A stretch of DNA of 64,000 bases from contig JAULBX010016637.1 in the NCBI GenBank assembly GCA_032358255.1, forward strand, positions 186,001-250,000, given 5' to 3'. Position 1 is the first letter of the stretch, and every line of letters begins with the position of its first letter. The stretch is from Heterotrichella gracilis (taxonomy: Eukaryota > Sar > Xanthophyceae > Tribonematales > Xanthonemataceae). The notes under the pieces were generated by a model. The model was not told where the DNA came from, ran no database searches, and was given only the letters and a program-made list of their open reading frames with translations. A program made the translations under genes and the position numbers. This document shows, in pieces, positions 1-64,000 of the stretch.

Positions 1-1192
1 ACAGCATAAGTCATCCTTGCTAGCCCCCACCAAACCCCTCACCCAGTCACAAAGCATATTGCAACCCAGCTGAAACTAAGGAAACGATAATATATCAACC
101 GGTGTTTCCTCAAACCCTGCCAGTCACATATCCGGTGCTGCTCGCAGGTTGCGTGCTAAGCCTGGATGTATCCTGATCACTTACGAGAGGTGGATCACTG
201 CAATGGGTTTTATGCAAAGCAGTGGGTTATGCATGGAGGGCAACCGTGCTCCATGGTTCCAGCAGCTCACCTGCTGCTCTTCGTGAACTGGACACGAAAG
301 TTGCCCTTTGCGGAACGCAGGTTCTGTGCTGGCCTGAATGGCACCGCCCCGATAGACAACCCAGTGCTTGCTCCTAGCACTGGCTTCAAGCCGAGAGAGC
401 TGTGCATAGGCATTGCACGCGGATGGGCCACCCACAACAACAGGTCTCCTCTCACTTAAAAGTTGTAGGAGGGGTTGGGAAGCCTTGTGTGTAGCTTCTG
501 CTTAGGCGTGCAGGTTGAATACCTTTGGGCGATGTGCAAAGCCCACTGTCGATAGTGTTGCGGTCTGATCTTGCAACGATGCTGGATCTGCACTTGTCAT
601 GGGGGCATTGTTAATGTTCTAAAGCGAGGGGGGGTGGCCCCGACTTGAAAGGCGGGAAGCAACCCTACAACCAGAAAGGAAGCACTTATTCTCAAACGTA
701 GTTGCAATGTGTTGTGTTTCTGCACTCGTGAGCACAGTGGCAAAGTTGGGTCCCACAGCGCACATGAAATACTGGTCCTCATCCACCTTGCTTGTCCACT
801 TGAACGTACCCAAGGCGCTGAACCCTAGTGGGCGTACTGGGAAAGAAAGCGCTTCTACACGCTTGTGAAACCTGTTTGAAGACTATTGGAGTAGTTTCAA
901 CGTGCTAGAGAAGGTGTGGAAGCAGCCCTTGTCCTTTCTGGTGAAGGCATGTATTTGCATGCATGCATGTCAATCATCAATAGCGTCATCCTCCTGTTGG
1001 TCACAAAAAAGAGCATCTGGCACATAGATGCATGATTAAGAGAGTTCAGGTATCAGTTTACAGGTGCATCACACCCTCATGCCATGACTCATGGTTTCCG
1101 CATATGATGCTAATTGCATGAGGTGGCCAAGAAAACCCAGCATTGTACTTTAGCTGAAAATATTCCTTGCTCCTCACACAAGTGTGCCCACA
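1..1192. other. Left flank, no confident gene
   Basis: No gene could be assigned with confidence. On the minus strand an open stretch from about 887 down to about 653, preceded by a TAG acceptor-like site, encodes a peptide that looks protein-like (it includes VDEDQYFMCAVGPNF). It could be one exon of a gene continuing left of the window, but I recognise no family. The plus-strand open frame at 166-459 has no recognisable domain. Confidence 0.2.
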
Positions 1193-1216
1193 ATGTATGC
1201 AGTTGAAAGAGCTCAG

Positions 1217-1633
1217 ATGGCATCTACATCGGCAGCCGGTGCCCTTCACCGCCCATTTGTGGCTTTCACTGGCGCGAGGAGGGGTCTTGGAAGGGGCTGT
1301 CAGCGACAGCCAGTCAAGCACACATACAGAGTCAGGTCAAACAAGGACGATGAAAAACCATCAGTTGACTGGGATAAGGCTTGGGACAGCTTCAAGACTC
1401 AGTCTGGAAAAAACAGCGAGGGCTCGGCCCCTAAGGCAGAGGAGAAGAAGCCACCACAACCACCACCTCAAGTTCCAAGGTACTCGCAAAGCACATCTCG
1501 GACGCCACAGGACAGAATCAAAAGCCAGGAACAATTTCTGCTGGACATCTGGAGCACTGACACATTTTTCAAGCTTGCGGGTGCGTTTGTGGGCATACTA
1601 CTACTGATTTTTATTCTCATCGGCCCCCCGTGA
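1217..1633 (+). CDS. Small membrane-anchored protein, probably plastid-targeted
   Basis: Single-exon frame of 138 codons. I chose the ATG at 1217 because the product then begins MASTSAAGAL and continues Ser/Ala/Arg-rich and poor in acidic residues for about 40 residues, as plastid transit peptides do. An upstream in-frame ATG at 1193 is the alternative start. A charged middle follows with VDWDKAWDSFKTQ, then a Pro-rich linker, and the protein ends in one hydrophobic span (FFKLAGAFVGILLLIFILIG), i.e. a C-terminal membrane anchor. Small plant and algal chloroplast proteins with a W-rich helix and one membrane span have this layout, but I cannot name the family. Localisation is inferred from composition only. 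It is convergent with the E2F gene to the right. Confidence 0.55.
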   Translation: MASTSAAGALHRPFVAFTGARRGLGRGCQRQPVKHTYRVRSNKDDEKPSVDWDKAWDSFKTQSGKNSEGSAPKAEEKKPPQPPPQVPRYSQSTSRTPQDRIKSQEQFLLDIWSTDTFFKLAGAFVGILLLIFILIGPP

Positions 1634-2333
1634 AGTTTAAATAACGAAAAAGACAGTTTTGAATTTGCTGTGTTGGTCGAAACAAAGGAACAGTTGATGA
1701 GAGGCAGATTTGATAGCTGGAAATTGCTATGAAGCACTTGAATACTTGCAGAAACCAGGAAACGTAAGTTCGAACATTTGCGGTTGCGTTGCAGCTGAAA
1801 GCACAGACCTATGCTGATGTTTTCACCTTGCCGCGCAATTACTTGTTGCAATCGAGCGCTGTGACTGTTGCGAGGTTGTTGTGATGTGGCAATTCATTTC
1901 AATTTCAGAAAATTTGTGTTGCGCGTTTTTCCAGGAAGGATTTTCCGATGATATTCTGGTACTGTACTTTGTGAGCTGGCCTTTGCCTTGGGTTGCACGC
2001 GCTCTCACTGAAGGACATTCTTGATCAAGCTGGTCTCTATCTGCCCCTTGTGGCTTTGAAAGTGAACGCTGCAGACAGAAGCAACATAGCGTACGTGATG
2101 CCATTGCTGTTTTCACTGCAGCAGTGATAATATGCACGGCATTTGCCACGTGAAATTTTACAATGCCTGTACTGATGCCACAGCTTCGCAGCCACGGGGT
2201 AAAATCTAAAACAAATGCACTGTTGCATTGGGTGCATTGGATCGCAATAGCGTCCACGTACAAGTGGCCACAGAATCACCATATGCAATGGACGGCCTCG
2301 GCACCGCTGACTGGGTAACCCGTTGTTGGCACA
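1634..2333. other. Convergent 3' intergenic region
   Basis: Lies between the small membrane protein (+) and the E2F gene (-). No supported gene. Minus-strand open frames here (1823-2263 and others) lack recognisable motifs, and I did not find the missing C-terminal part of the E2F marked box in them. Confidence 0.4.
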
Positions 2334-4243
2334 TCATAGGGTGCCGTGGTGCATGCTGTGAATACGCCTATCAGCCTGTCCCCACCTGTACCGCCCAGCA
2401 CCTTGGCAGAGCTGAGGAATAACCATTGTGGTCCCGGCAGGGGCTTGAAGCGCAAATGTCACCTTCGTCTCGGAGTCTGGTAGGTTTTGGATGTCCTGGT
2501 GCCTGACATACATGCTTGCACTTGCTTTCCTGTTATCTGCCAAACTGGACAGGCATGCTTTCACCGCTCCAATGTGCTGTTCAAGTGTGCTTTCAACCTC
2601 CTGCAAACAACCAATCTGGTGTCAAGAAATACAGCTTACAAATGCAGTGGCTGTCTGTACTTGTTGTACCAACCTGTAGAGTCTCAACCCCTTGGATTTC
2701 TCGGAGACAGGGTTCCAACATCTTGGTAGCTGTCCACACGACGCAGTTCTTTGATTTCTTTTCCAGCAACCCAGCGCCTTCCAGGACACTGGTGATGTCA
2801 TACAGACGACGCTTTTGCACCTACAGGAGTTGGACACATTTTCCAGACCTGACTCTGAAACAGCTTGCTCAAAGCATCTTAGGTGGCCAGGATTGAACTA
2901 ACCTTCATTCTCATTGCGGTATTGGTTATGTCCAGGAGGCCTCCAGTGGCAGCTTCTGCTTCTGACACAAATTTCTTGGTTAGGCACCCCAGTGAGTTGT
3001 CAGACCTGAATGCTTTGGCAGGAGCACCTGCGCGAGGTACAAGCTAGGTCAGTCCACCCAAGGTGGGGCCCAACCAGCCACCTATTGGTCCGCAGGTTCA
3101 CAATCAGCCACAATCAGGTGGAAATATAGCCACCAGAACCGCAAAAGAAGTGCTGAGATGCGGTAATTACTGTTTTCAAGCCAAGTTTTCGCTGTTGGGA
3201 CTTCGTGTGCACTGGTGCACTGACTGGGTACAGCTCTATTGTCAGAACAGCACCCAACAACCAAGTTGCCTACCCAGGGTCACAGTGGCAGCTGATATCT
3301 CGGTGGTAGTTACAGAGGGGCTGGAAGTTGAGCAAGGAGAACTCCCAGTCATGTTGGACTCAAACAGGCCCGGTGGCATTCATAGCACCTTGCACAAACA
3401 GCAGTGGGTGGTGGTGTCTGGTCATGGGGGGTGGTGCACATAACGATGAGTAGGCTAGGGAACTTACTATGATCTGGGGCAGAAGAGCACAGCGACAAGT
3501 GGGTTTTGATGTAAGAGACAGTTAATTGAGTTTGGGTTGCTATTCAAAACCTATAATAAGGCGTGCACTGTAGTGGGCATTGCCGGGCAAACGTGGGCGG
3601 CTTTCTGGGTGCTGTGCAGATAGCTTTTGGCAGATCCCGTGGTGCTGGTCTCGAGGTAGGTTGTAGTCGCACCATGGCAACGCTAAAGAAGCACCCACTG
3701 TCTGGTTTTCAACGGTGGTGCCCTCAAGACCAGCCCTATTTCATATGTCACTTTTTGTTCAAATGCTGAGGGCCCATGCAATGCAGTGCGACAATTGGCA
3801 TGATGGCGGGAAGGGGAAGGGTAATACATTAAGATTTGGCTGAGCTCAGGTGTAGGTTGCACCTTTGACCTCGTATGAAAGCTGCAGAAAGCCTTGCACA
3901 GCGGCTAGGTTGGAGTCTGTTGTACTTTGCAACCTGCTACAAACCGACCGTTCTGGTTTCCGCAACCATCTTGATGTATAGTCCGGTGCCTGGGTCGTTG
4001 ACAAGCTCATGACAGGCCGATGTGCGTTGCAATGCATGTGTGCAGTTGAGGGCAGTGACCAGGCCATCACGCCTGTGAGAAAATGCCCCTACCTTCTGAA
4101 TTGACGTAGATATTCTCGCTCTGGTCTACGGTCAACACCGAAACCGCACTCAAGCTGGCGTCAGCACGGTCAACGCAGGTTTTCAGTGCCAGGACTCGAG
4201 CAACGTGCAGCCTCTCGTACCTAGCCCTTCTGCCCAATAGCAT
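2334..4243 (-). CDS. E2F: E2F-family transcription factor
   Basis: E2F proteins bind DNA with a DP partner and control S-phase genes. Exons (minus): 4243-4093, 3027-2903, 2820-2674, 2600-2334. They splice in frame to 229 aa. The winged-helix DNA-binding domain (about aa 55-115) is clear: [24 protein letters not shown], then [20 protein letters not shown] and [13 protein letters not shown] is the family's DNA-contact signature. The last exon holds the coiled-coil and start of the marked box ([41 protein letters not shown]), which serves in DP dimerisation. The product stops soon afterwards, without the rest of the marked box or an RB-binding tail, so further 3' exons may be missed. A donor-like site (TACAG/GTGGGG) lies near 2420. 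Exon 1 is supported only by an open ATG frame and matching phase; the DNA-binding exons are certain. Confidence 0.85.
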
Positions 4244-4323
4244 GCTGCCTTTGCCATACTTGTGACTGCCAGTGCTTTCTGGTGCGAGAGGCTTGACTCC
4301 GTGTGCTCACCCAACCAACCGCG
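4244..4323. promoter_or_regulatory. Putative bidirectional promoter between E2F and MadBub
   Basis: If the E2F start at 4243 is right, only 80 bp separate its ATG from the MadBub ATG at 4324 on the other strand. The transcripts must then share a compact promoter or overlap in their 5' leaders. I saw no clear TATA box or perfect E2F site in these 80 bp. The inference depends on E2F exon 1. Confidence 0.4.
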
Positions 4324-7300
4324 ATGGACTGGGAGCTCAGCAAGGAAAACTATCAGCCTCTAAAGCATGGCAGGAGCGCCTCCAAGCTTGCCCCTGCCAA
4401 GCCGCTGTTGCACAGAAACATGGAAGCCATCGAAGCGGAGCGCGGGTCAGTACACTGCTTATTGAAGTCCTAGATGACGCAAATAGGAGCATGCACTGAA
4501 CTGTTTCCACTGCTGCGATTCAGGAACTTCTGGCAACAGATTGAAAGCTACCGTGGCGAAGATCCCCTAGACTTGTGGCTAAGGTACAAAGCTTCCTTTG
4601 TTGCCCTACCACTACCGATGAAAGCGTCCCAACCTGTAGTACTGCTTCCGCAGGTTCATCAAATGGACGCAAGAGACCTTCAAGACAGGTGGCCACCAAG
4701 CTGAGCTGCTGCCCTTGCTGGAGAAGTGCACAAGGGAACTGCAGTTTGTGGATAAGTACAGAAGCGATCAGCGGTATCTGCGTGTGTGGATACAGTATGT
4801 AAGTTCCCTCTGGTTGTTGGACCCTATGTATCAGTGCATGGGTGTGCTGTGTTACTAAGCGCGTATACTTCTGCAGGCTGACTGCTTGCCAGAGCCAAAG
4901 GACGTCTTCACTTTCTTGAAGGTAAGTGGTTGTGAGCCAGCTGTCTGTAGGTATACGGGCATAACAAGCATATGCTGGGCAATGGTTGCAACTGCACTGT
5001 GTTACCCTCACAGGAGAATGAGATTGGCCAAGACTTTGCGCTGTACTACATGGCCTATGCAGCCTATCTGGAGCTGCGTGGCAACCACGCCAGGGCTGAC
5101 GCAGTGTATCAAGCTGGCATCAACAGGTGGGTGACTTGTCCTGTCCGCTGCAGTCTTGCTGTCCCTGTGCAGGGCAGTGTACTCAACTTTGAGTGACTGC
5201 TGTGTCGCAGGCGTGCCACGCCAGTGGAGAAGTTGAAACAGAAGGCAGCAGAGTTTCAGCAGAGGATGGTAAGTTGATTTGCTTTTTTCCAGCTATCCTG
5301 CCATTCGTACCGCACAGCAGGGGGTTAACGTGCGCACACACCTTCAGGCCAAGCGGATAGAGAAGCAAGCGATGGAGGGCCCAGTGCTGGCGCCTGCTAA
5401 CCTGGACAGTGAAAACAGGGCAGCGCTGGGGGGGCTGAAAGTGAAGGGTTCAGTGCGGAGGCCCTCGCGCACGGCTGCTGCATTCCTGCCACTGGGTGCA
5501 AAGCGGAAAGTGCCTGGCCCTGACAAGGAGAACAGCCAGTCAGGGCTGGAGGTATTTGTGGATGAGGAGTTCCAGGCTGGCCAGGGTCCCATGTCTGCCC
5601 TCCCAGACCTCAGCACAGGCTCAGGCTGGGCTTCCCTGCCCACCTTTGAGCAGTCACGCAAGGAGAATGTCCAGAAGCCGTCCGCATGGAACGATGCCCG
5701 CCTCCCGCAGAAGAAAGCCAAGGCCAGCATGCCTGCCCTGGACATCCCTGAAGATGAAGACCTGCAGGGAGCTGCGCCTGCACCTGCGAGCACTGCGCAG
5801 CCAACCCTGAGGCAGCGGCTAGACACACAGGCCACCAGCATCCCATTGGAGGAGTGCCTGCAGAGGGACCCGCTGAGGCTGCACAAGGTACCACGCTCTT
5901 ACCTCACCTCAGCACCCTAAGCACTTCCATTTTGGGTGATTGCTTGCATGAATTGACCCCGCATGCTGTACTTGTACTCATATTTGTTTTGAATATATGT
6001 ACTACAAGATACATCCAATACCAGAATTGCTACAATTATCGGTTTATAACAGACTATCCATTACAAATTCCCCATAATTATGTGTGTGACGCGCACAGGC
6101 TGGTGGTGATCACCCGGATGCGCACCCCAGTGCAGCAGCCAGCGCGCCAGCCAAGCCAGTACTTGCAGCAGCAAGGAAGGGGGAGGCGTTTGGGTTTTCG
6201 GAGCAGCTCTACTCCCACAGGGAGGACCTCACCTTTGAGGAGCAGCGGGCAGCGCACTGGCACACCACCTCCAAGCTGACAGCAGAGGAGCCCATGGCGT
6301 TCTGCCCCACAGTCAGTGCGCCACCAGCCATGCCGGACGCCCACGCGCCTGGGCTCCAACAATCATCAGCGCGCCATGGCCAGCAGGGGGGCGCACATGC
6401 ACATGCACCGCAGGGCAGGTTTGCAGACGACTCCCCGCCGCGCCACTCTGCATTTGAGCCCACCATGACCATCTCTACCAGGGACGCCCTGGCAGCCATC
6501 AAGGCAACCCTCAATGGGGACCTGCACTCCCATGGCAGCAGCTACTACCAGGAGGCTGCGCCAGCATATGAGCCCACAGTCACCATCAGCACAAAGGAGG
6601 CATTCTCATTCCTGAATGAGATGTTCCAGAGCAGCCTTCCGCACGAGGCCAAGCAGGCGCAGCGCAAGGCCTCACGCAGGGCCTCCACCGCTCTGGCGCC
6701 ACAGCAGAACCTGGATGTTGAGCCTCAAGCACCTGCACAGGCGCCAGACCTGCTCGCTGTGTATGAGGACACACAGTTCATCCCATCCATCTCAGTGCCA
6801 CCCTCAACTGTAGATGAAGCGGTGCAGGGTTCATTCCCTGATGACATCTGCGTGTATGAGGATACCCAGCTGCTAGGTGATGCACAGCGGCAGGCTGCAA
6901 TTGCCAGCACCACTGGCGCAGGATTCAGCATGTTTGAGGATGCGCCGCAGCAGCCTGCGGTGGCCAGCACCAGTGGCTTCAGCATTTACGAGGACACACA
7001 GCTGGTGGATTCGTCTGTGCTGGCTGCGCCACCTGCTGCGCATGGTTCCTTCCATGTGCATGAGGATACACAGCCATTTACAGATCAGCCCGGCAGCAGC
7101 CCAGGTCTGCAGGTGTATGAGGAGACGCAATTCCTGCAGCCACAGCCACAGTTCTCGCCACACCCGCGGCATCCAGTGCTGACAGAGGTACGTGGTGCAC
7201 AAAATTGCGCGATCCCCCACGAACCATGTGTGCTTCATCACTGCATGGTAAATATGTCCACATGTTTAGAGTGCATGCGTTTCGGCATTTGGTATTGCTG

Positions 7301-10231
7301 CCGTCATGCAAATGACCCAAGTACTGGCTCGAATTATTGACTAGCAATGACTGCCGGTGCAGGTGGATGCTGGTGATCTGGTTGACGAGCATGATGGGAA
7401 GGAGAATCCTGGCGATGCAGTGGGCTCCACCTCAGGGCGGAGGCTGTCTGACCCTGAAGTGGCAGCGGCTGTGCTGCAGCCCCTGGCGCAAGATCGTGCT
7501 GCGCTGATGGGCATTGAGCGGGTGGATGCCATGGAAGAGGATGGGCAGTCTGTCCCAAACCTGGTAAGCGGCAGGCCCTTGGCACATGCATGTACATTGC
7601 TGCATGCCGGAAACAGTTAGCGCCTTGTAAACTGCTGCATATGCGGCTTGGTACTGCAATGGTTGCATGTTAGTACCGGTATCAATAAAGGGGAAATAAG
7701 GTGGACGATTAATTACAGATGCAGCGCTCACCCCACCATCTGTGCCTGCCCAGGCCGCCATTGATGTGGACACACGTGGCGACGACTTCCATGTGTATGA
7801 GGACGCCATGGTGGGCCAGCTGGAGCTGGAGATGGGCTGCATGACCACAAGGGACCAGGCGGACCCAGGGGTGGATGCAGGGGGTGCGCCGCCTGCGACC
7901 ATGCTCATCAACCCCTTTGAGCTGGAGCTCCAGACGCAAGTGCTGCACTCGCTGGAGCCACCCATTGAGGAGGTGAGCTGACCTTATTGAGTTTAATCTG
8001 GACTCACCAACCTGCCTGGCTTGTGAGCTTGTTTTGACAGTAATTTTTATTTGTCAGGATTGCATCGGAGGGATCACAGGGATTAGGTTTTTAAAGAGCT
8101 TGTATTGACCCCGTCCTGTCCTCCACCACGCAGTGGCCCATGTGCGGCACGTGCTCAGAGCAAGAGGCTGACCTTGCAGCGGAGGCGCTGCAGCAGGTGC
8201 GCCATGCCAGCAGGGGGAACAAAGTCATCAACCTCGCGGGGCAGACGCTGCTGGTGGCCAGCTGCGTTGGCAAGGGGGCATACGCATCGGTGTACCAGGT
8301 GAGCCACGGAGATTGCAATAAATGTTTTGCGCTGCTAAAGAAATAAATCAATTAAAATATATTTAGTAATAAAATATTATGATATTTACACAATGCTTGT
8401 TAAATCATTTTTGTTAGCGGGAATATTATCCTACGGATTTTATATACTTGATGTTAACCGGCATGGCTTTTGCAACCACAATGATCACAATGACTGTATG
8501 CGTGCAGGTGAATGCACTGGATGAGGCCGGTCAGCCTTGCCAGTACGCCCTCAAGGTGCAGTCGCCCCCTTGCCCCTGGGAGTTCTACATCTGCCAGGCC
8601 CTGCACGGCCGCACCCACGCCTCCATGGCGCCTGGCTTTGTGCACCCGCACCACCTGTTCCTCAGCCCCACGCGCAGCCTCATGCTCATGAGCCACGGGG
8701 ACCATGGCACCCTGCAGGACGTCATCAACATGTACCTGTCAACTGGAAAGGTAGGTCCTCAATCGCCTGCAAAGAAAATTGATGCACTCTTGCTGGGTGG
8801 AGGTGTGCTGCATGGGATTTTCATTGTTGTTCACTGGAGGCAATTTGACCGATTATCCTGCGCCCTGTGTCCCGCAGCGCATGGACGAGAGCCTGGCCAT
8901 GTACTACACAGTGGAGCTGCTGCGACTGGTCAACGAGCTGCACCGCTGCCTGGTCATCCACGCGGACATCAAGCCCGACAACCTGCTCATCCGCACAGAC
9001 GACTCGCTGGGGTGGGAGGACTGGCAGCCGGGCGCGGTGGGCACGTGGGCGCAGCGGGGCCTGCAGCTCATTGACTTTGGGCGCTCAGTGGACATGGCGC
9101 TGCTGCCAGAGGGGGTGCAGTTCCTGGTGAGGCTGCCGGACAATTTAGGGTTTGAAGCTGGGTTCAGATACCATACTGAAATCTTGAAGGAGTGATTTTG
9201 GTAACTAATTATGGAAATGATTTTCATTCAAAATGCACTGCATGAGTTTGAGACATTCATTTGGCTGGCAGTCAGCTATATCTTGTCAGCCAGGGGCAAT
9301 GGTGTGTGTGCTGTGCCATGTTGTGGTGTGTGCCTGGCGTGAATTGACATTCAGACATTTATGTTGTGTGGCCATGCCGCAGGGTGACAGCATGACGGAG
9401 AGCTTCCGGTGCATTGAGATGCAGGAGGGGCGGCCATGGGTGTACCATGTGGATGCCTATGGCATCGCGGGCGTGGTGCACTGCATGCTGTTTGGGGAGT
9501 ACATGGCTGTGGAGAAGGTGACACGCATGCAAGGTGAGGACCAACATGAACATTGCACAAGCGCTTAGAATCTTGCTAGTACAGGGCTTGAATACCAGAA
9601 TTGGATCAATAGTGTCAACCAGTGATAGTACAGGTGCACCTAGGTGCTTGTCTTGTCCTGTTTTCAGATTTAGCCAGTCAGTAAAACCCTAGCTCTTTAA
9701 ACCCTACAATAGGTTATGATCAGGCCTACTGTTACCAGGTGGTGTGGGGTACCGCGTAAAGAATCCCATGCGACGCTACTGGGCGGTGCCACTGTGGGAG
9801 GCGCTGTTTGATACCCTGCTTGAGGGCGATTACTACACACAGCCGCCGCCGCTGCATGACCTCATGGCGCGCTTTGAGGGACATCTGGCTGGCCATCCCG
9901 ACATGGGGCACAAGATCAAGTCAGAGCTCATGAAGCAGGTGCGGCTGGTTGTCTTGACGCTGGGTGCATGGCTGTCATAATTGTCAACGCAGGTGCTGAT
10001 GTTGCAGCAGCTAAACTTATCTGGCTTGCCACGAGGAGAATTATATTGCATATAAACCCAAACGCGTCATATAAAGGTACCTCCTGTGCTGGGCATGGTA
10101 CTGAGGTCTTGAGCTGGCCTTTGCAACTTTGGTAGGGGCGGAAACGGAAACACCGGGCCCGGTGGCTGGCAAATTTAATACTGACAGTGTTGTGCATGCA
10201 GAACATCATGACGGAGCGGTACAGGAGCTGA
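4324..10231 (+). CDS. BUB1: MadBub: combined BUB1/BUBR1(MAD3)-type spindle checkpoint kinase
   Basis: Exons: 4324-4445, 4524-4583, 4654-4798, 4877-4921, 5014-5126, 5211-5268, 5348-5887, 6099-7187, 7363-7563, 7754-7972, 8134-8298, 8508-8750, 8878-9126, 9383-9533, 9739-9938, 10202-10231; 1209 aa in one frame. N-terminal KEN box (SKENYQ, aa 7-9), then the Mad3/Bub1 TPR domain (FIKWTQETFKTGGH; ENEIGQDFALYYMAYAAYLE). Further KEN boxes lie at aa 241, 286 and 737. A GLEBS-like Bub3-binding motif (EDLTFEEQRA) lies near aa 395-416. Two CM1-like motifs (EPTMTISTRDALAAI, EPTVTISTKEAFSFL) are at aa 481 and 519; CM1 binds MAD1 in human BUB1. Seven ABBA-like repeats follow, then a kinase domain from about aa 905 with GKGAYASVY, K935 in YALKV, HADIKPDN (D1030) and IDFGRS (D1066). 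The catalytic residues are present, so it is likely active. Role: kinetochore scaffold and APC/C-Cdc20 inhibitor. The start is fixed by the N-terminal KEN box. Confidence 0.95.
6753..7124 (+). repeat. Coding array of ABBA-like degron repeats in MadBub
   Basis: Six repeats of the form [FLI]-x-[VIM]-[YFH]-E-[DE] lie in exon 8: LAVYEDTQF (aa 580), ICVYEDTQL (611), FSMFEDAPQ (637), FSIYEDTQL (655), FHVHEDTQP (679), LQVYEETQF (698). A seventh, FHVYEDAMV, is in exon 10 (aa 803), and LEVFVDEE follows the KEN box at aa 241. They fit or approach the published ABBA consensus F-x-[ILV]-[FHY]-x-[DE] for binding Cdc20 or Cyclin A. Spacing of 18-31 residues between the first six, with a shared TQ tail in five of them, suggests tandem expansion. 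Confidence 0.8.
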
Positions 10232-11233
10232 GTGATGAGGACGCCACGGGCTCCACCCCATCATGAAGCACATTCAGGACTCCTCCACCGCCGCCAGTAC
10301 AGCCTGCCAAGGATAAGCAGTTGGGTACAAGATGTGGAGGTAGTGGGGCGTAGGTGGCAGCAAGAGAACTGCAGCTGACAGTACACAGTTGACCCTTGCT
10401 TGTAGCTACACGTAGAATACTACAACGGCTGTCACAGCCACATATGATCTAACAGGAGTGGCAATGTCGTTGAATTTAGGCCTAGATTTCTCTAGCAACA
10501 GTGCATCGTTTTCCTTTGCAAGTTTCATTTAATTTTGTTCAAATGTGGGGACTCCAAGTGAACCATGCTACAGTATTCCTGGCCTAGGATCACCCCTTCG
10601 GGTAACTGGTAGATTGGTATCAGTTGATCAGATGGGCACAGTATTGACACCGCCTTTTTTTCTTAATTTAAGATGCACGGCGCGCTGGTGGGCCCTAAGC
10701 TGCTGGAATCTTTGTGGCAGAACTGGTTGACATGGTTACACGTGTACTGTTACACCCGCCATGCTGCTATGTACAGACTGTATGCCATTGCAAAGCCATG
10801 GCATTAACATGTACGATCCACACATCGTCAGCACATTAGATTGAGTGAAAGAAATGGTATGCCAATATAACGGGAAATATCACCTACAAATCTGATTGAT
10901 GGCAGATGACCAGTCCATAGATCCTGGCCAAGTGCCGCAGGTGCATGATCTATTGAGAAACCAGCAAGAAAGAAAGGGATTGCACAAAGGCAGAGTTAGG
11001 GGGCCGGCCACTTGTACACGATGCCATGATAGCTTCCAGCAACTGCATCGGCAGACATTAATGATAAAGTGTTGGGCTGTTGTACATATGCATGGCATTG
11101 CTGATGAATATGAACTGCTACCATCACTGCGGTACCCAAAGGTGTGATCACCGGTTGAGCTAAAATTAATGTATTGCTGATATAAAATTAATATTAACTG
11201 GCGCAGGCCCCTACTGCGCACACTGCTGTCAAA
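10232..11233. other. Convergent 3' intergenic region
   Basis: One kilobase between the 3' ends of MadBub (+) and the CWC2-like gene (-). I see no coding exon, RNA gene or repeat that I can support. Confidence 0.5.
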
Positions 11234-13655
11234 TCACTGCTCGCTGTCACTCCCCTCGTCATTGCCATACTGCTGCAGCAGGTTGAGCGCATCCGCTGGA
11301 GGTTCAGGATGAGCCTCTCCCTCAACCCCCGCAGCATCGCCTTGACCAGCACCTGGGTCTGGTACCGGGACATTGCCTGGTTGCGCTGCATCACCATCCG
11401 AGCCGCCATTCCACTCCGCATGCTGCTGCCATTGTGCAGGATCATAGTACGCGTTTTGCATGTGATAATGGTCGTCTACAACGTAAGTGGCATACGGATC
11501 AGAGCTACATGCGTCTGCCTGTAGGCCAGCCAGCGCCGACGTTGCGGCGAATCCATAGTCCTCTACCAGGGACGATGCCTGGCCTGCATACTGCCCTGCC
11601 TGCAAGCTGCTGCCTGGTGCTCCCCCATACTGCCCATCGGTGTCTGCATGGCACCCCAAGCAATGTCAGTGCACTGCCAAATTGGATTGGATCGAGGTAC
11701 CGTCAACGTCGTAGGTTGAGCAAGGGGCAGCCGGTGTAAATGTGGCCCCAGTTTGTGACGCATTTCTCCAAAACGCCATGCATGTGCATTCAGATGCAGA
11801 CCCTCAGTCACCATACCACATGCGCCACCATACGTTCAAACCTACAGGCATGCAATCATTTTGACAAGCGCCGCCACCACCATCACGACCCGCATTGCCC
11901 CCAAGCACACACACCTGGGTACTCGCATGTTGTGCGCCCCTCCCTGTAGCACGCAGCCAGCTTCAGCTCCATGAGCCGCGCACGCTTCTGGTCGGGCGGC
12001 AGCTCGGTCACCGCGCGCATGTAGGCGTCGTGCATCGCCTCCTCGCGCTCACGCACCTGCCTGCGGCGGGTTCAGGGCATATTGATGGGTGGTGTGAAGA
12101 ACCACATTGCGATGCAGCCATGTATGCATCGTGCATCCCCTGCTCACGATCACGCACCTGGCTAAGGGGGTCAGAATTTAGGATGGGTTCTAGGCATGCG
12201 CCAGCGTCACCACAGTGGAATGGTAATCCACGCACAGGGTCACCAGGCGGGGCATGAATTTATTGCAATGCATGCCCGGCATGACATGTGTGACTACCAC
12301 TCATCAGGTAGCGCCACATGGACGCAGGATGACCGCAATGCCTGCCCGGCATTCATCCCCCTCACCTGACTACAGTGCGCGGGTTGGGGTCATCGTTGGC
12401 CCACCGGCAGTCCAGGATCTCATTTGCTGAGCTGCCCTCCAGCCCCTGCCATTGCATGGCCTCCTTTGCAAACTCAGCGCTTGCGCGCCACTCGTAGCGC
12501 ACAAAGGCAATGGCCTTGTCTGTCACCACATGCAGGTGAAGCAAGGGGCCCCACACCTGGAAAGGAAAATTGTAATGGGAAATTTTACCAGAGCTGCAAC
12601 GTCACAGCCATTCCTGGGGCTACTCCCATATGGCCATCGACTTATACATTATATTGCTGTCATTGGGTATTGCATAGGCAGATGACGCAGGGCGCAAGGT
12701 CACCACCACCACCACCCCCGGGGACAAGGAAACTGAGGCACCCCTTACAGGTGGGCAAGGGGGTATTCTCAATGAGGGTCCCGCATGCAAATTCAACCCC
12801 ATACCCCACACCTCGAAATTTGCCAGCAGCAGCTCCCGCAGCTTGATGGTCCCCAGGGCAGCCGCCCCACCAAAGTGGATGTACAGCGAGGTGGTGGTGT
12901 GCTCATAGGAGCCAACCCCCTTGCGCCCGTTGCGCGACGCGGGGTTGCGCTCCCGCCCGAAAATGTCATTCTGGTGGTCGGTCTCGTGGCGCAGCGCGTC
13001 CCGGCGGTTGGGCACATGGTGCAGGTAGGAGCAGGTGGTGCCCCGGTGGCAGTAGCCCCTGGAGGTGCAAGTGGCGCAGGATAAGGGAGAGCTGTATAGT
13101 TTGGATTCAGTGTTTAGAAGCCTGAGGTTGTGTGACGATGTGCGGACTGTCAACTGCCCTGCCTATGGCAAGTGTACACTACAGGTGCGCCATTGTGCAC
13201 GAGAGGAATAGATGTGGCACTGTGCACAAGAGGTCCCAGTGGCACCTGAGCTAGGCGCTGGGTGCAGGATACACTCTGCACTTGTCTGTAGGGCTGATTG
13301 CAGGATACCCCCCTAGGACAGAGTGCACCCTGCACAGGCCAGCCGCTGGGGCATAGTGCAATGGATCAGCACTGGCGCAGTAGCTAGCCACCCACCTTGC
13401 AAAGTACAGACAGAAATAGGAGGTGTTGCCCGCGTCTCCCTTGGTCTTTCCAGAGTCTAGCAGCGGCTGGCAGCGTTGTAAGGCACGGTGCTTTTGCTTT
13501 TTATCTGCCTGGGCCCGTGGGCCTATACGCCTCCCAGACCACAGGTTGATGGTCCCCGGCTCATGCTTTGGCTCGATAACTACAGGTGCATCAACCTGTT
13601 TCCTGGCTGGCTTATCGGACGTGACCTCGTACGGCAAGCGTTTACCGCTAGACAT
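11234..13655 (-). CDS. CWC2: CWC2/RBM22-type pre-mRNA splicing factor (Torus-CCCH-RRM)
   Basis: Exons (minus): 13655-13396, 13058-12812, 12556-12366, 12060-11915, 11643-11234; 417 aa in frame. Cwc2 proteins belong to the Prp19/NTC complex and contact U6 snRNA in the spliceosome. N-terminal GTINLWSGRRIGPRAQADKK is followed by a CCCH finger split over exons 1 and 2 (FCLYFARGYCHRGTTCSYLH: C-x7-C-x5-C-x3-H), then HQNDIFGRER, typical of the Torus domain. The RRM follows, with RNP2-like TSLYIHFGG and RNP1-like KAIAFVRYEW, and then ILDCRWANDDPNPR. Exon 4 is a helix rich in charge (VREREEAMHDAYM), and the C-terminus is Gly/Gln/Tyr-rich and acidic. The intron before exon 4 carries a decayed copy of the exon 4 start. 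The ATG at 13655 gives a sensible N-terminus. The gene is head to head with the PALB2-like gene. Confidence 0.9.
12019..12165 (-). repeat. Partial exon 4 copy inside the CWC2 intron
   Basis: The 5' edge of exon 4 (about 12019-12060, minus: QVREREEAMHDAYM) has a close copy at about 12119-12161 that would read QVRDREQGMHDAYM, again preceded by a CAG acceptor-like site. The copy lies about 100 bp upstream in transcription, inside the intron, and is not needed for the open reading frame. Confidence 0.75.
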
Positions 13656-14305
13656 GGAGGGGTGCTACAGAAGGGCTGCATGCATGTGACACAAGGTACT
13701 CTGCACAGGCTCGGTTGTCAAACGCAGCAGGTAATCATGCATGCAGTGACTTGTTTATTGACAGTCGCTATTGTCTGCACGATGAGCGATAAGAGGTTTG
13801 GCTTCAATTGTCTGGCGCATATGCATGCATGTGAATGGATGTTGTGGTGCGAAGTAGGTGACTTTGCTACGAAGTTAGTTTCGGAAGGTTGCTATGGTTT
13901 GCGACATATAGACGATAGAGGTCACCTGGCTACCATGGGCAAGGTATACCCGTTTCAATGAGCGATTAATTGAGGGCGATTAAACTGAGAGTCTTTTTTC
14001 AAAAACAACACATTTTTTTGTGAGGTTTGAACCAGAGTTTCAAACAGGAGCTTTCCTCTACCCTACAAAACGAGGTGCAGCAGAGGAATGGACGCAGATA
14101 ATTTACATTCACTTTATTAGACAAGGGGGTGTTCTTGATTGTGTGGCCTGAACGCATGGCGAGCACTGCGTTGCATGCAAGCACTGCTGGCGCACTTGGC
14201 CAGGCTACAGGCACACCCACAGCAGTGGTTTCGCGAAACTGGGTATTTGATACCAACCGATATTGTCCCCTTTGTAGCCATTAGGATGGGTTAAGACGAG
14301 GAGGG
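13656..14305. promoter_or_regulatory. Divergent promoter region CWC2 / PALB2-like
   Basis: About 650 bp separate the start codons of two divergently transcribed genes. No coding exon is seen. Short GCATGC-rich palindromic stretches occur (for example near 13734-13744 and 13816-13830). No specific factor site can be named. Confidence 0.45.
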
Positions 14306-17300
14306 ATGGCACACTCACAGAAGGCATGGATGCCGCTGCTGGTGCCCAACGCAGAGGACCCGCCTGCCCTCCGAAAGCTCAAGCGGGACTGCCTGGAGAA
14401 TATCAGACAGGTACGGATTGGTCCCACGTGCACAGCGTGGGATGCCTTGTGTCAGTTGCTAGCTAATACTGTGGGTCAAAATGACAAAACACTGATGGCA
14501 TGCACCACCACCCACTTGCAGGCTTGGCTCGCCCGGCTGAAGCTTGTGACTGATCAGCAAGCAGACCCAGTTCTGGCGGCACCACCAGCTGCTGTTGAGC
14601 GCCAGCCACTGGCAGCGTTGCCCACACAGCAGGTTGTGGCCACATGTGGTGGACAGGACGCCCCAGGCGCTGCTACCCCCCTCGGGGAAGGCAGTGCACC
14701 ACCTCACCTCAGCCAAGGCCAGCAAGCCGTCAACCCCTGCCCATCACAGCATCACCCGGAGGCTGAACCCACCCACCAGCCACCACAGGACCCCGCAGGG
14801 TTGGCTCCAGTGAGCGAAGGCCATGGGACTAGACAACAAGATGCAACTCCAGATGCTGGGCAGCCGGCCAATACAACCTCCCAGCCACCAAACTTTTCAC
14901 ATCAGGAAGCAGGTGCTAGCCATAGCTTCCGTGACAGAGAGGCTGGGCCTCCCCCGGCAGCCCAGCGGGCTGCCGGGGGCCACACCCCAGCTGGGGAGGA
15001 AGCCACCTACCACACACCCCTTGCGCATAAGCTCCCCGCACCTGGGCTGGAGGCTGGGTTTGGTGCCAAGGCTTCCCAGCGCGCCAGCAGCGAGATTGAC
15101 ACGGATGGGCTGTATGCTAGCCAGGGGCCAACTGCAGGTGCGGAAATCTCCAAGTAGTGCACATGCCAAGTTGGCATTGCCTTACAGTAGGACAACCCCT
15201 GACCAGTGCTGTGCGTCCTGCAGTGTGGCACGTTCTTTTCCCAGACCTGTTGCAAATGTACCTTTTCAGCTGCTGCATCTCCACTGCACTGTAAGCATTG
15301 ACCAAATGGTTATTTATAGTGAGCATATTCATATGAAGTACTACAGAGACATGGGTATTTTGCCTGACGTCCCTTCCTGGTGCTGCCTGTAGGCTCCCGC
15401 CGGCAGCGCCCCGCCAACCGCAGCGCGCCACATGGCAGCCTGGCAGACCACCTGAAGCGGCGGTACAAGGGGGGCGGGGCCGGGGGGGCGCCAGGTGGCG
15501 GCGCCGCAGGAGGAGGCGCGGGAGGTGCCCGGGTGGGCCAGCTGGCGCTCATGGCCGCGCCCCGACCACAGGCGCCTGCCCTGCCAGTGGATGAGGGCGA
15601 GTGGCAGCACCAGCACCCATCACATGGGGATGTACAGCACCAGCAGTGGCAGCAGCAGCAGCAGCACCCAGCTCAGGGGGAGGTGCAGCACCGACACCAC
15701 CACCAGCAGGTGCAGCAGCAGCACAGGCTTGGGCAAAGTGCTGGCAGGGCTGATGCTGTGCAAGGTGAGAATTTTACAGCATTTGCCGGCGCCCCAATCA
15801 GCACCACATGTTGCATGCGCTCCTCGCTGAGAAGTACAAATGGAAATACACGGATTTAGGGTCATAAAAAGCTGCACCACAACTGCCATGCCACTCCACA
15901 GATGCCAGTGCGTGTGCGCACTCCATTGAATGGCATAGATTGGCCACCATCTTCTTTCAACCCCCTTTACCTCCACTCCCTTCTTGCACAGGGGAATGGA
16001 ACAAGGTCACCCGCACAGCACCGCACAGGGCTTCTGCTCTGGCAAGCCTGGTGAATAGGCCGCAGCCCGCCTCAACCCACCCAAAACATGAGCGGCCCTC
16101 CAGTGGTACTGGGAGCCACATCCCAAACCCTAGCCGTGGTGCACACCCTACCAATGGCATGCACCGCCAGCCGAGGGACCACGCGCATGAGGAAGGTGCA
16201 GGGATCCCCAGGGATGCCGGTTCCTCTTTCTACGGGCGAGAAGGGGCCATGGAGGGCGCATCGCACACTGAGAGCGCAGCCCCTGGCGGGGCGGTGGCGG
16301 AGGGCTGGCGGGATGCGGGCGCAGGGGGTTTGGCCTCCCGCTCACACCCCACCAGTGGTGGCCCATCTGGCTCCTGGACCATCCCCTCGGCCTCTGGGAG
16401 CACCCCCAGCGTGCATGCCGCACCCCTGGGATGCGATGCATCCGCACCCCCGGGATGCCATGTACCGGCAGCATGTGGCAGCACCTCCGCTGACGTGGCG
16501 CATGCGCAGCGCCCAAATGGTGCGCCCTTTGCACCCCTGGGCAGCAGCCTGGGGGGAGGTGGTGTGCCTGGTGGTGTGGCGGCCATGGCAGCCTCACATG
16601 CAGCGCTGGCAGGGGCTAGCCAGGGCGGTGGTGGTGGCCAGCAGATGGTGGGTGGTGGTGGGCTGGTGGTGGGTGCGGGCGCCTCGGAGGTCGTTGCAGA
16701 CACGCCTGACGACCTGGCGCCCTCGCTGCCCCACCACCCCGCCCTGCTGCCCGCCCAAAACCCTCGTAGGGTAATCGGGGGGCTGGGGTGGCAGGACATG
16801 GTGGCGGACACCCCTGATGACCTTCTGCCCCCCTCCGCCAGCCTGCAGCGCCCCAGCACCCTCCCAGATGCCCTGGCTGACGCAGCGCTGCTCAACCCCA
16901 TACAGCAGGAGAACGGTTCTCGAGGGGGGCACAAAATCCTTGGACAGCGGGAAACCCTAGGGAGCGGGGGCGAGGACCCTATCATTCCGGATTCTGGCAC
17001 AATGAGTGGCGGCTCCCATGCGCCAGGTTGCGACTCCACCACCTGGGATGGCAGTAATCCCCGTGGCAGCAGCCAGGGGCCCACCAGCAGTGGGGGCGAG
17101 AGCAGCGAGCCGGAGAGGGGAGGGAACCCCGGCGAAGGAGCCCAACGGGTGGGTGGTGCGCAGGCTCAGTGCGCTGCTCCTCCCCTGCCCGAGGGTGCTG
17201 ATTGTATCATAGCCACCCCTGCGGTGGCCAGGTCAGATGAGGTCATCCCAGCGACACCTGGCAGCGGGGAGCCCAGGGCTGCGCAGCCATCAAGGGGGGC

Positions 17301-20300
17301 GAATGTGGTCCAGGTCAAGGGGGTGGATCCAGTGGTCGACCTCATCACTGAGTTTGTGCGGCTGGATGCATCAGGAGCCGCTGACAGGGGTGCTGCTGGC
17401 TGTTTTCCTGGGGAGGCCATTGGTGCAGCAGCCAGTAATGATGTGGTCGGTGCGGCCACCGCCAGGGGTGATGCTGCCTTTCCATTCGAGGAGGTCATTG
17501 CTGCAACAGCTGCAGTCGATGGCAGCACTACCTCGACAGCTGGTGCTGCAATTGGTTGTGGGCTGGGGGCGGGGATGATTCCAGATAGGGAGATGCGACA
17601 ATCGCCCACAGGGGTGGTCACTGCTCCTGTGCCAGGGGGACAGTCTCGTGTGGGGATTGAGATTGCGCTGCCGCATCCGGTGATAGCCTCTGCTGTGGAT
17701 GATAGTGGGAGGTACGTGTACTGCATCAAACCCTAAACCCTAAAGAGAAAGCTTGTTTTCGTGAATGACAGCGGAAGTTATGCGCATATTGTTGCTGTGT
17801 GGCCATTACATTCCAGTACGTACGGTAATAATATGGATTGCATGTGGGTAGCCATGTGGGAAGCACGACCCAGTATGACAGCATCATGGAATGCAGCACC
17901 ACCACCGCCGACACCCTTTGGCGTCTCTAATCCCCACCTCTCCGTCGCCATACCCCCACCACCCACCCACCCCACCTCCGCACCCACCCGCAGGTTCATC
18001 AGCGTGTGCACCCACAGCCCTGGGGAGGGGCCACCCGCGCTGCTGCTGCTCGACTGCGGGCCGCCCCCTGGCACCATGCCACATGGCACCACGCCACATG
18101 GCGACTCACCGCGAGTGGTTGGCCAGTGGCGGTGCCAGCGCCTGCCCAATGTGTTCCAGGACGTGCGCCTGCACCCGGGGCAGTGCGTAGCGGTGACAGC
18201 TGGCAGGTGGGGATGGGCTGGATCCGCTTGGGGATGGACTGGTTGCGCATGGGGGAAAGGCCGAACGGGCATGCGACCCCTTGGATGATTGTCACATTGC
18301 TTGAGCTGTACTTAGATTGTGTGGGTGGGGTGGGGCGTTGTCATGTGCAGCGTGCACTCATCAAGATCACACCCAACGGGTCCAACGGGGGAAATATTAG
18401 TAGTGTATTTCTATCTCAATCCTTGCCTTCTTTACTGCTGCATCAGATCATGAGTACACCGCAGTAACACTCCCCTCCATTCTCCCACAGCTACGCTCCC
18501 CTCCTGGCCGCACTGGGGCTGTTTGGCCTGGCGGGTGGGCCGCATGGCGCCAGCGGCTCCGCCTGTGTGCACCTGGTGGGGGTTCAGGGGAGTGCTGCCC
18601 CGCTGGCGCTGCCCGCGGCCACCCCCGTCATGTGCATTATGTGGCTGCAGGGGGGGGTGCTGATGGGGGCAGGTGGGTGCGGTGGACTGCACACCCCTGT
18701 GCATGATGAATACCCAATCAAGAAGACTTTTACTATTATTATTATAGTGTATTATTATCATTTAACAGCTATGAGGATGTCATGGTTGTGGTGGACTGTG
18801 CTCAGCTTGCATCACGGCATGTGCAGCGTGCAGGGTGCACCATTGGGCATGCATTGCACATGCACATAAGCAGGCCGCACCACTGGCATGGCTTGCGTGT
18901 GCGAATGGATGGAATAATGCATTGTGTGCATGGCACCCAGCATGGCATGCGAGCCCTGATTTAGGGCATGGACAGGCACACACAGCCTCGAGCCAGGGTT
19001 GGGTTGCAAGGGGTGTCGTATGCCTGTGCAGGGGAGGGCGGCAGGGTTTGCCTGTGGCGCATGCGCGAGGACATGCAAGGGGTGCGCGACAGCGTGGAGC
19101 TCCCACAGGCGCAATTCCACCGGGTGAACTTCACAGACATCGTGCAACTATCGTGCCTCCCTGGCAACAAGGTGCGGCAAGGACATGATGCCCCTGCAGG
19201 CGTTGCCTTGATTGGCCACTACAGTGCATATGGCACACGCCAGGCCGCTTGGGTGTATATGTGACGTATATAATGTGACGTATATAATGTGTGGCTTGGC
19301 TTAATCAAATTAATTATCATAGCTTTAAATTTTGTTGATCTCCAAAAAAAATGCAATGAATGGCCTCGCATATTTTATTTTGTTCACTGTTCCTCATTCT
19401 TATGTGGTTGTGGGTGCAGGGCATTGTGGCTGGGTGTGGGTCCACCGGGGCGCTGGCAGTGTGGAACGTGGACACAAAGCAGCTGCTCATGGCCCGACAG
19501 GACGCCTCCTACGCCTTCTCATGCGCACAGCTCCTCCCCTGGAGCGTGGTCCAAGGGGGGGGCAGGATGGCGGCAGGGGCGGGGGGGAAAGCAGAGCCAG
19601 TGCTCATGCTGTCGCTGGTCCAGGCGCAAGGGGGGGGAGATAAGGGAGATGGGTGGGAGGTGGCGCCCGTGGTGCTGACGCCCTCCTCGGCACTGGTGGG
19701 CCACCGGTACCCCATCCAGGTAGGCTGCTGGCTCCACATGTGGCGTGGTGTGCTTGAACTATATTAATCAGTTAGTATGTATGTTTACCCCTGCTTGAGC
19801 TGTGGATGTGCGCCAATACGGTATTAGATGTTGATTTGTCTGGGACTGCGCATGACATTAAGGGCACAGAAAGGGCGGCATCGGGTCCAATATGTGGATT
19901 CCAGTAGAAACCTGGAAAGGCAATGGTGCCGGCAATTGAATGGGGGTGATTCCATGTGATTTGACCAGATCTGCCATTGTGTTTGCAGGGCGTGAGCTGC
20001 ATTGCGGTGTGTGGCGCGTTTGCGGTAGTGGGCACGACATCAGGCAGCATCATGGCGTGGGGCGTGGAGAAGGTGAGTGGCGCAGTGGGCAGCAACCCTT
20101 TTGTAAGTTGAATTAAAATGAAAGGCTTGCAAACTGCGCATTGAATAATGCCATATGATTGCCATGCATGATGAAAAGTTTGCGACAGGAAGTTTGCGAC
20201 CAACTTAACTGCACATTTGGCGCGAAAGGGTTAATGTTGTGATCAACTCCCTCGTCGCCAGGCGCAATCATGAGTATGCTTTTGAAATGTCTCATCACCA

Positions 20301-20492
20301 ACCTGGTTACCATGTGGCTGCCTGCAGGGATCCCATGTGGCTGCCAGCTGGCGGGTATCCAGTGACAGCATTGCCAGCCTGGGAGCATCTGCCAATGGGC
20401 TGTTGGTGTGCGCCGCCAGCAGCGGAGGGCAGCTGTTTCTGATTGACTTGCACCCACTTGTGAAGCAGGGATGTGGGGCTGAGGGGCAGTGA
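14306..20492 (+). CDS. PALB2: PALB2-like protein: N-terminal helix, disordered middle, C-terminal WD40-like propeller
   Basis: Exons: 14306-14410, 14522-15137, 15393-15764, 15992-17711, 17994-18206, 18491-18672, 19032-19171, 19420-19719, 19989-20072, 20328-20492; 1298 aa in one frame. The N-terminus has a short amphipathic helix (LRKLKRDCLENIRQAWLARL) like the PALB2 coiled coil (LKREYSKTLARLQ in human), which pairs with BRCA1. About 850 residues of Gly/Pro/Ser-rich sequence follow, with two copies of VADTPDDL. The C-terminal third is a divergent propeller with blades such as GAGEGGRVCLWRMRED, TGALAVWNVDTKQLLMARQD, TSGSIMAWGVEK and ASSGGQLFLIDL. The last blades match human PALB2 in order and spacing (TVLIWSLKTGQLLK; TSGTIAIWDLL; GNIFVYHY at the end). 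PALB2 bridges BRCA1 to BRCA2 in homologous recombination. Assignment rests on this remembered comparison; another WD40 scaffold is possible. Human PALB2 is 1186 aa. Confidence 0.6.
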
Positions 20493-21158
20493 ATTCATTG
20501 ATGTATTTGGGGGGGAAATGATTTTTCCTTTTAATTTTTTTTTTAGATGGGTTGCTGCTGCTGCATCACCAAATTCACAAGGACTTCCATGAGTCTGATG
20601 TGGAACAACAGTGGGAACTTGGCTTTCAAAGCCACAAATAGTAAAATGCAAATTTAAAGCAGTAACGGTGCTTGCAGCAATGCTTTTGGCCATAATATGC
20701 ATATGATATGGCAAGCATGCATTGTTGTCAGAACCCTGCGCCAGTGAGGTGGTGTCACGATCATCCCATCATGTCCAAAGTGATGGCGCATGCAGCATGG
20801 GGCCAACTTGTCATTGACAACACATTGTGAGTCACCAAGGCTTGCCAAAGTGAGCTACACCAAAGTGAATTAAATACGTGCGACAGCCATGTTTTGACCA
20901 TCAATAGATTGTTCAGCGTTCCTCTGACTACAGTAACTGTAGCAGCAGCCACACGAGACACTGTCATCACAATGTTTGGGGATGAGCCGGCAGTAAAATA
21001 ACTTGTTAGAAAATATGAAGTGTGGCCAAGTTCTAATCTAGTCCTAGACTCAAGTTCTACAGGTCTGGCAGTGTTTGATTCTCAAGTACCCTAAAAAGTA
21101 AGAAAAGAAGACGGTCACAAAAATTGGCATGCATTTGCAAGCAGCAAAGTGGCTATAG
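20493..21158. other. Convergent 3' intergenic region
   Basis: Lies between the PALB2-like gene (+) and the sugar transporter (-). No exon or RNA gene supported. It includes short T-runs near 20524-20545. Confidence 0.5.
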
Positions 21159-22763
21159 CTAGGGTGTTGGGTTGCTTGCAGCACCTTTCAACCTCGGTGC
21201 ATTGTGGTATGGGAACCTCCTTAAGCTGACAGGCTGCAAGGTGGCAAAGTGGTCGTAGTCAAAGTAGCCCACATACAGCACCATAAGCACAACGACAGCC
21301 GCCACCAGCACACTGACCACATAGCAGAAGTTCTGAAAGTTGAAGTGCTGCGTGCCTGGCCGCCGGTGGGCGTGCGGTTTTGGCAGGCATGCCGCCACAA
21401 CGCTGTTGCCATAGCACTCGTTGGACGTCCTCTGCACGATGTCTGCCAGTGCCTGGCTGTACATGAACACAGACAGCAGCACCAGCACCACGCCTATCAA
21501 GAAGGAGCCAGAGGGGTACTGACCAAACAAAGGGATGACCCCCACGACTGTGAAGATCACTGACAGCGCATTGGCAAAGTTCTTGAGGATGTTGTCTGCG
21601 TACTTGACCACCATGCCCACCGTCAGGCCCCCAAACACCTGCAGCGCCACCACCAGCCACGCCACCGAGTCAAAGCCCTGCAGCATGCCCCCATGGCGCA
21701 CCGCATGCCCGTCCTTGGCCAGCATGTAGGCCAGGCTGAAGAACAGCCCGTAGAGCGACAGCTGGAGGTTGCGCACCCACAGCGTGGCGCTGTACTTGCC
21801 CTTGACGTACTTTTCAAAGTACACGCCCGCGTAGGCTGATGACACCCCAGACAGTGAGCTGGCAGCCATGCCCACCAGGGTGTCCGCGCTGATCAGCTGG
21901 TTCTGGCTGGCCATCGAGGCTGTGCTGCTGCTGTTGGAGGAAACAAACACCACCCCAACCGCCAGCACTGGTAGGGAGCCCCACTGCAGCGCTGTCAGCT
22001 GCTGGCCGAGCAGCCACCAGGCAAAGACCGCAGTCGGCATGATCTTGAACGACTGCGAGAAGATCTGGAAGGTGACCTGCACAAACACCAGTGGGTGTGT
22101 GTGAGGTGCCCTTGGTGTGTGGGGAGTGGGCGGTGGGGCAGGTGTGGGAGCGTGCGGGGGTGGTGGTGGGAGGGGGAGCGTGTGTGGGGGGGTGCAACAG
22201 GTAGCACATGACCATTGGACAGGCCTTGCAGGTTGGACAGCGCAGGATGCAGGAAAAGATTCCCAAGGCTGGGCTGGGGCGCAGGGTGGCTGCTACTCTG
22301 ACTGCCAAAACACCTGATGCTAACCTATTGAGAATGGGCTGCAACCACATGGCATGGACAAGATGGCTAGCTGGAAACTCACCGCGTCAAGGTGAGAAGC
22401 TGCGATGATGACCAGGATCTGCTGCATCACAAAGAGCCCAGCTGGTATGGCCATTGGTGTGGAGGTGCGCACCATCTCATAAAACTGCTTTTTGAACTCC
22501 TGGCTGAAGGACCCCCCATCCCTCACGCTGCTTTTGCACTCATGCAGCTGGACCAGAAAACAGACCAGCAGCTTCAAGGCCTCCGTGAATATGACTGCAA
22601 CTGAACCCAGGAAGTTGTCCCCAGAGCCAGTTCTGGAATAGCGCAGGGTCAAGGATAGTGCTGTGCCCTGGAACACCAGCATGGCCATAGACAAGATGGC
22701 TAGCTGGGTGTCCCTGCCAACAGCCTTGTGGCGCACTGGCTCATCTTCTTGCGACCCCATCAT
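21159..22763 (-). CDS. Nucleotide-sugar transporter (SLC35A / UDP-galactose, CMP-sialic acid transporter type)
   Basis: Two exons (minus): 22763-22383 and 22076-21159, joined in phase 0; 432 aa. The family is Golgi/ER antiporters exchanging a nucleotide sugar for the nucleotide monophosphate. About ten hydrophobic spans are visible. Family-type stretches include LAILSMAMLVFQGTALSLTL (TM1), FTEALKLLVCFLVQL (TM2), ASHLDA/VTFQIFSQSFKIM across the splice, and SGVSSAYAGVYFEKYVKGK, which matches the conserved GVYFEK motif. KYADNILKNFANALSVI is the signature near TM8-9. Substrate cannot be told from sequence. After the last family helix there is an extra ~90-residue tail with one more hydrophobic span (FCYVVSVLVAAVVVLMVLYV). 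A second ATG follows directly after the first; either may be used. Confidence 0.9.
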
Positions 22764-24040
22764 AAGATGAGCTTGTAATGCACCACTAGTGGAGTCTTTT
22801 TGCTGAGATGGAGTTGGGGTGATCCCCCAAGCCCAGGTACGCTTGAGCCACCTTGAACTGCATGATCAGGATGAAAGGAATCGAAGGAAGAGGCGTGGCA
22901 CTGCTACATAGTGGTAGAGGGACGAGAGGGTTGCTGCAGGACAACTGCGTCCAACCCAGCTGAGATCACCAAGGCCCAGGGCAATTTGAACCTTGTACAA
23001 GATTCGGGCAAGTAAACGCTGCGCACGATCACTGGGAGGATGTATCCGAGTTGCTATATCCTCTCAAGACTACACAAAGATTGTGGCAAAGCTGTTTCGA
23101 TTGATCAAGTCGGTTTGGGTGGTGTTGTCTAAACTGCGGATGCAAATGGCAACCACCGACTAAAATTCAAATACCCGTACTCAGCAGGCGAAAGTCATTG
23201 ATGGTGGTAGCAGCGAAATAAAACAGGCAGGATAGTCTTCAGCAGTAAGTAGTCGTTGTGGTATTGGGCATTGGGCAAAGCGTTGTCTAGAGGCGCGCCC
23301 CACATAGCAGCACACCACCCATGGCGCTCTGAAACCAGTGACTCTGGCAGAGATCTTTGTCAATTATGTTTGTGCCCAAACCCTGACTTTACAAGGTTTT
23401 TTGAAAGATCACTCAGCACAGAGAAAGGACGCACACAGAGACAGTCCAAATACTCCACACAATAAAAGGATTTGCTGAATGACGGGTGATCCTGTACCAA
23501 ACACCCAGCCAAGTTCTTTGGATAATCTGTGAACGAATGATAGTGTCACTTGAGGCCCAACGATGTTCGCATATTTGCCTGTCAGTGACCATTTCATTAT
23601 CCACATGGTGGTCCTTTTCCTTACAGGATCAGGATCAGCCCGCCTGGCCCAATGATTGGTGATAGTTCTCCTCCAGTTGTGAGAGCCGCTTCTTAGCATG
23701 AAATTTGCCGTTGCTTTCTAACAGTTCCAAGTGTATAGAGAGCGCGACGCATGTGTTTTGCACAACTGTGCCAGGTAAAAATCTGTCAGCCATTGCAAGG
23801 TTATATCAAAAGAGTTCGACAATGAAAGTTGGCTTGTGGACTGCTGGCATGATCAGCGTGTGCAACTGGAGTTTTGCTGTCCTGGCAGCAAAAATAATGC
23901 TGCAAGTTTGAAACCATTTGGCTTGGCAATGTGGTGTGCTGGCACAACTTTGGGAACCAACTGGGGCTGCAGTACTCTTGAGCCTCAACTCGCCAGCTGT
24001 TTCAGCCAGCTGATGGCCCATGCTGGGACTGCCTGCCTCC
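22764..24040. other. Intergenic region between transporter and STRAP genes
   Basis: About 1.3 kb upstream of the transporter and downstream of the STRAP gene, both on the minus strand. It should hold the transporter promoter. No coding exon or structured RNA could be supported. Confidence 0.45.
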
Positions 24041-25791
24041 CTAGTGGCCATTCTCAACGCCATTCGCATCCTCTTTGGCGCGGAAATCTGTCTGCCAGAT
24101 GCGGATGGTCCCATCCTCTGACCCTGATGCGTAGGTCTCACCCCCGGGGGCAAAGCGCACACAGTGCACCGGCCCATGGTGCCCTGCACGAGACCCAGGC
24201 ACACAGTCAGTGCCACCACCCCAGCTGCATGCAGAAACGCCATGCGCAACTGGCTGTACTGGTCCCGCCAAGCACGCTGCCAACAAGCCTGACACCAACA
24301 ATGCAGGTGCCATGCATGTGGCTCAGCATCAAGGGCACATCAGGCATTGGATTAGCATCAGGCATTATATCAACTTCAGGAATGGGCATGATTTCCACCG
24401 TACCTTTGTTGACATCCACCTCCAGCTCGGTGTTGTAGTCGTGCTGGTGCACCCAGCAGTCTGCCCCGCCGACCGCAAACCGCTGCTTCTCAGCAGAGTA
24501 GGACGCCGACTCCACCTCAAATGGCATTGTCACAGCCTTCTTCAGCTGCAGGCTCGCGCCGTCGAAGAAGAGGACCTCGGTGCCGTTTGTGGCAGTGATG
24601 TGGGCATCGTCATGGGAGACCTCGATGGATGTGACAACCCCTTTGGTGGCCAGCGTTTGCACCACCTTCAACGTCCTTGGGTCCCAGATGCTGCGGGGCA
24701 AAGCACACTGTCAGCCAACCTGCGCCGCATCTTGCGGCAGCCAAATGCAGGCAGTTGAGTACCACATGACATGCATGCCTTGCTCTTTGGCTGCAATGCA
24801 GGTAATAATAAAAATATTGATGCCACGGGACTGCATGTCGCGCAAGAATAGATGTGGACATGATATGGTATATGATACATGCCCTGGCTGTACTTCATGT
24901 CACTCACTCGATGTTGGGCTTGTCTGAACATGACATCAGGATGAGCTGGTCCTGTTTGCACCACGCTGCACATCGGATGTTGGCGGGCACAGCGGGGAAC
25001 GTGATGGGGTCAGACTCGGGCTGGTTCACGTCGAAAATCCTGAGAATTTTCTCGTGGCCTGCAAGCATTGCGCCATGTGGGCATGCAGTTTGTGGCAAAG
25101 TGCACTGACCCAGGAGCTCATAGTAGAGTGCATAAGGTGAAACATAGGTGGATGGTGTACCATACCTCCAGTCACAATCCTGTGGCAGTCGTGTGCAAAG
25201 TCTACTGTTCTCACAATGTGGTTGTGAGCGAAAGAGTGCTTTTCATCCCCAGTGACGGCATCCCAGACTTTGGCACTGAAATCAGCTGCTGCGGTTGCTG
25301 CCAGCAGTGCTGGATCATTCAGCACACAGGACCACACCGCGCCCTGTTTGCACACCAGATCCCAAGGCATCAGTCCTCATGTCTAAGGCGGGGTATATGC
25401 ACATGCTCAACATCCAAGGGGGCAACAAAATCACAATAGGCTTTGGCTGCAACGCCTTAGTTGTATGGCTATCCAGGGAATGCACAACAAGTGCAAGTGC
25501 TGGGCTGACACCCCGTGTCACCTTATGTCCCTGGAAGGTGCCCACCCAGTCACCGGTGGCGCCGTTGCGGAGCATTGGCTGCCCATCTTTACTTGCACTG
25601 GTGAGGAAGTATCCATCTGGCGTCACGGGGCTGTAGGCAGCACCAGGTGGGTGGGTGAGGGCTTGATGCAGCATGCGCATGCATGGATATGCATGCCAAC
25701 AAACCTGGGCAGCCTACCTGTAAGAGAGTTCCACTATAGGTCGAGTGTGGCCGTGGCAGACTAGGGGAGTTTGCGCTCTCTTGCCGGCCAT
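24041..25791 (-). CDS. STRAP: STRAP/UNRIP-type WD40 protein
   Basis: Exons (minus): 25791-25718, 25630-25522, 25343-25166, 25058-24908, 24690-24404, 24183-24041; 313 aa in one frame, close to the family's usual ~330. It is a seven-bladed WD40 propeller. STRAP/UNRIP proteins work with the SMN complex in snRNP assembly, with UNR and in receptor signalling; the plant role is little known. Recognisable parts: [20 protein letters not shown] at the start, [90 protein letters not shown], and the last blade [17 protein letters not shown]. The ATG gives the family N-terminus directly before the first blade. Confidence 0.93.
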
Positions 25792-26219
25792 GGCTGTGTT
25801 GGGGAATTGGCCCCTCTGGCCGCGAACCCCTTGAAATGGATGGAACTAAATTTCGCCCAACTGATATGACTTTGAAGCAGCAACTGGAATATATGTGGAA
25901 AAAAGCTGTACTACGTGGAGTGTCTTCTCACGGTGTCACAAGTAGTGCTCCTGTGTCAACAACGTGAGAGAGGATTTGGCTACTGATCCTTGCCTAGCTA
26001 CAATGGGCATGTCGTGAGCTATTCACTCATTGATTATGGTCGCCAACAGCCTGCTGCTCCATTGTTTGTTGGCGTCCTCGCTAGTGGCAGTGTGGGGCAA
26101 CCAAACTTTTTGCCCACCCGAAAGCATATGTATGCATTGCGGCTAGGCAACCAGGAGGAGCGGTGTGTTTTGCATTAGTTATTATGTGCCATTATATCAC
26201 ATTGTCATCACTCTTGCGA
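25792..26219. other. Intergenic region upstream of STRAP and tRNA-Ala
   Basis: About 430 bp that should hold the STRAP promoter (minus strand). I see no further gene. The tRNA promoter elements are inside the tRNA itself. Confidence 0.45.
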
Positions 26220-26292
26220 GGGGATATAGCTCAGTTGGTAGAGCGCTCGCTTCGCATGCGAGAGGTCAAGGGTTCGATTCCCTTTGTCTCCA
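26220..26292 (+). tRNA. trnA-CGC: tRNA-Ala (anticodon CGC)
   Basis: A 73-nt cloverleaf starting GGGGATATAGCTCAGTTGG. The anticodon arm is CTCGC-TTCGCAT-GCGAG, giving anticodon CGC (reads GCG, alanine). The acceptor stem GGGGATA pairs with TGTCTCC and includes the G3-U70 wobble that identifies alanine tRNAs, with discriminator A. The T arm carries GGTTCGATTCC (B box) and the D arm TAGCTCAGTTGG (A box), so it has a normal Pol III internal promoter. No intron is present, and CCA is not encoded. The eukaryotic Pol III context suggests a nuclear gene. Confidence 0.95.
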
Positions 26293-26294
26293 CA

Positions 26295-26305
26295 TTTTGC
26301 TTTTT
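26295..26305 (+). terminator. Pol III terminator of tRNA-Ala
   Basis: Two T-runs (TTTT at 26295-26298 and TTTTT at 26301-26305) lie 2-13 nt after the tRNA, as expected for RNA polymerase III termination. Confidence 0.75.
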
Positions 26306-27658
26306 GCAATCCAGATCAAGCATTTTGCTTTTTGTTTCCAGTTGCGTATGTGCACATTACTGCAAAGTAAGCTTGAAAGGATCGTAACTCTTAAGATACA
26401 CTCTGGGTCCAAGGCAGCCTCCAAGGTGCACACACAGATAGGTGGCAATTATTGTACTGAAAAGGTTGTTGGCCGTCACCCGTTTCCCCAACACTGCATG
26501 GTGGGGTGGTGCACTGTAACCATGTTGTGCTGCCAGTCCCACAAGTGCGCATAATTTCCAGCAGATAGCATATTCCTCCTTTGCACTGGAAGACTGCAGT
26601 GGTGAGTGGTGAGCCGGAGGTATTGGGTCCTGCTAATGGGGTTTAGGGTGTCCCCAAGCAGGCAAGCAGTGCCCAGAACATGCAATACCCTGCCCAATGC
26701 AGTGTTACGAACATGAAAATTTAATAAAAATCCAAACACTTGTCAACCAGCTCAGCTTCCTGCACCATCAGGGCGCAGTTCTCGGGGTTTATTGGGCATG
26801 GGGACGTTGCATCAGAGGTAGGGCAAGTGAGGGCAGTCTGCTGCGCCAATACGCAATGTTGCTGTATCTTAGTACCCAGATAACTGTCCAAACATACTAG
26901 CAAACCTTGCCTACCCAGGCCATCCATCTGATGGTGCTGCCCAAAGAGTTTAAAAGTACCCAGTTTTTATGCCCACCATGCAGCCCACCATGCTGAAGGT
27001 TGCTGAAAGCACTGTCTAGGAAGTTGAACTGACTACTCACACTAGTAAGTTGCAGTTGACAAAAGACAACTATGTGTCCAAAGTCACATTGAACACAGCC
27101 AATCCACTAGCTAGCTCCACATGGCATGGCATTAGGACAGTGATGCACACCCTGCACCAGCTACTTTCGGTCGTGATTAATCACTGGCAGCATAAAACCC
27201 TGGAGTAAGAGCTGTCTGCAAGAAAGTATGCGAGTGATAAAAAAAGCTGCAATCTTGGGCCCAGCTTCAGCCTGTGGCCACAAAGGTGGGTGGGGCACGT
27301 TGAGTGGCTTGCACGTGACCCGGTGACTTGGCAACAAACATGCTTTCGGAATACAGCTCTTTCACGGCTTCAAAGCACCAGAGCCGGCTACGCGCTGGGT
27401 ACATTCAGGGCACTATTCAAGGCTGATAGTCTTATGAACGCTTTGAACGCCTAGGTTTTGGGGCGTGCCACAGTTGCTCGTTTTGGGTTAGCTTCGCAGT
27501 GTTGTTGGGTTTGCACAACTTGTGGGTTGCTCTTTTCCCCACAACTCTCGTGGGTTCAGCACGTCGTCATGAGTTGTTAAAGCACCGTTCTGCTGTGTTG
27601 TGGCGACCAGCGGGCCGGGGGCGCTGCATGGTGTCGACTTGGCGCATGGTCTTCCTCG
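26306..27658. other. Intergenic region upstream of beta-amylase
   Basis: About 1.35 kb between the tRNA and the beta-amylase start. No exon with recognisable motifs on either strand. It probably contains the amylase promoter and leader. Confidence 0.4.
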
Positions 27659-33630
<5,972 letters not shown>

Positions 33631-35415
33631 ATCAGCTGCACTCACATAAGGCAGCTGATTAGTGGCGCTGGGCTGGCTGGTGCCATGTGCACGGCTGGTG
33701 CCCTGCTAGGGTTTGATGTTCATTCCCTTGGGATGGCGCTAGAGTGATTGGGCGGGGATGGGGTGTGCATGGGGCGACGTAGTTGCGCTATGTCGGCGCT
33801 CGTGCAGTGTATGGACAACACACTGGATTGCCGTTAGCAGCAGATGCTACGGAGGCTAGCGATAGGTGTGGACCAAGACGCATGTGTCACCTGATCGTGG
33901 ATGGATGGCCCTGGATTAGGTATCAAGTAGATCAGGCAGATGGAGGTTTACTGTGGGTTTGCTGGTGGGGATAATAATCACTGGGATTCATGTTCTATGG
34001 ATGGCGCAGCGTGATTGGGGCGGGGTTGGCCACTTAGTTGGGTGTGGGAGGCTCGGTCAACTGCAGGTAAATTTCTGCATGCAATAAATCAACAATGTGC
34101 AGGGAATTAGGCCTGGGTTCTTTGGGGCTGCACAGCAGGGTTTCTGCAACTGTGGGTTGGATTTTCTTGCCAGAACTGAACGGCATTGTTTTATGGTTGG
34201 TGCTGTGGGGTGGCATTATCCAATTTGAGCACGGAGGGGTGAGGTAGGGGTAGGAGGTGCCACACTGCTCCAATACCCAATGGGTGCCACGCTGCTATAA
34301 TACCCAATACCCATGGCATGCATGAGGCTCAGTCAATTGTTCCACTGGAAAGTTTAGCTTGTCGTGGTTGACAGGGTTTGTGATGATGACCGTAAATAGG
34401 TTTTGGCGAGGAATGATGTTGTTGACTTATGGCTCACTGCTATGATTGCTAGGTGCTGCAACTGAGGAATGCACTTCGTGTTTTTGCCTGTGCACTTTTA
34501 TGTATCACCATGATGGTGACACGTGTAGCCTTGAATAGTGTAGCTTTCCACCTTCGACAAGCTAGGGTACGTGTAGGGCACATGCATTTCCATTTGATAG
34601 AGGGGAAGTTCAACTAAATCCGGGGATTTGATTGCTAACCGTCATGCTTGCAGCCCTTGTCTTCAGGAATTGAGTTGGCAACAGCAGTGGTCATGTGTAA
34701 GAGAGGGAAGAGTTGTTTTTGAAGCATCAGAGCTATTACATGTCACATGCCACAGTGGTCAAAATTTCTCCGAGGGTCAAGGGTTTTGACCCTTGATTTT
34801 GTCAGTGACACACGGAGTGGAACAACACACTTGGAGTGTGATTTAGAGCAAGTACTTGGGCATTGCTGTAATCCAATCTAGCGACTTGCTTAGCTGCCAA
34901 GCAAAAATTATCCTTAACATACAGGACCTGCTGCGCAAAGCCAGCGAGGAGGGGCGTGCCGTCACTGACGTCCACTTCTGGGGTCCTTCTTAGCCCTTAG
35001 GCTAACTCTATGCCGTAGCCGCTAGCCCTTAGGCTAACTCTATGCCGTAGCGGCTTTTGCGGCTTAAGCAATTGTGGGCGGCGGGTAAGGATGGCCTTTA
35101 GCAGCATGACAATGTTCAATCCAACTCAATTCGACAATGGCCTAAAAGACCCAAATTTTGGCACCTCCGCATAATACACAAAATTGCTAGACATCTTGGG
35201 GTATGGGTATCACATGCTGTAGTACATGTAGGATACTAGTGGGGAGTCACACCATCGCGCCAGGAGGACTGTACCATATCAAATGCCATTGACGCATCAA
35301 AGTGCTAGTCACTAATGAGTAAGTAAGTAATGACTATGATTACGCCCATGGCATGGCGATGCACCCCCTCACAGGCAGCTGTACAATCCCTCAAACCCCA
35401 TCCCCGGGGAGGGCC
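33631..35415. other. Convergent intergenic region between beta-amylase and kinase
   Basis: About 1.8 kb. It holds a 32-bp direct repeat (34991-35054) and, just before it, an exon-like piece: an acceptor TACAG followed by 23 in-frame codons (34925-34993; DLLRKASEEGRAVTDVHFWG) ending in TAG. This could be an alternative last exon or a remnant; no donor in the amylase gene joins it convincingly. Otherwise nothing supported. Confidence 0.35.
34991..35054. repeat. Two-copy 32-bp tandem repeat
   Basis: The unit TAGCCCTTAGGCTAACTCTA plus 12 more bases occurs at 34991-35022 and again at 35023-35054, differing only near the end. Each unit contains a short palindrome (CCCTTAGGCTAA with partial self-complementarity). 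Confidence 0.85.
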
Positions 35416-38400
35416 TCACGCTGCCACCTGGCACACACACCTGTCTGCCCCCGCCAGGTGCGCACGCGTTGGCTTTGGTGTGAATGGCAGCGCCTGTGCC
35501 TGGGTGCGGTACACCTCCTCCCTGAAGGCATCCTCAATGCACACCAGCCGCTGCAGCGCCTGGGCAAATGTGGGCCTGCGAGGGGAAGCAAACAAATTCA
35601 GAGGAGCAAAAATTCAAAATAATCCAAATCATTATTAGGAAAAAATAAACAAGGACTTTTAATACATGGGTTGCATACCTTTAAAAAGGCGCATTCGCTT
35701 AGAGAAGCAGAGCCCATTCCTCCTATGTATTAAGAACGGCGATGGGATACATTCTTTTGTCACAATTCACCCACCCATCCTCCTCCATGAAACCGCCTAC
35801 GCCCTTCAGTACCCCTCCCACCTTTCCCCCGGGTCTTGGTGCCAGCAGGCCGCAGCCAGGTGGCAGTAGGCGGGTGGGCAGGAGGAGTCAAACTGAGGTC
35901 GCAGGGTACCGTCGCACACGCCCAGGCAGATCTGGCCCTCCATCAGCCCCTCGTATGCCTGGCGGCAGTTGTACATCTCCCACAGCAGGATGCCAAAGGC
36001 GTATACGTCAGACGCCTTCTGCGGGGTGCAGGGTTCAGGGTGTCACCCAGCGTGCGGGAAAGGCATGCAAGCATGTGTGACTTGTTGCTGGCGGTCATCC
36101 CTACTGATTGTGTGACTCCTGGACAAGTGGGTACGATTGTTGTTAAGCCAAAGAGTCACCATCTGAGCTGCACTGAGAAGAGTTTTAGGTGCCGCACCTG
36201 GTATACGCATGCCTGTTCATTTCACCCCTGTTCACGTAACTACGTTTTAAATTGGCAAACCCGCTTGATGCTACATGCAGGTAATGTTGCGATGCGCCAT
36301 ATGGTGGTCCACGAACCCCTCACCTGCACACTGGAGGTCATGAAGGTCTCGGGTGCGGTGTATGCGCAGGTGCCCATGGCCCCCGCCCCGTGGCTGGTGC
36401 TGCCTCCCACCACACAGCTCAGGCCAAAGTCTGAAACCTACAAATTGAAAACGAAATATTGAAGGAAAGATCAGACATCAGCGGGACCACGCACACCACA
36501 TCATCATTGACTTCCTCTGCAGCTCCACCCATATTCTGGTTAAGATTGTTGTTCCTCGTGCCTGGCAGTTCTGCATGGCATAGGCTGTGGCCACATTACA
36601 GCTATGCAAACATAAAATCCTGCAACTGTAGTACATATCCCATGCCCAGCCTTGCCAAAAACCCCATGTTCCACCAAACCACCCGCTATGCACGCTCACC
36701 TCTCCCCACCACCCACCCCTGCATCCAGGCAACTTGTTGAGGTACCCCTGCTCGATCCCACCCCCCTTCCCTCCCCCCACCTTGGCGATGTAACCCCTGC
36801 GGTCGATGCGCTGCGTCTTGAGCAGCACGTTGCCTGGCTTGAGGTCGCCATGCACCACACCCGCACCATGGATATGTTCCATGGCCTTGGCTACCTCGCC
36901 GGCGGTGCGCAGAAGGGCACACTGCAGGGGTACACGCGCCGGTGAGTGGTGGTGATGACGATAACCAGGATCCACATTTGGATATACACATACATATTAC
37001 AAGCATTCCGGCAAAAGAGCCAGATCAGCAATCAGCAGTTACATTTGGAGTATGATGGGTTGAATTTGGATAATTGAAATGGAAACCACAGATGTTTTCA
37101 AGGTAAATTCAGATGCACCAACACCACACCGCCCCGTGCAGGGTATGTGGCTCACATAGCTGGTTTAGGGCTTAGGGTTTATGGTACTCACATACGTGGT
37201 TGCCGATGTCCACTTGCCATGCGGTAGGAACACCCTCCTGCTGATGGCGCGCAGCAGCGAGCCCAAGTCACAGTACTCCATCACAGCAACCATGGCAGCA
37301 CCACCGGCAAGTGTGCCAAACGACTCTGCACACACGCCTGCGCCACATTGCTACGTGATGCAGGCGAGAATGATCCATCCGCAAGTGAGCGTCTGCCACC
37401 GCACCACAAACGCATATAGAGCATGAAACACCAGTCGTTGTCATTGCGCGTGTGCATTGCATGGCGCCACATGACGCCGACGCGCAATGCATCAGCACAG
37501 TGATGCAAAATGCAGTGTGCACAGCATGCATCTGTCACAAAGCACGTTTCCACATGATGCACATGCATGGGTGCACTCACGATCTTTTGCTACCGGCGAC
37601 CCGAATCCATCCTCTGAATTGAACGATGCCATGCGCCCTTCACTTTGGTTGGTCAGGCTGCCTGGCTGGCTCAGCTGCTTATCTGGTGTGGTGGAGGCAC
37701 TGTCTAGACCATCAGAAGGGCCCTCGACGGCTGCACCAGCGCTCTCCAGCCCTTGTGCATTTACGCTAGCCTGCTCAGATGGGTGGGGTGTGGTGGAGAC
37801 ACCTTTGTGAGGGTGTGGGCCACCGGCGCTACCTGGAGACTGTAACCGGCCCTCCGCCCCTGCACAAGCGCTCCCAAGCCCTTGCGCATTGCTGCCAGCC
37901 CTCTCTGGGGGGTGGAGTGCAGTGGAGAAACCCTCCTGAGGGTCACTGTGGAACAAGCGCCGCTGCACCCACCGAGTGCTGCTGGGTCGGTGTGTGCCAG
38001 AGCTCGCCCCACCGCTCGAGGTGCGGCGCACATGGATTGGCGCCAGGTGGGGGAGCGCGTACCCTGGCACTGTAGGCCTGACAGGATCATTGGCGCCTCC
38101 AGGGCTGGCGCTGGCGAATGCTGCTGCTGCTTCATTGGAGGCCTGGCTGCATGCCTGCTCACCCACTCCTGCAGCAGTTTCCCCTGCCACATCCTTGGAT
38201 TGCGCAGGGAGATTGGCTGCTGTGCTGGTTGCCATGAATGTTGAATTTGCCCTGCCCAGCTGCTGCCGCGTATCAATACTCTCCTGATGCCCAACTCCAT
38301 CCCCCTGATCTGGCCCCGCTGCAGTGCTTGCTGCCTGGTCCTGGCGTTGGCAACGCGATGTGGCGCCTAATGTCCTTGAGGGTGCATGGCGCAGTGACTC

Positions 38401-39863
38401 TGTCAGCATGGGGGAGGCTGAGGTGTTGTCGGTGTGGGTGGGATCCCCATCGCTGGGGCTGCGGCGGTGTACCAGGGCACCCTGGCTAGGGCCTGGCAAG
38501 GAGGATTCTGATACCTTTTCATGGCTGCCGTGCTTGGTAACGGTCGCACACTGCCTCTGTGTTGAAACCCCAACTCCAAGGTGGGCCTGGGGTGCAGGTG
38601 GGGAGCGGTGGTGCAGGGCTGCTATGGCAAATTGAGCACGTGGGGTGCTGGCCAGGGCGCCTTCTTTGGGTGAGGATGACGCAACTTCACCATCCGCGCT
38701 ACACTCCTGCTTGATCTGCAAGCATTGGGTGGACACTGGTGAATAGCCGTCCATGCGGATGTTTAGACAGGAAAATGTGCCTACAATATCCAGTCACCAC
38801 AGCTGTGGCCAATTTATGTCACAGCTGTGGACACCCAGCTATTGTTATTCTACTGTTATTTTTACTGCTACTACTATTATCACCATGCAAAGCTCCAACA
38901 TGCTCTGCACAGGTCAAGGGTGAGTAATTTGTGGATCTCTCAAGTAAAATCAGCTCCCTTCAGGAACTCCAGGGAGGTCTATAATTACCTTCTTGCTCAG
39001 CTGTGTGGGTGTCATGAAGCCCCACCCGTAGCTCTGCACCACGTTGGGGTGGGAGAAGCTCTCACCCAGGACGATCTCACCGATCGACTGTGCAATGGCC
39101 TGCGCATCGCTGATGTGGCAGAAGGTGCACTTGACAGCCACAGTGGCGCCCTTCCATGTGCCTTTGAACACCGCGCCATACCCCCCTTTGCCGATGCACT
39201 GGAGGAAATGGAGCTCTTCGGGGGCCACTGCCATGCCGGTGGGTACCCTTTGCAGCAGTGGAGCAACTGCTGCTGGCAGGGACAGCCGCCTGTGAAGATC
39301 ATGGTTGGTCTCAAAGCGATTCCAATGTAATGCACGCAAGGGATTCCCAAATGTGCGTTTGTACTCGGTGAAGGGCTGGTAAATAGGGCGGGGTTTCGTC
39401 GGTGGGTGGTCATGGTGTGGGTCCCTCACCTGATCAGCTGTGGGAGCTCCTCCGTGTTGCCAGTGCTGAGTTTGGATGCGCTGGGTGTGTGCTGACGTCC
39501 TGGCCATGCTGCTGCAGTGGGTCCTGGCTGCTGTATCGGGTCTTGTGTGCAACTCCCACTGGCCAGGCATGGGGCGGTGGCGGGGTCTACCTTGACACTT
39601 GAGAGAAGAGTCGAGCAGGCAGCGTGCAGTTCGAACAAGTTAGCCTGTCCCTTATGGCCCTGGCTCTTGGCACCTTTGCGCCCTGTCAGCTGCCAGAACA
39701 GCAGCACCCCTGCTGCCAGGCCTGCACCATGGGGCGCCAGTGAAGTTGCTGAGGGAGGGATATGGTGTTTCCAGCAGAATAAGAGTGATGGTCTCGTAAG
39801 GATGGTCTCACCTAGCAGAAAACCTCCTATGGCTACTGCAGCTGTTGCTCCAGCCGCTACCAT
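35416..39863 (-). CDS. Membrane-anchored protein kinase (TKL-like) with a large insertion in the kinase domain
   Basis: Exons (minus): 39863-39812, 39721-39430, 39289-38989, 38715-37581, 37325-37192, 36921-36781, 36437-36324, 36018-35822, 35575-35416; 841 aa in one frame. The N-terminus is hydrophobic across the first splice (MVAAGATAAVAIGGFLLG, LAAGVLLFWQL), a signal or membrane anchor followed by basic residues. Kinase motifs: IGKGGYGAVFKGTW (glycine loop), ATVAVKCTF (ATP lysine), FSHPNVVQSYGWGFM, then after a break MVAVMEYCDLGSLLRAI (hinge), VVHGDLKPGNVLL (catalytic Asp; HGD instead of HRD), KVSDFGLS, YTAPETF, ASDVYAFGILLWEMY, and RPTFAQALQRL at the end. These resemble the TKL kinases abundant in green algae. 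Exon 4 adds ~378 low-complexity Ser/Ala/Gly/Pro-rich residues (aa 216-593) between strands beta4 and beta5, with an internal repeat of about 33 residues (two copies, each with NAQGL). Substrate unknown. Confidence 0.88.
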
Positions 39864-41066
39864 AGTTATGGTTCTGCACCACTGGTGCACAATCGTGGAG
39901 GTGTCAGTGTACCATCTTGAAGTCTAGTCTTGTTGTATCAATGACACCTTCTCCGCACCCATGGATTATGGAACGGAGCCCTCTAAAGGTGTCTCGTGCT
40001 CAAACGGACGAGCTCTTTAGTGAGGCAAGCTTGCGCCCGAAACTCGTATTCACATGCTGGCCAACCTTGTAGAAAGTCGCAGAGCGATGTTCGGTGTGTC
40101 ACCTGAGCAAGCTTGTCACCAGAGCAATCGTACTTTGTACCAAGAGGAACACTGAAAACTAGTCGTGGTAGACTCTAGCAACACAGTTGAGTTTACATAC
40201 TGATATCTCCACTCTCCATAAATGCTCCAGTGGCCAACATGTGGAGAGGTGCTAGGAACGTGAAAGCATGCATGCAGCCCACTAGGCTACAACCGCTTCC
40301 CTTTCCAACTACAATCGAGTCCCTTTCCAACTAGTTACATCGGCTATCCGAGTATCCCAAAAAAAAAATTCTCTGATTGCTCGTCTTTGCTATGACTCTC
40401 AGGTACGAGAGTTTCGAAAGTCTTGGAAAAAGCCTATTTCACTGATCCATGACAAACAATCCGGGTAACTTAAGCTTGGGCACACAAAGTCCTTGTGAAA
40501 GACTTGGCACAATGCTTTGAAATGCTAGGTCAACTAACAATTTTGGACAAGGCAGACGCGGGATAGACACTGCTGCCTTTTTTTAACCGCACAGGATGTT
40601 GGGGACTGACAGCTTTGCCGGCATGCAAGGGCTTTGCACTGTGTTCACTAGACCTGTCAAACATCAATATGCTGACTCATAAATAGACAGGATGGTCTGG
40701 TTGGAAAGAAAGGTGCGGGTTCACACCACCACATGCTCCACATGCATGCATGCATATTGGACATGGCTATCAAGTTCGCCGCGGCATGCTGCGAAAAGAA
40801 CTGCAGATTTGCCCTTATCCTTTACGTATATGATTCTATTATGAGTAAGCACGCAGCTTCTTGTGTAACAGCATCAATATAAACCATCAACATCATGATG
40901 GGTTGTGCACAATGTAATCCTACCAAGCTTGCATACCCGCCAACAGACAACACACCACCACTTGGGGAACGCTCCTGCCATCATTTAAACCGCTTTTCAC
41001 GCGCCTGCCACTACCCTGCCCCCTACCCCTACCCCTACCCCATCCCATCCCACCCCACCCAACCAG
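39864..41066. other. Divergent 5' region between kinase and DIS3L-like gene
   Basis: About 1.2 kb upstream of both genes. It must contain promoters and probably the unrecognised first exon of the DIS3L-like gene, whose coding frame enters at 41067 through a splice acceptor. An ATG-led frame at about 40764-40826 ending at a GTATAT donor is phase-compatible but not convincing. CT-rich tracts (CCCTACCCCTACCCC, 41015-41040) precede the acceptor. Confidence 0.35.
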
Positions 41067-44000
41067 GCATGGCGCCGCTACAAGCTGCGCAAGCGCACCG
41101 CCACAGCCATACCTGTGGCAGAGGAGGCCTACCTGCGCACAGACGTCAGCTGCAGCAGCGAGCAGTGCACGCGCTGCGCCACGGTGCTGCCCTGCCTGGG
41201 CGCGGGCGCCAGCCACTACTTCATCCCCGACCAGGCAGCCCTCACAGCCTTCCTGGAGCTGTTTGAGCTGCCGGAGGTGACCAACTACATCTTGCTCACG
41301 AGTGTGGTGCGCCAGGTAGGGATGCAGGTGTTTTTCATACTCACTGCTGGATGGATGAGGGATGTGGTGCGGGACTCCTTGCCCTTGCATGAACCACTTC
41401 TTGGATAGCCAGCCTAGCATCCACCCAAGTACGGAGCCTTCTTTGCCAGTAAGTGTCGACTTGTACTCATCTGTAAAACCTTTCACGAGCATACGCTCAT
41501 GCATGTTAGCTTCCACGTAGCCGGGTCATGTGTTTGCCCGCAGGTTTTTCGCACCGGCAGCCTGCGCGCCGCCTCCCGCCTGCGCGCCCTCTACACAGAC
41601 AAGCGCCGCCAGTGCTGCCTGTTTGACAATCTGCACTTCAAACCCACAGCGCCCTCGGAGGCGGAAAGGTGCCTGGTGCACTAACATGGATTCCCCTTTT
41701 CATCAGTGCACATTACAAACATCATCTATGACCATCTAAGCAATTCCTGCCAAGCATATGGTACATGACTTGAAGCAATTCGACCTTGCCACATATGGGG
41801 CCGTGTAATAACCAATGGAGATCATCACAATCCAATTTACTATGCATTCTTCCTACCATGCCAAGCATATGGCCATGCTACCCTGCAGGCGGAGTGGCAT
41901 GGATCTGCTGAGGGCTGCTGATTGGTACTCCCAGCACCTGGGCGTTCCAGTCATTGTGGTGTCGGACCAGCTGGCAGCAAAATTTGGCATCCCAGAGTCC
42001 TCACCAGATGCTCCAACAAGGTAGATACCTGCGGACTTGCATTTCGCCAAGAATGCAGCTTCATATTATAATTAAATTCCTTTATTTGGCACCACATAGG
42101 GGGTCATTACGCCCCATCCACGCCAGCTAGCCCACCTTTTCTTTTGAGTATAGAAGGACCCTTGGGAATACAAACAAGGGATTTGTGATGTTGTACTTAT
42201 TACCATTTTTAAGTATTGTTCCTTGTGCGGTAATATGCATGTGATTGAAGTGGTTGGTTACAGGCCAACCAGCAAGCCTGATGCCGCGCAAACCATGCAC
42301 ACCGGTGATGCGCTGCTTGACCAGCTGCTGCTGGAGCTGGGTGGGGAGGAGGAGGAGGCAGTGGGGGGGGCTGGTGGCGGGGAGGAGACGCAGCCGGGCT
42401 ATGTGGAGCTGGAGGTAGGTGGATGGGGCACACTGGAAGGCATTTATTGTTGAAAAATAAACAAAATTTATTTTTTTCCAATTAAATGTATTAAATATGG
42501 ATTGTGCTGGAGGTGGGGCATTGGCTTACATTGGACTGCATTCACTACCTTCCCAGTGAAGGGGATGGAATGGTGGCGGTGGTGGCGGGGGGAGGAACAA
42601 CAGCCAATTGCAAGAGGGCGTGGGGCTAAAACCAACCGCATCGCCAAGGCAACCTCCCGCAAATGACCGATCCCTGGTGTGTGGTCCACAGGGTGTGCGG
42701 GTGATGCCCATGTGGTCATTCGTGGCGCAGCACAACAGCGGCAGCCCAGTGGTGGCACAGCTGTACCAGGCGCTGCTGGATGCCAGGCGGGCAGACCCAG
42801 GTGCCGAGCCGGCGCCTGTGGGTGCGCATGGCTACACTGCCCACATGAGCAGCCACCAGGTGGAGGCGGGCCTGCGCACCGGCACCCTGGTCAAGGTGCG
42901 CATGGGGAAGGGAGGGGAGGGGGGGGGACATGCCGATTGGCCCTCCATGACAGGGCACAAGCCTTGCATTCTGCAACATTGCAGTATCCGGTGTACTATG
43001 ATTCACAGCGTTGGAATGCCCTCGGATCTGTCCAGGGGCATGTGTGCTGCCCCAGCAGATCTTGCGCACTGATCGCGACGGAATGCTTATTCATAGGAAT
43101 AATGATAAGTTGCTATTGCAGGGCTCCATCAGCATGGACAGGAGCGGCCCCAACCAGGGCGTTGTGCAGGTGTCGGGGGGCGGTGACAGCCTGCAGAGCC
43201 GCGTGCTGGTGATGGGCAAGGAGGCGGTCAACAGGGCGCTGCATGGGGATGTGGTGGCAGGTGGGGGTGTGTGGGCAAGGCGATGCAATGAATGCAGGGG
43301 TAAATTGCTTGCACAAAGGGCAGGAGGTGTTGGAGGTGCAGTGGTTTGACGGCAATTCATTAGATGTACAGTGCCTTTGTCATTACCTACAAGCCATGGC
43401 CCCCAATGCATGGCATGGGTCAGCGCACCTTATCCCTGTATGCCATGCGCAAGCTCCTGCAATTGATTATAGGGGTTAAAGAAACATTCATGCGGGTCTT
43501 CCATATCTGCTTTTTTTGGCTTTTGTGTGTTCGTCCGGGGGATTGTTATATGGGGATTTTCTAAATATGTGGTGCACACTTTTGAGTCAAAATCGCTGCG
43601 GTCGTCGGGGTATGAAGACCCGAAACATATTTGTCTTGAGCTAGCACATAAACTGTGCAGTGCATGTGCCAAAGGCTCATACCTTTCTGTAAGGCGGTCC
43701 GTGCCTTGTGCAGTGCGCCTCCTGCCACGCTCCCAGTGGCAGTCTGCTGTGGCGCTGATGACGGGGCGGGAGCAGGGTGGTGACGAGGAGTGGGTGGAGG
43801 AGGGGGGGCAGGATGAGCTGGCGGGTGGCTTTGCTGACCTGTCACTGGCAATGGAAGATGGGGCCAAGGTAGGGACCAGGGATTTTTTGACGATCTTTCT
43901 TGAAAAATGGACACGTGGCACAGGGAACCACCAGCCTTGAGGGTGGCTCTCTGCCACTCTGCCTTAATTAATGCCTTAATTAATGCCATCATGCTTAAAA

Positions 44001-47000
44001 TGAGGTCAGTGGTTTTAAATTATGTGTGCAAGTGAGCCCCCCTCCAGGTGGTGAACAATCCTGCTCACTGTAATTTTCTGGTGTCTGCAGGCCTCTGGTC
44101 GTCCCAGTCCCCAGGGCCCGCTGGTCCCCACTGGCGAGGTTGTGGCGGTGGTCCAGCGCGCCTCGCAGGAGGTTGTTGCCTGCTTCTCCCAGGAGGATGA
44201 CACGGCGCTGCTGGCAAAGAGCGAGGGGTCACGCCAGGTGGATGTGCACAGGAATAAATGAAATGCAACAATTGAATAAAAGCATATGTTTTAACTTTCT
44301 GTTATATGAGGGTGCATGTGCACAGCATGCCTTCAATTGTTGCTTGAATGAAGACAACAAGATGCTGTGAATGCATTGGTCACAAAGGCATATCAAATTG
44401 AGGTTTAGGATTAGGGCTCAGCCTGGCTTGCACCAAAGAAAGAGCCAACCCAAATTTTTGACATGGTCCATGGCCACTGAATTACCGGCAAGGTTCTGTA
44501 TTCCTCATCCAACCCCCAAATCATGGTCGCACAGCATGCACCATGGCACCCCATCATGATAGCGTCTTCACACCCTCTCCCCTTTTGCAGGAATCGCTCC
44601 TGTGCATCCCCCTTGACCGCCGCATCCCCAAGGTGCGCATCCGCACCCGCCAGGCGGCGACACTGGCGGGTCAGCGCCTGGTGCTGCGTGTGGATGACTG
44701 GCCGCGCACCTCCATGTACCCCGAGGGCCACGTGGTCAAGTTGCTGGGGGCTATCAACGACCTCAGGTGGGTACAGAGCGGAGCGCAGCTGATATACCAT
44801 GAGCAGCGCAGGATGTGTAGGATTGGATTGACTTTCAGCAAAGTTGGCCTCTCTTTAAGAGATAAGCGCACCTCATTTCGAAGCCAGTAAGCAAATCAGT
44901 GTCATTGGGGTCTGTGCTTAGAACCCTCGCTGCTTTTGTGATGTGGTTGGTCAAGACGCAGCTGGTAGGACTCAAGGCCACGCTTCGATGATGCCATGCA
45001 ACATGTATGCTCCTCCACACCCATACCCGACTTGGCACCCGCCGCAGGGCTGAATCTGATGCCATTCTGGTCAAGAACAACATCCGCTGGCAGCCGTTTG
45101 CAGCCGGCGCCCTGGCCGAGCTTCCAGACGTGCCTGACCCCGCCATGTGGCAGGTGCCGAAGGAGGAGGTGGCGGTGCGGAGGGATCTGCGGGGCTCGGA
45201 GTACTTCATATGCAGCATTGACCCGCCAGGTGGGGCAAACCGTGAACTTGCCATGTTTTGGTGGGGTTTGTGTGACTGCGTGAGTGGCCAGACAAGCAAT
45301 GTTCCATGCTGGCATTTCTGTATTTGTTGGGGCAGTGGTGTCACTGGCAGGTGTACGATTGATAGCAAGGGGGTTGACGGCAGGCGGCTGGTTGTTGCAA
45401 CCCTCACGCACTGTGTCATGTGTTTGCATCTTATCTTACCTGATCGGTGCTGGGTTCATTGCCAGGCTGCACTGACGTTGACGATGCGCTGAGCGTGCGC
45501 CAGCTGGCAGGTGGCAGGTGGGAGGTGGGCGTGCACATTGCAGACGTCACCTACTTTGTCAAGCAGGTGTGTATTTCCTCGTCACAAGCCTCAATTTGTT
45601 AACACGCCATGTGCAACGTCAACACCACTGGGAACCCCTGCTTGGCCCATTGCAAATGCAGGCCCTGGTCGCATTTAGTGCTCAGCAGCACCCAGCTGGC
45701 ACATTGCACAAACCATGGCACACTCTCAAATGACCTCATTCAGCCTGCAAGTCACAGGATACCTCCCACCGCTTAAACTAGTAAAAAAAAAGTGTGCTCA
45801 TCGTGACATCCTGAGTTACAATTTGTAACACACATACGGTACCCAACAGGGCCCCCAGCGCAGGCTTATGCCATTTCATTTTATGTCGCAATGATGTGCA
45901 GGGGGGGCTATTGGATGCGGAGGCCAGGGAGCGCGGCACTACAGTGTACCTCCAGGATAGGCGCCTGGACATGCTGCCCGGCCTGCTGAGTGAGCACCTG
46001 TGCTCGCTGCGGGCGCAGGCGGACCGGTGCGCGGTGAGCGTGCTGTGGGAGCTGGACCAGCAGCTGGAGGTGCAGGGGGTGTGGTTTGGGCGCACACTCA
46101 TCAGGTGAGGGGCTGTAGGGTTTAATATGCACGACCTGCTTTTTCTGCAGGCACTGCGGCGTTGGTTCGGTGTGTGGTGGACCCAGGGTGTCATGCAGGG
46201 CTGAGGAATGGTAGTGAGCCATGGGTTGGATGATAGCCAGAAGAGGAAGGGCTCACTCTTGGGTAGTAGTGGGTTGTACACACTGACAACGCTGGCCTAT
46301 CTCGATCAGATGCAGGAGTCATCAACCCATTCTTCACCAGGTAATACATGCAAGGCAAATGCACTTATCCCTTCCTTTGGTTTTTCATAATCGCAGCAAA
46401 CTTCTGTGTATGTCAACACCAGTCAGCATTAACAGCGCACCCCTTGCCCCCCACCAGGTCTCGGTACCAGCTGGAGTACCAGCAGGCGCAGGATGTGCTG
46501 GATGACCTACCGTCGCGCCCCGGCCATGCCATACCGCATCACGACAGACCGCTGCTACGCACCAAGCTGCAGCTGCTGGCCACCCTCACAGACAAGCTGC
46601 GCAAGCAGCGCCTGGTGGTACGCGTGCATGCCGCACCCAGCTATGAATAGCCAGTGAGCATGGTTTCAAAGTGGGGCATTTGGGTTTTGGGTATTCCCAA
46701 ACCTGCTATGTGGGTTTGCGATCCACATTTTCCTCATTCATATTTATTCTTTCTTAATTTCTGATGTTCTTTCCTTTTTTCCTCTACTCATTCACAAAAT
46801 CTTATTCTTTTGTTTCCTGCAGGATGGTGCATTGGAGCTGACCAGTGCAGAGCTGCGGTTTGAGACCAGCGCTGAGGGGCAGGTGGTGGGGGTGGCGTCC
46901 AAGCAGGAGCTGCCCATGATGGGCATTGTCGCGGAGATGATGATCTTTGCGAACGGTGCTGTTGCCAAGCGGGTGGTGGACACGTTTGCCAATGCTGCGC

Positions 47001-49763
47001 TGCTGAGGCGACACCCACCGCCTCGGCTCGAAGGCTTTGAAGAGGTGCGCTGGTTGGAACTGTGACATGTGAACCATAAACCCTTATTGTTTATAATGTT
47101 ACTTTAAACCCTAAAACATGTGACAAATGAGGGGCGTGGACGCCACTTCCATTGCAACCCGTGATTTGATATAGAGATATGACTGAAGTGGGAGTGATTG
47201 AGTTGATGATCAATGCACATCAACGGTCATGAAGACTTCTGATAGGGGATCGGCTCCATTGCCCGTACCATGCAGGGAACATTCTACCGCATGGCGCACG
47301 GCCTCTAATGACCCCAGGGACCTGTGCACAGCTATTGGTCTCAGACTGACCCATGCCTGCCACAGATGTCGACTGACCACCACATAGTGCAGGCATGTTG
47401 CTCTCACGTGTGCGTGTGTGACTCCCTGCAGGTGGCCTCCTTGTGCCAGGCTGTGGGAGTGCAGCTGGACCCGTCAAACAACCGATCCCTGGCCAAGTCC
47501 TTGTCAGCAGCATGCGCTGCGGCGCACAACCCTGCTGTGGTGCTGCTGCTCAAGTCTCTTGCAACACGCGCCATGTCAGAAGCCCATTACTTCTGCAGCG
47601 GTGAGTACGAACGCACCATTATTGTTGATGGATGCGGAGCTTTGTATGGTATCACCAGATCGCGATCCAATGTTTGCTTTTCATAGGCTACACTTGCACA
47701 ACGTTGTGGGCTACCACCAGATAAATGCTGCATGGCGGACATTTTGTGGACTGTCCATTGTCACATGCCATCGGTGCATGCACATTGGAACATATGGCGT
47801 CTGCCTTGTGCAGGGGATGCGACGCAGTATGGTGGGGGACTGGGACACTACGGGCTGGGACTGATGTTCTACACCCACTTCACCTCCCCCATCAGGCGCT
47901 ATGCAGATGTGGTGGTGCACAGGCAGCTGCTGGCAGCGGTTGCAGACAACCCTGCCCCATTGCGGCAGTCTGAAGTCTCCAGCGCAGCTACCATCATGAA
48001 CCAAAGGCACAGGCAGTCCAAGCATGCCCAAAAGGAGTGCTCGGAGTTGTACTTGCTGCTGCTGCTGCACAGGTATGTTCTTCATGTCGGTCCTTTGGTG
48101 TTTTGTGCAAGTACTGAAGGTACCCCCCAAGATCAGCGGATTACTTAGTAAGCGCCAGGGTGTACGTTTTTGGCGACCGCTGCATGTGCACGTTGTCTGT
48201 GTAGTTGTTGTATCAATGCATTTGCATAAGTAGCCTATGATGTTCTGCATTGGGTTCTTTACTTGAGTCATGCTTAACTTGGGCACATGGTTGCAGTGAG
48301 CCTCATGTGGAGGAGGCATTGGTGTACGCAGTCCAGGACAACGGCCTCCAGCTGTTTGTACCGAAGTACCAGATGCAAGGGAAGGCGCTGCTGAAGGACA
48401 GGCAGGGCATGGTACGGCCACCAGCCTCCAGCGCAAAAGATGAAGACCCGCGGGATCCTTACGTCATCAGCCAGCGACGAGCACTGCAGCTTGTGACAGG
48501 TAAGCACTTGCTACATTCCGGCAAATGAACACGGCTCATGTACAAAGTATGTGTGAATGTTCCATATAAATGGAACTGTTCCAGCCTTCAAGAAATTCAT
48601 TGCAGCACAAAATTAGAAAATTGTTTGAAAAAGCTCGTGAATTAGCTCCTTGCAGTATTTCTATCTACAGTTGATACATGAGGCCAGGTGCTTACACTAT
48701 TTCACTATGTTGCAGGCGATGGCTTTGCCGTGATCATCAATTCAGAGGACGGCACGCAGGTGGCTCAATACGAGACCATGCAGCAGGTGTGGGTGCAGTT
48801 GCAGGCGGAAAGCTCGCGAGCACATGGGCCCAAGCTGCAGATCAGATTGCTGGCAGGTTCCCATCCCGCTGTGCAGCGGCATTTGACAGGACTGGCTGGT
48901 GCCGAGGGCGGCGCTGCAAGCGATTTTGATGCGCAGGCTATGGTGCAACGTACGCTGCGCAGTGACTGTGCACACAATGGCGTGCGACAGACATGCATTT
49001 GCTGACCTGCTTTGATTGATCATACAATTGGGTGTGCAAGTGGCATAGATGGGTGTGCACAGTGTGTTGAAAGCTGGAGTGATGCATTGCTGACGGCCTG
49101 CATCACGCCGTACAGGGCAAGTCCAGGCGCCATCGGTTGGTGCGCACAGGCAGGTGCAGCAGGTGAAGCGCAAGCGCAACCAGTGCACACTTGGCATTGC
49201 GGAGCTGCTCAACAGCCTCACCCACCAGTTCAACCAGCAAGTACTGACAGGCATGACTGAGGCACAACCATCAGGCGGTTTTGTCCCTGAGGAGGCTTCC
49301 CCAGGGGTCAGCCAGCTTGCAAGTTGTGGCGTGCTTGCAGCGGATTTGGTGTCGATGGTACAGCCCGGCCAGAGCAATGGGCCGTCCATACTTGCTGCGG
49401 TGTTGTCGCAGCAGTGGCATCAGTTCATGCAGGTGAGCTGCGGAGGTTGCAGTGACACTCGATTTAAAACTCACAGATCTGCTTAATTCCACTTTCTGCA
49501 CTGCCTCCAGGGAACGCCTGCTGGTTGCCGCGTTGAGTTGCGCGTGCGGGTACATGCACACAGTGGCTGAATTGACCCTACCTTTCACTGAAAGTTTCAA
49601 TGCCTTGCTTTGTTGTGTGCAGTTTGAGGCAAGGTGCCAGGCCTACAAGCTCCGTGCTGCTGCCACGTCACCACAGAGCACAGCCATGGCCAGGCGGGTA
49701 GCCAAAGTGCATGACATGGAATCAAGGCGACAGGCGCCGGGGTCCTTGCAGATTGGCATTTGA
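41067..49763 (+). CDS. DIS3L: DIS3-like (DIS3L1-type) exosome exoribonuclease, 5' incomplete
   Basis: A 3'-5' RNase II/RNB exonuclease of the exosome. Exons: 41067-41315, 41544-41668, 41889-42020, 42264-42414, 42692-42895, 43122-43260, 43714-43868, 44091-44237, 44591-44766, 45048-45229, 45466-45566, 45902-46104, 46458-46617, 46823-47044, 47432-47600, 47814-48072, 48297-48499, 48716-48942, and possibly 49154-49432 and 49623-49763. Order: [11 protein letters not shown] with CSSEQCTRC (CR3-like), a PIN-like domain ([20 protein letters not shown]), two cold-shock domains ([24 protein letters not shown]), the RNB domain with [17 protein letters not shown] (catalytic aspartates), [20 protein letters not shown], and a C-terminal S1 domain ([14 protein letters not shown]). 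The PIN lacks the LDTN motif of DIS3 and resembles human DIS3L (HYVIPDW), so endonuclease activity is unlikely while RNB should be active. The first exon is not found. The last two exons (140 aa) use a weak donor at 48943 and may be another gene; without them a stop lies at 49005. Confidence 0.88.
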
Positions 49764-50145
49764 GCTCGGGCATTGGGAGTTTTGATTGCATTGTATTGGC
49801 TGGCTGTATACATACAATAGACCATTTGCTGCTGGTATTCAGAGTACAAAACATAGAGTGGAATACGGCAGGGTCTGGCTTGTTACCTTCTTGTTAAATA
49901 TTCGTCATTTTTGCTATCCTACATTGTTGTCAAACTTTCATTATTATCATAGTCAGCTGACAATAGCGCTCAACCGTCCGCACTACTACTATATTGATTG
50001 CCATTCTAGCCTGTCACATTTAGTGAATTGTGGGCAGAAGTAGTACCCATTCTGAACGTACCATGGTCTGAAAACATGGTAAAAGTATCATATTTACACT
50101 TCATGTTGCTTATAGTCATAAAGTCTTAATCAACTTGTCTGGCTA
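49764..50145. other. Convergent 3' intergenic region
   Basis: About 380 bp, AT-richer than its surroundings, between the DIS3L-like gene (+) and the PPR-SMR gene (-). Nothing coding seen. Confidence 0.5.
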
Positions 50146-53100
50146 TCACTTTCTTAAATAAGAGCACCCACCCGTCATTATCCATTTGTAAAACAGCGAA
50201 GTCTGTATGGCAAACCGACCCGCGTTAAACCCAGGCGTGCTGTAAGGCACTGGCCTCCCAAAACCCCCATCCAACAGCTCCTGCACACTCTCCCGAAGTG
50301 GTGATATGCCAGTCTCCTGGCTACGCTTACCCCACCCTGCACGAGACACAAGTTTGTGTTCATTGTGCAAAAGAGACGATTGCATTTTCTGAAAGGGGGT
50401 CAAAGAACTGCAACAGCATAAGCCAACATACATAGCATCAGGCAATGCATTCAATCATTGTTTGTGCATCAGCCCAAGACATTCCGCACAGGTGGGCTGA
50501 AGTTGCACACCAGTCACAACCCTAATCAACCCTATACCACTTCTTGATCAAGCCCACATTTAGGGATGAAGCACTAGGTCAAGCTGCTGCCAATGTTTTC
50601 TTGTACTACAGATTACTTCCATGCAAGCCCTAATTCTTTCCCACCAGTCGCGCACCTGTGATGATGTAGATGACCTTGCTATCCTCTGGGATGTACTGCC
50701 CCTTCAGCGCCATGCGCTTGAGGTGGCCAAAGAATGACAGCAGCACAGCATGGGCGGTGACGGGAGACAGGTAGTGCAAGTCAACGCAGTGAGACCTGGC
50801 AGAGGCCATAAGAAAAGTTGTACAATAAAAGAAATAGGGCAAAAATGCAAACAAAATAAATATGCCAATTCTGGAGGGAAAATCATCACATTAAACATTC
50901 TTGATCCCATATCTAACTTGGGAAGGATCAAGGATATTTGATGTGATGATGTTTTGCTATCAAGGATTAGACAACACTGTATCTCGCCCCCAGCATTCGG
51001 GCGCTGCTTGAGGATGAGCCAGGCGAGTGAGAGCCAGCCTCAAAAGAGGACAACAACAAATAACAACCATAAAGTGCAATTCCCTCGCCCATCCCCACCT
51101 TGCATTGTTCAGGTCCCGAGAGAAGTTCTTGAACAACCCGGCAGCGCACGCCTCCTCGTATGTGGCCAATGCCTCGTCCACTTTGTTGACGTGCATGTAG
51201 GCATCAACCATCACCCTGGGCAAACAAGAGATGTGTGGTCAGGAGATGGCACCGATGAGGATCATCCAATTCGCAACTGCAATTACATGTGTGCCACGCC
51301 CCTCCATGTTTTTCACCAGCCAGAATTTTTATCAGCCACATCAGCTCTGCTATTTATTATTAAAAACTCCTTTTACACTACTTTTGCAGACAACTTTACC
51401 ACCATGATGACTCAAACTACCACAATGCACTATTTGTCCCATGGCATGACTGCGCCTGGCATGACTGCGCCTCTCCCCCACATCCCCACCCACCTGTAGC
51501 TGTGCTCGTTTGGCTCCACCCCCGACGCACGCATGTGCCTCCACAGGTGCAGCACCGGCTCGAGCTCGTGCCTCTTCTCGTAGCAGGTCATGAGGGAGGT
51601 GTAGGCAACAACGCTCACCTGCAGGCACAGCACAATGCTTAGTGAGCTAGTTAGCTACTTCATTAGGTTGTTAATCGATTGCTGATTAGTTGTCATTTCA
51701 GCAGGACAGCAGTCAGCTTCACCAGCATGCGCCACTCAACTCTGTAGAGCATTGGCTCTCCTGCACCCAGCGGCCCAGCAAATGCAACATGGTTGCACAA
51801 TTCAATGTGCAATCAAACATGGTGGAGCAGCTTGACGAGTTACAATACTACTTGAAGGTGTTGTGTTTAGCTCGACAATCCGACCACGGCTGTTATACCC
51901 TTACATGTTGTCCCAGCTCGATGATCCGATCGAACATGGTGTTTGCCAGGTCCAGGTGGCCGGAGCGCGAGTAGAGGGTCATGAGGGCGCACAGGGTCTG
52001 CGCAGTGGGCTCGACGTGGTGCGCGTGCATCAGCTCCAGCACCTCTCCAACCCTAGCAAGGGGGTTTCACTTTATCAGTGACAACGTATGCAAGCAAGTA
52101 CCACCTTGGAAACAAATCAATGCATTGGGGGCAATGTGGTGTGCGCGCATCAGTTCCAGCGCCTCTCCTAGGAAAGGGGGTTTGTTGTAAGGGGGGGGAA
52201 AGACGCAGGTGCATTGGTTCAGTACAGGCACTGGGCTGGGCATGGTCCGCGTGCATCAGCAGCAGCAACCCTAGCAAGGGGTTTTGCCACAAAATTCTAG
52301 CTCAACAACTTGCTACCTGTCATACTGTTGGCTCTCTGTGCACGCCACCACCAGTGCCGATGAGTGGTGGTTGTCTAGGATGACACCCTGAGCCACCAGT
52401 TGATGTGCGTATCTTAGCGCTGCGTCCACGTCCCCCTCCATCCCGCACGCGTGCATGACGATGCCGTAGTGGAACTGGGTGGGGGCGGGCAGCAGGTCGA
52501 AGAAGCGCTTGGCCCTGCAAAAAGAAATTTATTACATTATTATAACTGAATTGACTAAGATAATGCTGAAGTATGCACTGTAGAAGATGGTGTACTGCCC
52601 ACAGAACCATTTTCCTCGACTACCAACCAGGACAAGAATAGGATACGGGTTTTTAGAATGGGGAGCAGCATTTTCCCTCCAAATATCCTCAAGTCCTGTA
52701 GCCGAGGGGCTTTGAAGATAGCCCTTAGCGTCTGCCTCTCTACCATACACACCCAAAGCCTAAATCCTCAAACCCCAAACCCCCACTCACAGTTCCAGCG
52801 GCCCCCCGCGCCTGAGTGCCATGAGTATGGTGCTCAGCGTCTGCCCGTTCAGCTCACGCAGCAGCTCGGAGCGCCCCACACCCATCAGCACCTGCTCAAG
52901 CTGAGGCCACTCCCCTGCCTGCACAAAGGAAGGGAGAAAAGGGAGGAATGAGAAATTAGGAGGGAGGTGGGGAAGGAAGGGGCAAAGGGAGGAATGTCAG
53001 GAAGGAGGTGACAAAACAGGTGGAACACACAGGGTAGGCCACAGGAGGCCAGGTAGCAGGTGGAACCCACGGGGTATGCAATTGGTTCCGCAAACTTAGC

Positions 53101-56100
53101 ACTCAAACATGATGGCAATTGAGCAGATTTGGCACTCCAAACATGATGGTAAATGATGAAGAACGAAGTGAATTCAATCACCTGCACCAGCGCCGCCACC
53201 ACTGCTGTGAGGCTCCACTGGTCCAAGCGCACCCCCTCGGCCAGCATTCGCTCAAGGATGGGGATAGCCATGACTGCGGAGGGGGGTTGGGACGGGTGGG
53301 TAGGTGATGGCAGGGGGTGATGGGGGGGTGTGTGGGGGGGTATTGGCGGCATGAGTACCGCGCACCCACACCGCTCTTGCCCACGGACGACGCATGCAGG
53401 CACCTTTGCATGCGACGTCTGTGGGCAAGACACATATGGATGAAGCAGACATATATGCGCACACACATGTGCCCCCAGTGCCTCAGCCCCTTGCGCCCCA
53501 TGCCCCACTACAACAGCACCACCTTCTGTAACCGACCCACAACGCGAAGCACCCCACCCCTCCCCACAACACCTGACACACACCCCGGCCTGGCCACCAC
53601 CCCGCACCTGACAGGCCGGCACCCCCCGCAACTGACGTGCCCCCTGAGCCAGGAAGCGTCTCCAACAAGTTGGCATAGCTGATGGGCTATCAGTGATGGC
53701 GTCTGGCCTCAGGCCCCTGTGCCCCATGTGGCGCTGCACCGGCACCACACCATGCACCCAACCTCCTATGCGCAACACCCCTGACGCCCCCATCCCCACC
53801 CCATAACGCCTGACACACCCCCGGCCTGGCCACCACCTCGCACCTGACAGGCCGGCGCTCCCCGCAACTGACGTGTTGCCCGAGCCAGGCAGCGTCTCCA
53901 ACAAATTGGCGTAGCTGATGGCGTCGGGCCTCAGGCCCCTGTGCTCCATGTGGCGCTGCACCAGCACTATCTCCTGCACCCGCCCCGCGGTGCGCAGCAC
54001 GCCCAGCAGCGCGTTGTAGTTTCCCAGGTTGAGGTCCTGGTTGTGGTCAAGGGCCCAGCGGTACACGCGCAGCGCGTGCTGCCAGTGCCCGCCCTGCGAC
54101 GGCACAAATGGGTGGTGTGCTACTCTGAAACAACATTATTGCAATTTATGATACCTCACGCACAGCGTGTGCTGCCAGTGGCCGCCCTGCGGTGGTCCGT
54201 GTGAAACGGCGTAATATTTAACACTATTAAACATATCAACAATGTTGAACTTTACACACGTAGGGCGTGCTGCCAATGGCCGGCCCAAGATGGCGCAATA
54301 GGAGCAGTGTATTATTTCTAACAAAATGTTATAATAGTTATTATAATTTCATGCAAAGACCACATCACAGCTCATGTCGTCTTCAGGTTTGTCCCTCTGT
54401 GAGACTGAGGAATAATTGCTCAGCACCCTTCCGGCCACGCTGCTCACAAGCCATGCACCATCACCTTTCTTACGCAAATAGTAGTCATCTTTTCCTCTAT
54501 TTTTCCACATGCCATGCATACCCACACCCACACGCACCGGCGCCAGCGCGGACCATATGGAGGAGTATGTGGCGTAGGTGGTGGCCTCACGGGAGGACAG
54601 GAACTCCCACAGCTGCCATGCCATCTTCCAGTCCCCGGAACTGCCTGCCGCGCTCATGAGCACGTTGTAGATGTAGGCATTGATGGGCACACCCTCGGCA
54701 AGCATCACAGAAAATGCCTGGGGAGGGGAGGTGAGGGGGGGGAGGGGGTCAGAATGCTGTGTTACCTTTTATCAATTCCGAAGGTTTTGAAGTAGTAGTT
54801 TTTCATTATAAAAGTCTGTCTCCTGCAGGGAGTTCATAAATAACCTGAAGTTTGGGAGGGATGGAGGGGGAAATCGGGTCGCAGTGTTGCTCAATGTGGT
54901 AAGCTTTCTTTTTTGGGTCATGAGCACGTTGTAGATGTAGGCATTGATGGGCACACCCGGGCATCACAGAAAATGCCTGGGGAGGGGAGGGGAGGCGGGG
55001 GAGGGGGTCAGAATGCTGTGTTACCTTTTATCACTTCCGAAGGTTTTGAAGTAGTAGTTTTTCATTATAAAGTGTCTCCTGCAGGGAGCTCGTAAATAAC
55101 CTGAAGTTTGGGAGGGATGGAGGGGGAAATCGGGTCGCAGTGTTGCTCAATGTGGTAAGCTTTCTTTTTNNNNNNNNNNNNNNNNNNNNNNNNNNNNNNN
55201 NNNNNNNNNNNNNNNNNNNNNNNNNNNNNNNNNNNNNNNNNNNNNNNNNNNNNNNNNNNNNNNNNNNNNTGGCAATTCTGAAGTGTAGTAGTGGTACATC
55301 ACAGGGGTGTGGAAACCATCATGTAGGGAAGGGATTAAGGGTTTAAATGCTACTCCGACTGTATTGCCCGTAAGCGTGTAACCAACCAATGTAGGGTCTA
55401 GGGTTACCAGTAGCACCATTGGCTATGTTTTTTGGATACTTAGCATTTTGCACAGGGTATTGTTTCCAGGGTTTGTTAGGGATTGAGGTTACCAGCAGCG
55501 CCACGTCCAAGCGCTTGTGCTCCCCAGCTCGCGCGATGAGCAGGGTGAAGCCGCTGGGGTGGCGGAAACCCTTAGCTAGGGCACGGTGCAGGGCCGCCTC
55601 GACGTCGGCCCTGCTCTTCTGTGCGAGTATCTCCCGGATGATGGGGGAAACCTGGTGGGGTGGGGATGAGTGGGGATGTGAGTGGGGATGGAGGTGGGCA
55701 TGGCCGTGGGGATGGGAATTTGGCACTGGTCTTGCATCCAGCGTTGGAAAATGAAGTTCCTGAGGACCACATCGATCCCCACTCTACCCTAATAGGGGCC
55801 ACCGGCCCTTTCTGCGAGCCCATGGTCTGGATGACCCCCAGGGGATCCGCCTGAACACTTCACATCCGCTGAGTGAAATTCTTTGGCATGTTCAGCAATT
55901 CCCCACTGTAAATCTGGTACTTTCAAGGAGGTTCCCCGAACCATTTGATCCCTAAACCTCACCCTGAAGGGAGCAACACGCCCCCTCTGCGATCCCATGG
56001 TCTGGATGACCCCCAGAGGGTCCGCCTTGTTCATGCTCTTGCGCTGCAGGGCCGCCTTTGACCTTGCCCTCCTTAGGGTGTTGGAGGTGGGCATGTTGAG

Positions 56101-57876
56101 CAGGTGCTTGAAATTGTTCAGGGACCGCTTGATCTGGTGCTGGGATAACTCTTGCCCTGCTGCCGCATGGGAGGAGACGGGTTGGCAGCGCAGGGTCTGG
56201 GTATTTGGGTATTGGGTTTGTGGTTTAGGGTTTTGGACTGGGTAGGGTTCCACCTGCTGCCGCACGAGGAGGAGGTGGGTTGGTGGTGTAGGGTTTGTGG
56301 TTTGTGATGGAGGGCCATGGGAGAAGTCTTTCCCTGCTGCAACATGGGAGGGTTTGTGGCCTAGGGCTCCGACATCCAAGTGCAACCTTCCGTACCGTGG
56401 GTGTGCGTGGGTGAATTGGTGTGGGTGTGCGTGGGTCCATATGAATCCTCGTGCATCCATGTAAGCGCCCACCCTGATGTGCAGGTGTGTGTGTGTGCAT
56501 GTGCCCTGCCTGCGTACTCCCACCCGGAATGGACCACTCCCTCACCTACCCCATGGGTGCCACCGCGAGGGCTGCACGCAAACCCTAAACCCTTACCAGG
56601 TATGAACCACTCCCTCAGCACCTCCCCGGGTGCCAGCGTGAGGTCAGGCAGGTAGGGCTGCGACTCATCCAGCAGCCGTCGGCTGCGCATCAGAGAAAGC
56701 TTCTTCCTCTGTGGGGAAAGGACAACACCATTTTAGGGTTTAGGGATCACATGTGGGGTTTAGGGCTGCGCCTCACCCAGCTGCCGCCAGCTGCGCATAT
56801 CTCTGCAGGTACTCACCAATACAGAAAATGGGATGATTAGGGTTCAGGGCTAAGGGTTTAGGGTTTAGCTGCGCCTCATCCAGCAGCATGTGGCCTGCCC
56901 AGGAACAGCTTTCCCTGCTGCGCAACGGCATTAAACGAGCTAGTGGTTTGCGCTGGCGTGTCGTCAAACGGTTTCTCTTTGTACGCACTGGTACAGGGTC
57001 TAGGGGTAGTGAATCCCCATATCGTATCGTTGTTTAGGGTTTCATGTCACAAGGTAATGCGCTCCGCACTTGCATGTTCCAGCTGCTGTTACAGGTAAAT
57101 GCACCGCATGCGTGTGAGCTTACCGCCTTGACCAAGCCCATTATTATCATCCTATGCCTGAACCCCATGGCTTTACCCACGCGTGCACACCCCACGTCAT
57201 GGGTTAGGGTTTAGGGTTTTCTCACCAGCACGTGCGGCGGCGTTGTGCTCTCCGACAGGGGCCCCAGGTGCTGCTCCAGGTAGGTGCACCATGTCCCCTT
57301 GGGCTTACCCCCCTTGTCAGGCTCCTGATCCACTCCATCCGCCTGATCCCCGTTTGGAATTTTACCCACGGGCGCGGCCTCATGAGTCGCACCATCGGCG
57401 CTCCTCACACTGGCCGGAACCCTCAACGGGGCACCCAGATCCTGCTGCAGGGCTTGGGCATCTCCAGGTGGGGTTTCTAGAGGTTTGTAGTAGCTGCTGA
57501 CTAGGTAGACGGTGTCATTGGAGTGCGATGCGCTTGCTGAGGAGAATGCCCTGGAGGCTGCTGCAGGCTGGTGGGGCGTGGTGGGTGGAAGTGGGTGCAC
57601 GTGGGTGGGTGCGCCAGTGCCGGTCGGTAGCCTGGGGCCAGGCTGGGTGGGGTTGTCGTGTGGGTGTGGGTGCGGGTGGGTGGTTGTCCTGGTGCTGGTG
57701 CTGGTGCTGGTGCTGGACAATAGCCTGGCAGCGCTGTGCTGAGCGGCTGACAGTTCACAGCCTGTGACGTCTGCTAGAAGCCTAGCTAGGCTGTGGCTCG
57801 AGAACCCAACCACGCACTGCCTGGCAGCGCCCTGGTTTGGTAGCAGACGCTGGTACAGCTGGTGTGGCCATCTCAT
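50146..57876 (-). CDS. PPR-SMR protein (organelle RNA/DNA-binding)
   Basis: Exons (minus): 57876-57226, 56708-56597, 56156-55963, 55850-55788, 55651-55493, 54717-54538, 54093-53844, 53273-53182, 52918-52791, 52514-52317, 52052-51905, 51618-51494, 51215-51099, 50795-50656, 50336-50146; 915 aa in one frame, with the N gap inside an intron. PPR proteins bind RNA in plastids or mitochondria. The start MRWPHQLYQRLLPNQ and the next ~50 residues look like an organelle targeting peptide, followed by a Thr/Ser/His/Pro-rich region. PPR repeats: EGVPINAYIYNVLMSAAGSS, LGNYNALLGVLRTAGR, GLRPDAISYANLLETL, VVAYTSLMTCYEKRHELEPV, SGVEPNEHSYR, VMVDAYMHVNKVDEALATYE. The C-terminal SMR domain has VDLHYLSPVTAHAVLLSFF (usual LHGLS is LHYLS), VIYIITGWGKRS and SPLRESVQELL. 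SMR domains can be nucleases. Exon 4 duplicates the end of exon 3. I cannot name an orthologue. Confidence 0.88.
52017..52284 (-). repeat. Three copies of the exon 11 acceptor edge in the PPR-SMR gene
   Basis: The start of exon 11 with its acceptor (52017-52068; forward GTGCATCAGCTCCAGC ... AAGGGGGTTT) recurs at about 52136-52183 and 52243-52284 in the upstream intron. The copies keep the GCATCAG and AAGGG(G)GTTT blocks but have small gaps. Confidence 0.75.
53587..53974 (-). repeat. Partial exon 7 duplication in the PPR-SMR gene
   Basis: Exon 7's 3' half with its donor (about 53823-53974) has a diverged copy at about 53587-53748, downstream in transcription. Forward strand landmarks shared by both: GGCCTGGCCACCACC, CACCTGACAGGCCGGC, GCGTCTCCAACAA, CTCAGGCCCCTGTG. 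The intact copy encodes HRGLRPDAISYANLLETLPG; the other copy no longer keeps this frame. Confidence 0.85.
54654..55169 (-). repeat. Direct duplication of ~260 bp abutting the assembly gap
   Basis: 54654-54917 and 54918-55169 are nearly identical (offset 264 bp). Each contains the 5' edge of PPR-SMR exon 6 (PINAYIYNVLM), the acceptor, and intron sequence ending in AAGCTTTCTTTTT. The second copy has lost about 10 bp at the exon edge and ends exactly at the N gap. Either a recent tandem repeat or an assembly artefact; near-identity in intron sequence points to very recent origin. Confidence 0.9.
55170..55269. other. Assembly gap (100 N)
   Basis: Exactly 100 N, the usual placeholder for a gap of unknown size. 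It lies in the intron between PPR-SMR exons 5 and 6, next to a tandem repeat that probably caused it. More repeat copies, or an exon, could be hidden. Confidence 0.99.
55788..56025 (-). repeat. Duplicated 21-codon coding segment (PPR-SMR exons 3 and 4)
   Basis: The last 63 nt of exon 3 (56025-55963) and the whole of exon 4 (55850-55788) encode ADPLGVIQTMGSQRGRVAPF and ADPLGVIQTMGSQKGPVAPI, each ending in Arg followed by a GT donor. Both are phase 0, so exon 4 can be included or skipped without a frame change. Confidence 0.88.
57201..57219. repeat. Interstitial telomere-like motif at a splice donor
   Basis: GGGTTAGGGTTTAGGGTTT on the plus strand, starting 6 nt inside the first intron of the PPR-SMR gene (minus strand reads GTGAGAAAACCCTAAACCCT). 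Confidence 0.85.
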
Positions 57877-58676
57877 CGCGCACCCATGCTCAATGGCGCA
57901 GGGGTCATACAAGGCTACACGGAGTTATTAGCTGAAAAAACACTGGTATGATGTGACGCCAATAGGAACGCAGCGCAAACGCAGGGAGCAAGCCTGAGGT
58001 GGGTCAATGCTAAAGCACGTTTATGCATGCATGCTAAGCTGCGCAGTCGTCGTCCCTTGTGTTGCTTCAAGCGTGATTATTGCTGACACCATGATTATTT
58101 GGCGTCTAGTTCGAATAAATTATGTGTTTGGGTTGCTAACTTGGCTGTCTTGATCGTCAATACAAGGTGGTTTGAGCTAGAGTTTAGACGGCTGCCGTCT
58201 CCACTGTGCCTGCCAAATTTTGCGCCGATAACGCATGCATAAGACACGAACTCCTTGGACAAGGCGACTGACAAACCACACGCCCTCCTTGTTGTCTTCT
58301 GATCTAATGGGCTGCCGTATTTTGAGTCAAAACATGCCAAGTTGACTGGTGTGACAAATTTGGGCACTTTTCAAGTGGGGCATGCCGCCCATGCCACAGT
58401 GGCCCGCAAGATCGTGGCGTTTCCTTCGAACAAGGTTAACGGGATACTAGTTGTGGGTTTTATAAGTACCATACGTTCCTTGAGGTTCAGTGGCCTAGAG
58501 CGTTCGTTTGCAAGAACTAGTTCATAATTGCTGTTTTGCGTGCAAACAGGCACACCAACGAAGGCCTGTTCTTGAAGCCGTGCCAGTTTACTTTCTAGTT
58601 GTTGCCCGAACAGGAAAAATTTGAATTCTCACATGCGTTTTTGGGTGCCCTTTGCCTAGAGCAGTGAAGCTGCAGC
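57877..58676. promoter_or_regulatory. Divergent promoter region PPR-SMR / ASCH gene
   Basis: 800 bp between the start codons of two divergent genes. No coding exon or clear motif recognised beyond a GCATGC-rich stretch near 58024-58034. Confidence 0.4.
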
Positions 58677-61498
58677 ATGGCACAACGGTCTGTTGCACAG
58701 CAGAGCACCACCGTCTGCTTGTCAATGCACCAGCCCTGGGCCAGTCTGCTGGTGTACGGCATAAAACGGATCGAGGGGAGGGGCTGGGACACCAACCACC
58801 GAGGGAACCTGTGGATACACGCAACCTCGCAGCAGCCCACAGACGAGGAGATACAGGTATGAAGCATTGTGATCTAGGCACCTTTTCTGACTTCACTGTC
58901 TTGGCTGGTCACCTCTGGCTTCCGTCTTGTTGAGGTCTTGGTTGGCTAAGTAAATACTCTTTTAGGCGAATGCATGAAAGCACCTTGAGTTCACTGTGCC
59001 TGTTAGGCCTATCAGGCAAGCTGAAGTGCCCTTCTGTGGGCACACACAGGAAGTTGAGGAGATGTATCGGCGGATTTACGAGCTTGAGGGCCGAGAGGTG
59101 GTCTTCCCTTCCGCATACCCCTCAGGAGTCCTGGTTGGGTGTGTGGATGTGGTGGAGTGCCTGCCAGTAAGTCACGTCAAACCACCTTGTACACTGAGAT
59201 TCAAGCAGTTTACAGTGCACTTTCAAACTGATGCAAGGTGCCACCAGCCTTACTAGCCATAGCCTTGTGAATAGGTGCTGTATTGAACCCACTGACACTT
59301 ACGTGCCCCTGTCATAACACATGATGTGTCAACATTGTACGACTGCCACCATTACCCATCACCACCAGTGTGATCTAACCGAACCATCATGGCTGCCCTG
59401 GCATCAATGCAAACCCTAAACCCTGCAGGCTGAAGTCATCGAGGCATGGGAGGGTCTCCCCGAGCCCATCAAGATGGAGGTGGGCAGCCCATTTGGGTTC
59501 CTGTGCGAGAACCCGCGCAGGCTGATCGTGCCTCAGCAGATGCGTGGGCGGCGCAAGCTGTGGAACATCACCAAGGCCGAGTGCGCAACCTTCACGCCCG
59601 CCCTGCGGCCACCTCCCGACCATGTGCCTTTTTCATGGGCGGACTTTCCGCCACCGGCGCCAAAGGACAGGTGGGTGTCAGTCAACAATTATTAAAAATA
59701 GCAGTAAACAAACGCAAGTATCTGACCAATAAAATTTTCATAGGGGAAAGTGATATTGTAACCTGAAGGAGCGTTGGTTAAGGAAGGGGGAGTTAGCAAA
59801 GAGCAGGGCGTTGCCCTCCTGTTCATGATGTCCCCTACCATTACAGGTGGGTGGCTCTGCCAGCGAGCAGGCGCAGCTTCCTGTTCCATGACTGGCAGCA
59901 CAATGGCAGGCCACTGATGGAGGACCGGCCTGGTGCCACGCCGAGCACAGCAGAGCGGAGTGCAGCAGCTAGTGCGACACAGGGGAGAGCATCAGCCAGC
60001 CCAGTGCGGCCGGCCAGTGGGGGCAAGCGTGCGCTGCCGGACCACCAGCAGCCGAATGGGGATGTGCCCATGTCTCCTTTGAAGCACCATCATGGGGGGC
60101 CAGAGGCACTGCATATAGATTGGACGAGGCAGGTGGAGGGTGCGGGATCCAGCGCAGAGCCACCAGAGTCCAAGCAGCCTTCTTTGGCCAAAGTGGTGCT
60201 AGCGGGAGCATCAGATGGTCATGATCGCTCGTCAGAAGCTCCAGACACCCTGGCTGCTCCCATTCCTATAAGCTCATCAGCAGCCAGAGGTTGGGATTCA
60301 GTCAAGTTGGATCAAGATGAATCAGCGGAATGCATGCATGAGGGTGTCTGGCATGGCTTTGGAGATCCTGCACCGCCAGGCCCCAGTCTGCTGGACCCCT
60401 TGTGCGGCAACGTGCAGGGGGGTGTTCATGTTAGCAGCGCTTCAGCAGACAGCAGCATAGCAGCCGGTGACAGTATGCCAAGCCAAGATGAAGAAGGCTG
60501 GACCCTGGTCAGCAGCTCCAAGAGGAAAGGCCGGCGGCGCCTGTACCCCTCACCTGCCACACCCCATGTGACAGCCGTTACCTTCTACCCGCAGCCAGAT
60601 GATGACCCTGACCCAGAGGCTGCGCAACACGTCAGCACTGCACCCGATGCCGATGCCGCAGTCCTGCACAGCGCCACCCACAGCCACACGCAGCCGGACT
60701 CTGACCTTGACCAGGGCGCTGCGACGCAGCCAAGCACTGCGCCTGGCCTCGGTGTGCATGCCCCGGCCCTGCACAGGCCCAACCACAGCCCCATACACAG
60801 CCCCAACCACAGCCTCACCCACAGCCCCTCCCAGGGTCTGAACAGCAAGGTGCATTTGTGTTGAGCAGGGCACAGGCGGCGCCAGCAGCGGCGAGGGCCA
60901 GGCAGAAACCCACCGCCAAGCAACCTGCAGTGGCGCCTGCTGACCGCGACCGGGATATGCCAGATGCGCCGCCGCCTGTGGCCCAGGGTGAGTGATGCAT
61001 TTATTAATTGGGCCTACGCACTCACCACCGCCGGCGCATGGTGGTACAGGGTTGCAGCAGTTGTTGCATGCTCCATGTGAATGGTCGCTTCTTTGGTCCA
61101 TAGTGCACATGGTTGCAATTGGGCATGCTTGCTGTGCATCTAGCCAATCTTGGTCTGTGAGCCGCGCATACTGGCCGGCCTTCCCTCGGACTTGCCCTGT
61201 GACACCCTGGTCCCTGCCCCTGCGCTGGACCTTTTTACCCAGTGCGGGCGCACGTTGGCGGGGGCAGGAACATCTCTAAACCCTAAACCATAAACCCTCG
61301 GTCCCTGCAGTTGACTACAGTGTGGACGCGGGTGCGCGGGGCAAACGCATCAAGGCTCTGCGCAAGAAGCTGCGCGAGATTGGTGTGATCAGGGAGAAGC
61401 AGGCGGGGGGTGCCTTGCTGGATGGGGCCGAGGAGGGCAAGGTGGGCAGGGAGGGAGAGTACAGACAGGAACTGGCAGCATTAGAGGCCATTGGGTGA
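58677..61498 (+). CDS. ASCH-domain protein, TRIP4 (ASC-1)-like, with a charged C-terminal helix
   Basis: Exons: 58677-58856, 59050-59166, 59429-59670, 59847 to about 60630 or beyond, a further exon ending at 60987, and 61311-61498. The N-terminal ~190 residues form an ASCH domain very like the C-terminal domain of TRIP4: CLSMHQPWASLLVYGIKRIE, GWDTNHRGNLWIHATSQQP, FPSAYPSGVLVGCVDVVECL, GSPFGFLCENPRRL, RRKLWNIT. ASCH domains bind nucleic acid; TRIP4 is a transcription coactivator and part of the ASCC complex. The TRIP4 zinc finger is absent. A long disordered region follows, with EEGWTLVSSSKRKGRRRLYP. The end is KRIKALRKKLREIGVIREKQ and EGEYRQELAALEAIG, a charged helix like the tails of PYM or eIF2A. 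The plain exon 4 frame stops at 60864; reaching the last exons needs a frame change. An intron 60631-60776 (GTCAGC...CACAG) would do this; a 26-nt intron at 60850 is too short. Confidence 0.8.
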
Positions 61499-63179
61499 CG
61501 GCGGGGGAACCAGCAAATGTGCTCCCAATGGTTGGTCGCCCTAGGGTAGTTCCCAACGTTCTGACATGAAATAGCCGGTATTTGGCTTGATGTCTCTCTG
61601 TTTTGTACTTATTTACATACATTTAGTTCTATGCGTCTTTATGCCAGCTAGATTGACAGTCAATCTTGCGCAGTTCGCGGCAGCAGTGTCATGACAGACC
61701 CTTTGGACCCCGCACATTGCGGCAATCTTAGTCGTAAGAGTGTCCCAGCATGGCACCCCTTGTTTTCGCAATATACGTGAGGGTGGTGCAGGGCGTTTCT
61801 GTATGTGAACACTCCATTGGTATCATCTAGTCGTCGAGTCTTTGGGAGTCCAAAGGAAATGCAACATTGACCTTGTATGAACAGACCCTACTGTTGCTAC
61901 CTTGTATGACAACGAAAAAGGAGGAGGAGAAAGAAGAAGAAGAAAAGCCTTGTAAAACCTTGTGATTTGTTGAATAATTGCCAGGCCTTTTTGCAAGGGG
62001 GAAGGGGCGTTCAAAACACGGGCCGGTCATGGATCTGGATCTGCTGTGGTTAGGGTTTAGGGTTTCTTGCTGACATGGAAGCTCGGTCGTCCAATCACCG
62101 CGCTGCCTCCCGTGCCCGCTGCGGCCATGTGTTTCGCCTTGTGTTTCACCTTCCGGCTGACGTGTTCCCCCTGCCAAAACGGTGCTGACGAGACAGCCGA
62201 GCACTACTTGTGTCGGCTCTTGTGACTAACCTGTCACGAAACCTCCTTGACGCCAATTGCCCAGGTAGCCCAGCCGCCCTCGCACTTCCGTGTGCCCATT
62301 CCCTGCTTCTGTCAGCTGGCGCAGCTCGGTGTGCTTCCCAGTACTCGGTCCTGCATCCGGCAGTTTTGAAACCCCGCCTAGTCGAAAGCCCTGGTGCTCG
62401 GAGGAGTCATACTCGCCAGCTCCCACTGACTCCTGTCGTGACCTGTCCAGGTAGGCTTGTGACTAGCTTTGGGCTGATTGCCTTACCTAAAAACTTGGTG
62501 CATTATCCCTGGCACACACGGTTGCAACACAAACGGTGGGTGGGGCCCCATGTGGGTTACTGTCGTGGCCCTCGATAGCTAGCGATTCCACGGCAGTCTG
62601 CCTTCGGTCTATTAGTTTGGTTACCAGCTAGTGCGTAATCGGTGTTAATAGTGTGTCTAGTGAAGTTTTCTATCGAAGTCAGCACCCCTGTCCCGTGCGA
62701 ACGATGCTGTCGTGTGTCATAGCAACCCCATCATCCATCGCATCATCCCGCACCGCCACTGTTGTTCCGTGACTGTGATAAGTGTCATGCGGCAGACGTT
62801 GCAAGAATACGCTAGTTGCGTGCTTTTGTGGGGTGGAAACCGGCAACAGGAGGCCGTACTCAAGCAGCTGTGTTCCACCGACAGTGTTTGAGCTGTCGTT
62901 GATTGATGGTGGATAAGGTGCTAGTTGCAGCTGCATTAAGCGTGGACGTTGCAGAAAAGCATCTACTGAATATCACACGGTGTTAGTGCATAGTGTAGTC
63001 TGGCGTCAATTGCCTACTGCCTTTGATGGGGCTCTCCCCACAGCTTCGGTCGGTGGGCAGTGACTAGGTTCAGTCATCAAACTCAGTCATGGCTTGTCAG
63101 TTTGTGGGTCTGAACAGCATGTGCTTGCTTTGGGCTCCTGTGGCTTGCCACCAAGTTCCTGTCTTTTTGGTGTTTGCAG
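61499..63179. other. Intergenic / 5' region of the right-edge gene
   Basis: About 1.7 kb. No recognised exon. A purine-rich run (about 61918-61947) and a TTTAGGG motif (62049-62065) occur. The right-edge gene enters through a splice acceptor at 63179, so its first exon and promoter probably lie here. Confidence 0.35.
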
Positions 63180-63971
63180 GTCTTTTCAGTTGCCCGTAGC
63201 AAAGCTGCTGCAGCTTTGCTGACGTATGTTGTGGTGGAGCCCCTAAGCCACGAACTGGATTCCAGCTCGTTTGAGCGAGGCAACAATACCTTTGACGACA
63301 TCATGTTGGAGTCCCTCCATCTCAACACGCAGCAGCTGCCGATGGCGCCACCAGGGCACCACCAGTTCCTCCTCTACCCTGGCCCACCGCAGTTCCACTT
63401 TGACACAATGCCAAGCGGTGCGCAGGACATGCTGAGCCACGTGCAGCCATCCAAGAGGCCGCGGATGTCTCCCCACGACCATCCCAACCTTCTGGACAAC
63501 GTCCTGCTCCCTGGGTCCGACGTGATGGTCTCAAGCGGCATGGGGATGGGCCACCAGGTACGCCGTTGCTTTTTAACTAGGGGTTAAAGAGCCACGGCAT
63601 TGCTCCTCCCGCTTGCAAGATCCTGCTGCAACCTGACGCCTGGGGTTGCTGCCGTGTAGATGGGGTCCAAGCTGCTGCCTATGGCGCCCCCTCCCCCAGT
63701 GCCCCCTGGACAGCGGTCTGGGCTCAAGCCTGCAGATAACCCCTCCCACACCGGCGCCCTGAAGAAGAACAGGCAGCTGTCTAGTGCCACGCTGAGCGCC
63801 CTGGAGTCCCTGCAGAAGCTGGCTGCCTCGCACAGCGACGACAACACCGCCTCTGAGTACGAGGAGGAGGAGGAGGAGGAGCGGTTTGACACCTTCCCCA
63901 CGCGAGTCCCCAAGGGGATCAGGAGCCAGCGCCAGCACACCAACAGCCCCAAGCTGTCCCACACCCCCAAG
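63180..63971 (+). CDS. Unrecognised protein, internal exons only, runs off the window
   Basis: Two exons, 63180-63557 (126 codons, after a TTTGCAG acceptor) and 63660-63971 (104 codons, ending at an AAG/GTGCGT donor), are in the same phase and open. The encoded piece is Met/Pro/Ser/His-rich, with LHLNTQQLPMAPPGHHQFLL, a possible nuclear signal SKRPRMSPHDH, LSSATLSALESLQKLAASHS, a run of seven Glu residues, and basic VPKGIRSQRQ. Composition suggests a nuclear regulatory protein, but no domain is visible in this part. Both ends are missing: the first exon lies upstream and the rest beyond 64000. Confidence 0.6.
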
Positions 63972-64000
63972 GTGCGTGTGGAAGCAAATGGCGTGGACTA

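Follow-up and report, generated by a model that had tools for sequence, protein, structure and literature searches.

Between the TPR domain and the kinase of its MadBub protein, the alga Heterotrichella gracilis carries an array of seven ABBA-like motifs (aa 580-808), located just after two copies of the CD1 motif. On balance, this array is probably a flexible multivalent dock for Cdc20 beside a doubled dock for Mad1. The MadBub gene lies at 4324-10231 on the plus strand of the window, i.e., the whole stretch of 64,000 nucleotides that was analyzed, and all coordinates of MadBub features given below refer to this strand. The genome comprises 68.5 Mb in 903 contigs, with intron-rich genes and 43 matches to chlorophyll a/b-binding proteins, which mark the organism as a eukaryote that is photosynthetic.

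The MadBub gene and its motif order

The gene model, which was spliced by hand, has 16 exons with GT-AG borders at 15 of 15 introns and a CDS of 3630 nt in a single open frame, encoding 1209 aa. Its identity as MadBub, already proposed in a preliminary description made from the sequence letters, is confirmed by matches to both the TPR domain and the kinase. Pfam Mad3_BUB1_I (PF08311) reaches 143.1 bits against a cut-off of 31.4 (E 5.3e-42), Pkinase is matched at aa 908-1124 (E 3.1e-12), and the PDB relatives are BubR1, Bub1, and Mad3 chains, BubR1 covering the N-terminal part and Bub1 the kinase. The TPR domain (aa 39-160, profile positions 2-123 of 123) extends over 4438..5121 (exons 1-5, introns included). 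The kinase domain extends over 8218..10228 (exons 11-16) and matches the BUB1 kinase 6jkk_A at aa 893-1178 with E 9.7e-46; ALK, HADIKPDN, and DFG are all present in its translation.

The motifs are arranged in the order KEN1, TPR, an extra KEN box, ABBA1, KEN2, an ABBA2-like motif, a GLEBS-like stretch, and two CD1 copies, followed by array copies 1-6 (aa 580-703), a KEN box, copy 7 (aa 803), a CDII-like motif, and the kinase. KEN1 (WELSKENYQPLKHGR, 4342..4350) is N-terminal to the TPR domain and aligned with human BubR1 WELSKENVQPLRQGR; a KEN string at aa 124, inside the TPR domain, was set aside as belonging to the fold. The GLEBS-like stretch (aa 393-415, 6195..6263), which by resemblance we take to be a putative Bub3-binding site, gave no match in a PDB search at E up to 10. 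The motif INPFELELQTQVLHSL (7907..7954), located before the kinase, is presumably CDII-like.

An ABBA1-W-KEN2-W-ABBA2 cassette, with the order and the Trp residues present, is found at aa 248-317. The LEVFVDEE that had been reported beside a KEN box corresponds to its ABBA1, LEVFVD (5546..5563, aa 248), 32 aa before KEN2 (5660..5668); the translation places W275 and W295 around the latter, and KEN2 is defined by two flanking Trp (Tromer et al. 2016, PMC5204127). Human BUBR1 has a cassette with this order and with Trp residues on both sides of KEN2, whereas the alga has its own spacing (32 and 23 aa) and a further KEN box just before ABBA1 (5525..5533). After KEN2, at 23 aa, an ABBA2-like LDIPED (5738..5755) was seen that is absent from the preliminary description; it is assigned by its position, and is a weak cassette member that escapes the relaxed pattern defined below. 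APC/C inhibition itself would be carried out by the N-terminal KEN1 together with this cassette.

The gene is most likely the single, undivided (kinase-bearing) MadBub of the alga. No second MadBub was found in a genome search that scores the best candidates only, in an assembly that may be incomplete: 15 of the 20 matches to the full-length protein were the MadBub gene itself and the remaining five were weak matches in the kinase region (E 0.002-0.3). The TPR domain has three matches in the genome, two in the MadBub gene and one on contig C200, and the latter was rejected as a second MadBub because the frames downstream of it can be read by eye as those of an Mps1-like kinase. This Mps1-like gene (C200:135200-145190, by eye) combines an N-terminal KEN segment, YIDKENVG, with the Mad3/Bub1-type TPR match and then a kinase.

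The ABBA-like array and the doubled CD1

All seven copies match a relaxed ABBA pattern, [FILVY].[ILVM][FYH].[DE], and three of them also fit the strict ABBA consensus, Fx[ILV][FHY]x[DE]. Copies 1-6 are held by the exon 6099-7187, namely, LAVYED-TQ (copy 1, 6753..6776, aa 580), ICVYED-TQ (copy 2, 6846..6869, aa 611), FSMFED followed by AP without TQ (copy 3, 6924..6941, aa 637), FSIYED-TQ (copy 4, 6978..7001, aa 655), FHVHED-TQ (copy 5, 7050..7073, aa 679), and LQVYEE-TQ (copy 6, 7107..7130, aa 698). Copy 7, FHVYED followed by AM without TQ (7787..7804, aa 803), is held by the exon 7754-7972. Copies 4, 5, and 7 are the strict ones; in the others, position 1 is L or I, or position 3 is M, and working ABBA motifs can depart from the consensus (Di Fiore 2016, PMC5179498). 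The TQ tail is present on five of the seven copies, T and Q being both present in these and both absent in the other two, and it is followed by F, L, L, P, and F, respectively. The seven repeats and five TQ tails of the preliminary description are therefore upheld. Its term "tandem" applies loosely: the spacing of the copies is irregular (31, 26, 18, 24, 19, and 105 aa) and no tandem array of the ABBA unit is in the TRF list. A further relaxed match (the ninth, with ABBA1 counted), at aa 1025, was excluded as belonging to the fold of the kinase domain. Between copies 6 and 7, a KEN box that had not been described before (aa 737, 7399..7407) lies 33 aa past the former and 63 aa before the latter, which gives a loose second ABBA-KEN-ABBA, looser than the cassette of human BUBR1.

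The ABBA-like array is real. In aa 190-862, eight relaxed matches (ABBA1 included) were seen against a shuffle mean of 0.26, three strict matches against 0.04, and five matches of the extended pattern [VIM][YFH]E[DE]TQ against 0.0001, and none of these counts was reached by any of 20,000 shuffles. For aa 575-720 alone, the two strict matches seen were reached by 3 of 20,000 shuffles. YEDTQ was considered as a genome-wide docking code and rejected, with seven sites in the genome versus nine for a reversed control pattern; three of the seven are in the array, and the frames around the other four are interrupted by a stop no more than about 50 codons away, on one side or both.

The linker that carries the array is probably disordered. 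An AlphaFold2 model of the exon with copies 1-6 (single sequence) has a mean pLDDT of 43.7 and leaves the array without secondary structure; as it was run without an alignment, its low pLDDT speaks only weakly for disorder. The four helices predicted in this exon are in both CD1 motifs, just past the second CD1, and, as a short helix, inside the GLEBS-like stretch.

The doubled CD1, a Mad1-binding motif located just upstream of the array, is absent from the preliminary description. CD1 (CMI) copy 1, EPTMTISTRDALAAIKATL (6459..6521), is a DNA repeat of copy 2, EPTVTISTKEAFSFLNEMF (6573..6635), with 74% identity over 38 nt (repeat D3). For copy 2, the sole PDB match at E up to 10 is the human BUB1 CD1 peptide 7b1f_C (E 0.056), and the first ABBA of the array follows after 42 aa. 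The human CD1 comprises BUB1 residues 458-476, with the sites S459 and T461, and an ABBA motif lies farther on, near residue 529 (PMC5472792). The alignment with copy 2 puts threonines opposite S459 and T461, and the idea of a phosphomimetic at the S459 position was dropped since a T is aligned there. In human Bub1, CD1 binds Mad1, for which the Mad1 RLK is needed, part of the Cdc20 is recruited through the ABBA close by, and the short distance between CD1 and ABBA was proposed to aid Mad2-Cdc20 formation (PMC5472792). The alga has CD1 and ABBA in the same order, but while human BUB1 is described with one of each, the alga has two CD1 and seven ABBA-like motifs. A Mad1 candidate in the genome, with RLK in the same frame, scored 31.2 bits versus a cut-off of 30; two of 14 control genomes also matched the family, at scores below this cut-off. 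A search for Mad2 via the HORMA profile gave no match in the alga genome and none in the controls either, and therefore says nothing about Mad2 in the alga.

Receptor and origin of the copies

ABBA motifs are named for their carriers cyclin A, Bub1, BubR1, and Acm1, and it is Cdc20 that binds them, through its WD40 domain (PMC5179498). Cyclin A, put forward earlier as a binding partner of the array, was rejected as a receptor, because it carries an ABBA motif instead of binding one; the suggestion confused the carrier with the receptor. By family, Cdc20 is the likely receptor of the array, with mixed evidence from the predicted pocket. The genome encodes Cdc20 on contig C252 (455 aa model) and Cdh1 on contig C113 (provisional splice model). 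Relative to human Cdc20, the algal protein keeps R262, W276, L281, V295, and R296, and has I for L261, A239 for Y279, and T240 for I280; at the human Y240 position it has H, as does Arabidopsis (by count in the alignment). The ABBA site of Arabidopsis CDC20 is formed by H196, L217, W233, H236, V252, and R253, with high variation there (PMC9357983), and H is found at the human Y279 position. Joint mutation of Y279 and I280 in human Cdc20 (printed as Y179E/I280Q) weakens ABBA binding (PMC5179498). At the positions of Y279/I280, algal Cdh1 has H/V, like the yeast Cdh1 chain 8a3t_B and in contrast to A/T in algal Cdc20, and this suggests that Cdh1 could be the better receptor; human Cdh1 has E/Q.

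At the DNA level, the five TQ copies belong to one repeat family of 21 nt, in which the other four are 76-86% identical to the reference copy. A linker is duplicated between copies 3 and 4 (79% over 39 nt, repeat D2; 60 nt start-to-start), and since both this linker and CD1 are duplicated, local duplication has been going on. Over all seven copies, star-tree counts gave 8 synonymous and 10 nonsynonymous changes for the extended core V-Y-E-D-T-Q (P = 0.008; pairwise dS 1.13, dN 0.22), 3 and 5 for V-Y-E-D alone (P = 0.11), 5 and 17 for the six ABBA codons (P = 0.26), and 5 and 5 for TQ (P = 0.057). Among the five TQ copies, which were picked for having TQ, V-Y-E-D-T-Q gave 6 and 3 (P = 0.0018; dS 1.46, dN 0.10 over 10 pairs), and three of three counted changes in the two TQ codons were synonymous (P 0.011). 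Moreover, the copies were recognized by their amino acids, which favors conserved ones. A scan of the DNA of aa 361-864 turned up no decayed copies: each of the six sites that reached 13 or more of 18 bases was a copy already counted. The sequences flanking the copies cannot be aligned (pN about 0.7). A strong claim of purifying selection was cut back, since the five-copy figures rest on TQ-chosen copies and the values for seven copies are weaker. With this and the recognition bias on one side, and the absence of decayed copies and the unalignable flanks on the other, selection on the extended core V-Y-E-D-T-Q is suggested, not proven; the selection on core residues considered in the preliminary description is thus modest for this core, and not significant for V-Y-E-D alone or the six ABBA codons. 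A search for relatives with the array in GTDB genome contigs gave nine pattern matches, none of which was confirmed.

Explanations of the array and its known counterparts

A multivalent Cdc20 dock would work as follows. Seven ABBA-like motifs in the linker right after two CD1 would raise the local Cdc20 concentration, and several weak sites would allow rapid rebinding of Cdc20. Held next to Mad1-Mad2 on CD1, Cdc20 would efficiently enter Mad2-Cdc20 and then the mitotic checkpoint complex, the formation of which would be placed at unattached kinetochores. This agrees with the motif excess, the counts for V-Y-E-D-T-Q, the lack of decayed copies, the CD1 match and duplication, the pocket residues kept in Cdc20, and the genes for Cdc20, Cdh1, an Mps1-like kinase, and a Mad1 candidate carrying RLK. 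It also agrees with the very low affinity of the single Acm1 ABBA for yeast Cdh1, which becomes high in combination with the KEN and D box (PMC8764033). In contrast, A239/T240 in Cdc20, the H/V of Cdh1, the number of strict copies (3/7), and the P values for V-Y-E-D alone and for the six ABBA codons (0.11 and 0.26) point against it. We infer that algal Cdc20 would be the receptor and that the array sites would act together. A further point against such a dock is that the C-terminal ABBA of human BUBR1 (ABBA3) was dispensable for the checkpoint in Tromer's assay (PMC5204127). The TQ tail would either extend the docking site or be phosphorylated, or it may be left over from the common ancestry of the copies.

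An unlikely explanation is that a short repeat spread through the linker near-neutrally, adding no function to that of one or two ABBA copies. The duplicated linker of copies 3 and 4, the duplicated CD1, and the irregular spacing would agree with such an expansion, and the selection test on the ABBA codons is weak (P 0.11 to 0.26) in a set of copies whose recognition by amino-acid pattern favors conserved ones; however, the P value for V-Y-E-D-T-Q over seven copies, the absence of decayed DNA copies, and the unalignable flanks argue against it. An Acm1-like role of the array, as a dock for Cdh1 instead of Cdc20 or for the two together, is quite unlikely as well; such a dock would restrain APC/C-Cdh1 or, with the KEN boxes, mark MadBub for destruction. 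The ABBA motif of Acm1 is bound in the WD40 groove, blades 2-3, of the APC/C activator (PMC9357983). Yeast Acm1 and the algal array have this motif class (A motif) in common, but Acm1 is a Cdh1 inhibitor, whereas the motif of the alga sits in a checkpoint kinase. The residues at Y279/I280 in algal Cdh1 and Cdc20 would suit a Cdh1 dock, and so would the three KEN boxes in aa 190-862 (shuffle mean 0.02; none of 20,000 shuffles reach three). Yet two pocket positions do not settle specificity, given E/Q in human Cdh1 and the H of Arabidopsis CDC20 at the Y279 position, and one of the three KEN boxes is KEN2, which is explained by checkpoint function. In addition, the ABBA motifs of Bub1 and BubR1 are known for Cdc20, and the array adjoins CD1 as in Bub1.

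Other explanations center on the TQ tails. SQ/TQ cluster domains, i.e., at least three SQ/TQ within 100 aa, are phosphorylated by ATM/ATR, and TQ occurs at aa 586, 617, 661, and 685, within about 100 aa. It is improbable that the tails are sites at which an ATM/ATR-type kinase switches each ABBA on or off and thereby couples checkpoint strength to DNA damage. T and Q are either both present or both absent in each copy, TQ is in excess in aa 575-720 (five versus 1.1 expected; reached by 31 of 20,000 shuffles), the changes in the TQ codons of the five chosen copies are all synonymous, and ATM has been reported, for human cells, to act on Bub3 and within the checkpoint. Over all seven copies, though, the TQ counts give P = 0.057, [ST]Q shows no excess in aa 190-862 (eight versus 6.5 expected), and docking or shared descent would explain a kept TQ just as well. 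A related proposal, to which little probability is given, is that each repeat is a compound ABBA-TQ element, which joins a Cdc20-docking motif to a TQ that can be phosphorylated. As a graded switch, the array would let an ATM/ATR-type (or other) kinase tune the Cdc20 number per MadBub beside two Mad1 docks, and one undivided protein would set checkpoint strength. Finally, ladders for dynein light chain (LC8) have several xDTQ-like motifs in a linker, and the residue after TQ is usually T, V, or C. The likeness of the array to such ladders and two LC8-family matches in the genome would fit TQ-centred motifs that dimerize or scaffold the protein, but this is highly improbable: the residues after TQ are unlike the usual ones, the V-Y-E ahead of TQ is an ABBA requirement, and two copies keep the ABBA core without TQ.

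Whether read as a multivalent Cdc20 dock or otherwise, the array is not categorically new, because ABBA repeat arrays have been reported in Physcomitrella MAD, basidiomycetes, and stramenopiles (Tromer et al. 2016, PMC5204127), contrary to the earlier view that an array is unexpected. Those arrays are ABBA repeats in a Bub1/BubR1-family protein beyond the KEN2 pair, which is also what the seven copies of the alga are. As far as the published description of those arrays goes, the alga is set apart by a kinase-bearing MadBub for which no second copy was found, an array just after a doubled CD1, and TQ on five of seven copies; the TQ coupling and the doubled CD1 need not be unique to it. Among the matches listed for ABBA with MadBub, algae, Physcomitrella, and Chlamydomonas, no titles or abstract starts reported an algal ABBA array. 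The array is a naturally occurring case in which to ask whether the checkpoint becomes stronger as one protein carries more Cdc20 and Mad1 docks, in an organism in which the Bub1 and BubR1 functions appear undivided, and TQ offers a concrete, testable ABBA extension or phospho-switch. If copy number alone matters, the array is one more case of the known arrays. Elsewhere in the window, at 15868-17736, a 622-aa open frame of low complexity was observed, with repeated ADTPDDL and ATP-containing motifs.
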